NCBI RefSeq assembly: GCF_936925435.1
Contig: NZ_CAKZHQ010000004.1
Span: 186,001-250,000, forward strand
DNA from: an uncultured Ramlibacter sp.
Lineage (GTDB): Bacteria > Pseudomonadota > Gammaproteobacteria > Burkholderiales > Burkholderiaceae_C
Direction of reading: 5' to 3'
DNA length: 64,000 nucleotides
The notes under the pieces were generated by a model. That model made no database searches. It saw only the letters and a list, made by a program, of their open reading frames with translations, and was not told the DNA's origin. The first letter of the stretch is position 1; every line of letters begins with the position of its first letter. Of the stretch, positions 1-64,000 are shown piece by piece. A program made the translations under genes and the position numbers.

Positions 1-269
1 AGAAGAGCTTCGGCGCGCCCAACCAGTTCGCCGGCCACAGCTATGACGCCGCCATCGCGCTGCAAAAAGCCGTGCCGCTGGCCAAGGCCAAGGCCAAGCC
101 GGGCACGCCGGAATTCCGCGCCGCCCTGCGCGACGCTTTCGAAAGCATGGGCCGCACCGTCTTCTCCCACGGCGTGATGAACTGGACCAAGGACGACCAC
201 TGGGGCTACACCAACGAGACCGGTGTGATGCTCAAGGTTGCCGACGGCAAATTCGTCGTCGAGAAATAA
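1..269 (+). CDS. ABC transporter substrate-binding protein, C-terminal end (partial)
   Basis: The window opens inside this gene; codons run from base 3 to the TAA at 267-269, so only about 88 C-terminal residues are seen. The stretch FAGHSYDA followed by a helix rich in Ala and Lys and a final strand ending DGKFVVEK is typical of periplasmic LivK/LivJ-like binding proteins for branched-chain amino acids or related carboxylates (family knowledge). The four genes that follow encode the matching permeases and ATPases, which fixes the assignment as the binding component of one HAAT-family ABC importer. The true ligand cannot be told from this fragment. A terminator hairpin follows immediately. 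Confidence 0.85.
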   Translation, partial: KSFGAPNQFAGHSYDAAIALQKAVPLAKAKAKPGTPEFRAALRDAFESMGRTVFSHGVMNWTKDDHWGYTNETGVMLKVADGKFVVEK

Positions 270-289
270 GCCCCGTCTTCCTTCACCAC

Positions 290-316
290 AGCGGGGCCCC
301 GGTGGCCCCGCTTTTT
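290..316 (+). terminator. Intrinsic terminator between binding-protein gene and livH
   Basis: A 9-bp perfect stem (A290-C298 with G304-T312), a 5-base loop and a run of five T (312-316) end only ten bases before the livH ATG. This is a rho-independent terminator by form. Its place inside a transporter operon suggests partial termination, giving more binding protein than membrane components; that role is inferred. Confidence 0.75.
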
Positions 317-326
317 GCGACTCTCC

Positions 327-1364
327 ATGGACTTTTCCATTGCCGGCATCCTGGCGCTCGACGGCCTGACCAACGGCGCTGTGTACGCGCTGCTCGCGCT
401 GGCCACCGTGCTGGTGTTCGCGGTCACGCGCGTCATCTTCATTCCCCAAGGCGAGTTCGTCGCCTTCGGCGCACTCACCCTGGCGCTGTTCCAGACCGGC
501 AAGGTGCCCGGCACTGTGTGGTTTCTGCTGGGGCTGGCCGTGCTGGCCGCGCTGTCCGACGTGGTGGGCGGCTGGCGCCAGAAGCTGCCGTCGCGCCGCA
601 TCGCGCAGAACGCGCTGCGCACGCTGGCCTGGCCGGTCGCCGCCTCCCTGGTCGCCATCTGGGCCGCGCCCAAGGGCTTCCCCCTGGCCGTGCAAGCCCT
701 GCTGACCATCGCCCTGGTCGCGCCCTTCGGCAACCTGATCTACCGCCTGGCCTATGAGTCGCTGGCCGATGCATCCGTGCTGGTGCTGCTCATCGTCTCG
801 GTCGGCGTGCACTTCGCGCTGGTCGGCCTGGGCCTGTTTTTCTTCGGCGCCGAGGGCTTTCGCAACCCCAGCTTCTGGGACATCCGCCTGTCGGCCGGCC
901 CGCTCACCTTGACGGGCCAGACCCTGATCATCTTCATTGCCTCGGTGGCGCTGATCGTGTTGCTGTGGCTGTTCTTCGAGCGCACGCTGACGGGCAAGGC
1001 TTTGCGCGCCACCGCCGTCAACCGCGCCGGTGCGCGCCTGATGGGCATCTCGTCCAACGGCGCCGGCCGCCTGGCCTTCACCATGGCGGCGCTGATCGGC
1101 GCCCTGTCCGGCCTGTTGATCGGGCCAACCACCACCATCTTCTATGACAGCGGCTTCCTGATCGGGCTGAAGGGCTTCGTCGCCGCGGTGTTCGCCGGCC
1201 TCTCCAGCTACCCGCTGGCCCTGGTGGGCGCGCTGGCCGTGGGCCTGCTGGAAAGCTTCGGCTCCTTCTGGGCCAGCTCCTTCAAGGAAGTGATCGTCTT
1301 TTCCTCCATCCTGCCGGTGCTGCTGTGGCGCTCGCTGCGCGACCCGCACCCGGAGGAGCACTGA
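327..1364 (+). CDS. livH: Branched-chain amino acid ABC transporter permease LivH
   Basis: The protein has 345 residues if started at ATG 327; a TTG at 315 in the same frame lies in the upstream terminator and is less likely. It is a very hydrophobic inner-membrane protein. The N-terminus ([20 protein letters not shown]) and the [11 protein letters not shown] segment are LivH hallmarks, and the segment around [20 protein letters not shown] is the cytoplasmic EAA-like loop that contacts the ATPase. It is about 40-50 residues longer than classical LivH because of an extra region near residues 60-130, as seen in many Burkholderiales members. The stop abuts the next ATG, so the genes are co-translated. 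Confidence 0.9.
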
Positions 1365-3134
1365 ATGTCCAACTTGCGCCGTTTCGCCTTCCCCGTTTTC
1401 GCGCTGCTGATGCTGGCGCTGCCGGCCCTGCCGGTGCCCGACTTCTGGATCACCCAGAGCAATTACATCGGCCTGTACGCCCTGGTCGCCCTGGGCCTGG
1501 TGCTGCTGACCGGCGTGGCCGGCCTGACCTCGTTCGGCCAGGCCGCCTTTGTCGGCGTCGGCGCCTACACCGCGGCCTACATGGCAGTCACGCTGTCGGC
1601 CTCGCCCTGGCTGGCGCTGCTGGTGGGCGTGGCGCTGGCCGTGGTCTTCGCGCTGCTGCTGGGCGCCATCACCTTGCGCATGTCGGGCCACTACCTGCCT
1701 CTGGCCACCATCGCCTGGGGCCTGGCGCTGTACTACACCATGGGCAACATGGAGTGGCTGGGCAAGTACGACGGCATCCTGGGCGTGCCCACGCTCAAGC
1801 TGTTCGGCGCCGACCTGGGCACGGGCCGCGGCCTGCACGTGCTGATCTGGCTGTTCGCCCTGGTCGCGGCCCTGGGCTGCGCCAACCTGCTGGACTCGCG
1901 GCCCGGGCGGGCCATCCGATCGCTCAAGAGCGGCTCCACCATGGCCGAGGCCATGGGCATCTCGACCTTCCGCTACAAGCTCACCGTCTTCGTGCTGGCC
2001 GCCGTGCTGGCGGCCGTCTCGGGCTGGCTGTTCGCCTTTTTCCAGCGCACCGTCAATCCCACACCCTTTTCCCTGACCAAGGGCATCGAGTACCTGTTCA
2101 TGGCGGTTCTCGGCGGCGTCTCCCATGTCTGGGGTGCCTTCCTGGGCGCGGCCGTCGTCAAGCTGACCGAAGACCAGCTGCAGGTGCTGCTGCCCAAGCT
2201 GATTGGCAGCAGCGGCAATTTCGAGACCATCGTCTTCGGCATCGTCATCGTGGTGGTTCTCAAGTACGCGCCCGATGGCCTGTGGACCTTCGTGGTGCGC
2301 AAGCTGCCGCGCGCCGACCGCAAGCGCGACTGGGAGGATGCCGCGCCCCTGCCGGCGCGCGACAAGCCTGCGCACGGCGAGCTGCTGCTGCAGGTCGAGG
2401 CGGCGCGCAAACAGTTCGGCGGTCTGCTGGCGGTCAACGACGTCAGCTTCGAGATCCGCGGCGGCGACATCGTCGGCCTGATCGGCCCCAACGGCGCCGG
2501 CAAGTCCACCACCTTCAACCTGATCACCGGCGTGCTCTCGCTCAGCGGCGGCCAGGTGCGCTGGCGCGGCCAGCCCATCGCCGGCCTGGCCTCGCGGGAC
2601 ATCGCGCGGCACGGCATCTCGCGCACCTTCCAGCACGTCAAGATGATCCCCGAGATGACGGTGCTGGAGAACGTGGCCCTGGGCGGCTACCTGCGCAGCC
2701 GCAGCGGCACCACGCGCGCCATGCTGCGGCTGGACCGCGCCGAAGAGCGCCAGCTGTTCGCCGAAGCCGAGCGCCAGCTCGCGCGCATCGGAATGGCCGA
2801 CCGCATGCACGAACTCGCCGGCAACCTGGCCCTGGGCCCGCAACGGCTGATGGAAATCGCCCGCGCCCTGTGCACCGATCCCGCATTGCTGCTGCTGGAC
2901 GAGCCGGCTGCCGGCCTACGCCACAAGGAGAAGCAAGCCCTGGGCGAGGTGCTGCGCCAACTCAAACGCGAAGGCATGAGCCTGTTGCTGGTGGAGCACG
3001 ACATGGAATTCGTGATGGGTCTGACCGACCGCATCGTGGTGATGGAATTCGGCACCAAGCTGATGGAAGGCACGCCGGCACAAGTCCAGGCCAGCCCGGA
3101 AGTGCGCGCCGCCTACCTGGGAACGGAACACTGA
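1365..3134 (+). CDS. Fused LivM permease - LivG ATPase of branched-chain amino acid ABC transporter
   Basis: This 589-residue protein joins two usual subunits. Residues 1 to about 310 are a LivM-type permease (SFGQAAFVGVGAYTAAY motif, several membrane helices). Residues from about 345 are a LivG-type ATPase with Walker A GPNGAGKST near 374-382 and Walker B LLLLDEP with Asp near 512. The C-loop reads LALGPQRLMEIARAL rather than the more usual Y/S-G-x-Q-R form. The linker (about 310-345) is rich in Arg, Lys and Asp. Both halves are intact and in one frame, so this is a real fusion rather than a sequencing artefact. It starts one base after the livH stop and overlaps livF by ATGA. Confidence 0.93.
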   Translation: MSNLRRFAFPVFALLMLALPALPVPDFWITQSNYIGLYALVALGLVLLTGVAGLTSFGQAAFVGVGAYTAAYMAVTLSASPWLALLVGVALAVVFALLLGAITLRMSGHYLPLATIAWGLALYYTMGNMEWLGKYDGILGVPTLKLFGADLGTGRGLHVLIWLFALVAALGCANLLDSRPGRAIRSLKSGSTMAEAMGISTFRYKLTVFVLAAVLAAVSGWLFAFFQRTVNPTPFSLTKGIEYLFMAVLGGVSHVWGAFLGAAVVKLTEDQLQVLLPKLIGSSGNFETIVFGIVIVVVLKYAPDGLWTFVVRKLPRADRKRDWEDAAPLPARDKPAHGELLLQVEAARKQFGGLLAVNDVSFEIRGGDIVGLIGPNGAGKSTTFNLITGVLSLSGGQVRWRGQPIAGLASRDIARHGISRTFQHVKMIPEMTVLENVALGGYLRSRSGTTRAMLRLDRAEERQLFAEAERQLARIGMADRMHELAGNLALGPQRLMEIARALCTDPALLLLDEPAAGLRHKEKQALGEVLRQLKREGMSLLLVEHDMEFVMGLTDRIVVMEFGTKLMEGTPAQVQASPEVRAAYLGTEH

Positions 3135-3880
3135 TGGCCACCGACCTCCTGCTTGAAGTCTCCGGCCTGCACGCCGGCTACGGCCGTGCCGAGGTGTTGT
3201 CGGGCATCGCCCTGCAGCTGCCGCGCGGCCAGGTCGTCACCGTGATCGGGCCCAACGGCGCCGGCAAGTCGACCACGCTCAATGCCCTGATGGGCCTGCT
3301 GCCGGCGCAAGGCCGCATCGTCTTCGACGGCACCGACCTGGCCGGCACGACGCTGGAAGAGCGCGTCATGCTGGGCCTGGCCCTGGTGCCGGAAAAGCGC
3401 GAGCTGTTCGGCACCATGCCGGTGGAAGACAACCTGGTGCTGGGCGGCTACCGGCCGATGAAGCTGCGCGTGCCGCAGTGGCGCAATGGACTGGAGCGCG
3501 TGTACGAACTCTTCCCGCGCCTGAAGGAGCGCCGCGACCAGCTGGCCGGCACGCTGTCGGGCGGCGAGCGCCAGATGCTGGCCCTGGGCCGTGCCCTGAT
3601 GTCGCAGCCCAAGCTGCTGATGTTGGACGAACCCAGCCTGGGCCTGGCGCCGCTGGTCGTGCGCGAGATTTTCGAGATCATCAAGCGCTTGCGCGCCGAC
3701 GGCGTGTCCATCCTGCTGGTGGAACAAAACGCCCGCGCCGCCCTGGAAGTGGCCGACCACGGCTACGTGCTGGAGACCGGCGAGATCAGCCTGCAGGGAC
3801 CTGCCTCTGAGCTGGCTGCCGATCCCCGTGTCATCGAAACCTATCTCGGCGCGGCGCGTCCCGCCGCCGTCGCAGGCTGA
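3134..3880 (+). CDS. livF: Branched-chain amino acid ABC transporter ATP-binding protein LivF
   Basis: The ATG at 3134 overlaps the TGA of the livM-livG gene (ATGA), giving 248 residues; the open frame extends much further upstream but that part is antisense-quality sequence within livMG. Walker A GPNGAGKST starts near residue 39, the ABC signature is LSGGERQ, and Walker B is LLMLDEPSLGLAP, which is diagnostic for LivF. It forms the second nucleotide-binding subunit together with the LivG half of the fusion. The ligand may be branched-chain amino acids or an aromatic/dicarboxylic compound, as such transporters vary widely in this family. Confidence 0.95.
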   Translation: MATDLLLEVSGLHAGYGRAEVLSGIALQLPRGQVVTVIGPNGAGKSTTLNALMGLLPAQGRIVFDGTDLAGTTLEERVMLGLALVPEKRELFGTMPVEDNLVLGGYRPMKLRVPQWRNGLERVYELFPRLKERRDQLAGTLSGGERQMLALGRALMSQPKLLMLDEPSLGLAPLVVREIFEIIKRLRADGVSILLVEQNARAALEVADHGYVLETGEISLQGPASELAADPRVIETYLGAARPAAVAG

Positions 3881-3889
3881 GACGCCGCC

Positions 3890-4342
3890 ATGGCCGCCAA
3901 GCTCCCGCCCACGGTCGAAAAGGTCGACGCCAGCTACCTGGAAAGCCTGCTGGGCTACAACGCCAGCCGGGCCTCACTGGCCGTGGTCACGGTGTTCCTG
4001 GAGCGCATGGCCGTCTACGGCATGAAGCCGGTCAACTTCTCGGTGCTGTCACTGATCACGCACAACCCGGGCATCACCTCGCGCCAGCTGTGCAGCAACC
4101 TGGGCATCCTGCCGCCCAACCTGGTGGGCATGCTCAACGCGCTGGAACAGCGCGAGCTGATCACCCGCAAGCCGCACCCGCGCGACGGCCGCGCCATGGG
4201 CCTGCACCTGACGGCGGCCGGCCACAAGCTCATGCTCGACGCAGAGCGCACCGCCACGGCGCTGGAGGGCGAAGTGGCCTCCCGGCTCTCGGTCAGCGAG
4301 CTCAAAACCCTGATCCGGCTGCTTCAGAAGATCTATCTCTGA
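3890..4342 (+). CDS. MarR-family transcriptional regulator
   Basis: This 150-residue winged-helix protein starts 9 bases after livF, so it belongs to the transporter operon. The helix-turn-helix region is GITSRQLCSNLGILPPNLVGMLNALEQREL, followed by the wing PHPRDGRAMGLHLTAAG; the R-D-x-R pattern is typical of MarR proteins. It is likely to sense a ligand related to the transported substrate and control this operon, but no ligand or operator is proven. The N-terminal KVDASYLESLLGYNASRAS segment is the usual dimerisation helix. Confidence 0.88.
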   Translation: MAAKLPPTVEKVDASYLESLLGYNASRASLAVVTVFLERMAVYGMKPVNFSVLSLITHNPGITSRQLCSNLGILPPNLVGMLNALEQRELITRKPHPRDGRAMGLHLTAAGHKLMLDAERTATALEGEVASRLSVSELKTLIRLLQKIYL

Positions 4343-4384
4343 AATGCCAATCGGCCTGCAGCCCCCGCCAACAGGACGTGAGCA

Positions 4385-4401
4385 GCTACAAACTTTGTAG
4401 C
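4385..4401. promoter_or_regulatory. Perfect 17-bp palindrome, candidate operator
   Basis: GCTACAAA (4385-4392) and TTTGTAGC (4394-4401) form perfect 8-bp arms around a single C. It lies between the MarR gene and the HxlR-type gene, about 35 bases upstream of the candidate promoter of the latter. The size and symmetry fit a dimeric winged-helix regulator. It has no T-tract, so a terminator is unlikely. Confidence 0.45.
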
Positions 4402-4433
4402 GGAGCCGGCGTTGCGCTTTCGTCACGGTGCTA

Positions 4434-4462
4434 TTGTTTGCATAGCAGGAACTGCGTACACT
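4434..4462 (+). promoter_or_regulatory. Candidate sigma-70 promoter of the HxlR-type gene
   Basis: TTGTTT (4434-4439) and TACACT (4457-4462) are separated by exactly 17 bases, about 50 bases before the ATG at 4512. The match is moderate (three and four of six consensus bases). Confidence 0.4.
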
Positions 4463-4511
4463 GCACCTCCGCCATCAGTCAAGCGGCCGCCTGGCCCAGG
4501 AGAAACGACCC

Positions 4512-4820
4512 ATGAGTTCCAAGGAAAATGCCGCCGTCAGCCAGTTGCTGGAACTGCTGGAAGCGCGGTATGCGCTGCGCGTGCTGTGGGCGCTCAAGGA
4601 TGGCCACGCCCAGACCTTCCGCCTGCTGCAAGACAGCGTGGGCGGCATCACCCCGAACACATTGAACACCCGCATCAAGGAATTGCGCGAAGCCGGCCTG
4701 GTGGGCCATGGCAGCGAAGGCTACAGCGTCACCGCCACCGGCTCCGACCTGCTCAAGCGCCTCAACGATTTGCAGGCGTTCGCGGCCAAATGGGTCACGA
4801 GCCAGGGCAAGAAAAAATAA
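4512..4820 (+). CDS. HxlR-type winged-helix transcriptional regulator
   Basis: The protein has 102 residues and starts at ATG 4512 behind AGGAGAAACGACCC, a good ribosome binding site. It is a single winged helix-turn-helix domain: LLELLEARYALRVLWALKDG, then TFRLLQDSVGGITPNTLNTRIKELREAGLV, matching the HxlR pattern (test of many small regulators where helix 3 reads S/T-P-x-x-L-x-x-R-L-K-x-L-E). No ligand or redox Cys is evident, so it probably works as a DNA-binding repressor or activator of a nearby gene. A strong terminator follows, so it is transcribed alone. Confidence 0.82.
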   Translation: MSSKENAAVSQLLELLEARYALRVLWALKDGHAQTFRLLQDSVGGITPNTLNTRIKELREAGLVGHGSEGYSVTATGSDLLKRLNDLQAFAAKWVTSQGKKK

Positions 4821-4846
4821 CAAGGCAAGTTTCGACCATTGCAGGC

Positions 4847-4880
4847 AGGGATGGGGCGCACGCCCTGTCCCTTTTTTTTT
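4847..4880 (+). terminator. Strong intrinsic terminator after the HxlR-type gene
   Basis: Bases 4847-4857 pair with 4862-4872 (11 pairs including two G-T wobbles), with a tight loop and nine consecutive T (4872-4880). It is the best rho-independent terminator in the window. Confidence 0.9.
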
Positions 4881-4945
4881 GGCCGGCCCGTTTGCCTTAG
4901 CATCGCCCGGTTCGCATCTTCCACTCCATGCCCGGTCCGCACACC

Positions 4946-6127
4946 ATGAACCTCCTGCCCCATCTGCAAGCTTCCACCGCCCTGCCCCTTGATGCACACC
5001 AGGCTCTGCTGGTCGGCCGTGCCTGGGTGCACGGCCTGGGCGCCGTCCTGGTGCAGGTGCGTCCTGACGGCGTCTACGACCTGTCGGCCGTGGCCGCCAC
5101 CTGCAGCGAGCTGCTGGAACTGGCCGACCCGGCGGCCGCCATCCGCGCCGCCAGCTTGCCGCGGCTGGCCGATACCCAGGCGGTGCTGGCCAACAGCGCC
5201 CAGGATGCGCGCGACACCGCCCTGCCCTGGCTGCTGGCGCCCTGCGACCTGCAGGCCATCAAGGCCGCCGGCGTGACCTTCGTCGCCTCCATGCTGGAGC
5301 GGGTGATCGAGGAACAGGCGCGTGGCGATGCATCGCGCGCCGAGGCCGTGCGCAAGGCCGTGGTGGGCGTGATCGGCGACAACCTCAGCGCCGTCAAGCC
5401 CGGCTCACCCGAGGCCGCGCAGCTCAAGCAGGTGCTGATCGAACAGGGCGTGTGGTCGCAGTACCTGGAAGTGGGCATCGGGCCGGACGCCGAGATCTTC
5501 ACCAAGTCGCAGCCCATGAGCGCGGTGGGCACCGGCGCCGACGCCGGCATCCACCCGGGCAGCGCCTGGAACAACCCGGAACCCGAGATCGTGCTGGCCG
5601 TCAACAGCCGCGGCGAGGTGCGCGGCGCCACGCTGGGCAACGACGTCAACCTGCGCGACTTCGAGGGCCGCAGCGCCCTGCTGCTGGGCAAGGCCAAGGA
5701 CAACAACGCCAGCTGCGCCATCGGCCCCTTCATCCGGCTGTTCGATGCCCACTTCGGCATCGCCGACGTGCGCCAGTGCGTGATCACCACCCGCGTTGCC
5801 GGCCCCGAGGGCTTTGCCATGCAGGGCGAAAGCCCGCTGGCCATGATCAGCCGCGATCCGCTGGACCTGGCGGCCCAGGCCCTGGGCCCCAACCACCAGT
5901 ACCCGGACGGCCTGGTGCTGTTCCTGGGCACCATGTACGCGCCCACCCAGGACCGCCATGGCCCGGGCCAGGGCTTCACCCATGTGGTGGGCGACATCGT
6001 CACCGTGGCCTCGCCGCAACTCGGTACACTCGCCAATCGCATCAACACCAGCGATCGCGTGGCGCCCTGGACTTATGGGGCTGTCGCGCTGATGCGGGAT
6101 CTGGCCCGCCGCGGACTGTTGAACTGA
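4946..6127 (+). CDS. Fumarylacetoacetate hydrolase (FAH) family protein
   Basis: From ATG 4946 the protein has 393 residues; an ATG at 4928 would add six. The C-terminal half carries the FAH fold signature: [41 protein letters not shown] and GPFIRLFD, with acidic residues that bind the catalytic metal. The long N-terminal domain and length fit the AraD1/GguC-like subgroup, whose characterised members act on 2-keto-3-deoxy sugar acids, rather than true fumarylacetoacetase. The substrate remains open. It is followed 17 bases later by the FKBP gene, so the pair may share a transcript. Confidence 0.85.
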
Positions 6128-6144
6128 CCATCGAAGGAATCCCC

Positions 6145-6495
6145 ATGATCACCACCCCCTCTGGCCTGCAATACGAAGACACCACCGTCGGCGAAGGCGG
6201 CGAAGCCCAAAAGGGCCAGCACGTCCACGTGCACTACACCGGCTGGCTCTACAACGACGGCGTGCAAGGCGCCAAGTTCGACTCCAGCCTGGACCGCAAC
6301 GACCCCTTCGCCTTCTCCCTGGGCGCCGGCATGGTCATCAGGGGCTGGGACGAAGGCGTGGCCGGCATGAAGATCGGCGGCAAGCGCACCCTGGTCATCC
6401 CGCCGGAACTGGGCTACGGCGCGCGCGGCGCCGGCGGCGTGATTCCGCCCAACGCCACGCTCAAATTCGACGTCGAACTGCTCGACGCGCATTAA
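6145..6495 (+). CDS. FKBP-type peptidyl-prolyl cis-trans isomerase
   Basis: This 116-residue single FKBP domain starts at ATG 6145 behind GAAGGAATCCCC. It contains [50 protein letters not shown] and [27 protein letters not shown], which include the aromatic residues of the proline-binding pocket (Y, F, D, F, W, Y, F). There is no signal peptide, so it is cytoplasmic, of the short FkpB-like class. It catalyses proline isomerisation during folding. Confidence 0.95.
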
Positions 6496-6498
6496 AAG

Positions 6499-6581
6499 CC
6501 CACCCCCGAAGCGGCCTGCGGCCGCCTCCCCCTCAAGGGGGCGCCACCAGCGGCCCGGCAAAGCCGGATCCGCGGTGGCCC
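6499..6581. repeat. Dispersed family repeat, copy 1
   Basis: This approximately 83-base GC-rich element lies between the convergent FKBP and RidA genes. It begins CCCACCCCCGAAGCG, contains a GC hairpin and a CCCCCT/AGGGGG stem, and ends GCCGGATCCGCGGTGGCCC. It matches 34167-34247 closely. Its place between converging genes suggests a bidirectional terminator or REP-like element. Confidence 0.75.
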
Positions 6582-6595
6582 TGGAAGGGGACTTG

Positions 6596-6982
6596 TCAGT
6601 CGGTGTTTTTGCGGGCGGTGACCTCGATCTCGATGCGCACCGCCGGGTCGATCAGGCCGGCACTGAACATCGTGGCGGCCGGCCGGACCTCGCCGAAGTA
6701 CTTGCGCAGCACCGGCCAGCAGGGCTCGAACTCCTTGGGATCGGGCAGGATGTAGTGCACCCGCACCACGTCGCGCAGGCTGGAACCGGCCTGCTGCAGC
6801 GCCGCCTCGATGTTGACCAGGCATTGCTCGCACTGCGCCACCACGCCGTCGGCCAGCGCCATGCTGGCGTAGTCAAAGCCGGTGGTGCCCGAGACAAAGA
6901 CCCAGTCACCGTCGACCACGGCGCGCGAATAGCCGATGTCCCGCTCGAACGACGACCCTGAACTGATCAACTGTCTGGCCAT
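6596..6982 (-). CDS. RidA family protein (reactive enamine/imine deaminase-like)
   Basis: This 128-residue protein of the YjgF/YER057c/UK114 family starts MARQLISSG. It has the typical elements VVDGDWVFVSGTTG, QCEQCLVNIEAALQQAGSSLRDVVRVHYIL and a conserved Arg-Pro-Ala-Ala-Thr in GEVRPAATMFSAGLIDPAVRIEIEVTA. Canonical RidA hydrolyses 2-aminoacrylate and related imines in the cytoplasm; the active-site Arg of that group lies in the RPA(A/T)T segment and is present here. A second family member is encoded at 54182. The open frame extends upstream but the family start is at 6982. Confidence 0.88.
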   Translation of the reverse strand: MARQLISSGSSFERDIGYSRAVVDGDWVFVSGTTGFDYASMALADGVVAQCEQCLVNIEAALQQAGSSLRDVVRVHYILPDPKEFEPCWPVLRKYFGEVRPAATMFSAGLIDPAVRIEIEVTARKNTD

Positions 6983-6995
6983 GCCGCTGCCCCCC

Positions 6996-7080
6996 AAAAA
7001 AAGAAGACTGTAGCCCCTCCGAAACTCCTGAATTGATAGCGCCACCCCAAGAAAACACGGGGGTTTGTGCCAGTTTTCAT
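6996..7080. repeat. Back-to-back pair of short dispersed repeats before grpE
   Basis: Two elements of the family described under findings share a central AATTGATAGC. One runs on the minus strand (7040 to 6996) and contains GGGGCTACAGTC followed by a T-run; the other runs on the plus strand (7031 to 7080) and contains ACGGGGGTTTG and TTTTC. They lie between the divergent RidA and grpE genes, upstream of the heat-shock promoter. Confidence 0.55.
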
Positions 7081-7122
7081 CAATGACAGCCATTTCCGGG
7101 CGCCGGCGGGCGATACCCCTGC

Positions 7123-7151
7123 CTTGAAAAGGGCCACCCGCATCCCCAGAT
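7123..7151 (+). promoter_or_regulatory. Sigma-32 heat-shock promoter of grpE-dnaK-dnaJ
   Basis: CTTGAAA (7123-7129) and CCCCAGAT (7144-7151) are separated by 14 bases, close to the RpoH consensus CTTGAAA-N(11-15)-CCCCATNT. It lies 33 bases before the grpE ATG. No CIRCE (HrcA) element is visible, so RpoH control is the likely mode. Confidence 0.85.
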
Positions 7152-7183
7152 GACGCGCAACGCACTTTTTTTGCAGCCACCAT

Positions 7184-7750
7184 ATGTCCGACCAATACCC
7201 AAACGATCCCGGCCAGCCCATGGGCTTTGGCGCTGACCCCAGTCCCGAAGAACGCGAGGCCGCCCAGGCCGCCAACCAGGCCGATATCCTGGCCCAGGTC
7301 CTGGCCGAAGTGGCCGGCCTGAAAACCAAGAACACCGAACTGTCGGAGCAATACCTGCGGGCCCAGGCCGACATGCAGAACACCCGCCGCCGGGCCGAGG
7401 ACGAGATCTCGAAGGCGCGCAAGTTCGCCGTCGAGGCCTTTGCCGAGAGCCTGCTGCCGGTGGCCGACAGCCTGGAAGCCGGCCTGGCCATCAAGGACGC
7501 CGGGCCGGAGATCATCCGTGAAGGCGCCGCAGCCACGCTGCGCCAGCTCAAGAGCGCGCTGGAGCGCAACAAGGTGATCCAGATCGACCCCAGCCCCGGA
7601 ACGAAGTTCGACCCGCACCAGCACCAGGCGATTTCCATGGTGCCGGCCGAGCAGGAAGCCAACACCGTGGTGAGCGTTCTGCAAAAGGGCTATTCCATCG
7701 CCGACCGGATCCTGCGCCCGGCCCTGGTGACTGTGGCGGCGCCCAAATAG
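7184..7750 (+). CDS. grpE: Nucleotide exchange factor GrpE
   Basis: This 188-residue co-chaperone speeds ADP release from DnaK. A long coiled coil spans residues about 15-70 ([26 protein letters not shown] and onward), with the conserved [16 protein letters not shown] segment. The C-terminal beta domain includes [25 protein letters not shown], diagnostic of GrpE. The start at 7184 (CATATG) lies just downstream of a good sigma-32 promoter. The gene order grpE-dnaK-dnaJ is standard. Confidence 0.97.
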
Positions 7751-7832
7751 CGCTTGAAACCCCACAAGATATCCACAAGTAACCCACAAGATTATTGAAT
7801 TGGCCGACAGGCCGCAGCTAAAGGAGAAAAAC

Positions 7833-9779
<1,947 letters not shown>

Positions 9780-9886
9780 TGGCGGGCGCGCAAGCGCCGC
9801 ATCGGTTCGCCGCGTTCGACACTCACCCCCGGTGAAGGTCGGCGCGGCGTTGTTGCTGGAAGACCCTGGGTTTTTGACGGAAAAAC

Positions 9887-11038
9887 ATGGCTACGAAACG
9901 AGACTTTTACGACGTCCTGGGCGTCCCCAAGAACGCCTCCGATGAGGAGATCAAGAAGGCTTATCGCAAGATGGCGATGAAGCACCACCCTGACCGGAAC
10001 CAGGGTGACGCGGACAAGGGCGCGGAGGCCAAGTTCAAGGAGGCCAAGGAGGCCTACGAAATGCTGTCGGACGCCGCCAAGCGCGCGGCCTACGACCAGT
10101 ACGGCCACGCCGGTGTGGACCCGAACATGCGCGGCGGCGCCGGGGGACCGGGCGCGGAGGGCTTCGGCGGTTTCGCGGAGGCCTTCGGCGACATCTTCGG
10201 CGATGTTTTCGGCGGGCGCGGCGGACGCGGCCAGGGGGGCGGGCGCCAGGTCTTTCGCGGCAGCGACCTGTCCTACGCCATGGAAGTCACCCTCGAGGAG
10301 GCGGCCGCCGGCAAGGAGGCACAGATCCGCATCCCCAGCTGGGACGGATGCGAGACCTGCCACGGCAGCGGCGCCAAGCCCGGCACCCAGGCCAAGACCT
10401 GCACCGGTTGCAATGGCGCCGGCGTGGTGCAGATGCGCCAGGGCTTCTTCAGCGTGCAGCAGACCTGCCCGACCTGCCGCGGCACCGGCAAGATCATTCC
10501 CGAGCCCTGCACCGTCTGCCAAGGCCAGGGCAAGGTCAAGAAGCAAAAAACGCTGGAAGTGAAGATCCCGGTGGGCATCGACGACGGCATGCGCATCCGC
10601 AGCGCCGGCAACGGCGAGCCGGGCACCAACGGCGGACCGCCGGGCGACCTCTACATCGAGATCCGCCTGAAAAAGCACGACATCTTCGAACGCGACGGCG
10701 ACGACCTGCACTGCGTGGTGCCCATCAGCTTCACCCGCGCGGCCCTGGGCGGCGAGATCGAGGTGCCCACCCTGGCAGGCAAGGCGGCGATCGACATCCC
10801 CGAAGGCACCCAGGCGGGCAAGCAGTTCCGGCTGCGCGGCAAGGGCGTCAAGGGCGTGCGCTCGAGCTACCCCGGCGACCTGTATTGCCACGTCAGTGTG
10901 GAAACCCCGGTCAAGCTGTCGGAGCACCAGCGCAAGCTGTTGCGGGAACTGGACGATTCGCTGCGCAAGGGCGGCGCCAAGCACTCCCCCGGCGAAAACA
11001 GCTGGTCCGACAAGCTGCGCGGCCTTTTCGGAGGCTGA
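9887..11038 (+). CDS. dnaJ: Co-chaperone DnaJ (Hsp40, type I)
   Basis: This 383-residue protein has all type I modules: a J domain with the HPD motif (KHHPDRN) at residues 1-70, a Gly/Phe-rich linker (about 75-125), and a zinc domain with four CxxCxGxG-type repeats ([32 protein letters not shown]; about 150-215). The C-terminal substrate-binding barrels follow. It stimulates DnaK ATPase and delivers unfolded clients. The intergenic 9780-9886 holds no obvious terminator, so it is likely read through from dnaK. Confidence 0.98.
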
Positions 11039-11140
11039 TCCGGCGTTTTTGGGGCGCTTTGTTCCGCTGCGAACAAAAGCACACACCCAAGCACGGCTTC
11101 TGAGAGATTCTCGTGACCAGCCGAAACACGGGGGTTACAT

Positions 11141-11527
11141 ATGCAGAGTTTCAGACAGATTGAGCTGTGCGGCTATGCCCCAGGCGATCTGGAGCTGGCC
11201 GAAGCCGAGATCTGTCAGATGCGCTCGCCGCTGGCAGACTGGCAGGTCTGGAACGCCACGCTGGCGGATAGCGACGTCCTGCCGGACGTTTCGGTCATCG
11301 ACACCCGCGGCAAAAACTGGTCGGCCGTGTTCCGCCTGGTCAACGAGGCCCACGGCAGCCGCATCGTGCTGCTGGGCAATGATGCTCCCCGCATCGGCCT
11401 GCAGGTGGTGCCCACCGCCAGCCGGCTGGAAGAAGCCATTGACGAAGCCCTGCATGACAGCGGTTTCGGCATCGAACGCGCCCCCGACACGCTGCCAGCC
11501 CCGCTGGCGGAGTGCCGTGCGCTCTAG
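11141..11527 (+). CDS. Uncharacterised receiver-like protein A
   Basis: I do not recognise this 128-residue protein. It starts at ATG 11141 (context CATATG). The pattern of strand-helix repeats (IELCGYAP, VSVIDTRG, RIVLLGND, GLQVVPTA) resembles a flavodoxin/CheY-like fold, as in a response-regulator receiver, but the phospho-acceptor and acidic pocket are not clearly conserved. There are no membrane segments or signal peptide. It stands directly before a second protein of similar size and apparent fold, 7 bases after its stop, so the two are probably made together. It may be a degenerate receiver used for protein contacts; that is inference. Confidence 0.65.
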   Translation: MQSFRQIELCGYAPGDLELAEAEICQMRSPLADWQVWNATLADSDVLPDVSVIDTRGKNWSAVFRLVNEAHGSRIVLLGNDAPRIGLQVVPTASRLEEAIDEALHDSGFGIERAPDTLPAPLAECRAL

Positions 11528-11534
11528 GCCGGCC

Positions 11535-11930
11535 ATGCCAGCGGCCGACTGCAACCTCCTGCTGGTGGAGTTCTCGCAAGCCAGCGCGATGTCATTTTCA
11601 TGGCTGGAAATGAACATGCCCAACCTGCATGCGGAGAAGGCATCGCTCACCCGGGCCATCTCGCAGGCCGACGCGCATGCCTACGAGATGATCTTCATCG
11701 ACATCCCGACCGATGCCACGCAGATCGAGTGGTACCTGATCGGCGACCTGGTGCGCCGGCAACGCTCGCGCGATCCCATGCCGGTGATGGTGCCGGTGGT
11801 GCCTTCAGGCACCGTGCTCAAAAGCATGCGCTCCACGCTCTCCCAGGTGTCCCCGGTCTACCTGACGCATCCGATTGACCTGCAGGATCTGCTGCAGGTG
11901 GTCCAGGCCTTTGCCCATCAGCCGGCCTGA
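11535..11930 (+). CDS. Uncharacterised receiver-like protein B
   Basis: This 131-residue protein starts at ATG 11535; another in-frame ATG at 11589 would shorten it by 18 residues. CNLLLVEFSQASAMSFSWLEM, AYEMIFIDIPTDATQIEWYLIGDL, MPVMVPVVPSGTVLKSM and VYLTHPIDLQDLLQVVQAF follow the alternating beta-alpha order of CheY-like receivers, including an Asp at the place of the phospho-acceptor (FIDIP) and a Pro after it, but the N-terminal Asp pair and the Lys of the KP motif are replaced (VEF, THP). It is thus a probable degenerate receiver. The partner gene lies immediately upstream. Confidence 0.65.
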   Translation: MPAADCNLLLVEFSQASAMSFSWLEMNMPNLHAEKASLTRAISQADAHAYEMIFIDIPTDATQIEWYLIGDLVRRQRSRDPMPVMVPVVPSGTVLKSMRSTLSQVSPVYLTHPIDLQDLLQVVQAFAHQPA

Positions 11931-12095
11931 TGCCCGCACGCCGTGGGAGAAACAGGCCAATGGCATTTTTTTACAACGCGCTTGCCTATAGATACTCTTT
12001 TAAACAAAGTCTGACGTGCGCATACTCGAGTTTGTCGGCGCCTTGCCGGCGAAATAGCACGTAACCGGTTGCGGGCTCACTTCGGCGGAACTACG

Positions 12096-12902
12096 GTGTC
12101 GGACTATGCAGCACAAATCCTGGTCAAGTTGGGCTTGACCGAGCCATCGGCCCGCGGCATTGCACCGAAGTTGGTCATCGCCTCCTACGACGTCGGCCAG
12201 CCGGTGTGGTTGCAAAACCAGATGCTCGGCGCATGGTGCTTCATCATGACCGGCATCGTCGTCGGCACCTCGCCGCGACTGGGCGGCCAGCGCCTGCCCA
12301 TGACGCTGCACGGCCCCCAATCCTGGTTCGGCGAGGTCTGCCTTCTCAATGACGAACCCACCGTGCTGGACTACGTCTGTGCCACCGATGTGCAGCTGAT
12401 CCGCATGCCGGCGGAGACCTTCCGGCAGTTGGTGGCGACCGAGCCGGCACTGGGTGCCCAGGTCCTGCGCATGACAGCCCGGCACGCGCAGTTGCAGATG
12501 GACCTGATCATTTCGCTCAAGATCGACTCACCCACAGTGCGCACTGTGCTGGGACTGGCACAGATCGCCGAGGCACTGTCTGCCTCTTGGGATGGCAAGG
12601 ACGTCCTGGCCGTGCCGATCAAGCAGTCGCTGATCGCCGCGATGTGCGGCGTGTCGCGCACCCTGCTGTCCCACTACCTGCAGGTCCTGCAACTGGCTGG
12701 CTGGGTCCGCGTCCATTACAGCCGGCTGGAAATGGTTGCCCCACGCGCATGGGTTCGCATGGCGTACACCATGCACCGCCACCGCCTGTTCGAGCGGCAG
12801 GTGAGCATCGAGGAAATGGTCAAGGAGCTGGAACTGGCCCAGAGCGAGCAGGCTGCATCCAGCGTGGACGGCCGGCTTGCTGCAGCGGCGCCACACCCCT
12901 AG
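12096..12902 (+). CDS. Crp/Fnr-family transcriptional regulator
   Basis: From GTG 12096 the protein has 268 residues; a TTG at 12069 would add nine less typical ones. Residues about 10-130 form a cyclic-nucleotide-binding-like beta barrel (PVWLQNQMLGAWCFIMTGIVVGTSP, GPQSWFGEVCLLNDEPTVLDYVCATDVQLIRMP). The PRT phosphate-binding signature of cAMP-responsive CRP is not evident and no Fe-S Cys cluster of FNR is seen, so the signal is unknown. The C-terminal HTH lies around PIKQSLIAAMCGVSRTLLSHYLQVLQLAGWV. The spacing to the next gene is short (36 bases). Confidence 0.82.
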   Translation: MSDYAAQILVKLGLTEPSARGIAPKLVIASYDVGQPVWLQNQMLGAWCFIMTGIVVGTSPRLGGQRLPMTLHGPQSWFGEVCLLNDEPTVLDYVCATDVQLIRMPAETFRQLVATEPALGAQVLRMTARHAQLQMDLIISLKIDSPTVRTVLGLAQIAEALSASWDGKDVLAVPIKQSLIAAMCGVSRTLLSHYLQVLQLAGWVRVHYSRLEMVAPRAWVRMAYTMHRHRLFERQVSIEEMVKELELAQSEQAASSVDGRLAAAAPHP

Positions 12903-12938
12903 TTGTCTGCGCGGCCAAAAAAGCGAGAATGCCAGCCG

Positions 12939-13502
12939 ATGACGCTCAAATTGTTCAGATCGACGGGGTACTCGTCCATTCTGGTGCCGGGCGAGACCCG
13001 CGTTGCCATGCACCCGGGCTGGCTGGTGATGGCCATCAGCCTGTGGGTGGGCCTGGCCTGCAACGTAGTTCTGTGGCGTGCGCTGGCGTCGGGTAGCGCC
13101 GCCGCCACCGGCCGGGCGCTGATCCTGGCCCTGCTGCTGGCGGCCATGGTGGGCATCCTGCTGAGCCTGCTGGGCTGGCGCCGCACACTCAAATCCTGCG
13201 CAAGCCTGCTGGTGCTGTTGGCTGCCGTCGCTGCCTGCGCCTGGTGGCTGCAACCGCCGCCGGCTGACGGTGGGCTCTGGGACAGGGGCAGTCCGGTGCT
13301 TCCGGCAGGGGCCAGCCTGGTGCGCTGGCAGCTGCTGGCCCTGCTGGCAGCGCTGGCGCTACCTCCCATGCTCTGGCTGCGCCTGGTGCAGGTGCGGCGC
13401 TTGCCCGGCTCCCAACAGCTCGGCTTCAATGCCAGCGGCGCTGTCATTGGCTGCGTGGTGCTGGCCGCCAGCGGCTACCTGCTGGCACGTATTCTGGCCT
13501 GA
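12939..13502 (+). CDS. Membrane protein resembling the N-terminal domain of EptA-type phosphoethanolamine transferases
   Basis: From ATG 12939 the protein has 187 residues with four or five membrane helices (about 25-50, 60-80, 87-105, 130-150, 165-187). The order FRSTGYSSILVPGETR, then hydrophobic helices, then LPPMLWLRLVQVRRLPGSQQL resembles the membrane domain (DUF1705-like) that precedes the sulfatase-fold catalytic domain in EptA/PmrC lipid A phosphoethanolamine transferases. The catalytic domain is missing: the frame ends at 13502 and the next gene is convergent. It could be a remnant or a stand-alone partner. The resemblance is by eye and needs a profile search. Confidence 0.55.
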   Translation: MTLKLFRSTGYSSILVPGETRVAMHPGWLVMAISLWVGLACNVVLWRALASGSAAATGRALILALLLAAMVGILLSLLGWRRTLKSCASLLVLLAAVAACAWWLQPPPADGGLWDRGSPVLPAGASLVRWQLLALLAALALPPMLWLRLVQVRRLPGSQQLGFNASGAVIGCVVLAASGYLLARILA

Positions 13503-13519
13503 ATGCCTGCGGCCGGCGC

Positions 13520-14605
13520 CTAGAACAGGCTGGCCTGCCCCGGCGGCCCCGGCCGGCGGAAGGCGCCGCCATCGAGCTCCACCCGCACGCGGTTGAATCC
13601 CAGGCGCTGGGCCGTCTTGCGAAAGCGCTGCGCGATCAGGTCGGCCCAGGGGCCACTGCCCTTCATCCGCGTGGCGAAATCGGCGTCGTAGTCCTTGCCG
13701 CCGCGCATGTCGTGGATGCGCGCCATGATGCGCTCGGCGCGCTGCGGATAGTGCAGCGCCAGCCACTGGCGAAACAGGGGGCTGACCTCCCAGGGCAGGC
13801 GCAGCACATGGTAGAAGGCGCTGCGCGCGCCGGCATCCCAGGACGCCTGCATGACCTGCTCCATATCTTCTGTCAAAAAGGGGATTTGGGGCGCCAGGCT
13901 GACCCCGCAGGGAACACCGTGTTCGGCCAGCGTGCGCAGGATGCGCAAGCGGCGTTGTGGCGCCGCGGCCCGCGGCTCGAGCTTGCGCGTGAGCTCGCTG
14001 TCCAGGGTGGTGATGGTGACGTAGACCGCCACGAGCTTTTTCTGCGCCATCGGCGCGAGCAGGTCGAGGTCGCGCTCGACCCCGCTGGACTTGGTCACCA
14101 GCGAAAAGGCATGGCCGGTCTCGTGCATCAACTCGATCACCGAACGGGTCAGGCGCAGCTCCCGCTCGACCGGCTGGTAGCAGTCGGTGGCCGTGCCGAT
14201 GGCCAGAGGGCGCGGCTGGTAGCCCTTGCGTGACAGCTCGGCGCGCAGCAGCGCCGCGATATTGCGCTTGGCGACGATCCTGGTCTCGAAGTCCAGGCCG
14301 GGCGACATGTTCAGGTAACTGTGGGTGGGCCGCGCATAGCAATAGATGCATCCGTGCTCGCAGCCCCGGTAGGGGTTGATGGAGCGCTCGAAATACACGT
14401 CTGGCGAATCGTTGGCCGTGATGATGCTGCGCGCGTCCTCCCAGATCACCTCGGTTCGCGGCGCAGCCTGCTCGCCCTGCTCTTGGTCCAGCGTGGTCCA
14501 GCCGTCGTCGAAGACCTGGCGAGCGTCGCGCTCGAAACGGTGCGCCATGCGGCTGGCTGCACCGCGCCCCTTGATGGCATCGAGCGGCACGCTGACTTCA
14601 GCCAT
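13520..14605 (-). CDS. PA0069-type radical SAM protein (SplB-like)
   Basis: This 361-residue protein has a radical SAM CxxxCxxC cluster at Cys82, Cys86, Cys89 (GCEHGCIYCYA), preceded by FERSINPYRG, a signature of the PA0069/SplB-like subgroup (COG1533, named DNA repair photolyase after spore photoproduct lyase). It binds a 4Fe-4S cluster and SAM; the substrate is unproven in this subgroup. Further features are IGTATDCYQPVERELRLTRSVIE and SLAPQIPFLTE. The ATG at 14605 has GAAGG upstream on the minus strand. A LexA-type box lies just upstream (14626-14641), which would place it in the DNA-damage response. Confidence 0.9.
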   Translation of the reverse strand: MAEVSVPLDAIKGRGAASRMAHRFERDARQVFDDGWTTLDQEQGEQAAPRTEVIWEDARSIITANDSPDVYFERSINPYRGCEHGCIYCYARPTHSYLNMSPGLDFETRIVAKRNIAALLRAELSRKGYQPRPLAIGTATDCYQPVERELRLTRSVIELMHETGHAFSLVTKSSGVERDLDLLAPMAQKKLVAVYVTITTLDSELTRKLEPRAAAPQRRLRILRTLAEHGVPCGVSLAPQIPFLTEDMEQVMQASWDAGARSAFYHVLRLPWEVSPLFRQWLALHYPQRAERIMARIHDMRGGKDYDADFATRMKGSGPWADLIAQRFRKTAQRLGFNRVRVELDGGAFRRPGPPGQASLF

Positions 14606-14625
14606 CGCGCGCCTTCATGCATGAA

Positions 14626-14641
14626 CTGTTCATTTATACAG
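14626..14641 (-). promoter_or_regulatory. LexA-type SOS box upstream of the SplB-like radical SAM gene
   Basis: CTGT (14626-14629), eight mostly A/T bases, then ACAG (14638-14641), with flanking A and TA, match 16 of 20 positions of the E. coli consensus TACTGT-(AT)4-ACAGTA. It ends about 20 bases from the start codon of the radical SAM gene, a usual position for repression. The other nearby gene (14797, plus strand) is about 155 bases away. Confidence 0.72.
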
Positions 14642-14796
14642 TATGCGTCATACAACCACGCCACGCAAGGGGTTGCCAAAACTTGAGGGATTTTTCAGGC
14701 GTCACCATCAGTGATTTGCCTAGCGGCCCGAAGCAATCCCCGTAAGCGCGCGCAGGGACGCAATGGTCTGATGCAAGTCCCAGAAAGGACATAGCG

Positions 14797-16008
14797 ATGG
14801 ACAAGGCCAAGGCAGCCGACGGCAAGGCCCGGATTCTCGTGGTCGATGACACGCCGGACAATCTCTATTTGATGCAAGCCCTGCTCGAGGACGCATACGC
14901 GGTTTCGACCGCGTCCAGCGGCGCGCAGGCGCTGGAGATCGCCCGTTCGGAAAGCCCGCCCGAGCTGATCCTGCTGGACATCATGATGCCGGAGATGGAC
15001 GGCTATGAGGTGCTGCGCCAGCTGGGCCAGGACATCGCCACCGCCTCCATCCCCGTGATCTTCCTGACCGCTCTGAGCAGCATCGAGCAGGAGCAGTACG
15101 GCCTGGACCTGGGCGCGGTCGACTACATCACCAAGCCGATCAGCCCACCGCTGGTGTTGGCGCGGGTGCACAGCCACCTGGAACGCAGCGCCAATGCGCG
15201 GCGCCTGCAAACCCTGTCGGAGCAGCTCGGTCGTTACCTGGCGCCCCAGGTCTACCAGTCGCTCTTCGACGGCTCGCGCGAGGCGCAGATCCAGACCCAG
15301 CGCAAGCAGCTGACGGTGTTCTTCTCGGACATCAAGGACTTCACCGCCGCCACCGCCCGATGGCAGCCGCAGGACATCACCTACCTGCTCAACAGCTACT
15401 TCTCGGAGATGTCCAAGATCGCCCACGAGTACGGCGGGACCCTGGACAAGTTCATCGGCGACGCCGTGGTGATCTTCTTCGGCGACCCGCACAGCCGCGG
15501 CATCAAGGAAGACGCCCTGCAGTGCGTGAAGATGGCGCTGGCCATGCAGCGGCGCATGGGCGAGCTGCAGCAGCAGTGGCGCGAGCTGGGCGCCGACAAA
15601 AGCTTCCAGATCCGCTGCGGCATCAACACCGGCTACTGCGACGTCGGCAACTTCGGCAGCAACCTGCGGATGGACTACACCATCATCGGCCCCGAGGTGA
15701 ACCTGGCGGCACGGCTGGAACAGGCCGCAGCCCCCGGCGGCATCCTCATTTCCAGCGCAACGCATGAACTGGTCGGCGATGAAATCGCCGCCGATCCCCG
15801 CGCGCCCCTGGCTGCCAAGGGCTTTGCCAATCCCATCCACGCGTTCGCCGTGCGCTGCGAGGCCGGCGATGGCGCGGCCCCGGCCCGCAAGGTCTTCCGC
15901 TGGGAGCGGCTGGGCATGCGCGTGCTGATCGACCTGGACCAGATGCCGCAGGCTGAAGCGACAGCCACGGCGAGCGAACCCCGCGAGATGGCCGAGCGCC
16001 TGCACTGA
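14797..16008 (+). CDS. Response regulator with class III adenylate/guanylate cyclase output domain
   Basis: This 403-residue protein has an N-terminal receiver (DD at 17-18, phospho-acceptor Asp61 in LLDIMMPEMDG, Thr91, Lys113) and a C-terminal class III cyclase. The two metal-binding Asp are Asp178 (FFSDIKDF) and Asp222 (IGDAV). Lys218 and Asp293 (MDYTIIG) occupy the purine-selecting positions in the adenylate form, and NLAARL gives the transition-state Asn and Arg. It should therefore make cAMP in a phosphorylation-dependent way. The next gene, a hybrid histidine kinase, starts 4 bases after the stop and is the obvious partner. Confidence 0.93.
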   Translation: MDKAKAADGKARILVVDDTPDNLYLMQALLEDAYAVSTASSGAQALEIARSESPPELILLDIMMPEMDGYEVLRQLGQDIATASIPVIFLTALSSIEQEQYGLDLGAVDYITKPISPPLVLARVHSHLERSANARRLQTLSEQLGRYLAPQVYQSLFDGSREAQIQTQRKQLTVFFSDIKDFTAATARWQPQDITYLLNSYFSEMSKIAHEYGGTLDKFIGDAVVIFFGDPHSRGIKEDALQCVKMALAMQRRMGELQQQWRELGADKSFQIRCGINTGYCDVGNFGSNLRMDYTIIGPEVNLAARLEQAAAPGGILISSATHELVGDEIAADPRAPLAAKGFANPIHAFAVRCEAGDGAAPARKVFRWERLGMRVLIDLDQMPQAEATATASEPREMAERLH

Positions 16009-16012
16009 GTCC

Positions 16013-18865
16013 ATGAACCAGGAGCTGGACCTGGACCTCAGCGCCGCCGGCGACGCAGGCGACGCCGGGCGCAGCTTCGCCGACGGCGACACCTGCGAAA
16101 CCAGCGCGCTGAAGCTGGAGTTGGCGCAGGTGCGCAGCGAGCTGGACGCGCAGAGGCTGGCGCTCGCGCGCACGAGTTCGTCGCTGTCGCTGCTGCGCGC
16201 CACGCTGGACTCCACCAACGACGGGGTTGTCGCGGTCCATTTCGCCAACGGCAGACTGCATTGCAATGCAGCTTTTTCCTGCATGTGGGGGATTCCCGAC
16301 GACATGCTGGGCTGTCTGGAAGAAAACCAGATGCTGGCCCTGCAAGCGGTGCAGGTGAAGAATCCCGACGAGCTGCTCGCCGCCAACAGCGCGCTCGACC
16401 GGGATGCAGAGGACTTCAGCATCGTCGAACTCAAGGATGGCCGCGTCTTCGAGCGCAGCGTGAAGCCACAGCTCGTCGGCGGCCGCAGCGTGGGCCGGGT
16501 CATCAACTACCGCGACGTGACGCAGCGGGTGGACTTCGAGCACAAGCTGATGTTCAACCACATCGTGGTCGAAAGCTCCGGTCCCATGCTCTGGGCCGAC
16601 CGCGACAGCGGGCTGGTGATTTATGCCAACCGAGCTGCCTGCGACCACCTGGGCTACCGCGCCAGTGACATCGCCGGCCGCTCGGTGCTCGACATCGATG
16701 CTGACTACTCGCCCGCCGCCCTCAAGCCCTTCGAGGACGAACTCAAGCGCACCGGCCGGCCAGCCAGCTTCAGCACCCGTTTCATCTGCAAGAACGGCGA
16801 GATCCGCCATGTCGACGGCACGGCCTTCCTGGTCGAGCACGACGACAAGTCGGTCTACATCGTCAGCTACAAGGACACGACCCTGCAGAAAAAGGCGGCG
16901 CAGGAAAAACGCCGCCAGCAGGCCCTGCTCACGGCACTGATCAACTCGATTCCCGACCCGGTGGGGTTCAAGAGCACCGAGGGCCACTACCTGGGCGGCA
17001 ATGGCGCATTTGCCGAGATGACCGGCCGCTCGCCGGCCGACATCATGGGCAAGACCTCCCACGAGATTTTCCCGCCGGCCATCGCCCGCCACCTGTCGGG
17101 CCGCGACGCCAAGGTGGCGCGGTCCAAGCAGGCCCGCCGCTTCGAGGACCCCTACCGCTACCCCGACGGCCGCGAAGCCCTGTTCGAGACCCTGGTCTCG
17201 CCGATGTTCGACGGCGAGGGCCATCTGCTGGGCACGGTGGCGATCGGCCGCAACATCACCGAGCGCAAGCGCAACGAGGAAGACATCCGGCGCGCCAAGG
17301 AGATGGCCGAGGAAGCGACCCGGATGAAGTCGGACTTCCTGGCCAACATGAGCCATGAAATCCGCACGCCGATGAACGCCATCATCGGCATGACGCACCT
17401 GGCGCTCAAGACCGATCTCAACCCGCGCCAGCGCGACTACATCGGCAAGGTGCAATCGTCCAGCCAGCACCTGCTGGGCATCATCAACGACATCCTGGAC
17501 TTCTCCAAGGTCGAGGCCGGCAAGCTGGGCATCGAGCAGGCCGAATTCAGCCTGCAGACGCTGCTGGACAACGTCGCCGGTCTGGTCACCGACAAGTGCG
17601 CCGCCAAGGGCATCGATCTGCTGTTCGATATCGGCGGCGACGTGCCACTGCACCTGGTGGGCGACTCGCTGCGGGTGGGCCAGATCCTCATCAACTACGT
17701 CAACAACGCCGTCAAGTACACCGAAGCAGGCCAGATCGTGGTCGCGGTGCGCACCCGGGAGCGTGACGACGGTCAGGTGCTGCTGCATTTTCGCGTCACT
17801 GACAGCGGCATCGGCCTGACCAGCGAGCAGATGGGCGGCCTCTTCCAGAGCTTCCAGCAGGCCGACTCCTCGACCACCCGCAAGTACGGCGGCACCGGTC
17901 TGGGTCTGGCGATCTCGCGCAAGCTGGCCCAGCTCATGGGCGGTGACGTTGGCGTCGAGAGCCGCTTCGGCGAGGGCAGCAGCTTCTGGTTCACGGTGCG
18001 CGCCGGCATCAGCCGCAATGCCGGCATCAGCCGGCTGCCGGCGCCGCTGGCGACGGAACTGGCGGCGGTGCGCGGCGCGCGCATCCTGCTAGTGGAGGAC
18101 AACGACATCAACCAGCGCGTGGCCATGGAAATCCTGGAAGAAGCGGGCTTCGTGGTCGCCTGCGCCGGCAACGGCAGCGAAGCCCTGGAGATGGTGGCCG
18201 CATCGCGCTACGACCTGGTACTGATGGACATGCAGATGCCGGTGATGGACGGCCTGACAGCCACCATCGCGCTGCGCAAGCTCCACGCGCACGCCAACCT
18301 GCCGGTGGTCGCCATGACCGCCAACGTGATGCAGCGCGACCGCGACCGCTGCCTGAACGCCGGCATGAACGATTTCATCACCAAGCCGATCGACCCCGAC
18401 CAGCTGTGCAAGACGCTGCTCCAGTGGCTCAAGCCGATGACGTCCGCCGCAGCCACGCCGGCGCCGGCGTTACCTGCTGCACCCGCAGTCACGGCAGCCG
18501 GCCTGCAGGCGGTGCCCGGCCTGGACATGGCCACCGGCCTGCGCCGCATGATGGGCAAGATGCCGCTGTACCTGGCGATGCTGCGCCTGTACGTCAACGG
18601 CCAGCGCGGCTGCGCCGCCCAGGTGCGCGCGGCGCTGGACACAGGCGACTGGGCCACGGCCGAGCGCCTGGCCCACACCAATGCGGGCGTGTCCGGCAAC
18701 ATCGGCGCGACGGCGCTGACCAGCCTGGCCACGGCGCTGGAGGCGGCGATCCGGGCGCAGCAGCCACGCGCCAACATCGACGGCCATCTGGAACGCTTCG
18801 GCCAGGCCTTGGCGTCCCTGGTGGACGCGCTGGAAGCCGCCTTGCCCGAGGCCCAGCCGGCCTGA
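16013..18865 (+). CDS. Hybrid sensor histidine kinase with PAS, HisKA, HATPase, receiver and HPt domains
   Basis: This 950-residue kinase has no clear membrane segment. An N-terminal coiled coil (about 30-60) leads to three PAS-like domains (about 60-170, 180-300, 305-425). HisKA follows with phospho-acceptor His448 in ANMSHEIRTPMN, then the HATPase (NYVNNAVKYTEAG, DSGIGL, GGTGLGLAIS), a receiver with Asp739 (LMDMQMPVMDG) and a C-terminal HPt domain with His888 in AHTNAGVSGNIGA. In the HPt the usual Lys-Gly after the His (HxxKG) is changed to NAG. The order predicts a multi-step phosphorelay that may end on the receiver-cyclase encoded just upstream. Confidence 0.94.
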   Translation: MNQELDLDLSAAGDAGDAGRSFADGDTCETSALKLELAQVRSELDAQRLALARTSSSLSLLRATLDSTNDGVVAVHFANGRLHCNAAFSCMWGIPDDMLGCLEENQMLALQAVQVKNPDELLAANSALDRDAEDFSIVELKDGRVFERSVKPQLVGGRSVGRVINYRDVTQRVDFEHKLMFNHIVVESSGPMLWADRDSGLVIYANRAACDHLGYRASDIAGRSVLDIDADYSPAALKPFEDELKRTGRPASFSTRFICKNGEIRHVDGTAFLVEHDDKSVYIVSYKDTTLQKKAAQEKRRQQALLTALINSIPDPVGFKSTEGHYLGGNGAFAEMTGRSPADIMGKTSHEIFPPAIARHLSGRDAKVARSKQARRFEDPYRYPDGREALFETLVSPMFDGEGHLLGTVAIGRNITERKRNEEDIRRAKEMAEEATRMKSDFLANMSHEIRTPMNAIIGMTHLALKTDLNPRQRDYIGKVQSSSQHLLGIINDILDFSKVEAGKLGIEQAEFSLQTLLDNVAGLVTDKCAAKGIDLLFDIGGDVPLHLVGDSLRVGQILINYVNNAVKYTEAGQIVVAVRTRERDDGQVLLHFRVTDSGIGLTSEQMGGLFQSFQQADSSTTRKYGGTGLGLAISRKLAQLMGGDVGVESRFGEGSSFWFTVRAGISRNAGISRLPAPLATELAAVRGARILLVEDNDINQRVAMEILEEAGFVVACAGNGSEALEMVAASRYDLVLMDMQMPVMDGLTATIALRKLHAHANLPVVAMTANVMQRDRDRCLNAGMNDFITKPIDPDQLCKTLLQWLKPMTSAAATPAPALPAAPAVTAAGLQAVPGLDMATGLRRMMGKMPLYLAMLRLYVNGQRGCAAQVRAALDTGDWATAERLAHTNAGVSGNIGATALTSLATALEAAIRAQQPRANIDGHLERFGQALASLVDALEAALPEAQPA

Positions 18866-18887
18866 AAACCCTGTTGCCATTGCTGAG

Positions 18888-18907
18888 TTTTCAGTCATTA
18901 CTGAAAA
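18888..18907. promoter_or_regulatory. Palindromic operator candidate upstream of the GbsR/MarR-type gene
   Basis: TTTTCAGT (18888-18895) and ACTGAAAA (18900-18907) are perfect 8-bp arms around CATT, ending 27 bases before the start codon. A TTGCCA at 18874-18879 with ATTACT 17 bases later (18897-18902) would place the palindrome over a promoter -10. This fits autoregulation of the regulator and control of the cytochrome bd genes behind it. Confidence 0.55.
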
Positions 18908-18934
18908 TTCAAGAAGTTCAGGCAGAATGCGGCC

Positions 18935-19513
18935 ATGTCGCTGCAAGACCGCCTGCCTCCCCTGAGCCGTGAGTTCGTCGCCCACTTCGGTGAGATGGGC
19001 AGCCGCTGGGGCATCAACCGCACCGTCGGCCAGATCTATGCCCTGATCTTCATCTCGCAGCGCGCGCTCAACGCCGACGAGATCGCCGAGACCCTGGAAT
19101 TTTCCCGCTCCAACGTGAGCATGGGCCTGAAGGAGCTGCAGTCCTGGCGCCTGGTGCGCCTGAAGCACCAGCCGGGCGACCGGCGCGAGTACTTCGAGGC
19201 GCCGGCCGATGTCTGGGAGATCTTCCGGGTGCTGGCCGAGGAGCGGCGCCGCCGCGAGATCGAGCCCACCCTGTCGATGCTGCGCATGGCCCTGCTCGAA
19301 GAGCCTGCCAGCGAGGCCGACCGCCACGCGCAGCAGCGCATGCGCCAGATGCACGAGTTGATCGACCGCCTGATGACCTGGTTCGACGATGTGCAAAAGC
19401 TCGCGCCCGAAACCGCGATGCAACTCATGGGCATGGGCGCCACCGTGACCCGAGTGCTGGAGTTCAAGGACAGGATGACCGGCAAGTCCCCCGCCAAACC
19501 CAAGGGAGGCTGA
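18935..19513 (+). CDS. GbsR/MarR-type transcriptional regulator of the cytochrome bd operon
   Basis: This 192-residue winged-helix protein starts at ATG 18935. The N-terminal FVAHFGEMGSRWGINRTVGQIYALIFIS and HTH segment LNADEIAETLEFSRSNVSMGLKELQSWRLV, followed by the wing HQPGDRREYFEAP, are typical of the GbsR branch of the MarR superfamily. The C-terminal helices (about 100-180) would form the dimer. It ends one base before the cydA ATG, so it is co-transcribed with the oxidase genes and probably controls them. Its signal is unknown. Confidence 0.88.
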   Translation: MSLQDRLPPLSREFVAHFGEMGSRWGINRTVGQIYALIFISQRALNADEIAETLEFSRSNVSMGLKELQSWRLVRLKHQPGDRREYFEAPADVWEIFRVLAEERRRREIEPTLSMLRMALLEEPASEADRHAQQRMRQMHELIDRLMTWFDDVQKLAPETAMQLMGMGATVTRVLEFKDRMTGKSPAKPKGG

Positions 19514-19514
19514 C

Positions 19515-20897
19515 ATGGACGCATTGCTGCTATCGCGCATCCAGTTCGCGGCGAACATCAGCTTTCACATCCTGTTCCCCAGCATCAACATCGCCCTGTG
19601 CTGGTTCCTGGTGTACTTCCGCCTGCGCAACCGCGCGGCCCAGGGCACGCCGCAGGCCCAGGCCTGGGAAGAGGCCTACTACCTGTGGACCAAGATCTTT
19701 GCCCTGAGCTTCGCGCTGGGCATCGTCACTGGCGTGACCATGAGCTTCCAGTTCGGCACCAACTGGCCGGGCTACATGGAAAAGGCCGGCAACATCGCCG
19801 GCCCGCTGCTGGGCTATGAGGTGCTCACGGCCTTCTTCCTGGAGGCCAGCTTCCTGGGCATCATGCTGTACGGTCGCGACCGCGTCTCCGACCGTGTCCA
19901 CATGGCGGCCACGCTGGCAGTGGCCATCGGCACCACGCTGTCGGCCTTCTGGATCCTCAGCCTCAACTCCTGGATGCAGACGCCCGCCGGCTACACCATC
20001 ATCGACGGCAAATTCCATGCGGCGAACTGGTTCGACATCGTCTTCAATCCCTCGTTTCCCTACCGCCTGGTGCACAAGCTGCTGGCGTCCACGCTGACTG
20101 CGGCCTTCCTGATCGCCGGCCTGTCGGCCTGGCAGCTGCTGCGCCGCAGCGCCAATGCGGGCACGCACCGCGCGTTGCGCACGGCCGTCATCGCCGCGGC
20201 CATCGCCATCCCGCTGCAGATCGTCGCCGGCGACTTCCATGGGCTGAACACGCTGCAACACCAGCCGGCCAAGATCGCCGCCATCGAAGGCATCTGGCAC
20301 ACCGAGAAAGGCGCGCCCCTGACCTTGTTCGGCTGGCCCAACGAGAAAGAAGGCCGCACCGACTACGCCGTGCAGGTGCCCAAGCTGGCCAGCCTGGTCC
20401 TGGCGCACGACTGGGACGCCGAACTCAAGGGCCTGAACGAATTTCCCAACGCCCATCCGCCGGTGGCGCCGGTGTTCTGGAGCTTTCGCGTGATGGTCGG
20501 CATGGGCATGCTGATGCTGGCCCTGTCCTGGTGGAGCGTCTGGACGCTGTGGCGGCACCGGCGCGACGCCGCGCAGACACCCTTGTCACCCTGGCAATTG
20601 CGCCTGCTGGCGGCCATGACCTTCTCGGGCTGGGTCGCCACCCTGGCCGGCTGGTGCGTCACCGAGATCGGCCGCCAGCCCTTCCTGGTCTACGGCCTGC
20701 TGCGCACTGCGGACCTGGTGGCCGACCATCCGCCGCAGATGGTGCTGGGCACGCTGATCGCCTACCTGGTGGTCTATGCCTTCCTGCTGGCGGCCTACAT
20801 CCTGGTGCTGATGTACATGGCCCAGCACCCGGCCATGCCGACACCGGAGACGCCGCTCAGTCCCAAGGCCGCCACACCCATCGGCGGGCCCGCCTGA
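19515..20897 (+). CDS. cydA: Cytochrome bd-type ubiquinol oxidase subunit I (CioA-like, short Q-loop)
   Basis: This 460-residue inner-membrane subunit has the axial haem His18 (ISFHILFPSIN), the conserved Glu/His-rich helices (GVTMSFQFGTNW, GYEVLTAFFLEASFLGIMLYGRDRV), GDFHG, and GRQPF, which corresponds to the GRQPW motif of E. coli CydA. At 460 residues it lacks the long Q-loop insertion of E. coli CydA (about 520), as in the cyanide-insensitive CioA class. It oxidises quinol and reduces oxygen to water at haem b595/d. The start directly follows the regulator stop (GGAGGCTGAC then ATG). Confidence 0.95.
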   Translation: MDALLLSRIQFAANISFHILFPSINIALCWFLVYFRLRNRAAQGTPQAQAWEEAYYLWTKIFALSFALGIVTGVTMSFQFGTNWPGYMEKAGNIAGPLLGYEVLTAFFLEASFLGIMLYGRDRVSDRVHMAATLAVAIGTTLSAFWILSLNSWMQTPAGYTIIDGKFHAANWFDIVFNPSFPYRLVHKLLASTLTAAFLIAGLSAWQLLRRSANAGTHRALRTAVIAAAIAIPLQIVAGDFHGLNTLQHQPAKIAAIEGIWHTEKGAPLTLFGWPNEKEGRTDYAVQVPKLASLVLAHDWDAELKGLNEFPNAHPPVAPVFWSFRVMVGMGMLMLALSWWSVWTLWRHRRDAAQTPLSPWQLRLLAAMTFSGWVATLAGWCVTEIGRQPFLVYGLLRTADLVADHPPQMVLGTLIAYLVVYAFLLAAYILVLMYMAQHPAMPTPETPLSPKAATPIGGPA

Positions 20898-20908
20898 AGG
20901 AGACCGCC

Positions 20909-21937
20909 ATGCATCCCGAACTCACCTGGCCCACCATCTTGCCGCTGATCTTCATGGCGGTGATGGGCCTGTCGCTGCTGGCCTACGTCATCCTGGACGG
21001 CTACGACCTGGGCGTGGGCATCCTGCTGCCCTTTGCCAGCGACGACGAGAAGGACCTAATGGTCGCCAGCATCGGCCCCTTCTGGGACGCCAACGAGACC
21101 TGGCTGGTGCTGGGCATCGGCGTGTTGCTGGTGGCCTTCCCGATGGCGCACGGCATCGTGCTGTCTGCCCTGTACCTGCCGGTGGCACTGATGCTGATCG
21201 GCCTGATCCTGCGCGGCGTGTCCTTCGACTTCCGCGTCAAGGCGCGGGCCGCCCGCAAGGGCCTGTGGAACAAGCTGTTCTCGCTGGGCTCGCTGCTGGC
21301 GGCGATGGCCCAGGGCTGGATGCTGGGCAGCTACCTCACGGGCTTCGACCACCATGGCTGGTCGCTGCTGTTTGCCGCCGGCATCGCGCTGACCCTGCCC
21401 ACGGCCTACGCCATGCTGGGCGCCGGCTGGCTGATCATGAAGACCGGCGGCGCACTGCAGGCCAAGGCTGTGGGCTGGGCCCGCGCCGTGCTCTGGCCCA
21501 TGGGCCTGGCACTGGTAGGCATCTCGCTGGCCACGCCCATGGTGAGCAGCACGGTGTTCGACAAGTGGTTCAGCATGCCGCAGATCATCGGCCTGCTGCC
21601 CATCCCGCTGGCCTGTGCGGCGGCCTTCTATGCCGCCTTCCATGTACTGGGCAAGCCCAGGGCGGTGGCAGCCGGCTACGGCTGGGTGGTCTTTGCCAGC
21701 ACGGTGCTGATCTTCATGATGGCCTTCCTGGGCCTGGCCTACAGCATCTACCCCTACATCGTGATTGAGCGCCTGACCGTCTGGCAGGCGGCCAGCGCCC
21801 ACGAGTCGCTGGTGGTGATCTTCGTCGGCGTGGCCATCACCTTGCCGGCCATCATCGCCTACACCGTCTTCCTGTACCGGGTGTTCTGGGGCCGCGCCGG
21901 CATCCTGAGCTACATGCCGGCCAGCAAGGACTACTGA
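20909..21937 (+). CDS. cydB: Cytochrome bd-type ubiquinol oxidase subunit II
   Basis: The ATG at 20909 follows GAAGGAGACCGCC and gives 342 residues with about eight or nine membrane helices. The YVILDGYDLGVGILLPF and IGPFWDANETWLVLGIGVLLVAFP segments are hallmark CydB sequence. It pairs with subunit I at 19515. The 3' end overlaps the convergent gene at 21931 by seven bases, so no third small subunit (CydX-like) fits behind it. Confidence 0.96.
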   Translation: MHPELTWPTILPLIFMAVMGLSLLAYVILDGYDLGVGILLPFASDDEKDLMVASIGPFWDANETWLVLGIGVLLVAFPMAHGIVLSALYLPVALMLIGLILRGVSFDFRVKARAARKGLWNKLFSLGSLLAAMAQGWMLGSYLTGFDHHGWSLLFAAGIALTLPTAYAMLGAGWLIMKTGGALQAKAVGWARAVLWPMGLALVGISLATPMVSSTVFDKWFSMPQIIGLLPIPLACAAAFYAAFHVLGKPRAVAAGYGWVVFASTVLIFMMAFLGLAYSIYPYIVIERLTVWQAASAHESLVVIFVGVAITLPAIIAYTVFLYRVFWGRAGILSYMPASKDY

Positions 21938-22395
21938 CTGCGGCGGTACTGAAACCACGCGGCAGCGCACAGTGCCACTGCCAGCACCCACAGCGCGCCC
22001 AACTGCATCAGCGTGAGCCGGCTGGTTTGCGCATCCGGCGCGCTGGCGCGCGACACCTCCGGCGTCGCCGGGAGATAGGCCACGTCGACAGACGCGCCGA
22101 CGGGCAAGCGCTCCGGCGTGGCGCCCTCGCCCTCCAGGCTGGCCTCGTAAGGCCGGCCGTGCACATGGAACACCACCGTGGCAGCTGACCTGTGCAGGTA
22201 CGCGCCTTCATCGGGCCGGTGGGCCGTTACCCTGCCCTTGGTGACTTGGCCGTCCGCATCGAGCGAGGCATCCTCCTGCATGTCCTGCAGGGCGATGGGC
22301 GTCTGCAGGACGGCAAGGGCCACGCAGGCGGCGGCGGCCAGCGCGGTCACCCAAGCGGTCACCGCATCGATGGGGCTGCGGGATCGGGACTGCAT
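21931..22395 (-). CDS. Small membrane protein with two helices (DUF3592-like)
   Basis: This 154-residue protein, started at ATG 22395, has a membrane helix near residues 13-32 and another near 128-148, with an outer domain of about 90 residues between them (DADGQVTKGRVTAHRPDE, VVFHVHGRPYEASLEG, LPVGASVDVAYLPATPE). This strand-rich layout with a V-x-Y-x-P ending resembles DUF3592-type proteins, but the match is by eye only. It follows the nitronate monooxygenase gene by 19 bases and is probably co-transcribed. Function is unknown. Confidence 0.7.
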   Translation of the reverse strand: MQSRSRSPIDAVTAWVTALAAAACVALAVLQTPIALQDMQEDASLDADGQVTKGRVTAHRPDEGAYLHRSAATVVFHVHGRPYEASLEGEGATPERLPVGASVDVAYLPATPEVSRASAPDAQTSRLTLMQLGALWVLAVALCAAAWFQYRRSQ

Positions 22396-22414
22396 GGGAC
22401 GCCCCGGCCGAAGG

Positions 22415-23374
22415 CTACTGCAGCCGCGCCTTCGCTTCCTTGTACTCGCGCTTGAGCTTGTCCACATAGGCTGCGGCGCTGGTGACTTCGGTCACCGCGC
22501 CAATGCCCTGACCGCAGCCCCAGATGTCCTTCCAGGCCTTGCTCTTGCTGCCTTCGCCGCTGGCGAAGTTCATGGTCTTGACATCGCCTTCGGGCAGATT
22601 GTCCGGGTCCATGCCGGCGGCGATGATGCTGGGCTTGAGGTAGTTGCCGTGCACGCCGGTGAACAGGCTGGAGTAGACGATGTCGTCCGAGTTGCCCTCG
22701 ACGATGGCCTGCTTGTAGGCGTCCGAGGCACGCGCCTCCTCTGTGGCGATGAAGGCCGAGCCGATGTAGGCGAAGTCGGCGCCCATGGCCTGGGCCGCCA
22801 GCACCTGGCCGCCGGCGGAGATAGCGCCCGACAGGGCCAGCGGGCCGTCGAACCACTGGCGGATTTCCTGGATCAGTGCGAACGGGCTTTTCACGCCCGC
22901 GTGGCCGCCGGCGCCGGCCGCCACCGCGATCAGGCCGTCTGCGCCCTTCTCGATCGCCTTCTTCGCGAAGAAGTTGTTGATGATGTCGTGCAGCACCACG
23001 CCGCCGTAGCTGTGGATGGCTTCATTGACATCGGTGCGCGCGCCCAGCGAGGTGATGATCACCGGCACCTTGTACTTCACGACCATCTCCATGTCGTGTT
23101 CCAGGCGCTCGTTGCTCTTGTGCACGATCTGGTTGATGGCAAAGGGCGCGGCCGGCTTGTCCGGATTGGCCTTGTTGTAGGCCGCCAGCGTCTCGGTGAT
23201 CTCGTGCAGCCACTCGTCCAGCTGCGACGCGGGCCGCGCGTTCAATGCCGGCATGGCACCCACGACGCCGGCCTTGCACTGCGCGATCACCAGCTTGGGG
23301 TTGCTGATGATGAACAGCGGCGAGCCGATGATGGGCAGCGGCAGGTTCTGCAGCGTCTGGGGCAGCTTGGACAT
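22415..23374 (-). CDS. Nitronate monooxygenase (2-nitropropane dioxygenase family)
   Basis: This 319-residue FMN-dependent TIM-barrel enzyme shows the family motifs: PIIGSPLFIISNPKLVIAQCKAGVVGAMPALNAR at the N-terminus, GADGLIAVAAGAGGHAG for the phosphate of FMN, LSGAISAGGQVLAAQAMGADFAYIGSAFIATEE, and a C-terminal helix. The catalytic His of the family is likely in AGGHAG. It oxidises alkyl nitronates such as propionate 3-nitronate. In this setting, behind acyl-CoA dehydrogenase and ETF genes, it might take part in detoxification or enoyl reductase-like chemistry. Confidence 0.92.
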   Translation of the reverse strand: MSKLPQTLQNLPLPIIGSPLFIISNPKLVIAQCKAGVVGAMPALNARPASQLDEWLHEITETLAAYNKANPDKPAAPFAINQIVHKSNERLEHDMEMVVKYKVPVIITSLGARTDVNEAIHSYGGVVLHDIINNFFAKKAIEKGADGLIAVAAGAGGHAGVKSPFALIQEIRQWFDGPLALSGAISAGGQVLAAQAMGADFAYIGSAFIATEEARASDAYKQAIVEGNSDDIVYSSLFTGVHGNYLKPSIIAAGMDPDNLPEGDVKTMNFASGEGSKSKAWKDIWGCGQGIGAVTEVTSAAAYVDKLKREYKEAKARLQ

Positions 23375-23413
23375 GGTGAAGAGGCCTTTTCTTGCGTTTG
23401 AAGAGCTGAATCC

Positions 23414-23456
23414 GGCTGTAGCCCCCGGCCAATCTGCCTAGGGCGCTATCGAAAAA
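23414..23456 (-). repeat. Short dispersed repeat between acyl-CoA dehydrogenase and nitronate monooxygenase genes
   Basis: Read on the minus strand it runs CGATAGCGCCC, a variable middle, then CGGGGGCTACAGC, the same end pattern as copies near 7031, 37254, 46294 and 54113. It fills half of the 89-base gap between the two minus-strand genes. Confidence 0.5.
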
Positions 23457-23463
23457 GGAGCGA

Positions 23464-25254
23464 TCAGAAGGCGTCGAGGGCCAGGGCGGTGACGCTGTCC
23501 GCGCCCTCGACGATGCTGTCGCGCAGGCCCGGCGCCTTGGCCAGGATGTGCTCGGCATAGAAGCGCGCGGTGGCGATCTTGGCCTGCATGAAGGCCAGGT
23601 CTTCGCCCTTGGCCTGCAGTTCCTGCGCCACCAGCAGCGAGCGCGCCAGCTGCCAGCCCGCCATCAGGTTGCCCGCCAGCATCAGGTAGGGAACGGAACC
23701 CGCAAACACCGCATTGGGCGAAGCCTTGGTATTGCCGGCGACGAAGTCCACCACCTCGACAAAGGCCTTGCGCGCAGCGCTCAGGCGCTTGAGCACGGCT
23801 TGCGCGGCAGGCGTTGCGGACTGGGCCAGTGCGGCCTCGGTCTTCTCGATCTGCGCTGCAATCGCCTTGGCGGTCTGGCCGCCGTCGCGCGCCGTCTTGC
23901 GGCCCACCAGGTCGTTGGCCTGGATGGCCGTTGTGCCTTCGTAGATGGTCAGGATCTTGGCGTCGCGGTAGTGCTGGGCGGCGCCGGTCTCCTCGATGAA
24001 GCCCATGCCGCCGTGCACCTGCACGCCCAGCGAAGTCACCTCCAGGCTCTGCTCGGTGCTGTAGCCCTTGACCAGGGGCACCATGAACTCGTAGAAGGCC
24101 TGGTTCTGCTTGCGCACGTCCGCATCGGGATGGTGGTGCGCCGCGTCGTAGGCGGCGGCCGCCACGCTGGCCATGGCGCGGCAGCCTTCGGTGGAAGCGC
24201 GCATCGTCATCAGCATGCGCTTGACGTCGGGGTGGTGGATGATGGGTGCGCTGGCATTGATGCTGCCATCCACCGGGCGCGACTGCACGCGGTCCTTGGC
24301 GTAGGCCACGGCCTGCTGGTAGGCGCGCTCGGCCACCGCGATGCCCTGCACGCCGACGGCGTAGCGGGCGGCGTTCATCATGATGAACATGTATTCGAGG
24401 CCGCGGTTCTCCTGGCCCACGAGATAACCCACAGCCCCACCGTTGTCGCCAAATTGGAGAACAGCGGTCGGCGAGGCCTTGATGCCCAGCTTGTGCTCGA
24501 TGCTCACGCAATGGGCGTCGTTGCGCGCGCCCAGCGAGCCGTCCTTGTTGACCATGAACTTTGGCACGACAAACAGGCTGATGCCCTTGACACCTTCGGG
24601 CGCGCCCACCACGCGGGCCAGCACCAGGTGGACGATGTTGTCCGCCATGTCGTGCTCGCCGTAGGTGATGAAGATCTTGGTGCCGAAGACCTTGTAGCTG
24701 CCGTCGGCCTGCGGCTCGGCGCGGGTGCGCACCAGGGCCAGGTCGGAGCCGGCCTGCGGCTCGGTCAGGTTCATGGTGCCGGTCCATTGGCCGCTGACCA
24801 GTTTCTCCAGGTAGGTCGCCTTCAGGTCATCCGATCCGGCCGTCAGCAGCGCCTCGATGGCGCCGTCGGTCAGCAGCGGGCACAGGGCGAAACTCAGGTT
24901 GGCCGAATTGAGCATCTCGCCGCAGGCCGCGCCTATGGTCTTGGGCAGGCCCTGGCCGCCGAAGTCCAGCGGATGCTGCAGGCCTTGCCAGCCGCCTTCG
25001 GCATACTGCTTGAAGGCCTGCTTGAAGCCCGGCGTGGTCGTGACCTTGCCGTCTTTCCAGCTGGAGGGGTTGCGGTCGCCTTCCACGTTGAGCGGCGCGA
25101 CCACGCCCTCGTTGAACTTGGCGCACTCCTCGAGCACCGCCTGCGCCGTCTCGAAGCCGGCTTCTTCGAAGCCCGGGATTTTTGCGATCTCGTCGATGGC
25201 CGCCAGGTGGCGGATGTCGAACAGCATGTCCTTGACGGGGGCGATGTATGTCAT
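23464..25254 (-). CDS. Acyl-CoA dehydrogenase of the large (DmdC-like) class
   Basis: This 596-residue flavoenzyme starts at ATG 25254 (MTYIAPVKDMLF), the usual N-terminus for this class, behind GTAGGAGACAAA. Family features include WTGTMNLTEPQAGSD, TKIFITYGEHDM and the C-terminal QVHGGMGFIEETGAAQHYRDAKILTIYEGTTAIQ, which binds FAD; the catalytic Glu lies in YEGTTAIQ. An extra C-terminal domain of about 130 residues marks the long class that includes 3-methylmercaptopropionyl-CoA dehydrogenase; the acyl substrate is not fixed by sequence. It passes electrons to ETF encoded just upstream in the same operon. Confidence 0.93.
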   Translation of the reverse strand: MTYIAPVKDMLFDIRHLAAIDEIAKIPGFEEAGFETAQAVLEECAKFNEGVVAPLNVEGDRNPSSWKDGKVTTTPGFKQAFKQYAEGGWQGLQHPLDFGGQGLPKTIGAACGEMLNSANLSFALCPLLTDGAIEALLTAGSDDLKATYLEKLVSGQWTGTMNLTEPQAGSDLALVRTRAEPQADGSYKVFGTKIFITYGEHDMADNIVHLVLARVVGAPEGVKGISLFVVPKFMVNKDGSLGARNDAHCVSIEHKLGIKASPTAVLQFGDNGGAVGYLVGQENRGLEYMFIMMNAARYAVGVQGIAVAERAYQQAVAYAKDRVQSRPVDGSINASAPIIHHPDVKRMLMTMRASTEGCRAMASVAAAAYDAAHHHPDADVRKQNQAFYEFMVPLVKGYSTEQSLEVTSLGVQVHGGMGFIEETGAAQHYRDAKILTIYEGTTAIQANDLVGRKTARDGGQTAKAIAAQIEKTEAALAQSATPAAQAVLKRLSAARKAFVEVVDFVAGNTKASPNAVFAGSVPYLMLAGNLMAGWQLARSLLVAQELQAKGEDLAFMQAKIATARFYAEHILAKAPGLRDSIVEGADSVTALALDAF

Positions 25255-25276
25255 TTTGTCTCCTACAACCACAAGT

Positions 25277-25302
25277 ACAAGGCATCGCTTGCGATGCCTT
25301 GT
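25277..25302. other. Perfect 26-bp inverted repeat between etfA and the acyl-CoA dehydrogenase gene
   Basis: ACAAGGCATCGC (25277-25288) and GCGATGCCTTGT (25291-25302) are exact complements around TT. On the plus strand a short T-run follows; on the minus strand, the direction of transcription, no U-tract follows, so it is more likely an mRNA processing or stability hairpin, or a partial terminator, than a full stop. Confidence 0.7.
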
Positions 25303-25322
25303 TTTCCTCTGGAGCGTAGCGG

Positions 25323-26255
25323 TTACAGTGCAGCGATCAGCTCGGGGATTGCCGTGAACAGGTCGGCTTCCAGGCCGTAGTCGGCGACCGAGAAGATCGG
25401 TGCTTCGGGGTCCTTGTTGATCGCCACGATCACCTTGGAGTCCTTCATGCCGGCCAGGTGCTGGATCGCGCCGGAGATGCCGGCGGCGATGTACAGCTGG
25501 GGCGCAACGATTTTGCCGGTCTGGCCGACCTGCAGGTCGTTGGGCGCGTAGCCAGCGTCCACCGCGGCGCGCGAGGCGCCGATGGCGGCACCCAGCTTGT
25601 CGGCCAGCGGCGTCATCACTTCGGTGAACTTCTCGCTCGAGCCCAGGGCACGGCCACCGGACACGATGATCTTGGCTGCCGTCAGCTCGGGCCTGTCGTT
25701 AGCGGCGATCTCGCTGCCTTCGAAGTGGCTCTTGCCGCTGTCGGCCACGGCGCTGGCAGCTTCCACTGCGGCGCTGCCACCGGTGGCAGCTGCCGGGTCG
25801 AAACCGGTGGTGCGCACGGTGATGACCTTGGTGGCATCGGCGCTCTGCACGGTGGCGATCGCGTTGCCGGCGTAGATCGGGCGCTCGAAGGTGTCAGGGC
25901 TATCGACCTTGGTGATGTCCGAGATCTGCGCCACGTCCAGCTTCGCAGCCACGCGCGGGGCGATGTTCTTGCCTGCGGCGGTGGCCGGGAACAGGATGTG
26001 GCTGTAGCCTGCGGCGATCGCCAGAACCTGGGCGGCAACGTTCTCGGCCAGGCCGTGGTTGAACTGCTCGCCTTCGGCGTGGATGACCTTGGCAACGCCG
26101 GCGATCTGGGCCGCGGCCTTGGCTGCTTCGCCGGCGTTGGCGCCGGCCACCAGCACGTGGACGTCGCCACCGCATTGCAATGCAGCCGTGACGGTGTTCA
26201 AGGTTGCGCCCTTGATGGAGGCGTTGTCGTGTTCAGCAATAACAAGTGCGGTCAT
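25323..26255 (-). CDS. etfA: Electron transfer flavoprotein alpha subunit
   Basis: This 310-residue subunit binds the redox FAD. The C-terminal motif [15 protein letters not shown], followed by [46 protein letters not shown], is diagnostic. It carries electrons from acyl-CoA dehydrogenases to ETF:quinone oxidoreductase. It starts one base after the etfB stop and is followed by an acyl-CoA dehydrogenase, its electron donor. Confidence 0.97.
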
Positions 26256-26256
26256 C

Positions 26257-27006
26257 TCAGATCACCTTCGCTTCGTTCTTGAGCTTGGCCACCAGGGTGG
26301 CGACGTCGGGCACCTTGATGCCGGCACTGCGCTTGGGCGGCTCGACGACCTTGAGGGTCTTCAGGCGCGGCGTCACGTCCACGCCCAGGTCCTCGGGCTT
26401 GAAGGTGTCCAGCTGCTTTTTCTTGGCCTTCATGATGTTGGGCAGCGTCACATAGCGCGGCTCGTTCAGGCGCAGGTCGGTGGTGATCACCGCCGGCAGG
26501 CTGATCGACAGGGTCTCCAGGCCGCCGTCGACCTCGCGCGTGACCTTGGCCTTGCCGTCGGCCACTTCGACCTTCGATGCGAAGGTGGCTTGCGGGATGT
26601 CGCACAGCGCCGCCAGCATCTGGCCGGTCTGGTTGCAGTCGTCGTCGATGGCCTGCTTGCCCAGGATGATCAGGCCGGGCTGTTCCTTGTCGACCAGGGC
26701 CTTGAGCAGCTTGGCCACGGCCAGGGGTTGCAGTTCCTCGGTGGTCTCCACCAGGATGGCGCGGTCGGCGCCGATGGCCATGGCGGTGCGCAGGGTCTCC
26801 TGGCATTGGGCAACACCGCAGGACACGGCGATCACCTCGGTGGCCACGCCCTTTTCCCGCAGCCGCACGGCCTCTTCCACGGCGATCTCGTCGAAGGGGT
26901 TCATGCTCATCTTCACGTTGGCGATGTCCACACCCGTGTTGTCCGACTTGACGCGGACCTTCACGTTGTAGTCCACCACGCGCTTGACCGGTACCAGGAC
27001 CTTCAT
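26257..27006 (-). CDS. etfB: Electron transfer flavoprotein beta subunit
   Basis: This 249-residue subunit starts [17 protein letters not shown], the standard EtfB start, and contains [45 protein letters not shown] and the signature [39 protein letters not shown]. It binds AMP and holds the recognition loop for dehydrogenases. It is the first gene of a minus-strand operon (etfB-etfA-acyl-CoA dehydrogenase and probably beyond). A promoter and palindromic operator lie upstream. Confidence 0.97.
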
Positions 27007-27114
27007 GCTGGGGCGCTCCTAAGGGTTTGAATTGACGTTGACGTAAACGGGAATTCTATGCGGCGACGCAACACGCAGACGCCGCTGCGGCCAGTGACAG
27101 GCCAGCATGCATTC

Positions 27115-27138
27115 AAAAAAGAACGACCGTTCGCTTTT
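27115..27138. promoter_or_regulatory. TetR-type palindromic operator over the etfB transcription start
   Basis: AAAA-N2-GAACG-AC-CGTTC-N2-TTTT is symmetric around 27126/27127. The form GAACGnnCGTTC is like operators of TetR-family regulators that control fatty-acid and acyl-CoA genes in proteobacteria. It covers the predicted start of transcription from the minus-strand promoter, so binding would repress etfBA. The regulator gene is not in this window. Confidence 0.6.
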
Positions 27139-27141
27139 GCG

Positions 27142-27172
27142 ATTATAGGCCGCGGCCTCCGCTGCCGGGCAA
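27142..27172 (-). promoter_or_regulatory. Promoter of the etfBA operon
   Basis: On the minus strand TATAAT is perfect (complement of 27142-27147). TTGCCC (complement of 27167-27172) lies 19 bases upstream as a candidate -35. The predicted start of transcription, near 27135, falls in the palindrome. The leader is about 130 bases. Confidence 0.55.
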
Positions 27173-27299
27173 GAGAAACCAGCCGGCTTGTCGGGCGGAC
27201 GACAATTGACCGACCGCACGGTTGGCGAATTCGGGTAAGTCTGGACGGAGCGGGCGCGGATGCCGTCATACAGTCGGGCAGCCATCCCAAGGAGCTTGC

Positions 27300-28316
27300 A
27301 TGCATCGCCACCTGTTGACCCTGAGCGCCGCCGCCGCGGCGCTGGTTTGCGGCCCGGTCGCCGCGCAGACGGTGTTCACCGTCTCCACCTGGGTCCCGCC
27401 CAGCCACTCGCTGAGCATCGCCCAGAAGGAGTGGTGCGAGCTGCTGGAAAAGAACACCACAGGCAAGATGAAGTGCAACATCCTGCCGCGCGGCGTGGCG
27501 GCGCCCCCCGGAACACTGGACGCGGTGAAAAATGGGCTGGCCGACATCTCCTTCACCGTGCACGGCTACACGCCGGGCCGCTTCCTCTACACCCAGATGG
27601 CCGAGTTCCCCTTCCTGGGCAACACCTCGGAGCCGATCTCCGTGGCCTTCAACAAGGTGGCGATGGCGCACCCCGAGTTCGCCGCCGAGCACCAGGGCAT
27701 CAAGGTGCTGGCCTTCTTCACGCACGGCCCGGGCATCGTCTTCAACACCAAGAAGCCGGTCACCAGGGCGGAGGACCTGCAGGGCCTGAAATGGCGGGTG
27801 GGCGGCGGCATGGTCAACGAGATCACCAAGACGCTGGGCATGAACGTTACCCTCAAGCCGGCGCCGGACTCCTACGAACTGCTGGCCGGCGGCGTCATGG
27901 ACGGCACGCTGTTCCCGGCCGAATCGACCGAGTCCTTCAAGATCGACAAGATCATCAAGTACGCCACCTTCTTCCCCGGCGGCCTGTACAACACCAGCTT
28001 CGTCTTCATGATGAACCAGGGCAGATACGACAAGCTCAGCGCCGATGAAAAGAAAGCCGTGGACGCGATCTCCGGCGAGATCGCCGCGCGCACCTTCGGC
28101 CGCAACTGGGACAAGGTGGACCGCCGCGGCATCGCCCTGATGCAGGCCAACGGCGTGCAGATGACCAAGGCCGACGCCGGCTTCGTCGCCGACGTCAAGG
28201 CCAAGACCTCGGGCCTGGAGGCCAAGTGGGTCAAGGAGGCGCAGGCCAAGGGCCTGAAGGACGCTGGCAAGGTGCTGGCCGACTTCCGCGCCGAGATCGC
28301 CAAACAGGAAAAGTAA
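27300..28316 (+). CDS. dctP: TRAP transporter substrate-binding protein DctP
   Basis: This 338-residue periplasmic protein has a signal peptide ending near VCGPVAAQ (residues 1-22) and starts at ATG 27300 behind AAGGAGCTTGC. The DctP core includes STWVPPSHSLSIAQKEWCELLEKNT, DAVKNGLADISFTVHGYTPGRF and LKWRVGGGMVNEITKTLGMNV, where the R of KWRVGG corresponds to the carboxylate-binding Arg of the family, then PAESTESFKIDKIIKYATFFPGG. It captures an organic acid for the DctQ/DctM membrane pair encoded next. The ligand is unknown. Confidence 0.93.
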   Translation: MHRHLLTLSAAAAALVCGPVAAQTVFTVSTWVPPSHSLSIAQKEWCELLEKNTTGKMKCNILPRGVAAPPGTLDAVKNGLADISFTVHGYTPGRFLYTQMAEFPFLGNTSEPISVAFNKVAMAHPEFAAEHQGIKVLAFFTHGPGIVFNTKKPVTRAEDLQGLKWRVGGGMVNEITKTLGMNVTLKPAPDSYELLAGGVMDGTLFPAESTESFKIDKIIKYATFFPGGLYNTSFVFMMNQGRYDKLSADEKKAVDAISGEIAARTFGRNWDKVDRRGIALMQANGVQMTKADAGFVADVKAKTSGLEAKWVKEAQAKGLKDAGKVLADFRAEIAKQEK

Positions 28317-28373
28317 GCACCGTCCCGTCCTGGCATGCGGCCTCCCGGTGAGCGCCGCTTTTTTCTGCTGTCC

Positions 28374-28859
28374 ATGAAAAAAACACTTGAAACCGCCTGC
28401 GGTGTGCTGGCCGCTGCTGCCCTGTTCGGCATCATGGCCCTGACCTTCCTGGACGTGTGCAGCCGCAAGCTCCTGGACAACTCCATCCCCGGCTCGCTGG
28501 AGCTGACCGAGTTGATGATGGTGGCGGTGATCTTCGCCGCCCTGCCCCTGGTGTCGCTGCGCGCCGAGCACGTCAGCTTCGACTCGCTGGACAGCTGGCT
28601 GCCAGCTGGCTTGCGCAGGCGCCAGGCGATGCTGGTGCACCTGCTGTGCGCGGCCGCCATGCTGGCGCTGGGCTGGCTGATGTGGCGCGAGGGCGGGCAA
28701 TTCCTGGCCACCGGCGAGACCACGGCGCAGCTCAAGATCCTGAAGGCGCCCTTCATCTACGCCATGGGCGTGCTGTGCGCGCTGACCGGCCTGGTCCACC
28801 TGGGCCTGGTCACGCAGCCGCCGGTCGAGCCGGCCGAAGGCGAAGGGGCAGCACTATGA
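28374..28859 (+). CDS. dctQ: TRAP transporter small permease DctQ
   Basis: From ATG 28374 the protein has 161 residues and four membrane helices, as expected for DctQ; an ATG at 28335 in frame would add a polar extension and is less likely. The helix order, SRKLLDNSIPGSLELTELMMVAVIFAALPLVSLRAEHVSFD, matches the DctQ family. It links DctP to the large permease. Its stop codon overlaps the ATG of a 20-residue open frame that connects it with dctM. Confidence 0.88.
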   Translation: MKKTLETACGVLAAAALFGIMALTFLDVCSRKLLDNSIPGSLELTELMMVAVIFAALPLVSLRAEHVSFDSLDSWLPAGLRRRQAMLVHLLCAAAMLALGWLMWREGGQFLATGETTAQLKILKAPFIYAMGVLCALTGLVHLGLVTQPPVEPAEGEGAAL

Positions 28860-28918
28860 ACCGCTGGGCCGCTCCCAAGGCGAATGCCGCAGCGCGCCGC
28901 GCGGAGGCTTGCAAATGA
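28856..28918 (+). CDS. 20-residue coupling ORF, copy 1 (repeat cassette)
   Basis: This 63-base open frame encodes MNRWAAPKANAAARRAEACK. Its ATG overlaps the dctQ stop (ATGA at 28856-28859) and its stop overlaps the dctM start (ATGA at 28915-28918). It also holds GGAGG seven bases before the dctM ATG. A nearly identical cassette lies at 38300-38362 between unrelated genes. The first 52 bases differ at only two sites. Most likely it works by re-initiation and as the ribosome binding site for the downstream gene; the peptide itself may have no function. See findings. Confidence 0.6.
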   Translation: MNRWAAPKANAAARRAEACK

Positions 28919-30207
28919 TTGAAGCCCTGCTTGGATTTGCCGCCATCTTCGTCCTGGCCCTGTTGCGCATCCCGCTGGCCTTTGCCATGGGCCTGGTGGG
29001 CGTGGCCGGCATAGCCCTGACCCGCGGCTGGGCACCCGCCCTGGCCAGCACCGCGCAAGTGGTCTATGAGACCGGCTTTGCCTACACGCTGTCGGTGATC
29101 CCGCTGTTCATCCTGATGGGCAACTTCGTGGCGCGCGCCGGCCTGGCCCACGAGCTGTTCCAGGCGGCCTACGCCTTCATCGGCCATGTGCGCGGCGGCC
29201 TGGCCCACGCCACCATCGCCGCCTGCGCCGGCTTCGGCGCGATCTGCGGCTCGTCCATCGCCACCGCCGCGACCATGAGCAAGGTGGCCTATCCCTCGAT
29301 GCAGAAACTGGGCTACAGCAATTCGCTGTCCACCGGCGTGATGGCGGCCGGCGGCACGCTGGGCATCATGATCCCCCCGTCGACCATCATGGTGATCTAC
29401 GGCATCGTCACCCAGACCAACATCGGCAAGCTGTTTGCCGCCGGCGTCATCCCCGGCCTGCTGACGGCCGCCCTGCTGATGCTGACGGTGTCGGTCATGA
29501 CCCTGCGCGATCCTGAACACGCGCCGCCGGGGGCGCGCAGTTCCTGGCCTGAGCGCTGGCGCGCCCTGCGCGGCATCTGGGGCGTGCTGCTGCTGCTGGT
29601 GGTGGTGCTGGGCGGCATCTACGGCGGCTTCTTCACCGCCACCGAAGGCGCGGGCTTCGGCGCCGCAGGCGCGTTCTTCTTCGCCCTGGCCCGCAGGCGC
29701 CTGACCTGGGCCATCTTGCTGCAGGTGCTGGTGGAGTCGGCGCGCACCACGGCCATGCTGTTCACCTTGTTGATCGCCGCCACCATCTTCGCCAACTTCA
29801 TCAACTTCACCAGCCTGCCGGGCGACCTGATGCACTGGATCACCCACCTGGCCCTGTCGCCCACCATGGTCATCGTGGCCATGATGGCGATCTACGTGGT
29901 GCTGGGCACGGTGATGGAGGAACTGACCATGGTGCTGCTGACCATCCCGCTGTTCTTTCCCATCGTCACCCAGCTGGGGTTCGACCCGGTCTGGTTCGGC
30001 GTGCTGATCGTGATGATCGTGCAGATCGGCCTGATCTCGCCGCCGGTGGGCATGAACCTGTTCGTGCTGAACTCATTGCTGCCGGGCGTCGGCCTGGCCG
30101 CCATCTTCCGCGGCTGCTGGCCCTTCGTCGCGATGATGGTCGTCGTGCTGGGCCTGCTGATCGCGTTCCCGCAGATCAGTCTGTGGCTGCCGTCCCTGAT
30201 GAAATGA
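28915..30207 (+). CDS. dctM: TRAP transporter large permease DctM
   Basis: This 430-residue inner-membrane protein starts at ATG 28915, overlapping the coupling ORF; a TTG at 28909 is possible but less well placed. It has about 12 helices with the DctM motifs IPLAFAMGLVGVAGIALTRG, FILMGNFVARAGLAHELFQAAYAFIGHVRGGLAHATI, CGSSIATAATMSKVAYP and GTLGIMIPPSTIMVIYG. It carries the substrate with sodium. The 3' end overlaps the convergent mscS-like gene by 32 bases, with no room for a separate terminator. Confidence 0.95.
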   Translation: MIEALLGFAAIFVLALLRIPLAFAMGLVGVAGIALTRGWAPALASTAQVVYETGFAYTLSVIPLFILMGNFVARAGLAHELFQAAYAFIGHVRGGLAHATIAACAGFGAICGSSIATAATMSKVAYPSMQKLGYSNSLSTGVMAAGGTLGIMIPPSTIMVIYGIVTQTNIGKLFAAGVIPGLLTAALLMLTVSVMTLRDPEHAPPGARSSWPERWRALRGIWGVLLLLVVVLGGIYGGFFTATEGAGFGAAGAFFFALARRRLTWAILLQVLVESARTTAMLFTLLIAATIFANFINFTSLPGDLMHWITHLALSPTMVIVAMMAIYVVLGTVMEELTMVLLTIPLFFPIVTQLGFDPVWFGVLIVMIVQIGLISPPVGMNLFVLNSLLPGVGLAAIFRGCWPFVAMMVVVLGLLIAFPQISLWLPSLMK

Positions 30208-31459
30208 CTGCGGGATCGGGCACCTGCTTCAAGTGCACCACCCGCTGCGGCGATGGGATGTCGATGCCCGCAGAGCGCAGACCACGCAGGATGCCCAGGT
30301 TGATGTCCGAGCGCACGTTGAGCTGGCCGTTGACCGGGTCGGAGATCCAGAACAGCACGCTGAACTCCAGGCCGTCAGGGCCTAGCCGGGCCAGGCGGGC
30401 CGCCGGCGCGGGGTCCTTGAGCACGCGATCGGCGGCAGCGGCTGCATCCACCAGGATCTGCTCGACCAGCGCCGGGTCGCTGGCATAGCCCACCGTGACC
30501 TCAGTGGTCAGTAGCACGCGCGGGTCGTCCAGCGAGAGGTTCTCGATGCGCTCGGTGATGAGTTTCTCATTGGGCACGATGGACTCGCGGCCATTGGTTG
30601 AGCGGATCAGGGTGTAGCGCGTCTTGATGTCGACCACCTCGCCCTCGAAGCCGTCCACGCGTATCACGTCGCCGATGCGCAAGGAGCGCTCGAACAGGAT
30701 GACAAACCCGCTGACATAGTTGGCGGCCAGCTTCTGCAGGCCCAGGCCCAGGCCCACGCCCAGCGCGCCGCCCAGCACCGACAGCGCCGTCAGGTCCACA
30801 CCCACGGCCGACAGCGAGAACAACAGGCCCACCAGCAGCAGCACGGCGCGCAGCGTGTTGGCTGCGACCTTGCGCAAGGACAGGTCGCTCACCGTGTCGC
30901 GCAGCAGGTTGCGCTCCACCGTGGCCGAAATCCACAGCACCAGCACCAGCACCGCGCCCGAAGACAGGATGCCCTGGATGATGGTCAGCAGATTCAGCCG
31001 GGTCTTTCCGAACATGAACTGGATGGACTCCAGTTCCTCCAGCACCATGGGCAGCAGGCCGACGATCCACAGCACGGCGGCAACCCAGGCGATCCAGGAG
31101 AACAGGCGTTCCACCAGGCGCGCCAGGCCCGACTGCGGGAACACAGCCGTCTGCACGCGGGCGACGAGACGGATGCCGGCCAGCGAGATCAGGATCGGGA
31201 CGGCAATGCGCAGCACGGGCACGGACTGCTTGAGGTGGCTCAGCACCAGCAGCGCGATGTAACTCAGCACCAGGGCCAGCAGCGGGAACAGCAGGCCGTC
31301 GAAGATGGCGCGGCCGAACCAGACCGACTCGGCCTGCCGGTGACGCCCGGCCAGCCAGCTCACGCCATAGGCAACCGCCAGGCAGGCAAGCAGCACCAGG
31401 ATGCCCGTGTGCACGCCAGGGCGGCCGAGTTCAGCGAGCAGCTTGTCGAAGTCGCTCAC
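30176..31459 (-). CDS. MscS-family mechanosensitive ion channel
   Basis: With GTG 31459 as start, four bases after the stop of the preceding gene, the protein has 427 residues; an ATG at 31486 would overlap that gene. There are about five or six N-terminal helices, followed by the pore helix region LSVLGGALGVGLGLGLQKLAANYVSGFVILFERSLRIGDVI with its Gly/Ala packing, and the cytoplasmic beta domain (VVDIKTRYTLIRSTNGRESIVPNEKLI). It would open on hypo-osmotic shock. It is longer than E. coli MscS (286), like the mid-sized YbdG/YnaI-type channels. Confidence 0.93.
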   Translation of the reverse strand: MSDFDKLLAELGRPGVHTGILVLLACLAVAYGVSWLAGRHRQAESVWFGRAIFDGLLFPLLALVLSYIALLVLSHLKQSVPVLRIAVPILISLAGIRLVARVQTAVFPQSGLARLVERLFSWIAWVAAVLWIVGLLPMVLEELESIQFMFGKTRLNLLTIIQGILSSGAVLVLVLWISATVERNLLRDTVSDLSLRKVAANTLRAVLLLVGLLFSLSAVGVDLTALSVLGGALGVGLGLGLQKLAANYVSGFVILFERSLRIGDVIRVDGFEGEVVDIKTRYTLIRSTNGRESIVPNEKLITERIENLSLDDPRVLLTTEVTVGYASDPALVEQILVDAAAAADRVLKDPAPAARLARLGPDGLEFSVLFWISDPVNGQLNVRSDINLGILRGLRSAGIDIPSPQRVVHLKQVPDPAVISSGTAATD

Positions 31460-31463
31460 ACGC

Positions 31464-32246
31464 TCAAGCCTTCCAGGACGGGGCACGCTTTTCAGTGAAG
31501 GCGCGCACGCCCTCCTGGGCGCACGCGTCCATCATGTTCAGCGCCATGGTCTGGCCGGCAAGCTGGTAGGCCGCCTCGATCCCCATCTCGCGCTGCCGGT
31601 AAAACAGCTCCTTGCCCATGGCGATGGCCAGCCTGGGCTTTTGCAGGATGCTGTCGACCAGGGCGGCGACTTGCGCATCGAGCTGCTCCGGCGCCACCAC
31701 GCGGTTGACCAGGCCGCGCTGCTGGGCCTCCTGCGCGCTGATGAAGTCGCCGGTCAGCAGCATCTCCATCGCTTGCTTGGAGCCCATGCTGCGCAGCAGC
31801 GGCACGCTGGGTGTGGCGCAGAACAAGCCGAGGTTGACGCCGCTGACGGCAAAGCGGGCCTCGGTGGAGGCCACGGCCAGGTCGCACTGGGCCACCAGCT
31901 GGCAGCCGGCCGCGGTGGCGATGCCGTGCACGCGCGCGATCACCGGCACCGGCAGCTTCTGGATGGCCAACATGAGGCGGCTGCATTGCGCGAACAGCGC
32001 CTGGTAATGGGCCAGGTGCGGCTGCGCCAGCATTTCCTTGAGGTTGTGGCCGGGGCAGAAGGCCTTGCCGGCGGCTGCCAGCACCACCACGCGCGCAGCT
32101 TCGTCGTGCGCCACGGTGTCGATCGCCTGCTGCAGCGCCGCCAGCATCTCCTGGCCCAACGCATTGAAACTGGCTGGCCGGTTCAGGGTCAGCGTGACAA
32201 CGCCGCGCGCGTCGCGCTGCTTAAGGACAGCGGCATCCGCGCTCAC
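31464..32246 (-). CDS. Enoyl-CoA hydratase/isomerase family protein lacking one catalytic Glu
   Basis: This 260-residue crotonase-fold protein has LTLNRPASFNALG, the oxyanion-hole segments FCPGHNLKEM and HGIATAAGCQLVAQCDLAVAS, and AMEMLLTGDFISAQEAQQRGLVNRVV. The Glu of AMEM, equivalent to Glu164 of rat hydratase, is present, but the first catalytic Glu (144) position reads VNLGLFCATPS instead of the E-x-x-x-G-x-x-x-G-G-T form. It is like the ECHDC3 group, so simple hydratase activity is doubtful. Its ATG overlaps the stop of the HDAC-family gene (ATGA), so the two are coupled. Confidence 0.88.
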   Translation of the reverse strand: MSADAAVLKQRDARGVVTLTLNRPASFNALGQEMLAALQQAIDTVAHDEAARVVVLAAAGKAFCPGHNLKEMLAQPHLAHYQALFAQCSRLMLAIQKLPVPVIARVHGIATAAGCQLVAQCDLAVASTEARFAVSGVNLGLFCATPSVPLLRSMGSKQAMEMLLTGDFISAQEAQQRGLVNRVVAPEQLDAQVAALVDSILQKPRLAIAMGKELFYRQREMGIEAAYQLAGQTMALNMMDACAQEGVRAFTEKRAPSWKA

Positions 32247-33202
32247 AGGTCGGCCAGCGCCCGCAGGTGCGCTTCCACGCTGCGCCCCAGGGCGCTGAGG
32301 TTGTAGCCGCCTTCCAGCGAGGAAACGATGCGGCCCTTGGCGTGCTTGCGGGCGACCTCCTTGATGCGCTGGGTCATCCAGGTGTAGTCGGCCTCGACCA
32401 GGCCGAGCTGGCCCAGGTCGTCTTCACGGTGGGCGTCGAAGCCGGCGCTGATGAAGATCATCTCGGGCTTGAATTCCTCCAGCCGCGGCAGCCACTGCTC
32501 CTCGATCTTCTTGCGGATGACGTCGCCCTTGGTGTAGGCCGGGATGGGCAGGTTCAGCATGTTGTCGCCCAGCGGGTTCTCGCCCGTGCCCGGGTAGAAG
32601 GGATGCTGGAAGATGCCCACCATCAGCACGCGCTCGTCGCCCGACAGAATGTCTTCCGTGCCGTTGCCATGGTGCACGTCGAAGTCGACGATGGCCACGC
32701 GCTGGAGGCCATGGTGCTCGAGCGCGTAGCGCGCGCCCACCGCCACCTGGTTGAAGATGCAAAAGCCCATGGCACGGTCGTGACAGGCATGGTGGCCGGG
32801 CGGGCGCACCGCGCAGAAAGCGTTCTCCAGCTCGCCGGCCATCACCGCGTCGGTGGCCGCCACCACCGCGCCGCAGGCGCGCAGGATGGCATCAAAGCTG
32901 TAGGTGTTCATGGCGGTGTCGCCGTCCAGGCGCGCGTAGCCGCGGCCGCCCTTGTCGACATGCTCGGACAGTTCGGCCGCGATCTCGCCGATGGCTTTCA
33001 CGTAGCGCTCGTCGTGGGCCAGACCGATGTCACTGGCCGAAGCTCGCGGCGCCTCGCGCCGCTCCAGCACATCGGCAACGCCGCTGGCCAGCAACCGGTC
33101 CTCGATCGCATCGAGCCGCTCGGGGCATTCGGGATGGCCCGGACCCATTTCATGCTTGCGGCAATCGGGGTGGGTGAAATACCCGGTTTTGTTTGCAGTC
33201 AT
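32243..33202 (-). CDS. Histone deacetylase family (acetylpolyamine/acetyl-lysine amidohydrolase-like) protein
   Basis: From ATG 33202 the protein has 319 residues; longer starts add a non-conserved leader. The zinc hydrolase core is present: HPECPERLDAIE, RPPGHHACHDRAMGFCIFNQVAVGARYAL with the two catalytic His, VDFDVHHGNGTEDI with zinc ligands Asp and His, and ISAGFDAHREDDLGQL with the third Asp. It is like bacterial class 2 HDAC homologues that deacylate acetylated small molecules or lysine. Only 35 bases separate it from the divergent moxR, so their promoters overlap. Confidence 0.93.
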   Translation of the reverse strand: MTANKTGYFTHPDCRKHEMGPGHPECPERLDAIEDRLLASGVADVLERREAPRASASDIGLAHDERYVKAIGEIAAELSEHVDKGGRGYARLDGDTAMNTYSFDAILRACGAVVAATDAVMAGELENAFCAVRPPGHHACHDRAMGFCIFNQVAVGARYALEHHGLQRVAIVDFDVHHGNGTEDILSGDERVLMVGIFQHPFYPGTGENPLGDNMLNLPIPAYTKGDVIRKKIEEQWLPRLEEFKPEMIFISAGFDAHREDDLGQLGLVEADYTWMTQRIKEVARKHAKGRIVSSLEGGYNLSALGRSVEAHLRALADL

Positions 33203-33237
33203 CGTCAACTCAACCGATTTTCGGATAACGTCGTGCC

Positions 33238-34158
<921 letters not shown>

Positions 34159-34166
34159 AGAAATGG

Positions 34167-34247
34167 CCCACCCCCGAAGCGCCTTCGGCGCCTCCCCCTC
34201 GAGGGGGCGCCCCCAGTGGCCCGGCGAAGCCGGATCCACGGCGGCCC
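34167..34247. repeat. Dispersed family repeat, copy 2
   Basis: Begins CCCACCCCCGAAGCGCC and ends CCGGATCCACGGCGGCCC; it matches the element at 6499-6581 over about 80 bases with few changes. It lies between moxR and the DUF58 gene within the operon, unlike copy 1 at a convergent junction. Its CCCCCT-AGGGGG arms would form a hairpin in the mRNA just before the DUF58 gene. Confidence 0.75.
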
Positions 34248-34267
34248 ACGAATGGAATCCGGTGGCA

Positions 34268-35215
34268 ATGGTGCGTGCAAGATTCCGCCAATGGTGGCAG
34301 GCGCGGCTGCCGCTGGCCGACAGCATCAGCCTGACCCAGCGCAACGTCTACATCCTGCCCACGCGGCCGGGTTTCATGCTGGGCGCCACCTTGCTGGTGC
34401 TGCTCATCGCGTCCATCAACTACCAGCTCAACCTGGGCTACCTGCTGACCTTCCTGCTGGCGGGCAGCGCGGTGGTGGGCATGCACGTGTGCCATGCCAC
34501 GCTGCGCGGGCTGGCCATGAACCTGAGCGCGCCGGATGCGCAGTTCGCCGGTGGCAGCGCCACCCTGGCCATCACCTTGCACAACCAACGCAAATCGGCG
34601 CGCCACGGCATCGGCCTGGCCGTGCTGGACGCCACCCATGCGGACCGCTGGGTCTGGACCGACGTGCCAGCCCAGGGCAGCGCCACCGTGCATGTGGCCT
34701 TCCAGCCCACGCGGCGCGGCCTGCACCGCGTGCCGCCATTGACGGCCGAAACGCGCTTTCCGCTGGGCACCTTCCGTGTCTGGACAGTGTGGCGACCGGC
34801 CGCCCAGGTCATGGTCTACCCGGCGCCCGAGCCCTTCCCGCCGCCGTTGCCGCCGGGCGAGCCGCGCTCGGGCGGCGGCGCGCTGGCACAGCCCCAGTCC
34901 AGCGGCGAATTCGATGGCGTGCGCCCCTATCGCCGTGGCGACCCGCTCAAGCTCGTGGTCTGGAAAAAAGCCGCCAAGGCCGACGAACTGGTCAGCCGCG
35001 ACACCCAGCAGGCCCAGCGCTACGAGCTGTGGCTGGACCATGCCCAGAGCGGTCACCTTGATGCAGAAGCCAGGCTGTCGCGGCTGGCGGCCTGGGTGCT
35101 GCAGGCCAACAAGCTGGCGCTGGACTACGGCCTGCGCCTGCCCGGTCAGGAGATCGCGCCGGACAGCGGCGAGGCCCACAAGCGGCGCTGCCTGGAAGCA
35201 CTGGCCACCTCATGA
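34268..35215 (+). CDS. DUF58 domain-containing membrane protein
   Basis: From ATG 34268 the protein has 315 residues; the frame extends upstream through the repeat but that part is not family sequence. Two helices near the N-terminus (about 35-75; PGFMLGATLLVLLIASINYQ) precede a cytoplasmic or outer strand-rich part and the DUF58 motif GEFDGVRPYRRGDPLKLVVWKKAAKADELVSRD (typically R-x-Y-x-x-G-D-x-x-x-x-I-x-W-x-x-x-A). It is partner to MoxR and the transglutaminase; the stop overlaps the next ATG. Confidence 0.9.
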   Translation: MVRARFRQWWQARLPLADSISLTQRNVYILPTRPGFMLGATLLVLLIASINYQLNLGYLLTFLLAGSAVVGMHVCHATLRGLAMNLSAPDAQFAGGSATLAITLHNQRKSARHGIGLAVLDATHADRWVWTDVPAQGSATVHVAFQPTRRGLHRVPPLTAETRFPLGTFRVWTVWRPAAQVMVYPAPEPFPPPLPPGEPRSGGGALAQPQSSGEFDGVRPYRRGDPLKLVVWKKAAKADELVSRDTQQAQRYELWLDHAQSGHLDAEARLSRLAAWVLQANKLALDYGLRLPGQEIAPDSGEAHKRRCLEALATS

Positions 35216-37227
35216 ACGCGCTGCGCGCCCGCATCGCGGCCCTGCCGCGCGACAGCCGCGACACCCTGTTCCTGCTGCTGGTGATCGCCTGGGTGGTGCT
35301 GCCGCAAGCCGGTAACCTGCCGCTGTGGTGCAGCCTGGGCACGGCAGCCATCCTGCTATGGCGCGGCTGGCTGGCCCTGGCCGCGCGGCCGCTGCCGGGC
35401 AAGTGGTGGCTGCTGGGCGTGCTGGCCGTCACCCTGCTGGCCACCCTGGCCAGCTACCGGACACTGCTGGGCCGCGACGCCGGCGTCACGCTCATCGTGG
35501 CGCTGCTGGCGCTCAAGACGCTGGAACTGCGCGGACGCCGCGATGCCTTCGTCATCTTCTTCCTGGGCTTCTTCGTGATGCTCAGCAACTTCTTCTTCTC
35601 GCAGTCGCTGCCGGTGGCCGCCGCCATGCTGGTGGCGCTGCTGGGCCTGCTCACCGCCCTGGTCAATGCCCACATGCCGGTGGGCCGGCCGCCGCTGGCG
35701 CAAGCGGCGAAGACGGCGGCCTGGATGGCGCTGCTGGGTGCTCCCATCATGGCCGTGCTGTTCGTTCTGTTTCCCCGCTTCGCGCCGCTCTGGGGCATTC
35801 CCGGCGACGCCATGAGCGGCCGCAGCGGCCTGTCGGCCAGCATGCAGGTGGGCAATCTGGCCAGCCTGGCGCTGGACGAGAGCATCGCCATGCGGGTCAA
35901 GTTCGAAGGCCGGCCTCCGGCCCAGCAGGACCTGTACTTCCGCGGCCCTGTGCTGGCCAATTTCGACGGCCGTGAATGGCGCCCGCTGCAGCGCCTGGGC
36001 AACCGCTTCGCACCGGGGTTGCAAGCGCCTTCCCTGTTGCAAGTGGCCGGCACGCCGGTACGCTACCAGGTCACGATGGAAGCCAATAACCGGCCCTGGC
36101 TGCTGGTGCTGGACGCGGCCTCCAGCGCGCCCGAGGTCCCGGGCATGGCAACGCTGATGACCAGCGAGCTGCAATGGGTGGCCGACCGGCCGGTCACCGA
36201 CCTGCTGCGCTACCGGGCCGAGAGCTATTTCCAGTTCCGCCATGGGCCACAGGCCAGCGCTGTGTCCTTGCCGCCCGAATACCGCGAGTTACCGCCGGGC
36301 TTCAACCCGCGCACCCAGGCACTGGCGCAGGAGCTGGTGCGCAACGCTGCAACGGGCACGACCGGCAAGGCCGCCCTGGTGGGTGGGGCCCTGGAGCATC
36401 TGCGCAGCGGCGGCTATACCTACACGCTGGACCCTGGTGTGTATGGCCAGCACACCGCCGACGAATTCTGGTTCGACCGCAAGGAGGGCTTTTGCGAACA
36501 CATCGCCTCGGCCTTCGTGGTGCTGATGCGGGCCATGGACATCCCCGCGCGTGTCGTCACCGGCTACCAGGGCGGCGAGATGAACACGGTGGACGGCTTC
36601 TGGGTGGTGCGGCAGGCCGACGCCCACGCCTGGACCGAGGTCTGGCTGGCCGGCCGCGGCTGGGTGCGGGTCGACCCCACCTCCGCCGTGGCCCCGGGCC
36701 GCACCGGCGCCCTCCAGCGCCTGCGCCCGCCCCAAGGTGTGCTGGCCGGCGCCATCGGCACCTTCAATCCCACCTTGGCGGCCAGCCTGCGCGCCGCCTG
36801 GGACGCAATGAACAACGGCTGGAACCAGTGGGTTCTCAACTACACGCAAAGCAAGCAGCTGAACCTGCTCAAGGACATCGGCTTTGAATCGCCCAGCTGG
36901 GAAGACCTCAGCTACGTGCTGCTGGCGCTCATCGTGCTGGTGGCCCTGGTCGGCGCCCTGTGGTCGCTGTGGGAGCGCAGCCAGCACGATCCCTGGCTGC
37001 GCTTGTTGGGGCGCACGCGCAAGCGCCTGCGCGAGGCCGGGCTGGAACTGCCCGCTGCCGCCGGCCCGCGCCAAATTGCGACGGCTGTCACAGCGCGTTT
37101 CGGCTCCCATGGGCGAGGATTGGCAGACTGGCTGCTGCGGCTGGAGGCGCAGCGCTATGCCCGCGCCCCGAGCGCCAGCCTGACCACCCTGCAACGCGAA
37201 TTCAACCAACTGGCCTGGCCATCTTGA
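35212..37227 (+). CDS. tgpA: TgpA-like transglutaminase (DUF3488 membrane protein)
   Basis: This 671-residue protein has five or six N-terminal helices (about 20-190), a large periplasmic region with the transglutaminase core, a last helix near 560-585 and a C-terminal cytoplasmic part. The catalytic triad is visible: Cys428 in EGFCEHIASAFVVLMRAMDIPARVVTGYQGG, His in ADAHAWTEVWL and Asp in VRVDPTSAV. Pseudomonas TgpA is a periplasmic transglutaminase needed for growth. The ATG overlaps the DUF58 stop (ATGA) and mltB follows with a TGATG overlap. Confidence 0.93.
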   Translation: MNALRARIAALPRDSRDTLFLLLVIAWVVLPQAGNLPLWCSLGTAAILLWRGWLALAARPLPGKWWLLGVLAVTLLATLASYRTLLGRDAGVTLIVALLALKTLELRGRRDAFVIFFLGFFVMLSNFFFSQSLPVAAAMLVALLGLLTALVNAHMPVGRPPLAQAAKTAAWMALLGAPIMAVLFVLFPRFAPLWGIPGDAMSGRSGLSASMQVGNLASLALDESIAMRVKFEGRPPAQQDLYFRGPVLANFDGREWRPLQRLGNRFAPGLQAPSLLQVAGTPVRYQVTMEANNRPWLLVLDAASSAPEVPGMATLMTSELQWVADRPVTDLLRYRAESYFQFRHGPQASAVSLPPEYRELPPGFNPRTQALAQELVRNAATGTTGKAALVGGALEHLRSGGYTYTLDPGVYGQHTADEFWFDRKEGFCEHIASAFVVLMRAMDIPARVVTGYQGGEMNTVDGFWVVRQADAHAWTEVWLAGRGWVRVDPTSAVAPGRTGALQRLRPPQGVLAGAIGTFNPTLAASLRAAWDAMNNGWNQWVLNYTQSKQLNLLKDIGFESPSWEDLSYVLLALIVLVALVGALWSLWERSQHDPWLRLLGRTRKRLREAGLELPAAAGPRQIATAVTARFGSHGRGLADWLLRLEAQRYARAPSASLTTLQREFNQLAWPS

Positions 37228-38303
37228 TGTCCCTTCGACTCACCCTTTTTGCTCTTTTTCTGATAGCAATCCACGCTCTACCGGCGGGGGCTGAGGCCAA
37301 GAAACCTGCCAAAACCCAAGTAGCAGCCCGGCAGGGAACGCCCTTCGCCGCGAACGACCAGGCCATGCGTTTTGCCCAAGACGTGGCGCAGCGGCGCGAC
37401 CTGGACCCGGAGTGGACACGCCGCGCCGTCGGCAGCGCCCAGAACCTGGCGGTGGTGTCGCGCCTGATGCAGCCGCCGCCGGGCGGCACGCGCAAGAACT
37501 GGGGCGTCTACCGCAGCCGCTTCATCGACCCGGTGCGCATCAATGCCGGTGTGCGCTTCTGGCAAGACAACCGCGCCACGCTCGAGCGCGCCGAGCAGGA
37601 ATACGGCGTGCCGGCGGCCATCGTCGTGGGCATCATCGGCGTGGAAACCATCTACGGCCGCAACACGGGCGACTTCCGCGTGATCGACGCCCTGGCCACC
37701 CTGGCGTTCAACTTCCCCGCCTCGCATCCGCGCGCCGCCGAGCGCAGCGAGTACTTCCGCGGCGAACTCGAGCAGTTCCTGTCGCTGCAGCACCGCAGCG
37801 GCGGCGACCCGCTCCAGCCCCTGGGCAGCTATGCCGGCGCCATGGGCCTGCCGCAGTTCATGCCCAGCAGCCACGTCAAGTGGGCGGTGGACTTCGACGG
37901 CGACGGCCGCATCGACCTGTCCAACAGCGCGGCCGACGCCATCGGCTCGGTCGCCAGCTACTTCAAGGGCTATGGCTGGCAGACCGGCATGCCCACCCAC
38001 TACCCGGTGGCCTTCGACAGCGCCCGGCTGGACAAGGAGGCCCTGCTGGCGCCGGACATCCTGCCCAGTTTCAGCGTGGCCAGTTTCACGGCCAAGGGCG
38101 CGGTGCTGGAGGGCCAGGCCCTGCAGCACAATGGGCCTCTGGCACTGGTGGAGTTGCAAATGGGCGAAGCAGCGCCGCGCTACGTGGCGGGAACGGAAAA
38201 CTTCTACGTGATCACCCGCTACAACTGGTCGAGCTACTACGCCATGGCGGTGATCGAGCTGGGCCGCGAGGTCCAGCAGGCAATGCAGCGGGGCGGGCCA
38301 TGA
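37227..38303 (+). CDS. mltB: Lytic murein transglycosylase B
   Basis: This 358-residue periplasmic enzyme has a signal peptide (residues 1 to about 23, ending PAGAEA), whose codons carry a copy of a dispersed repeat (37254-37300). The catalytic Glu140 lies in VVGIIGVETIYGRNTGDFRVIDALATLAF. Further MltB motifs are GSYAGAMGLPQFMPSSHVKWAVDFDGDGRIDL and the C-terminal NFYVITRYNWSSYYAMAVIELG. It cleaves the glycan strand to 1,6-anhydro-muramyl ends. No lipobox Cys is seen, so it is soluble. It fits with the nearby envelope genes. Confidence 0.94.
   Translation: MSLRLTLFALFLIAIHALPAGAEAKKPAKTQVAARQGTPFAANDQAMRFAQDVAQRRDLDPEWTRRAVGSAQNLAVVSRLMQPPPGGTRKNWGVYRSRFIDPVRINAGVRFWQDNRATLERAEQEYGVPAAIVVGIIGVETIYGRNTGDFRVIDALATLAFNFPASHPRAAERSEYFRGELEQFLSLQHRSGGDPLQPLGSYAGAMGLPQFMPSSHVKWAVDFDGDGRIDLSNSAADAIGSVASYFKGYGWQTGMPTHYPVAFDSARLDKEALLAPDILPSFSVASFTAKGAVLEGQALQHNGPLALVELQMGEAAPRYVAGTENFYVITRYNWSSYYAMAVIELGREVQQAMQRGGP
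37254..37300 (+). repeat. Short dispersed repeat within the mltB signal-peptide codons
   Basis: TTTTTCTGATAGCAAT, a variable middle and GGCGGGGGCTGAGG match the end patterns of copies near 46294 and 54113. It encodes much of signal-peptide residues 10-25. Confidence 0.5.
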
Positions 38304-38362
38304 ACCGCTGGGCCGCTCCCAAGGTGAATACCGCAGCGCGCCGCGCGGAGGTTGCGTCATGA
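38300..38362 (+). CDS. 20-residue coupling ORF, copy 2 (repeat cassette)
   Basis: This 63-base open frame encodes MNRWAAPKVNTAARRAEVAS. Its ATG overlaps the mltB stop (ATGA at 38300-38303) and its stop overlaps the start of the HD-type gene (ATGA at 38359-38362). GGAGG lies seven bases before that start. It matches the cassette at 28856-28918 in length, overlaps and sequence: two changes in the first 52 bases, both altering the residue, so DNA rather than peptide appears to be conserved. Confidence 0.6.
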   Translation: MNRWAAPKVNTAARRAEVAS

Positions 38363-38988
38363 GCGTTACTCTGGCCTCCTGGCAACGCTGCTGGCGCGAA
38401 CTGGGCGCCACGGCGCCCGACACCGCGCTGTTCAACACCCTGATCGCGCGCTACAGCGAGAAGCACCGCCACTACCACACGCTGCAGCACCTGCGCGAAT
38501 GCCTGGAGCAGTTCGATGCGGTGCGCACCATGGCGCAGCGGCCGGCCGAGATCGAGCTGGCGCTGTGGTTCCACGACGCGGTCTATGAGCCGCAGCGCCA
38601 CGACAACGAGGCCCTGAGCGCCGCCTGGGCCCGTGACGCCGTGCTGCAGGCCGGCCTGAGCGCCGAGGTGGCGCAGCGCATCCACGCCCTGATCATGGAC
38701 ACCTTGCACCTGCAGGCACCGGCCGAGCCGGACGCCAGGCTGCTGGTGGACGTGGACCTGTCCATCCTGGGCGCCGATCCGGCGCGTTTCGACGAGTCCG
38801 ATGCGCAGATCCGCGCCGAGTTCGCCCATGTGCCCGAGGCCGAGTTCCGCCAGGGCCGCCGGCGCGTTCTCAATGGCTTCCTGGCGCGCCCCCGGCTGTA
38901 CAACACCGAGCGCTTCTACCAGGCCTGCGAGCTGCAGGCCCGCGCCAACCTGCAGCGCTCGCTGGCGCGGCTGGCGGCCCCGACTTAG
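38359..38988 (+). CDS. HD-domain-like metal-dependent phosphohydrolase (COG4339-like)
   Basis: This 209-residue protein shows RHYHTLQHLRECLEQFD, ELALWFHDAVYEPQRHDNEALSAAWARDAV and IMDTLHL, with His and the HD pair arranged as in the predicted HD-superfamily hydrolases annotated next to the pattern R-H-Y-H-x-x-x-H and W-F-H-D. The C-terminal DVDLSILGADPARFDESDAQIRAEFAHVPEAEFRQGR is also typical. No signal peptide is seen. The substrate is unknown. It is translated through the coupling cassette behind mltB. Confidence 0.85.
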   Translation: MSVTLASWQRCWRELGATAPDTALFNTLIARYSEKHRHYHTLQHLRECLEQFDAVRTMAQRPAEIELALWFHDAVYEPQRHDNEALSAAWARDAVLQAGLSAEVAQRIHALIMDTLHLQAPAEPDARLLVDVDLSILGADPARFDESDAQIRAEFAHVPEAEFRQGRRRVLNGFLARPRLYNTERFYQACELQARANLQRSLARLAAPT

Positions 38989-39001
38989 GCTGGGCCGCGG
39001 C

Positions 39002-39841
39002 TCAGCCCGCCAGCTGGCGCTCGATCCAGCGCTGGGTGTCGGCCATTACGCCTTCGCGGCCGAAGTCGTTGAACAGGTCGTGGAAGTGCCCCTCATAGAG
39101 CTTGAGGGTCTTGTCGGCCGAGCCCACGGTATCGAAGAAGAACTGGCTGCCGCGCGCCAAAGTTGCCTTGTCGACCGTGCCGTGCATGATCAGCACCGGC
39201 AGGGTCATGCGCGGGAACTCCTTTTCCAGCCGCTCGTCGGCCCGCACCAGGGCCGCCACCGTCTGGGCCGGCTGCACCTCGCCCGCGGTCAGCGGGTCGC
39301 TGTTGAGGGCCAGCACGGCCTGCGGATTGCGCGAGAAATCCTCGTTCTTGAGCTTGAGCACCGGCAGCCGCGGCGCCACGTGGCTCAGGGCCTTGATGGC
39401 CGCCAGGGCGAAGTCCGGCGCCGGCACCTTGAAGGCAAAGCTCTCGCAGATCAGGCCAGCCAGCTGCGCCTGGTTGTCCAGGGCGTAGACGCAGGAGACC
39501 ACGCCGCCGGCGCTGTGTCCCAGGAGAAAGACCGGCAGGCCGGGCTCACGCTCCTTGGCGATGGCGATCAGGCGCTTGACGTCGTCGGCGTAGTCGTCCA
39601 CCGCATCGACGTAGAAGCGCTCGCCTTCCGACTTGCCGCGGCCACGCAGGTCGATGGCATAGGCGGCCATGCCCTTGGCGGAAAACTGCTGCGCGACCCA
39701 GCTGTACTGGCCGCCGTGCGAATTGACGCCGTGGCAGATGACCACCACAGCGCGCACCGGGATGGCCGGCCGCCAGCTGCGAAAGAAGATCCTGACGCCG
39801 CCCTTGCCTTGGAAGGTCTCTTCGCGGGGAATCTGGGCCAT
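39002..39841 (-). CDS. Alpha/beta hydrolase, monoacylglycerol lipase-like
   Basis: This 279-residue serine hydrolase starts at ATG 39841 (MAQIPREE). It has the oxyanion HG motif (VVVICHGVNSHGG), nucleophile GHSAGG, acid Asp in VLIMHGTVDKATLARG and His in YEGHFHDLFNDFG, as in the lysophospholipase/monoglyceride lipase family (family II lid domain between). Cytoplasmic. It stands alone, convergent to the HD-type gene. Confidence 0.92.
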   Translation of the reverse strand: MAQIPREETFQGKGGVRIFFRSWRPAIPVRAVVVICHGVNSHGGQYSWVAQQFSAKGMAAYAIDLRGRGKSEGERFYVDAVDDYADDVKRLIAIAKEREPGLPVFLLGHSAGGVVSCVYALDNQAQLAGLICESFAFKVPAPDFALAAIKALSHVAPRLPVLKLKNEDFSRNPQAVLALNSDPLTAGEVQPAQTVAALVRADERLEKEFPRMTLPVLIMHGTVDKATLARGSQFFFDTVGSADKTLKLYEGHFHDLFNDFGREGVMADTQRWIERQLAG

Positions 39842-39928
39842 GGCATTCCTCCTGGGGATTGGCAGAACACGCCCCATCTTGGCCCGCATCCGCTGCGCCC
39901 GTCCATGGCCCCAAGGACCTAGACCGCC

Positions 39929-41506
39929 CTAGTCCGCTGGCTGCGCCAGCTGCCGCAAAGCCTGCACCGCCCGCGCCATCTGCTGCGCCCGGTCCTCGCC
40001 GAAGCCGCGCCGGAACAGGCGCAGGGTCGGATACCAGGGCGAGTCCTCGCGCTCGAGCAGCCAGCGCCAGTCGGCATTGGGCGCCAGCAGCAGCCAGGTC
40101 GGCCGGCCCAGGGCGCCGGCCAGGTGAGCAATCGCCGTGTCCACGGTGATGACCAGGTCCAAAGCTTCCAGCATGGCGGCGCTGTCGTTGAAGTCCTGCC
40201 AGTCGCCCGTGAAATCGGGCAGCTGGCCGGCCGGCAACGCGATGTCCGAATACGGTCCGGCGTCGGCCTTTTGCAGGCTGAAGCACTGCACGCCCTCCAT
40301 CTGCAGCAGCGGCAGCCAGGCGGACAGGGCGATGGCGCGGTTGTGGTTGTTCACCTGGCCCTGGAACCCCGACCAGGCGATGCCGACCTTGCACTTGCCG
40401 TTCCAGGGTGCCAGGCGCTCGCGCCACTGCGCCACCGTGTCGGCCCTGGCGCGCAGGTAGGGCACGGCCGCCGGGATGCTGTCCATGGTCGTGCCCAGGT
40501 GCAGCGGCAGCTCCAGCAGGGCCACATGCGAATCGACTTCCAGGCGCTGCTGCGGCCCCAGGCATTGCACGCCGGCCAGGCTGTGTTCGATCAGCGGTGC
40601 CAACTCGGGCTGGACCACGCAGCTGACCGTTGCGCCCTGCTGCTGCAGCAGCGGCACATAGCGCAGGAACTGCAGCACATCGCCCAGACCCTGCTCGGCA
40701 TAGACAGCGACGCGCCGGCCCGCCAAGGGCTGCTCGCGCGGGCCGCGCCATTCGAAAGCCGGGTTGAAGAAAGCCGGCCGCTGCAGCCGCTGCGTGTCCT
40801 TCCAGCGCGTCGCGTACCAGCGCCAGCCCTCGGCCAGCTTGCCGGCCAGCAGCAGGGTGAAGGCCAGGTCGAGTTCGGCCAGGTCGAAACCGGGCTTGAG
40901 GTTGAGCGCACGCCGCAGCTGTGCCTCGGCCTCGTCGAGCCGGTTCAGATTGAGCAGCGCCGTGCCGGTGATGCGCACCGCGTAGGGATGGGCCGGCTGC
41001 AGCGCCTCGGCCTGGCGCGCATGGGCCAGGGCGCCCTCGAAATCACCGATGCGCCAGAGCACGCCCGCCAGGTCGACATGGGCCTCGAAGAACTCGGGCT
41101 CCAGCGCCACGGCCTCGCGGTAGCGCTGCACGCACTCATGCAAGGCGCCGGCATGCTCCAGGCAAAAGCCGTAGTGCAGCAAGGTGGCGCGGTCGCGCTG
41201 GCCCAATGCGCCGTACAGGTGGGCGTACGCAGGCAGGGCCTGCAGGTACAGCTGGCGTCCCAGCTGCAACTCGCCCAGCAGCTGCCAGGGTTGGGGATCG
41301 TGCGGCGCGAGGCGGCAGGCATCGCCCAGCCAGGCGGCGGCGGTCAGCGCGTCGCCTGTGCCGGCACAGGCCTGGGCCATCGCCAGGCGCGCCGCCACCG
41401 AGCCGGGCTCGCGCTGCAAGGCCTCGCGGAAAAAGGCCAGGGCCTCGTGGAAGCGCCCGCCCTCGAGCAGGGCCGCGCCCGGCGCCAGGCTCTGCGCAGG
41501 CCCCAT
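39929..41506 (-). CDS. TPR protein with glycosyltransferase-9-like C-terminal domain
   Basis: This 525-residue protein has about six TPR repeats in residues 1-230 (for example HEALAFFREALQREPGSVAARLAMAQACAGTG and EFFEAHVDLAGVLWRIGDFEGALAHARQAEALQPAHP). The C-terminal half, from about 260, has the Rossmann-like pattern of the heptosyltransferase-related domain: VAVYAEQGLGDVLQFLRYVPLL, KVGIAWSGFQ, and DLVITVDTAIAHLAGALGRPTWLLLAPNADWRWL. Such proteins are usually annotated as TPR glycosyltransferase family, with no proven sugar. The start overlaps the stop of the alpha-E gene (TGATG), so it is translated with the ATP-grasp system. Confidence 0.85.
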   Translation of the reverse strand: MGPAQSLAPGAALLEGGRFHEALAFFREALQREPGSVAARLAMAQACAGTGDALTAAAWLGDACRLAPHDPQPWQLLGELQLGRQLYLQALPAYAHLYGALGQRDRATLLHYGFCLEHAGALHECVQRYREAVALEPEFFEAHVDLAGVLWRIGDFEGALAHARQAEALQPAHPYAVRITGTALLNLNRLDEAEAQLRRALNLKPGFDLAELDLAFTLLLAGKLAEGWRWYATRWKDTQRLQRPAFFNPAFEWRGPREQPLAGRRVAVYAEQGLGDVLQFLRYVPLLQQQGATVSCVVQPELAPLIEHSLAGVQCLGPQQRLEVDSHVALLELPLHLGTTMDSIPAAVPYLRARADTVAQWRERLAPWNGKCKVGIAWSGFQGQVNNHNRAIALSAWLPLLQMEGVQCFSLQKADAGPYSDIALPAGQLPDFTGDWQDFNDSAAMLEALDLVITVDTAIAHLAGALGRPTWLLLAPNADWRWLLEREDSPWYPTLRLFRRGFGEDRAQQMARAVQALRQLAQPAD

Positions 41507-42465
41507 CAGATGGTGGCGGGCACGAGGAAGTCGCGGCTGATGCGACCGCCCAGCTCATTGACCCGGTCCAGGAACTGGGTCAGGAAGGCATGCAGGCCGG
41601 TGGCCAGGATCTCGTCGATGTGGCCCCACTTGAGGTCGGCGCGCAGCTTGCCAGCGCGGCGCATGGTTTCGCCCGACTGGTCGTTGGCCACCATCTCGAG
41701 GTTGCTCACCACCTCGTTCATGCTGGCGTGCAGCGAGCGCGGCATGTCGGGCCGCAGGATCAGCAGGTCGGCCACGCGCTCGGGCTTGATCACGTCGCGG
41801 TAGACCTTGCGGTAGATCTCGAAGCCGGAGACCGAGCGCAGGATGGCGCTCCAGTGGTAGAAATCGTACTCCTGGTCCTGCTCGGTGGCGGCGCCGAAGA
41901 AGTCGCTCTGCACCGCATGGAACTTGACGTCGACCAAGCGGGCCGTGTTGTCGGCGCGCTCCAGGAAGGTGCCCAGGCGCATGAAGTGCAAGGCTTCGTC
42001 CATCAGCATGGTGCCCACCGTGACGCCGCGCGACAGGTGCGAGCGGAACTTGACCCACTCGAAGAACTGGGCGGGGTCGCGCTCGAAGGCGCCGCTGCGC
42101 AGCATGCGGCCGACTTCCAGCCAGGTCTGGTTCTGGGTCTCCCAGGCCTCGGTGGTCAGCGAGCCGCGCACCGCGCGGGCGTTCTCGCGGGCCGCCTTCA
42201 GGCAGGAGATGATGGACGAGGGATTGTTCTCGTCCTTGACCATGAACTCCATCACCGCCTTGGGCGTGATCTCGCCGTGCTGCTCGGTGTACGAGGGCAC
42301 CAGCTCACTGATCGACAGCAGGCCCTGCCAGCCGACCTGGGCGACGGCGGCCGACTGCGGCAGCAGCGAGGTCTGGTAGTTCACGTCCAGCATGCGGGCG
42401 GTGTTCTCGGCCCGCTCGGTGTAGCGGGCCATCCAGAACAGGTGGTCGGCAGTTCTTGAGAGCAT
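41506..42465 (-). CDS. Alpha-E domain-containing protein (COG2307)
   Basis: This 319-residue all-helical protein starts MLSRTADHLFWMARYTERAENTARMLDV, the hallmark of the alpha-E family. A related segment recurs later (HFMRLGTFLERADNTARLVDVKFHA), giving two pseudo-repeats, each with an E-R-A-(E/D)-N-T-A-R motif that could bind a ligand or metal. Such proteins nearly always accompany a circularly permuted ATP-grasp enzyme, here directly upstream with a two-base gap. Function is unknown; comparative work places the pair in amide/peptide bond formation. Confidence 0.92.
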   Translation of the reverse strand: MLSRTADHLFWMARYTERAENTARMLDVNYQTSLLPQSAAVAQVGWQGLLSISELVPSYTEQHGEITPKAVMEFMVKDENNPSSIISCLKAARENARAVRGSLTTEAWETQNQTWLEVGRMLRSGAFERDPAQFFEWVKFRSHLSRGVTVGTMLMDEALHFMRLGTFLERADNTARLVDVKFHAVQSDFFGAATEQDQEYDFYHWSAILRSVSGFEIYRKVYRDVIKPERVADLLILRPDMPRSLHASMNEVVSNLEMVANDQSGETMRRAGKLRADLKWGHIDEILATGLHAFLTQFLDRVNELGGRISRDFLVPATI

Positions 42466-42467
42466 GT

Positions 42468-43964
42468 TCAGACCTCCAAAATCCAGGTGTCCTTGGTGCC
42501 GCCACCCTGGGACGAATTGACCACCAGCGAACCTTCCTTGAGTGCCACGCGGGTCAGGCCGCCTGGCACCATCTGCACCTCCTTGCCCGAGAGCACGAAG
42601 GGTCGCAGGTCGATGTGGCGCGGCGCGATGCCGCTGTCCACATAGGTCGGGCAGCTCGACAAACTGAGCGTGGGCTGGGCGATGTAGCCGGCCGGGTTGG
42701 CCAGGATGGCCTGACGGAAGTCCTCGATCTCGGCCTTGGTGGACGCCGGGCCCACCAGCATGCCGTAGCCGCCGGCGCCATGCACCTCCTTGACGACCAG
42801 GTCCTTGAGGTTGTCCAGCGTGTACTTCAGGTCGTCCGCGTTGCGGCACATGTAGGTGGGCACATTGTTCAGGATGGGTTTTTCGCCCAGGTAGAACTCG
42901 ATCATCTTGGGCACGTAGGGGTAGATCGACTTGTCGTCAGCCACGCCCGTGCCCACCGCATTGCAGATGGTCACGTTGCCGGCGCTGTAGGCGTCGATCA
43001 GGCCCTTGGTGCCAAGGGTGGAGGTCGGGCGGAACACGTCCGGGTCGAGGAAGTCGTCGTCCACGCGCCGGTAGATCACGTCGACCCGCTTGGGGCCGCG
43101 CGTGGTGCGCATGTAGACGTAGCGGTCCTTGACGAACAGGTCCTGGCCCTCGACCAGCTCCACGCCCATCTGCTGGGCCAGGAAGGCGTGCTCGAAGTAG
43201 GCACTGTTGTACATGCCGGGGGTGAGCACCACCACCGTGGGATCGGGTGCGCCGGGTTGGGCGCTGGAACGCAGCGTCTCCAGTAGCAGGTCGGGGTAAT
43301 GCATCACCGGCGCCACACGGTGCTTGGAGAACAGATCCGGGAACAGCCGCATCATCATCTTGCGGTCTTCCAGCATGTAGCTCACGCCACTGGGCACGCG
43401 CAGGTTGTCTTCCAGCACGTAGTACTCGCCCTCGCCCTTGGCATTGGGGGCGCGCACGATGTCGACGCCGGCGATGTGCGAATAGACATGGTGGGGCGTG
43501 TACACGCCCATCATCTCCTTGCGGAACTGGGCGTTGTTCAGGACCTGTTCGGCCGGGATGACGCCAGCCTGCAGGATCTCCTGGCCATGGTAGACGTCGT
43601 GCAGGAAGCGGTTCAGGGCGGTGACGCGCTGGACCAGGCCTTTTTCCATGGTCGCCCACTCGTGGGCCGGGATGATGCGCGGGATCAGGTCAAAGGGGAT
43701 CAGCCGCTCGGTGCCCGCGCCGTCCTCGTCCTTGGCGCCGTAGACGGCAAAGGTGATGCCCACGCGGCGGAAGATCATTTCCGCCTCTTCGCGGCGATCG
43801 CGCATCGCGTCCTGCGGCTGGCCGGCCAGCCATTGCGCGTAGTCGCGGTAGTGCTCGCGCACCCCCTGGAGCTGGACCTGGCTTTGCCCACCCTGCGACT
43901 GGCTTTGCACCTGGAACTGGCCCGAGGCGGGCAACTGGGCGTACATCTCGTCGAATTTGTGCAT
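42468..43964 (-). CDS. Circularly permuted type 2 ATP-grasp protein (COG2308)
   Basis: From ATG 43964 (MHKFDEMYAQLP) the protein has 498 residues. Typical segments are ERLIPFDLIPRIIPAHEWATMEKGLVQRVTALNRFLHDVYHGQEIL, VLEDNLRVPSGVSYMLEDR, VVVLTPGMYNSAYFEHAFLAQQMG and the lysine-bearing KDLVVKEVHGAGGYGMLVGP, which would bind ATP phosphates, ending in GGLTRVALKEGSLVVNSSQGGGTKDTWIL. Residues 15-40 hold a Gln/Ser-rich stretch (QFQVQSQSQGGQSQVQLQ), probably flexible. The likely reaction is ATP-dependent ligation of a carboxylate to an amine; substrates are unknown. Confidence 0.93.
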   Translation of the reverse strand: MHKFDEMYAQLPASGQFQVQSQSQGGQSQVQLQGVREHYRDYAQWLAGQPQDAMRDRREEAEMIFRRVGITFAVYGAKDEDGAGTERLIPFDLIPRIIPAHEWATMEKGLVQRVTALNRFLHDVYHGQEILQAGVIPAEQVLNNAQFRKEMMGVYTPHHVYSHIAGVDIVRAPNAKGEGEYYVLEDNLRVPSGVSYMLEDRKMMMRLFPDLFSKHRVAPVMHYPDLLLETLRSSAQPGAPDPTVVVLTPGMYNSAYFEHAFLAQQMGVELVEGQDLFVKDRYVYMRTTRGPKRVDVIYRRVDDDFLDPDVFRPTSTLGTKGLIDAYSAGNVTICNAVGTGVADDKSIYPYVPKMIEFYLGEKPILNNVPTYMCRNADDLKYTLDNLKDLVVKEVHGAGGYGMLVGPASTKAEIEDFRQAILANPAGYIAQPTLSLSSCPTYVDSGIAPRHIDLRPFVLSGKEVQMVPGGLTRVALKEGSLVVNSSQGGGTKDTWILEV

Positions 43965-44019
43965 GGAAGGCTGTTCTCCGTCACATGAGGATAGCAATAT
44001 CCGGGCCGTAAATGTGGCC

Positions 44020-44072
44020 CCCACGCTCGCTCACTGCGTGTGGCTCGCTGCCCCCCGAGGGGGCGTTCGCGC
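44020..44072. repeat. GC-rich repeat-like element with hairpin after comEC
   Basis: The 108-base gap between comEC and the ATP-grasp gene contains CACGCTCGCTCACTGCGTGTGG and a 6-bp stem (G44050-C44055 with G44059-C44064). Elements of this look recur in Comamonadaceae from memory; only one copy is present here. It may end comEC transcription. Confidence 0.35.
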
Positions 44073-46463
44073 CTAGGGGCGGCCCGTCGGCGCGAAATTG
44101 GCCCCCAGGTGCCGCCAATAACGCGGCGCCTCCTCACGCTCGCAGGCCAGGCGCCCGGGCTGCTCCGAGGACCAGCGCGCCGCGCCACAAGCTGGCGAGG
44201 CGACCAGCGCGATGCCGCGTTGCGCATAGCGCTGCACCACCGCCGGCGCCGGATGGCCGAAGCGGTTGCGGTAGCCGGCCTGCACCAGGGCCCAGCGCGG
44301 CTGCACTGCGTCCAGGAAGGCCTCGCTGGAGGAGGTTTTGCTGCCGTGATGGGGGACCAGCAGGAAGTCGGAGCGCAGCACAGCACGGTCCGCAAGCAGC
44401 TGCGCCTCTTGCGGCTGCTCGATGTCGCCGGCCAGCAGCGCGCTGGCCTGGGCGTTGGCGATGCGCAGCACGCAGCTCAGGCCGTTGGCCTTGCCGCCGG
44501 CGCCATAGCCGGCCTCCTGCGGGTGCAGGAACATGAAATCCACGCCGTCCCATTGCCAGCGCTGGCCCGCCAGGCAGCGGCGGGCCGGCCGCAAGGCCTG
44601 CAGTTCATGGCTGGCCTCGATGGAACTGGCCAGCGCCGCCTGCGGCTGCATCGCCAGCACGGCAGCCGCGCCCCCGCTGTGGTCGCTGTCGCGGTGACTG
44701 ACCACCAGCAGGTCGACCCGCTCGCCCATCGCCCGCAGCAAGGGCACCAGCACGCGGTGGCCGGCGTCGCTCTCTGCGCTGTAGCGCGGGCCGGCGTCGT
44801 AGACCAGGGTGTGGCCCGCGGTGCGCACGAGCACGGCGTTGCCCTGGCCGACATCGGCCGCCAGCAGTTCGAAGGCGCCGGGCGCCGGCCGCGGCGCCTG
44901 CCAGAGCAGCACCGGCAGCAGCAGGGGCAGGCCCAGCACGCGCGCGGCCCAGGGCAGGCGCATGGCCAGCAGCAGGCCACCGAGCACGCCGGCGGCGCCG
45001 GCCCACAGCGGCGGCGCGGCACCGCTGTAACTGGCAAAGGGCAAGGCCGCCAACAAGGCCAGGAAGGCGGCCAGGGCCTGCACCGCCCAGGCCGCCAGAT
45101 CCCAGGCCGCCGGCAGCAGCGCGCCGGCCAGGGCCAGCGGCGTGATGCACAGGGTCACCCAGGGAATGGCGACGGCATTGGCCAGCAGGCCCACGATGGA
45201 GACTTGGCCGAACAGCAGCAGCGACAGGGGTGCCAAGGCCAGCGTGACCACCGCCTGCTCCCGAAAAAATGCAACAAATCGGCCTCCAGCTCCCGTCTGC
45301 TGGACCTGAGATGCTCCTGAATCTGTAGCAAACAGGACGCCGACGGCGACGAAACTGAGCCAGAAGCCGGCTTGCAACAGGGCCCAGGGGTCGATGCTGA
45401 CCACCACGGCGCCGGCCAGCAGCCACAGCAGGGGCCAGGGCCAGCGCCGGCCGGCCAGGCGCAGCAGGGCCACGGCCGCCAGCATCCACAGCGTGCGCTG
45501 GGCCGGCACGCCCCAGCCGCTGAACAGGGCATACGCGGCGGCCAGCAGCACGCCACCGGCCAGCGCCGCGTGCTGGGCCGGCCAGGCCAGGCACAGGCGC
45601 CGGCTGCGCCGCCACAGCGAGCCCACCAGCCAGGCGGCGGCCCAGGCGAACATGGTCACGTGCAGGCCCGAAATGCTCATCAGATGGGCGACGCCGGTGG
45701 CGCGAAAGACGTCCCAGTCGGCCCGCTCGATGGCGTTCTGGTCGCCCACCACCAGGGCCGCCAGCACCCCGGCTGCCTGGCGATCCGCCACGCGCGCGAA
45801 GATCGCCTCGCGCACCGCCTGCCGGGAGCGCTCCACCGGGTGCTTCCAGGTCTGCTCCAGGCGCTGCGGCGCTGCATCGGCACGCACATAGCCGGTGGCC
45901 TGCAGGCCCTGCTCCCACAGCCACAACTCATGGTCGAAGCCATGCGGGTTGAGGTTGCCGTGCGGCGCCTTCAGCCGCACTGTCATCTGCCAGCGCTCGC
46001 CGGCGCGCAGTTCGGGCACCGCATCCCCGCCGTACCAGCCCAGCATGGCCTGGGCCGGCAGGCGCACCGGCGCGCCCGCCAGTTGCGCGGACGCGATGCG
46101 CAGGCGAAAGCGCAGCCCCAGGGCGTTGCGCTGCGGCATCGCGGCAACGACGCCTGTGACCACGATGTCCCGGCCCTCCAGCGCCGGCGGCAGCGCCTGG
46201 GCAGCGAAGTGCGCCGCGCGCAGCCCGCAGACGCCGAACGCCAGCGCGCCGGCAGAGAGCGCCAGCAGCACGCCACGCCACCAGAGCGCTCCTCGATTGA
46301 TAGCAAGAAAAGACCAGAGGACGGGGGCTACAGCAAGAAATACAGCGTAGACCAGGACGGGCCAGAGCTGCGGCTGCTGCAGCTGCCAGGCCGGGCCGGC
46401 GAGCGCGCCCAGCAGCACCGGCAGCAGCCAGCGCCCGCCCCGGTGGCCGTGGTCTTTGTCCAT
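44073..46463 (-). CDS. comEC: DNA internalisation competence protein ComEC/Rec2
   Basis: This 796-residue protein has an N-terminal domain with helices and an OB-fold part (DIVVTGVVAAMPQRNALGLRFRLRI), the central ComEC channel domain (VRADWDVFRATGVAHLMSISGLHVTMFAWAAAWLV), several helices, and a C-terminal metallo-beta-lactamase-like domain (AADVGQGNAVLVRTAGHTLVYDAGP, VVSHRDSDHSGG, VPHHGSKTSSSEAFLD). It would carry DNA through the inner membrane for natural transformation. Codons near residues 41-57 and 378-400 contain copies of dispersed repeats, giving local inserts not expected in the family. It lies between the two ATP-grasp sets but has no clear link to them. Confidence 0.95.
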   Translation of the reverse strand: MDKDHGHRGGRWLLPVLLGALAGPAWQLQQPQLWPVLVYAVFLAVAPVLWSFLAINRGALWWRGVLLALSAGALAFGVCGLRAAHFAAQALPPALEGRDIVVTGVVAAMPQRNALGLRFRLRIASAQLAGAPVRLPAQAMLGWYGGDAVPELRAGERWQMTVRLKAPHGNLNPHGFDHELWLWEQGLQATGYVRADAAPQRLEQTWKHPVERSRQAVREAIFARVADRQAAGVLAALVVGDQNAIERADWDVFRATGVAHLMSISGLHVTMFAWAAAWLVGSLWRRSRRLCLAWPAQHAALAGGVLLAAAYALFSGWGVPAQRTLWMLAAVALLRLAGRRWPWPLLWLLAGAVVVSIDPWALLQAGFWLSFVAVGVLFATDSGASQVQQTGAGGRFVAFFREQAVVTLALAPLSLLLFGQVSIVGLLANAVAIPWVTLCITPLALAGALLPAAWDLAAWAVQALAAFLALLAALPFASYSGAAPPLWAGAAGVLGGLLLAMRLPWAARVLGLPLLLPVLLWQAPRPAPGAFELLAADVGQGNAVLVRTAGHTLVYDAGPRYSAESDAGHRVLVPLLRAMGERVDLLVVSHRDSDHSGGAAAVLAMQPQAALASSIEASHELQALRPARRCLAGQRWQWDGVDFMFLHPQEAGYGAGGKANGLSCVLRIANAQASALLAGDIEQPQEAQLLADRAVLRSDFLLVPHHGSKTSSSEAFLDAVQPRWALVQAGYRNRFGHPAPAVVQRYAQRGIALVASPACGAARWSSEQPGRLACEREEAPRYWRHLGANFAPTGRP
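45262..45330 (-). repeat. Dispersed repeat copy inside comEC (central)
   Basis: Read on the minus strand it starts TGCTACAGATTCAGGAGC and ends GGGAGCTGGAGGCCGATTTG, the pattern of a second sub-form also seen (GCTATCAATTCAGGAG) at 7040-6996. It encodes a polar stretch of about 22 residues (TDSGASQVQQTGAGGR region) between two membrane helices. Confidence 0.5.
46294..46342 (+). repeat. Dispersed repeat copy inside comEC (N-terminal)
   Basis: On the plus strand it begins GATTGATAGC and ends ACGGGGGCTACAGC, antisense to comEC. It covers codons for about residues 41-57. Confidence 0.5.
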
Positions 46464-46540
46464 GTCGCCTGCTCAACGGAGCATGGCGCCGCGCTGCCGA
46501 CAGGGTCGAAGTCCACTGCGCGGGCCCCAGTCTTGCTAGC

Positions 46541-49500
46541 ATGCTGCGCATGCCCATCCATGCTGCGCTGAACCACGTCACCCATTACAAATACGATCGC
46601 CTGGTGCAGCTGGGGCCGCAAGTCGTCCGGCTGCGGCCGGCGCCGCACTGCCGCAGCAACGTCATCTCTTACTCGCTGCGCATCGAGCCGGCCGGCCATT
46701 TCGTCAACTGGCAGCAGGACCCCTTCGCCAACTACCAGGCGCGCCTGGTCTTCCCGGAAAAGACCCGTGAATTCAAGGTCACGGTCGACCTGGTGGTGGA
46801 GATGGCGGTCTACAACCCCTTCGACTTCTTCCTCGAGCCCGAGGCCGAGAATTTCCCCTTCACGTACGCGCCCGAAGTCGCCACCGAGCTGGCGCCCTAT
46901 CTGGCGGCCGAGCCGGCCACGCCGCTTGTCAAGGCCTACCTGGCCAAGATCGACCGCAAGAAGAAGCGCACCATCGACTTCCTGGTCGGCCTGAACCAGC
47001 AGGTGCAGGGCGACGTCAAGTACCTGATCCGCATGGAGCCCGGCGTGCAGACGCCGGAACAGACGCTGGGCAACGCCAGCGGCTCCTGCCGCGACTCGGG
47101 CTGGCTGCTGGTGCAGTTGCTGCGCCACATGGGCCTGGCGGCGCGCTTCGTCTCGGGCTACCTGATCCAGCTGGTGCCCGACGTCAAGTCGCTCGACGGC
47201 CCCAGCGGCACGACGGTGGACTTCACCGACCTGCACGCCTGGTGCGAGGTCTACCTGCCGGGCGCCGGCTGGATCGGCCTGGACCCGACCTCGGGCCTGA
47301 TGGCCGGCGAGGGCCATATCCCGCTGGCCTGCACGCCCCAGCCCTCGGGCGCGGCGCCGGTCGAAGGCGTGATGGAAAAGGCCGAGGTCGAGTTCAGCCA
47401 CCACATGGAGGTCACGCGCATCCACGAGTCGCCGCGCGTGACCAAGCCCTACACCGAGGAGCAGTGGGAGAAGGTGCTGGCGCTGGGCGAGGCGGTGGAC
47501 CGCGAGTTGCAAGCCGGCGACGTGCGCCTGACCATGGGCGGCGAGCCGACCTTCGTCGCCACCCAGGACCGCGACGCGGCGGAATGGAACACCGACGCGC
47601 TGGGCCCGACCAAGCGCGGCTACGCCACCGAGCTGGTGCAGAAACTGCGCGCCGAATACGGCGACGGCGGCTTCCTGCATTTCGGCCAGGGCAAGTGGTA
47701 TCCCGGCGAGCAGTTGCCGCGCTGGGCGCTCAACATCTACTGGCGCGCCGACGGCCAGCCGGTCTGGCGCAACCCGGCCCTGTTCGCCGACGAACGCAAG
47801 CCCTCGCAGTACACGCAGGCCGACGCCGGCCGCTTCATCCGCGCGTTGGCTGGCCGCCTGAATCTCAGCGACAAATTCATCCGGCCCGGCTACGAGGATG
47901 TCTTCTACTACCTGTGGCGCGAGCGCAAGCTGCCGGTCAACGTCGATCCCTTTGACTCGCGGCTGGACGACGAGATGGAACGCATGCGGCTGCGCCGCGT
48001 CTTCGAGCAAAAGCTCGATGCGGTGGTGGGCTATGTGCTGCCGCTGCAGGCGAACCCCGCGTCGAAGAAGAGCCCCGCGCTGGCCGGAGCAGTGTGGTCC
48101 ACCGGCCCCTGGTACTTCCGCGACGACCGCATGTACCTGATCCCCGGCGATTCGCCCATGGGCCTGCGCCTGCCGCTGGACGCCCTGCCCTGGGTCAGCA
48201 AGGCCGACTATCCCTACATGGTGGAGCAAGACCCCTCGGTGCAGCGCGAGACGCTGCCGCCGCCGGTGGCGCTGCAGCTGCGCAACGACACGAGCCTGCC
48301 AACGCAAACCACCGGCTTCGCGCCCGCGCCCGAGCGCTTCGAGTCGGCCCTGGAGCTGACCCGCACCGCCCTGTGCGTGGAAGCGCGCGACCCGCGCCGC
48401 GCCAATGGCCCGCAGGCCGAGCGCACCGGCCACAAGTACGGCGTGCTCTACATCTTCATGCCGCCGCTGGAAAAGCTGGAGGACTATCTGCAGCTGCTGG
48501 CGGCGGTGGAAGACACGGCCCAGGCGCTGGGCGTGCAGATCGTGCTGGAAGGCTACCCGCCGCCGCGCGACGCCCGCCTGAAGCTGCTGGCCGTCACGCC
48601 CGACCCCGGCGTGATCGAGGTCAACATCCACCCGGCCGCGAGCTGGGGCGAACTGGTGGCACACACGGAGTTCCTCTACAACGCGGCCTTCGAGACCCGT
48701 CTGTCGGCCGAAAAGTTCATGACCGACGGCCGCCACACCGGCACCGGCGGCGGCAACCACTTCGTGCTGGGCGGCGCCACGCCGGCGGACTCGCCTTTCC
48801 TGCGCAAGCCCGAGCTGCTGGCCAGCCTGCTGCTGTACTGGCACAACCACCCCAGCCTGTCCTACCTGTTTTCCGGCATGTTCGTCGGCCCGACCAGCCA
48901 GGCGCCGCGCGTCGACGAGGCGCGCAACGACCAGCTGTACGAGCTGGAGATCGCGCTGGGCGAGATCGGCCACAGCCGCAAACTCCATGGCGAGGAGATG
49001 CCACCCTGGCTGGTCGACCGCAGCCTGCGCAACATCCTGGTGGACGTCACCGGCAACACCCACCGCAGCGAGTTTTGCATCGACAAGATGTACTCGCCCG
49101 ACTCGGCCACCGGCCGGCTGGGCCTGCTGGAGCTGCGCGCCTTCGAGATGCCGCCGCATGCACGCATGAGCATCGCCCAGCAATTGCTGATCCGCGCCCT
49201 GGTGGCGCGCTTCTGGAAGCAGCCCTACCGGGCACCGGCGGCGCGCTGGGGCACGCAGCTGCATGACCGCTGGCTGCTGCCGGCCTTCATCAAGGCCGAC
49301 CTCAACGATGTGCTGGCCGAGATGCGCGAGGCCGGCTACGCCTTCGACACCGCCTGGTTCGCGCCGCACTTCGAGTTCCGCTTCCCGCTGGTAGGCGAGG
49401 TGCAGTCCAGCGGCATCGAGCTGACCCTGCGCAACGCCCTGGAGCCCTGGCACGTGATGGGCGAGGAAGGCTCGGCCGGCGGCACGGTGCGCTATGTCGA

Positions 49501-49942
49501 TTCGTCACTCGAGCGCATCGAGGTGCGTGTCACCGGCCTGAACGAGAGCCGCCACGTCGTCACCGTCAATGGCCGCGCCCTGCCCCTGCAGCCCACCGGC
49601 ACCATGGGCGAGTTCGTCGCCGGCGTGCGCTACAAGGCCTGGAACCCGCCATCGGCCCTGCACCCTTCGATCGACGTGCATGTGCCGCTGACCTTCGACA
49701 TCGTCGACACCTGGATGAACCGCTCGATCGGCGGCTGCCAGTACCACGTCGCCCACCCCGGCGGGCGCAACTACGACAGCTTTCCGGTCAACTCCTACGA
49801 GGCGGAAAGCCGGCGCATGGCGCGTTTCTTCCGCATGGGCCACACGCCGGGCAAGCTGCAGGTGCCGCCGGCGACCATCGAGGTGCCGGGCAGCCGCGAG
49901 TTCCCCTTCACCCTGGACCTGCGCTCACCGCCTCAGGCTTGA
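46541..49942 (+). CDS. Transglutaminase-like / DUF2126 protein (COG1305-COG4196)
   Basis: This protein has 1133 residues from ATG 46541; ATG 46550 would start MPIHAALNHVTHYKYDR, equally good for the family. Residues 1-290 are a bacterial transglutaminase with N-terminal domain; the triad is Cys183 (GSCRDSGWLLVQLLRHMG), His in DLHAWCEVYL and Asp in IGLDPTSG. The rest, from about 325, is the DUF2126 region with TMGGEPTFV, GGGNHFVLGGATPADSPFLRKPELLASLLLYWHNHPSLSYLF and FVGPTSQAPRVDEARND, which resembles a carboxylate-amine ligase type fold and is strongly conserved. It is the first of three linked plus-strand genes of the system. Confidence 0.93.
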   Translation: MLRMPIHAALNHVTHYKYDRLVQLGPQVVRLRPAPHCRSNVISYSLRIEPAGHFVNWQQDPFANYQARLVFPEKTREFKVTVDLVVEMAVYNPFDFFLEPEAENFPFTYAPEVATELAPYLAAEPATPLVKAYLAKIDRKKKRTIDFLVGLNQQVQGDVKYLIRMEPGVQTPEQTLGNASGSCRDSGWLLVQLLRHMGLAARFVSGYLIQLVPDVKSLDGPSGTTVDFTDLHAWCEVYLPGAGWIGLDPTSGLMAGEGHIPLACTPQPSGAAPVEGVMEKAEVEFSHHMEVTRIHESPRVTKPYTEEQWEKVLALGEAVDRELQAGDVRLTMGGEPTFVATQDRDAAEWNTDALGPTKRGYATELVQKLRAEYGDGGFLHFGQGKWYPGEQLPRWALNIYWRADGQPVWRNPALFADERKPSQYTQADAGRFIRALAGRLNLSDKFIRPGYEDVFYYLWRERKLPVNVDPFDSRLDDEMERMRLRRVFEQKLDAVVGYVLPLQANPASKKSPALAGAVWSTGPWYFRDDRMYLIPGDSPMGLRLPLDALPWVSKADYPYMVEQDPSVQRETLPPPVALQLRNDTSLPTQTTGFAPAPERFESALELTRTALCVEARDPRRANGPQAERTGHKYGVLYIFMPPLEKLEDYLQLLAAVEDTAQALGVQIVLEGYPPPRDARLKLLAVTPDPGVIEVNIHPAASWGELVAHTEFLYNAAFETRLSAEKFMTDGRHTGTGGGNHFVLGGATPADSPFLRKPELLASLLLYWHNHPSLSYLFSGMFVGPTSQAPRVDEARNDQLYELEIALGEIGHSRKLHGEEMPPWLVDRSLRNILVDVTGNTHRSEFCIDKMYSPDSATGRLGLLELRAFEMPPHARMSIAQQLLIRALVARFWKQPYRAPAARWGTQLHDRWLLPAFIKADLNDVLAEMREAGYAFDTAWFAPHFEFRFPLVGEVQSSGIELTLRNALEPWHVMGEEGSAGGTVRYVDSSLERIEVRVTGLNESRHVVTVNGRALPLQPTGTMGEFVAGVRYKAWNPPSALHPSIDVHVPLTFDIVDTWMNRSIGGCQYHVAHPGGRNYDSFPVNSYEAESRRMARFFRMGHTPGKLQVPPATIEVPGSREFPFTLDLRSPPQA

Positions 49943-49961
49943 GAGGCACCAGTCAGAAGAT

Positions 49962-50408
49962 TCAACGGCCCGGCCGGTTGCAGGCCGCGTTGAGGATGCG
50001 CTGGGTGGGATTGGGCTCGATCTGGCGGAACTCCATCCAGCGCGGCTCCCCGCCGCTGTAGCTGATGGTGCGCGAGGGCTGGCCGGGCCAGTGCGGCAGT
50101 GCGTAGTAGCTGATGGACAGGTAGCGCGCCGTGTTGGCGCCGCAATCGAACAGCACGTCGGCCACATAGGAGCGGTAAGGCACGCCGTCCCAGCTGGTGC
50201 GTGGGTTGGCTCGGCTGACACGCACCCGCATGGTGCGCGCGTTGTCTTGCACTTCCAGCGGGATCGGATCGACCTGCACCGTGTCCACCGCCTTGTCCGC
50301 CGGGTCGCCCGCCACGGTCAGCCAGATGCCCTGGGCCTGCGCCCACGGCACTGCCAGCGCCAGCAGCCCTGCCAGCGCGCAAGATCCCCTTGCGGCGCCT
50401 GAACCCAT
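49962..50408 (-). CDS. Secreted protein, surface-adhesin E-like domain
   Basis: This 148-residue protein has a signal peptide ending near PWAQAQG (residues 1-26). The mature part (GIWLTVAGDPADKAVDTVQVDP, MRVRVSRANPRTSWDGVPYRSYVADVLFDCGANTARYLSISYYALP) resembles the small beta-sandwich found in Haemophilus surface-adhesin protein E and many beta-proteobacterial periplasmic proteins. Two Cys (DFDCG type and NAACN) could form a disulfide. It lies in between and opposite to the transglutaminase and ATP-grasp fusion genes. Role unknown. Confidence 0.72.
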   Translation of the reverse strand: MGSGAARGSCALAGLLALAVPWAQAQGIWLTVAGDPADKAVDTVQVDPIPLEVQDNARTMRVRVSRANPRTSWDGVPYRSYVADVLFDCGANTARYLSISYYALPHWPGQPSRTISYSGGEPRWMEFRQIEPNPTQRILNAACNRPGR

Positions 50409-50568
50409 CTGCGACCACTCCTCTGTTGCCGCAATGGTCGCGCCACGCCCAGCCGGCCGGTAGTGGACCTTGGACCACCTTCGGGCCGGGCCGGCCCACC
50501 CTGCGCGTCGTGGCCCGGCAACAGCGCCATGGCCGGCTGCGGCGGCGGATGCAACAATCCTGTTTCAA

Positions 50569-53175
50569 GTGGACAAAACAAACAACGACTCGCTGCTCGG
50601 CCCCGGTGCCGAAGAAAGCCCTGCCGCCCTGGTGGCAGCCCTGGCGCCACCGGCCGCCGCCGGCCATTGGGACGAGCTGCGCGGCGGCGTCTCCGCGCCC
50701 GCTGCCGGCCATGGCGGGCGCACCGTCGCCGCCCATGGCGCACCGACCGCCCACTGGAGCCGCTTTTTCGAGAACCTGGGCCCCGAAGGCTTCCAGGACC
50801 TGAACCGGCGCACCGTCAACCTGGCGCGCCAGGTGCGCGACAACGGCGTCACCTACAACGTCTACGCCGATGCCAACGGGCCGCAGCGGCCCTGGTCGCT
50901 CGACCTGTTCCCGCTGATCGTCACGCCCGAGAGCTGGCGCCAGATCGAGACCGGCGTGCTGCAGCGGGTCAAGCTGCTGGACCGGGTGATGGCCGACGTC
51001 TACGGCCCGCAGCATCTGCTGGCGGCCAATTTGCTGCCACCGGCCCTGGTGCACGGCCATCCGGGCTACCTGCGGCCCATGCACGGGGTCAAACCGGCCA
51101 GCGGCACCCATCTGCACATTGCCGCCTTCGATCTGGCGCGCGACCCCTCGGGCGCCTGGTGGGTGGCCTCGCAGCGCACGCAGGCGCCGTCGGGCCTGGG
51201 CTACCTGCTGGAGAACCGCCTCATCATCTCGCGGCTGTTCCCCGAGGCCTTCGGCGACCTCAAGGTGCAGCGGCTGGCGGGCTGCTACCGCGCCCTGCTC
51301 GACGGCCTGCGTGCCATGAGCCCGGCGCGCGGCGAGGCGCGCATCGTGCTGCTCACACCCGGCCCCTACAACGAGACCTACTTCGAGCACGCCTACCTGG
51401 CGCGCTACCTGGGCCTGACCCTGGTCGAGGGCAGCGACCTGACGGTGCGCGACCAGCGCCTGTACCTCAAGACCTTGCAGGGCCTGGAGCCGGTGCACGG
51501 CATCTTGAAGCGCCTGGACGACGAGTTCCTCGACCCGCTGGAGCTGCGCTCTGACTCGCGCCTGGGCGTGCCCGGCCTGCTGCAGGCCATCCGCGCCGGC
51601 AACGTGCTGGTGGCCAACGCGCCGGGCTCGGCCTTTCTGGAGTCGACCGCGCTGCTGGGGTTCCTGCCGGCGTTGTCGCGGCACCTGCTGGGCGAGGAAC
51701 TGCAGCTGCCTTCGCTGCCCACCTGGTGGTGCGGCGAACGCGCGGCGATGGAAGCGGCCCTGCCACAGCTGCAGGCCAGCGTGATCAAGCCCACCTGGGC
51801 CGGCGCCGGCGCAGGCGCCGCCTCCGTGCTGGGCAAGTCGCTGTCGCGCCGCGAGCTGGACGAATGGGCCGGCCGCATCGCGCGCGAAGCCGATGACCAC
51901 ACGGTGCAGGCCTATCTGCCGCTGTCGCAGATGCCCACCTGGAAGCGCGAGCGGCTGCAGCCGCGCTCGATGATGCTGCGCGTCTTTGCCGTCGCCGACG
52001 GCCCCCAGTCCTGGCGCGTGCTGCCCGGCGGCCTGACCCGCATCGCCGGCACGACGCTGGAGATCGCCTCCATGCAACGCGGCGGCAGCAGCGCCGACAC
52101 CTGGGTTCTGACCCGGGGCGAGGTCGACCGAACCAGCTTGCTGCGCCAGGACCCCAGCGACACCGCAGGCGCGCGCCGCAGCCGCACGGTGACCAGCCGC
52201 GCCGCCGAGAACCTGTTCTGGCTGGGCCGCTACACCGAACGCACCGAGAACAGCACGCGGCTGGCCCGGCTGGTGCTGGAAAGCCTCAACGGCGAGGACC
52301 AGTCCTCCCAGCCCCTGCTGGCCTGGCTGTCCGAGCTGGCGGAAGAACATGCGCTGGTGCTGCCGGCGGTACCGCCGGCCACGCAGTCGCGCCGCGTGTT
52401 CGAACGTTCGCTGATCGCCGGCCTGGCCGACACAGAGGATGCCGCCAGCGTGGGCTACAACCTGGCGGCGCTGCGCAACGCGGCCTCGGCGGTGCGCGAG
52501 CGCCTGTCGCTGGAGCAGTGGAACATCATCAACCGCGCCGAGCAGGAGTTCCAGCGCGGCTGCGTCCTGTGCACCGAGGACGGCGACTACTCGCCGGTGG
52601 AAGCGGTGCGGGTGCTCGAGCAGCTGTCGGTCCACACGGCCGCCATGACCGGCGCCCAGACCGACCGCATGACGCGCGACGACGGCTGGCGCCTGCTGTC
52701 CAGCGGACGCCACCTGGAGCGCCTGGGCTTCCTGGCCTCGGCCCTGGCCAGCGGCTTCGAGACCGGCGCGGTCTTTGACGAGGGCGGCTTCGAGGCGCTG
52801 GTGGCGCTGTTCGACAGCACCATCACCTTCCACGCCCAGTACCAGCAGCGGCGCGACATCCCGGCCCTGCTGGACCTGCTGGTGCTCGACCGCGACAACC
52901 CGCGCTCGCTGGGCTGGGTCACCCAGACCCTGCGCGGCCGCCTGGCTCGGCTGGCCGGCAGCGCGCCCGGCGAGGTACCCGAAATTGCCCTGACCGTGCC
53001 TGACCCCAAGGACTGGTCGCTGGAGGCCATGTGCGAGCGCGATGCCGATGGCCGCTACAGCCGGCTGCTGGAGATGCTGCAGCAATGCGCCGATGCCGCC
53101 TGGCAGCTCTCGGACGACCTGGGCGCGCGTTACTTCACCCACTCGGGCGAAGCGCGCTACAGCGTCGGAGCCTGA
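50569..53175 (+). CDS. Circularly permuted ATP-grasp / alpha-E fusion protein
   Basis: The start is uncertain; GTG 50569 gives 868 residues, and a TTG at 50470 would add 33 of low-complexity type. Residues about 60-520 are the ATP-grasp part (RRTVNLARQVRDNGVTYNVYAD, PLIVTPESWRQIETGVLQRVKLLDRVMADVYG, YLLENRLIISRLFPEAF, ASVIKPTWAGAG, PGGLTRIA, MQRGGSSADTWVLTRG). From about 540 comes the alpha-E part (SRAAENLFWLGRYTERTENSTRLARLVLESL, LSSGRHLERLGFLASALASG). It thus merges the two proteins that are separate at 41506-43964. The next gene starts two bases after the stop. Confidence 0.92.
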   Translation: MDKTNNDSLLGPGAEESPAALVAALAPPAAAGHWDELRGGVSAPAAGHGGRTVAAHGAPTAHWSRFFENLGPEGFQDLNRRTVNLARQVRDNGVTYNVYADANGPQRPWSLDLFPLIVTPESWRQIETGVLQRVKLLDRVMADVYGPQHLLAANLLPPALVHGHPGYLRPMHGVKPASGTHLHIAAFDLARDPSGAWWVASQRTQAPSGLGYLLENRLIISRLFPEAFGDLKVQRLAGCYRALLDGLRAMSPARGEARIVLLTPGPYNETYFEHAYLARYLGLTLVEGSDLTVRDQRLYLKTLQGLEPVHGILKRLDDEFLDPLELRSDSRLGVPGLLQAIRAGNVLVANAPGSAFLESTALLGFLPALSRHLLGEELQLPSLPTWWCGERAAMEAALPQLQASVIKPTWAGAGAGAASVLGKSLSRRELDEWAGRIAREADDHTVQAYLPLSQMPTWKRERLQPRSMMLRVFAVADGPQSWRVLPGGLTRIAGTTLEIASMQRGGSSADTWVLTRGEVDRTSLLRQDPSDTAGARRSRTVTSRAAENLFWLGRYTERTENSTRLARLVLESLNGEDQSSQPLLAWLSELAEEHALVLPAVPPATQSRRVFERSLIAGLADTEDAASVGYNLAALRNAASAVRERLSLEQWNIINRAEQEFQRGCVLCTEDGDYSPVEAVRVLEQLSVHTAAMTGAQTDRMTRDDGWRLLSSGRHLERLGFLASALASGFETGAVFDEGGFEALVALFDSTITFHAQYQQRRDIPALLDLLVLDRDNPRSLGWVTQTLRGRLARLAGSAPGEVPEIALTVPDPKDWSLEAMCERDADGRYSRLLEMLQQCADAAWQLSDDLGARYFTHSGEARYSVGA

Positions 53176-53177
53176 CC

Positions 53178-54089
53178 ATGCTGCTGCACGTCGTCCATGA
53201 AACCGTCTACGACTACGTGCCGACGGTCAAGACCGCCCAGCACATGGCCCACCTGCGGCCGGCGCACAACCGCCGCCAGCAGGTGCTGCGCCACAGCCTG
53301 GCGATCAGCCCGGAGCCGGCCCAGCGCGGCGAGACGGTGGACGTGTATGGCAACACCCGCTCCTTCTTCAGCCTGCAGTCGGCCCATGAGGAACTCAAGG
53401 TGGTGGCCGACAGCGTGGTCTCGACTGCGGCGCCCGCGCTGCCCGGGAGCGCCATGGCCTGGGAAGAGGTGCGCGAGCGCATGCGCTACCACCGTGAGGC
53501 GGCCTGGGACCCGGCGGCCGAGTTCATCTTCGGCTCGCCCTATGTGCCGCGGCACGAGGACTTCATCGCCTATGCGCGCCCCAGCTTCGCTGCGGGCCGA
53601 CCCCTGCTGGAGGCAGCGCGCGAACTCACAGCGCGCATCCATGCCGACTTCGATTACGAGGCCGAGGTGACCGACGTGGGCACGCCGGCGCTGGAGGCGC
53701 TGGCGCTGCGCAAGGGCGTGTGCCAGGACTTTGCCCATGTCATGCTGGGGTGCCTGCGCAGCCTTGGCTTGCCGGCACGCTATGTCAGCGGCTACCTGCT
53801 GACCACGCCGCCGCCCGGCCAGCCGCGCCTGGTGGGCAGCGATGCCTCGCATGCCTGGGTCTCGGTCTACCTGCCGTTCGGCGAGGATGACGCGGCAGGC
53901 GCATGGGCCGACCTCGATCCCACCAACGACCGCTTCGCCGGCGAAGACTACGTGACCCTTGCGACAGGCCGCGACTACGCCGACGTCGCGCCCATGCGCG
54001 GCGTGATCCACGGCGGCGCCAGCCACCAGCTGCACGTGGCCGTCACCGTCACGCCGGTCGATGCGCCGCCCGCCCCTACAATCGCCTGA
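53178..54089 (+). CDS. Transglutaminase family protein
   Basis: This 303-residue protein starts at ATG 53178, two bases behind the fusion gene. The N-terminal strand domain begins HVVHETVYDYVPTVKTAQHMAHLRP. The triad is Cys182 (RKGVCQDFAHVMLGCLRSLGLPARYVSGYL), His in DASHAWVSVYLP and Asp in WADLDPTNDRF. No signal peptide is seen, so it is cytoplasmic. In this setting it may act as a protease or amidase that trims or transfers the product of the ATP-grasp protein. Confidence 0.93.
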   Translation: MLLHVVHETVYDYVPTVKTAQHMAHLRPAHNRRQQVLRHSLAISPEPAQRGETVDVYGNTRSFFSLQSAHEELKVVADSVVSTAAPALPGSAMAWEEVRERMRYHREAAWDPAAEFIFGSPYVPRHEDFIAYARPSFAAGRPLLEAARELTARIHADFDYEAEVTDVGTPALEALALRKGVCQDFAHVMLGCLRSLGLPARYVSGYLLTTPPPGQPRLVGSDASHAWVSVYLPFGEDDAAGAWADLDPTNDRFAGEDYVTLATGRDYADVAPMRGVIHGGASHQLHVAVTVTPVDAPPAPTIA

Positions 54090-54112
54090 GGTTCCGGGCG
54101 GCCCGTCCGCTA

Positions 54113-54165
54113 CGTATTTGATAGCTGCTCAAGCCCATTTCACGGGGGCTTGAGGTTGTTTACCT
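54113..54165 (+). repeat. Short dispersed repeat with 9-bp hairpin before the RidA-like gene
   Basis: It runs ATTTGATAGCTGC, then CTCAAGCCC (54128-54136) pairing fully with GGGCTTGAG (54146-54154), then GTTGTTT. The ends match the other copies, and here the stem and T-rich tail could end transcription from the transglutaminase gene. Confidence 0.6.
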
Positions 54166-54181
54166 TCTCAAGGAGAGCGCC

Positions 54182-54637
54182 ATGAGCATTTACGACAAGC
54201 TGCAGGACATGGGCATCACCCTGCCGCCGGTGGCCACGCCGGCCGCCGCCTATGCGCCTTTTGTTCGCAGCGGCAACCTGGTCTTCCTGTCGGGCCATAT
54301 CGCCCGCAAGGACGGCAAGGTCTGGACCGGCCAGCTGGGCAAGAACATGGCCACCGAGGAAGGCAAGGCCGCGGCCCGCGCCGTTGCCATCGAGCTGCTG
54401 GGCACGCTGCATGCGGCCGTGGGCGATCTCAACAAGGTCACATGCATCGTCAAGCTGATGAGCCTGGTCAATTCGACCGGCGACTTCACCGAGCAACACC
54501 TGGTGACCAACGGCGCCAGCGAACTGCTGGGCCAGGTCTTCGGCGAGGCCGGCACCCATGCGCGCAGCGCCTTTGGCGTGGCGCAGATCCCCATGGGCGC
54601 CTGCGTGGAGATCGAGCTGATCGCCCAGATCGCTTGA
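54182..54637 (+). CDS. RidA/YjgF family protein (second copy)
   Basis: This 151-residue protein starts at ATG 54182 after AAGGAGAGCGCC. It belongs to the longer YjgF group: YDKLQDMGITLPPVATPAAAYAPFVRSGNLVFLSGHIA, GKNMATEEGKAAARAVAIELLGTLHAAVGDLNKVTCIVKLMSLVNSTGDF, and a C-terminal THARSAFGVAQIPMGACVEIE. The Arg near the end (HARSA) takes the place of the RPAxT Arg of enamine deaminases; activity on 2-aminoacrylate is thus possible but not certain. Confidence 0.9.
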   Translation: MSIYDKLQDMGITLPPVATPAAAYAPFVRSGNLVFLSGHIARKDGKVWTGQLGKNMATEEGKAAARAVAIELLGTLHAAVGDLNKVTCIVKLMSLVNSTGDFTEQHLVTNGASELLGQVFGEAGTHARSAFGVAQIPMGACVEIELIAQIA

Positions 54638-54748
54638 TGCGCCGCTAAGGCGCGGGCTTGTCCACACTGCCCCTAACCCTGGGGGCTTGAACTGTTGGCA
54701 GGGCTACACTGAGCTGACGTTTCGCCCCTGTGGGCGTCAGGAGTTTCC

Positions 54749-55312
54749 ATGAAGCGCCGTGCCACCCTTGTTGCCGCCGGAGTTCTGGCGGCAGTCCCCA
54801 GCCTCGTCCTTGCCGCCGATGACAAGGAAAAGGAACGCGCCGAGGTCCGCAAGGCCGCCAGCGACGCCCTGGCCGCCGTCTACAAGGTGCAGCCCAGCGC
54901 GCGCAAGGCGGTCGAATCGTCCGCCGGCTACGCCTCCTTCAGCAACTTCGGCATGAAGATCCTGGTCGCCGGCAGCGGCACCGGCAAGGGCACGGCGGTC
55001 AACAACAAGACCAAGGCCGTCACCTACATGAAGATGGCCGAACTCCAGGCGGGCCTGGGCTTCGGGATCAAGAAGTTCCAGCTGCTGTGGGTGTTCGAGA
55101 ACCAGCAGGCGCTGGACAAGTTCGTCAATTCCGGCTGGGAGATCGGCGGCCAGGCCACCGCATCGGCCAAGAGCGGCAACACGGGTGCGAGTTACCAGGG
55201 CGCGGTGAGCGTCTCACCGGGCGTCTGGCTCTACCAGGTCACCGGCAACAGCCTGGCGCTGGAACTCACCGCCAAGGGCACGAAGTACTACAAAGACTCT
55301 GATCTCAACTGA
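54749..55312 (+). CDS. Ysc84/SYLF-type lipid-binding domain protein, secreted
   Basis: This 187-residue protein has a signal peptide ending VLAADD (residues about 1-22) and starts at ATG 54749 after GTCAGGAGTTTCC. The mature region shows the SYLF pattern: SARKAVESSAGYASFSNFGMKILVAGSGTGKGTAVNNKTKAVTYMKMAELQAGLGFGIKKFQLLWVFENQQALDKFVNSGWEIGGQATASAKSG. SYLF domains bind phosphoinositides in eukaryotes; in bacteria they are envelope proteins of unknown role. A GC hairpin (CGCCC-CTGT-GGGCG, about 54724-54737) lies just before the ribosome binding site and might affect translation. Confidence 0.88.
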   Translation: MKRRATLVAAGVLAAVPSLVLAADDKEKERAEVRKAASDALAAVYKVQPSARKAVESSAGYASFSNFGMKILVAGSGTGKGTAVNNKTKAVTYMKMAELQAGLGFGIKKFQLLWVFENQQALDKFVNSGWEIGGQATASAKSGNTGASYQGAVSVSPGVWLYQVTGNSLALELTAKGTKYYKDSDLN

Positions 55313-55323
55313 AGGGACTCCCA

Positions 55324-55587
55324 ATGACCACCAGCAAGCACACACAGTTCATCCGCGCCGCCTTCATGGGAGCATGCCTGGCTGCCCTGCCGTTTGTGGC
55401 CGCGGCCACCGAACAGGCCAACCAGCGCCGCGACGGCCGCGATGTCAGGCAGGACACCAAGCAGGAAGCGCGTTCGGAAAAGATCGATTGCCGACAGGCC
55501 AACAACAAGAGCAATGCGGCATGCCGCCAGGACAAGCGCGAAACCAAGCAGGGCGGCCGCCAGGAAGCCCGCGACATCAAGTACTAG
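55324..55587 (+). CDS. Small secreted charged protein with repeated RQD/TKQ motifs
   Basis: I do not recognise a family. The 87-residue protein starts at ATG 55324, 11 bases after the SYLF gene, behind GGGACTCCCA. A signal peptide ends near VAAATEQ (residues 1-28). The mature part of about 58 residues is very polar: RRDGRDVRQDTKQEAR, then CRQANNKSNAACRQDKRETKQGGRQEARD, with a repeated R-Q-D-(x)-K-Q-E-like unit and two Cys that could pair. It is likely periplasmic and perhaps disordered. Confidence 0.7.
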   Translation: MTTSKHTQFIRAAFMGACLAALPFVAAATEQANQRRDGRDVRQDTKQEARSEKIDCRQANNKSNAACRQDKRETKQGGRQEARDIKY

Positions 55588-55595
55588 GCCATAAG

Positions 55596-55615
55596 AGCCG
55601 GGCCAGTGCCCGGCT
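55596..55615. terminator. Weak hairpin between convergent genes before parC end
   Basis: AGCCGGG (55596-55602) pairs with CCCGGCT (55609-55615), overlapping the parC stop; no T-tract follows in either direction, so termination strength is doubtful. Confidence 0.35.
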
Positions 55616-57971
55616 ATTCCATGCGCTCGACGGTCACTGGCTTGAAGGTAAAGCTGCCGTCCTTGCCCTTGCGGCCGCGCGCTCCCTTGGCGTTGTTCAG
55701 GGAGCGAATTTCCAGCACTTCCTCGCGCTCCTTGTCACGGAACACGCCCGTGATGCGCACGTTGCGGGTGTAAGCCGCGGCGCCGGCCAGGCTGTCCTTG
55801 GCGTCCAGGTCCATCAGCATCAGGCCGCGGCCGCCACTGGCCATGGCCTTGAGCTCGCCGATCTCGAACGTCAGCACCCGTCGGCTGGCCGACACACAGG
55901 CCACATGGGTGGCCGGCGTGTACAGGCCGCTTGCCTCCACGCCCGCGGGCGCAGGCAGGTTGGCCGGTGAAGGCCGGCACACCGTCTCGTCCGCGCCAAG
56001 GCTGATGAAGGCCTTGCCGGCCTTCTGGCGCGACAGCATGTTTTCCACCGTCGCCAGGAAACCATAGCCGCCCGAGCCGCTGAGCAGCAGCCAGGCGTTG
56101 CTGGCGCCGGCAAAGTAGTGCAGCAGGTGCGTGCCGGCCTCCAGGTCGATGAAGGTGGTGACGGGCTGGCCGTCGCCGCGCGCCCCGGGCAGCAGCGACA
56201 CCGCCACGGTGTAGACCCGGCCATTGCTGCCGAAGGCCAGCAGCGTGTCCACGGTGCGGCATTCGTAGGCGCCGTACAGGCCGTCGCCGGCCTTGAAGGC
56301 GAAGCTGGCCGCGTCGTGGCCGTGGCCCTGGCGGGCGCGCACCCAGCCCTTTTGCGAGACCACCACGGTGACCGGCTCGTCGACCACCTTGATCTCGGCA
56401 GTGGCGCGCTTGTCGGCCTGGATCAGGGTGCGGCGGGCGTCGGCAAACAGCTTGGCGTCGGCCTCGATCTCCTTGACCATCAGGCGGCGCAGGGCCGCCG
56501 GGCTGCCCAGGATTTCGTCGAGCTTCTTTTGCTCCTCGCGCAGTTCCTTGAGCTCCTGCTCGATCTTGATGGCTTCGAGCCGCGCCAGCTGCCGCAGCCG
56601 GATGTCCAGGATGTCGTCGGCCTGGCGCTCGCTGAGCGTGAAGCGTGCGATCAGCGCCGCCTTGGGCTCGTCGGCGCCGCGGATGATGGCGATCACCTCG
56701 TCGATGTTGAGCAGCACCAGCTGCCGGCCCTCGAGGATGTGGATGCGGTCCAGCACCTTGTCCAGGCGGTGCCGCGAGCGCTTCTCGATGGTCTGCTGGC
56801 GAAAGGCGATCCATTCCTCCAGCATCTGGCGCAGCGACTTCTGGGTCGGCCGGCCGTCCAGGCCCACCATCGTCAGGTTGATGGGTGCCGAGGTCTCCAG
56901 GCTGGTGTGGGCCAGCAGCGTGGTGATCAGCTCGGACTGCTCGATGCGGCTGGTCTTGGGCTCGAACACCAGGCGCACGGCGGCGTCCTTGCTGGACTCG
57001 TCGCGCACCGCGTCGACCACCGCCAGCACGCTCTGCTTGAGTTGCACCTGGTCCTGGCTGAGGGCCTTCTTGCCGGCCTTGACCTTGGGATTGGTCAGCT
57101 CCTCGATCTCCTCGAGCACGCGCTGCGAACTGACGCCCGGTGGCAGTTCGTTGACCACCAGCTGCCACTGGCCGCGTGCCAGTTCCTCGATCTTCCAGCG
57201 CGCCCGCACCTTCAGGGACCCGCGCCCCGTGCGGTAGGCCTCGGCGATATCGGTCGGGCTGCTGATGATCTGGCCGCCGCCGGGGTAGTCGGGACCGGGC
57301 ACCAGGGCCAGCAGTTCTTCGTCACTGAGCTTGGGTGTCTTGACCAGGGCCACGCAGGCCGCCGCGATCTCGGCCAGGTTGTGGCTGGGGATCTCGGTGG
57401 CCAGGCCGACGGCGATGCCGCTGGCGCCATTGAGCAGGGCAAAGGGCAGGCGCGCCGGCAGCTGGCGCGGCTCCTGGGTGCTGCCGTCGTAGTTGGGGAT
57501 GAAGTCCACCGTGCCTTCGTCGATCTCGTCGAGCAGCAGGCTGGTGATGCGCGACAGCCGGGCCTCGGTGTAGCGCATGGCGGCCGCGCCGTCGCCGTCG
57601 CGGCTGCCGAAATTGCCCTGGCCATCGATCAGCGGATAGCGCTGGCTGAAGTCCTGTGCCATGCGCACCAGCGCGTCGTAGGCAGCCTGGTCGCCATGCG
57701 GGTGGAAGCGGCCCAGCACGTCGCCCACCACGCGGGCGCTCTTGACCGGCTTGGCGCCGGTGGCGCCGTTGGGGCCGCCAAAACCCAGGCCCATGCGGGA
57801 CATCGAGTACAGGATGCGCCGCTGCACGGGCTTCTGGCCGTCGCAGACGTCGGGCAGTGCGCGGCCCTTGACCACGCTGAGCGCGTACTCCAGGTAGGCG
57901 CGCTGGGCGTACGAGGCGAGGTCGAGCTCGCTGTCGTCGCCGCTGGACAGGGGGATGAGGTCTTGCTCCAT
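55614..57971 (-). CDS. parC: DNA topoisomerase IV subunit A (ParC)
   Basis: From ATG 57971 ([14 protein letters not shown]) the protein has 785 residues; longer starts run into the upstream gene. The catalytic Tyr is about residue 134 (MRYTEARLS). The winged-helix segment [41 protein letters not shown] holds the quinolone-determining region, where Gln and Asp replace E. coli Ser80 and Glu84. The C-terminal beta-pinwheel lacks the GyrA box, supporting ParC rather than GyrA. It decatenates chromosomes with ParE (60597), from which it is separated here by three genes. Confidence 0.95.
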
Positions 57972-57997
57972 GGGATGCAGGCGGAAAAAGTAAGGGA

Positions 57998-59134
57998 CTA
58001 GGCCCGCAGTTCGTCCGCAGCCAGGGTGTGGATGCGGCGTTCGGAGGGATGGAAAAGCTGTTCGTCCATGCGCACGCCCAGGCGCTGCAGGATGGACTTG
58101 GCCGACATGTCGGCCGCCGGCACCGGGGCCAGCACGATGCGAAACTGCAGAAACTCGGTCGGCGCCATCGGCACCGGCTCCTTCAGGCCCGCCACCAGGA
58201 TGCGGCTGGCGAGGTTGGAAGCGCCCTCGGCCGGGGCCACGCCCTCGGCCAGCACCGCGATGCGCGAATGCGACAGACGCGCCGCCACGTCGCCGTCGCC
58301 CATGGCCTGGCGGATGCGGCTGGCCGCCACCAGCACGGCCGACTCCGCGACCTCGGGCCCGAACTCGCTGGCCAGGCCGGGCAGGTTGTCGATGTGCACC
58401 AGCAGCAGCAGGCTGGGATGGCCGTAGCGCTTGACCAGGCTGCGCGCGGCCAGCACGCGCTCGTTGAAGACAAGCTGGGTCGACAGGCCGGTCAGCGGGT
58501 CGACCGTGGTGCGGGCGTCCAGCCGCACCCGGGTCTCGCTGAAGATGCGGCTGCGCCAGATGGTGGCCAGGAACACGGCAGCCGACCACAGCGGCAGCAG
58601 CGCGGCCTGCGGCAGCACGGGCTCGGGGTCCACGTCGAGGCCGCCCCAGCCGATCCAGGCGCCAGCCAGCACCAGCAGCACCAGGCCGGCGGTCAGCCAG
58701 CGGACCCAGGGCTGGCTTTGCGGCCAGGCGCGCAGCATCAGCACGCTGGCCACCGCGCTCCAGGCGGCCAGGCCGGGCAGCAGCAGGTTGATCTTGGCCA
58801 CCACCACGGCGATCGCCAGCGCCGGCAGCAGCACGGCACTGACGCCGACCAGCCAGCGGCGCGGCAGCCGCAGGGCGCCCGCGTGGTTGACCAGGTCACG
58901 CAGCTGCAGGCCGGCCAGCCCCAGCAGCAGCAGAAAGGCGGACTCGGCCATGTAGGGCTGGCTGCCCACCTGCAGTTGCAGGCACAGCACGGCCATCATG
59001 GTGGCCGCCGCGTGCAGCAGCAGCGCCCGCTCGCGGTAGGCGTTAGCGATGACCACGCTCAGGCAGACCACCAGCACCATGGCGCCGCCAAAAGCGCCCA
59101 GCACCACCAGTGCAGTGGGATCGGCCAGGGTCAT
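57998..59134 (-). CDS. Membrane protein with degenerate GGDEF domain
   Basis: This 378-residue protein has seven or so N-terminal helices (about 8-200; 7TM-type sensor-like), then a GGDEF-like domain. The start of that domain is good ([21 protein letters not shown]), but the active-site signature GGDEF is replaced by LSHSR ([14 protein letters not shown]) and the metal Asp region reads VHIDNLPGL. It is therefore unlikely to make c-di-GMP and may bind GTP or partner proteins. There is a 26-base gap to parC, so they could be co-transcribed. Confidence 0.85.
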
Positions 59135-59189
59135 GCGCCCTCCCCGGCGATGGTGGGAGCAACGGCATCGCGTTGACCGGCGGGCTCAC

Positions 59190-60041
59190 TCACTGCGGGG
59201 AGCTGAATGGGTTGGCTGCGGCGGCCAACGCGGGCACGGCGACGGCGCCAGCAGGCAGATTGCCGCGGCCGATGGCGCCGCCGGGCACGGACATTCCCAC
59301 CTGCACACGCTGCGGCGCGGACATTTCCATTCGCACGCGCTGCGGCGCGCTCAGGGCGGCCGGCGGCTTGAGCATGGCATACAGCTGCAGCACCGTCTGC
59401 ACGTAGTTCTGCGTCTCGCGGTAGTTGGGAACGCGGTTGCCGGCGCGCTGCACTGCGCCCTCCCCGGCGTTGTAGGCGGCCAGCGCCAGTTCCAGGTTGC
59501 CTGGAAAGAGCTTGAGCAGGTAGTCCAGGTAGCGCGCGCCGGTGCGGATGTTGGTGCGCGGGTCGGCCAGCTTCATTTCCACCGTCGTCTTGGGATCGGC
59601 GGCAACGCCGTAGCGCGCGGCCGTGGCCGGCATGATCTGCATCAGGCCCACCGCGCCCTTGGGCGAGACGGCGCCGGCGTCGAAGCCCGACTCGGTGGCG
59701 ATCAGCGCCTGCAGCAGCTCGTAGTCGATGCCGTGGGTGTTCGACGCTTCCCGCAGGTGGTGCTTGACCTGCTTGTAGCTGGGCGAGACCTCAAAAAACG
59801 CGATCAGCCGGGGCGCCGCCGTCGGCACGCTCACCGAGCGCGGCGTGGCGGAACGCAGGCCCCTGGCGGTGTCGAAGCTTTCGCCGCCGCGGAAGAACAG
59901 CTCGTAGCGCGCGTCGAGCTTCTCGGCGGCGAAATGCGCCAGACCCCTGGCGTCGACATAGCCCCAGACCTCGGCCCGCGCCGCCGGCGCCAGCGCGAAC
60001 GCCAGGGCCAGGGCCCACAGCGGACGCAGGCAGGCCTTCAT
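59190..60041 (-). CDS. Lytic transglycosylase (SLT domain), secreted
   Basis: This 283-residue protein has a signal peptide (1-23, ending PAARAEV), a short DUF4124-like part (WGYVDARGLAHFAAEKLDARYELFFRGG) and an SLT domain (about 100-225) with catalytic Glu117 (IATESGFDAGAVSPKGAVGLMQIMPATAARYG) and ELALAAYNAGEGAVQR. The C-terminus has a 10-residue tandem repeat (APQRVRMEMS, APQRVQVGMS) from a 30-bp duplication. It cleaves murein glycan in the periplasm. The ATG overlaps the acetyltransferase stop (ATGA). Confidence 0.92.
   Translation of the reverse strand: MKACLRPLWALALAFALAPAARAEVWGYVDARGLAHFAAEKLDARYELFFRGGESFDTARGLRSATPRSVSVPTAAPRLIAFFEVSPSYKQVKHHLREASNTHGIDYELLQALIATESGFDAGAVSPKGAVGLMQIMPATAARYGVAADPKTTVEMKLADPRTNIRTGARYLDYLLKLFPGNLELALAAYNAGEGAVQRAGNRVPNYRETQNYVQTVLQLYAMLKPPAALSAPQRVRMEMSAPQRVQVGMSVPGGAIGRGNLPAGAVAVPALAAAANPFSSPQ
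59290..59349. repeat. 30-bp tandem duplication in the lytic transglycosylase gene
   Basis: Units 59290-59319 and 59320-59349 agree at 25 of 30 bases; both end CGCTGCGGCGCG. They encode the C-terminal repeats. Confidence 0.8.
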
Positions 60042-60595
60042 GCCGCCATCTCCAGGCCTTGTGCACGGCGCGCGGCGAACTCGCTTTGCAGCATGGACAT
60101 GACGATCAGCGACTCGAAGCCATCTGCCGTGCGCACCGATTCGCGCAGCAGGCCTTCGACGACAAAGCCCTCGCTGTCGTAGAAGGCCTTGGCGCGGGCG
60201 TTGCGGGTCTTCACGTCCAGCCAGAAGCGGTGTGCGCCCAGGTCGTCAAATGCCACTTTCTTGGCCACCCGCAGGGCGGCGCGGCCATGGCCTGCGCCCT
60301 TGGCCTTGACCACCATGCGCTTGAGTTCCAGCGACTGGTGGCGGCTGCGGCAGCCGATCAGGATCAGAAAGCCGGCCGCCTCCAGGCCCTCGCCGGCCTC
60401 GATGATGAAGTGGCGAAAATCGGGGAAGCGCACCGCGGCTTCATGCTGGGTGCGCTCCCAGGGCGTGATGAAAGGCAGGTTGGCCTCGTCCTGCTCCAGC
60501 GACAGCACGAACTCCAGGTCGCTGGTCATGGTCGGGCGCAGCCGCACCCGCGGACGCACGCGCTGCGCTGACACGGCGGGGGCGTCGGCTGTCAT
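60038..60595 (-). CDS. GNAT-family N-acetyltransferase
   Basis: From ATG 60595, two bases after the parE stop region, the protein has 185 residues. It has the RimJ/RimL-like layout: VRLRPTMTSDLEFVLSLE, then ELKRMVVKAKGAGHGRAALRVAKKVAFDDLGAHRFWLDVKTRNARAKAFYDSEGFVVEGLLRESVRTADGFESLIVMSML. The acetyl-CoA loop is AKGAGHGRAAL. It is probably a small-molecule or protein N-acetyltransferase; the substrate is unknown. It is co-translated with the lytic transglycosylase that follows. Confidence 0.9.
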   Translation of the reverse strand: MTADAPAVSAQRVRPRVRLRPTMTSDLEFVLSLEQDEANLPFITPWERTQHEAAVRFPDFRHFIIEAGEGLEAAGFLILIGCRSRHQSLELKRMVVKAKGAGHGRAALRVAKKVAFDDLGAHRFWLDVKTRNARAKAFYDSEGFVVEGLLRESVRTADGFESLIVMSMLQSEFAARRAQGLEMAA

Positions 60596-60596
60596 T

Positions 60597-62564
<1,968 letters not shown>

Positions 62565-62744
62565 GGGAGGGGCGATTGTAGTGGCGCGTCCGGTTTAGAT
62601 ACTGGACAAGCATACAGGCTTTCCGTCGGACCGACCACCGACCCACCTTTCATGCCTGGCGGTCATCAATCCGCCCGAAAACTTTCAACAGGGTTGTCGC
62701 CGGGGCGGCGCGCAAGCGGCGCGGGCTTTCGCTACAGTCGCCCG

Positions 62745-63959
62745 ATGCAATCTTCCCGCAAGCTGTCCATGGCCCAGGTCCTCGCCTGCGGCGCCGCCAT
62801 CGTCACCCTGTCCATGGGCATCCGCCACGGCTTCGGCCTGTGGCTGCTGCCGATCACCCAGGCCCAGGGCTGGACCCGCGAGACCTTTTCCTTCGCCCTG
62901 GCCATCCAGAACCTGTCATGGGGCGTGTTTGGCGTCTTCGCCGGCATGCTGGCCGACCGTTTCGGCGCCTTCCGCGTGCTGGTCGGCGGCTGCCTCTTTT
63001 ATGGGGCCGGCCTAGCCGGCATGGCCCTGGCCCCCACCCCCTTCACCTTCACCCTGACGGCCGGCGTGCTGCTGGGCGCAGCCCAGGCCGGCACCACCTA
63101 TGCCGTGGTCTACGGCGTGATCGGCCGGCAGATCGACCCGGCCAAGCGCTCCTGGGCGATGGGAGTGGCAGCCGCGGCCGGCTCTTTCGGCCAGTTCCTG
63201 ATGGTGCCGGTGGAAGGCTTTCTGATCAGCGGCTTCGGCTGGCAACAGGCTCTGCTGACCCTGAGCCTGGTGGTGCTGCTGATCGCGCCCCTGGCCATCG
63301 GCCTGCGCGAGCCGGGTTTTGCCGGTGGCGCTGCGCCGGTGCGCGAACAGTCCATCCTGCAGGCCCTGCGCGAAGCCTTCAAGCACCCCAGCTTCCAGCT
63401 GCTGATGGCCGGCTACTTCGTCTGTGGCTTCCAGGTGGTCTTCATCGGCGTCCACATGCCCAGCTACCTGAAGGACAAGGGCCTGTCGCCCCAGGTCGCC
63501 AGCTACGCGCTGGCGCTGATTGGCCTGTTCAACGTCTTCGGCACCTACATTGCCGGCACCCTGGGCCAGAAGCTGGCCAAGCGCAAGATCCTGGCGGCCA
63601 TCTACCTGGGCCGGGCGATCGCCATCGCCGTCTTCCTGTGGGCGCCTTTGAGCCCGCTGTCGGTCTATGTCTTTGCCAGCGTGATGGGCCTGCTGTGGCT
63701 GTCCACCGTGCCGCCCACCAACGCCACGGTGGCGCAGATCTTCGGCGTGGCCCACTTGTCCATGCTGGGTGGCTTCGTCTTCTTCAGCCACCAGATCGGC
63801 TCCTTCCTGGGCGTCTGGCTGGGCGGCTACCTGTACGACCGCACCGGCAGCTACGACATCGTCTGGTACATCGCCATCGCTCTGGGCATCTTCGCCGCCC
63901 TGGTGAACCTGCCGGTGCGCGAGGCCCCGATCGCGCGGCCGCTGCCGCAAGGCGCCTGA
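62745..63959 (+). CDS. MFS transporter (OFA/YbfB-like)
   Basis: From ATG 62745 this inner-membrane protein has 404 residues and 12 helices. MGIRHGFGLWLLPITQAQGW near the start, SWGVFGVFAGMLADRFGAFRVLVGG (the A-motif D-R-x-G), and SMLGGFVFFSHQIGSFLGVWLGGYLYDRTGSYDIVWYIAIALG near the end match the CynX/YbfB-like MFS subgroup widely seen in Burkholderiales. The substrate is unknown. The region 62565-62744 between divergent parE and this gene must hold both promoters; I see no clear pair of boxes there. Confidence 0.92.
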   Translation: MQSSRKLSMAQVLACGAAIVTLSMGIRHGFGLWLLPITQAQGWTRETFSFALAIQNLSWGVFGVFAGMLADRFGAFRVLVGGCLFYGAGLAGMALAPTPFTFTLTAGVLLGAAQAGTTYAVVYGVIGRQIDPAKRSWAMGVAAAAGSFGQFLMVPVEGFLISGFGWQQALLTLSLVVLLIAPLAIGLREPGFAGGAAPVREQSILQALREAFKHPSFQLLMAGYFVCGFQVVFIGVHMPSYLKDKGLSPQVASYALALIGLFNVFGTYIAGTLGQKLAKRKILAAIYLGRAIAIAVFLWAPLSPLSVYVFASVMGLLWLSTVPPTNATVAQIFGVAHLSMLGGFVFFSHQIGSFLGVWLGGYLYDRTGSYDIVWYIAIALGIFAALVNLPVREAPIARPLPQGA

Positions 63960-64000
63960 GTGAAGCGGCGCACGCGCACCCTGCTGGCCTGGGGCGGCGC
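63960..64000 (+). CDS. Start of a further gene (partial, likely secreted protein)
   Basis: A GTG directly after the MFS stop (TGAGTG) opens MKRRTRTLLAWGG, which looks like the positive start of a signal peptide. The window ends after 13 codons, so the product cannot be named. Confidence 0.4.
   Translation, partial: MKRRTRTLLAWGG

Follow-up and report, generated by a model that had tools for sequence, protein, structure and literature searches.

Two copies of a short repeat at gene junctions

The window, i.e., the whole analysed stretch of 64,000 nucleotides from an uncultured Ramlibacter sp., contains two copies of a short repeat, both situated between the in-frame TGA of an upstream gene and the start of the downstream gene in the arrangement ATGA...ATGA (Table 1). 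Read directly from the sequence and in line with the earlier note on this DNA, copy 1 consists of an uninterrupted mini-ORF of 20 sense codons and a TGA, flanked by ATGA on both sides, with a GGAGG placed 7 nt 5' of the dctM ATG. The recurrence of this structure also proved correct: copy 2 has the identical layout, with ATGA at 38300 and 38359 and GGAGG at 38347-38351, and AACCGCTGGGCCGCTCCCAAGG with no more than 3 mismatches matched the window twice, against a mean of 0.00 in 100 shuffles. The second half of the element alone, with 3 mismatches, gave 5 window matches where 5.15 were expected, i.e., not above chance. The net insertion per window copy is 59 bp, the figure of 63 including the right ATGA. 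Seven copies stand out clearly in the element's own genome (E<=1.5e-12), and an eighth match (E 9.9e-7) was not recognisable by script as an element copy.

Table 1. Positions of the two element copies, their parts and the adjoining genes in the window
Feature	Position	Strand	Remarks
Element copy 1, mini-ORF MNRWAAPKANAAARRAEACK*	28856..28918	+	E 2.2e-27, G000:C4:214856-214918; 59-bp net insertion plus right ATGA
Left ATGA, copy 1	28856..28859	+	dctQ ends at TGA 28857-28859; mini-ORF begins at the ATG
Hairpin 1, copy 1	28860..28881	+	Family consensus, arms around GGG-CCGCT-CCC; outermost pair here A.C
Hairpin 2, copy 1	28887..28904	+	Family consensus; closing CC pairs with first GG of the Shine-Dalgarno-like site
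GGAGG Shine-Dalgarno-like site, copy 1	28903..28907	+	7 nt before dctM ATG
Right ATGA, copy 1	28915..28918	+	Mini-ORF stop and dctM start
dctQ, TRAP small permease	28335..28859	+	PF04290
dctM, TRAP large permease	28915..30207	+	PF06808
Element copy 2, mini-ORF MNRWAAPKVNTAARRAEVAS*	38300..38362	+	E 2.6e-28, G000:C4:224300-224362
Hairpin 1, copy 2	38304..38325	+	ACC opposite GGT, compensated
Hairpin 2, copy 2	38331..38348	+	-
GGAGG, copy 2	38347..38351	+	7 nt before downstream ATG at 38359
SLT_2 transglycosylase gene	37227..38303	+	PF13406; stop within left ATGA of copy 2; start codon inferred
209-aa protein	38359..38988	+	No Pfam match

Sampling, unit lengths and tandem arrays

Genome contigs were scanned with GGGCCGCTCCCAAGG-N(5-20)-GCAGCGCG, a pattern that holds neither TGA nor a start codon, which yielded 98 stretches. 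The 80 listed of these all belonged to Burkholderiales, betaproteobacteria or a proteobacterium, largely to Variovorax and also to Ramlibacter, Rhodoferax, Polaromonas, Rubrivivax and unclassified Burkholderiales. Together with other loci, the family as read comprises 134 copies in 115 arrays (16 of them tandem), which were reduced to 102 non-redundant arrays by the similarity of their upstream flanks. The fixed length postulated in the earlier note was not confirmed: only 104 of the 151 distinct units bounded by TGA on either side measure 59 bp, the remainder being 62 bp (24), 60 bp (11) or of other lengths (12), whereby 131 units are 2 mod 3, 16 are 0 and 4 are 1. The left and right N of the bordering NTGA agreed weakly (p 0.0497; 143 of the 151 units). 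The spacing in tandem arrays (n = 19, all arrays) was 0 mod 3 in 12 cases, which fuses the units into one longer frame, 2 mod 3 in six, which produces an overlap chain, and 1 mod 3 in one.

Placement at gene junctions

A gene showing the expected codon bias terminates in frame at the left TGA in 86 of the 102 non-redundant arrays; the other left ends lacked a TGA (6), were open without a GC3 peak (5), not open (3) or too short (2). The right start opens an ORF in 77 arrays, and the rest had no start (15, some truncated by contig ends or N), were not open (5), had no GC3 peak (4) or were too short (1). Both flanks, a gene end and a gene start, were validated in 68 arrays, which agrees with the proposal of a repeatedly inserted element that keeps both overlaps and carries its own Shine-Dalgarno site. 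A predominance of copies outside junctions or out of frame, which the earlier note had named as evidence to the contrary, was not found, since 64 of these 68 arrays are 2 mod 3 in length (three are 0 and one is 1). Of 85 testable arrays, 68 have a mini-ORF, counted from the first NTG, whose end coincides exactly with the following start, and 17 do not.

A less biased sample was obtained from the relative G021, with 34 copies listed at E<=1e-6 (150 candidates scored), although a mild bias arises from the TGA and ATGA at the ends being part of the covariance model, and two copy pairs are tandem. Here, 29 copies have the left stop, 24 the right start and 21 both, with eight having the left stop only and two having neither; among the 21 with both flanks, 16 are 2 mod 3, five are 0 and none is 1. 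Three copies (L331, L346, L349) lie at CTGA gene stops with no start after them. Since copies without a downstream start exist, a coupled gene pair is unnecessary for insertion.

Empty and filled orthologous junctions

Four junctions were compared in relatives, using the best 30 loci for each from 39 to 59 genomes with matches. Between dctQ and dctM, only the own genome is filled and the other 29 loci are direct overlaps (28 GTGA and one ATGA), whereby the element has A on both sides as opposed to G in 28 of the 29 relatives. At the transglycosylase-209 aa junction, three loci are filled (own, G020 and G021), 24 are direct overlaps and three are of another kind. The junction of a third own copy is filled in two genomes (own, and G003 with two tandem units), with 20 direct overlaps and eight others, and that of a G021 GTGA copy in one, with 15 direct overlaps and 14 others; in this scoring, L192 was counted as an overlap despite a downstream frame of 159 codons. 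Some relatives at the third junction (L203, L206, L211, L216) carry unrelated short spacers in which, by eye, a mini-ORF ends in the next ATGA.

Empty orthologous junctions, which the earlier note had suggested looking for, do therefore exist, but they are already ATGA/GTGA overlaps. Its idea that the coupled pair is created by the element is not supported: dctQ and dctM overlap without it in 29 of the 29 relatives compared, and the genes at the second site do so in 24 of 29. Because relatives lacking the element already overlap, the insertion seems to have entered existing coupled overlaps, so that coupling was preserved and not made. The comparison of the four junctions shows a precise entry into ATGA/GTGA overlaps with both overlaps retained.

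Overall, the element is real, widespread and coupling-preserving, and it is probably mobile. From the sequence comparisons, we consider it likely to be a mobile repeat, short (mostly 59 or 62 bp) and non-autonomous, that inserts at TGA stops, often in ATGA/GTGA overlaps, with the coupling kept. Insertion would take place at a TGA stop, very often inside the four-base overlap of co-directed genes, and leave NTGA at both ends. A ribosome finishing the upstream gene would restart at the mini-ORF ATG, translate 20 codons through the hairpins, stop where the mini-ORF TGA overlaps the following ATG, and restart there, aided by GGAGG. Such an insertion would be nearly neutral to the operon and could thus persist at dense gene junctions. 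Growth in tandem has been mostly in frame.

The same picture might be the result of survivorship alone, whereby the element inserts without site preference and selection against polar insertions yields the frame and the overlaps. The copies without a left TGA (6 of 102) fit this explanation, and the unrelated spacers ending at the next ATGA indicate that selection alone can shape such spacers. Random insertion, however, predicts many harmless non-coding copies, yet 29 of the 34 G021 copies begin at a gene stop, some of them at CTGA stops without a following start, and we regard survivorship alone as unlikely, albeit the strongest of the rival explanations.

Hairpins and pairing at the left end

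The columns of two hairpins (12 pairs) were picked by eye from the sequences and then tested, giving 96.9% of cells paired compared to 94.9% in shuffles. Five of the 12 pairs had double changes, in 16 cells, and no measure was matched in the shuffles (0/500), although the kinship of the copies can inflate this support. Slid controls were lower on every measure, with the +1 slide still reaching four double-change pairs as against five, and RNAalifold independently recovered 10 of the 12 pairs. The two hairpins are thus supported by covariation at the sequence level. Folding of single copies was no more stable than that of shuffles for both window copies (z 0.08 and 0.32), and the minimum-energy fold of copy 1 differs from the consensus hairpin 1.

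Alternatively, the element might be a regulatory RNA, retained for stoichiometry and not selfish, in which hairpin 2 masks part of the Shine-Dalgarno site and the downstream product is made only if the upstream gene is translated. This would be consistent with the consensus CC of hairpin 2, whose partner in 90% of cells is the first GG of the GGAGG, and with the gain of a GGAGG-like site at the junction. A patchy occupancy (the element fills 1, 3, 2 and 1 of the 30 loci compared per junction) and gene pairs that differ from site to site argue against such a role, which makes it improbable and somewhat more so than survivorship.

The left stem may extend across NTGA: positions 1 and 2 are paired in nearly all copies, and out of 80 copies, 70 lack pairing at position 3 (G) and 74 at position 4 (A). 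For the mirror analysis, 195 of 207 distinct copies were used (12 with odd left arms were dropped), from 90 and 99 loci selected. The inner arms are perfectly complementary in 176 of the 195, a value flattered by best-offset matching. The base before TGA and its mirror inside the element were combined as A-T (144), G-C (11, from 8 loci), A-C (5) and G-T (3), with a Fisher value of 3.8e-11 for these 163 copies. A left TGA is present in 182 copies, of which the remaining 19 had other combinations, and related and tandem copies are not independent. The target could conceivably be found by base pairing, with the internal mirrored sequence pairing to NTGA, as in a guide-directed single-strand hairpin element with the stop codon as its target. 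We hold this to be quite improbable, less likely even than a regulatory RNA: most copies (GAAT form) pair only N and T of NTGA, and the mirror-base match is explained equally well by selection on the stem or by a stem base carried along with the element. Diverged copies with longer palindromic arms were noticed by eye at L304, L306 and L309, e.g., ATGAGCGC/GCGCTCAT in L306.

Reading frame and the 20-codon peptide

Among the 68 arrays validated on both sides, 58 are single copies with a length of 2 mod 3, none of which contains an internal stop, and the six double arrays (119 bp four times, 122 and 125 bp) are all 2 mod 3. As the length is largely inherited, this bias partly reflects ancestry. 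The mini-ORF peptide is rich in Arg, Ala and Lys. No selection on its amino acids was seen in 65 copies of 59 bp, where 175 changes were non-synonymous (70% expected) and 82 synonymous (29% expected), an outcome which the hairpin constraint could blur; third codon positions were the least variable (0.068 compared to 0.100 and 0.078; 65 copies). A peptide under selection is not supported by this ratio, and the peptide is probably a mere by-product. That the repeat is a multiplied gene for tiny functional proteins (20 aa) would fit the uninterrupted frame and the peptide composition but is highly improbable, given changes as expected without selection and third positions that vary least.

Four G021 copies (L335, L339, L342, L352) are of a 60-bp form (0 mod 3) with the left end NTGAGCCCGCC or similar. 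In one of these, L335 at the second junction, the element frame stays open past the junction and lengthens the following gene by 20 codons, giving 231 codons from the element ATG compared to 211 from the gene's own GTG. Start annotation can therefore be affected where the element frame continues into the next gene, as in this one checked copy.

Distribution

Of the 299 genomes in the taxonomic family, 128 matched the element at E<=1e-10, as did four genomes outside it (G087, G488, G513, G542) of at most 195. A looser cut of E<=1e-3 gave 217 of 299 family genomes and 116 of 141 genera. When the whole order was scanned, 24 genomes matched that were neither the own one nor members of its family, and 17 of them had a single weak match (8.8e-4 to 6.5e-6), which indicates that the looser tally is inflated, and E<=1e-10 was used for this reason. 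Copy numbers are lower bounds, the family scan having scored about 17 candidates per genome. Phages gave no element match, and among 72,556 plasmid records two matched, both from Variovorax. In these (NZ_LR594669.1, 439384-439437, and NZ_LR594673.1, 408251-408304), phnK and phnJ are both annotated under the match. No Rfam model reached its gathering score anywhere in the window, and four loci gave no match at E<=0.1.

A Y1_Tnp (PF01797) match occurs in 222 of the 299 family genomes. No mobiliser was found: RAYT, considered as a candidate, showed no association with the element (Fisher p 0.11), being undetected in 39 of 128 element-rich and 38 of 171 other genomes, whereby some assemblies are incomplete, the match lists were hand-transcribed and genomes absent from them were counted as negative.

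Comparison with known repeats

The mycobacterial interspersed repetitive units (MIRUs) are described as short repeats, said to be mobile, which are inserted at start codons with the repeat ORF coupled to the gene at a -4 nt spacing (PMC12548453) and with a likely small effect on expression (PMC12548453, citing Supply 1997). Tandem units lie between senX3 and regX3, and lengths of 77 and 53 bp are given (excerpt of PMC4213456); the excerpt of PMC2864759 deals with other elements. An insertion of this type, which the earlier note had believed to be undescribed, is thus preceded by MIRUs, which are described as following the same logic (PMC12548453). Similarly to MIRUs, the element ORF overlaps the flanking stop and start (68 of 102 arrays, 21 of 34 G021 copies), and copies are both tandem (16 of 115 arrays) and dispersed and are oriented with the genes (left TGA in frame in 86 of 102). 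It differs in its Burkholderiales-type hosts, as opposed to mycobacteria, and in its length of 59/62 bp as opposed to the 77 and 53 bp of the excerpt. Moreover, it has two covarying hairpins, in contrast to MIRUs, which are not known to have palindromes or dyad symmetry and use DTGA sites. We would thus say that the element works like a MIRU without classing it as one, in view of the hairpins and of a likeness drawn from descriptions of MIRUs. With REP/RAYT systems, it has in common short repeats with hairpins; it differs from them in that REPs are known as extragenic and that element-rich genomes lack a detected RAYT at least as often as the others.

The Beta-proteobacterial repeat element (BRE) occurs in Bordetella and Comamonadaceae as a small, GC-rich and presumably mobile repeat, in both dispersed and tandem copies; it is about 90 bp long and usually intergenic, at times overlapping ORF ends by a few bases (excerpt of PMC3110155). 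Compared by description only, our element differs by its mini-ORF and stop-codon placement, neither of which appears in that excerpt (PMC3110155). No description of the present element was found in the open-access literature searched. The concept is known from MIRUs, from which the family is set apart by its hosts and its hairpins; it resembles a longer, terminator-like repeat found in the same genome. If the favoured reading of a stop-inserting mobile repeat is true, the MIRU strategy of occupying translational overlaps would also exist in Comamonadaceae and relatives, perhaps independently, and operons there would carry 20-codon junction ORFs, with pairs of filled and empty operons serving as natural experiments on translational coupling.

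The longer repeat has 12 exact matches in the own genome (L291-L302); a hairpin like that at the left of the element precedes CCCCTCGGGG and GTGGGGG in it. An opposite-strand gene ends just after it in 10 of the 12, a same-strand gene ends shortly before it in seven, and both apply in five. It may be a relative or ancestor of the element, and it may itself be the published BRE (PMC3110155). Its outer arms vary among copies yet appear, by eye, to be complementary.
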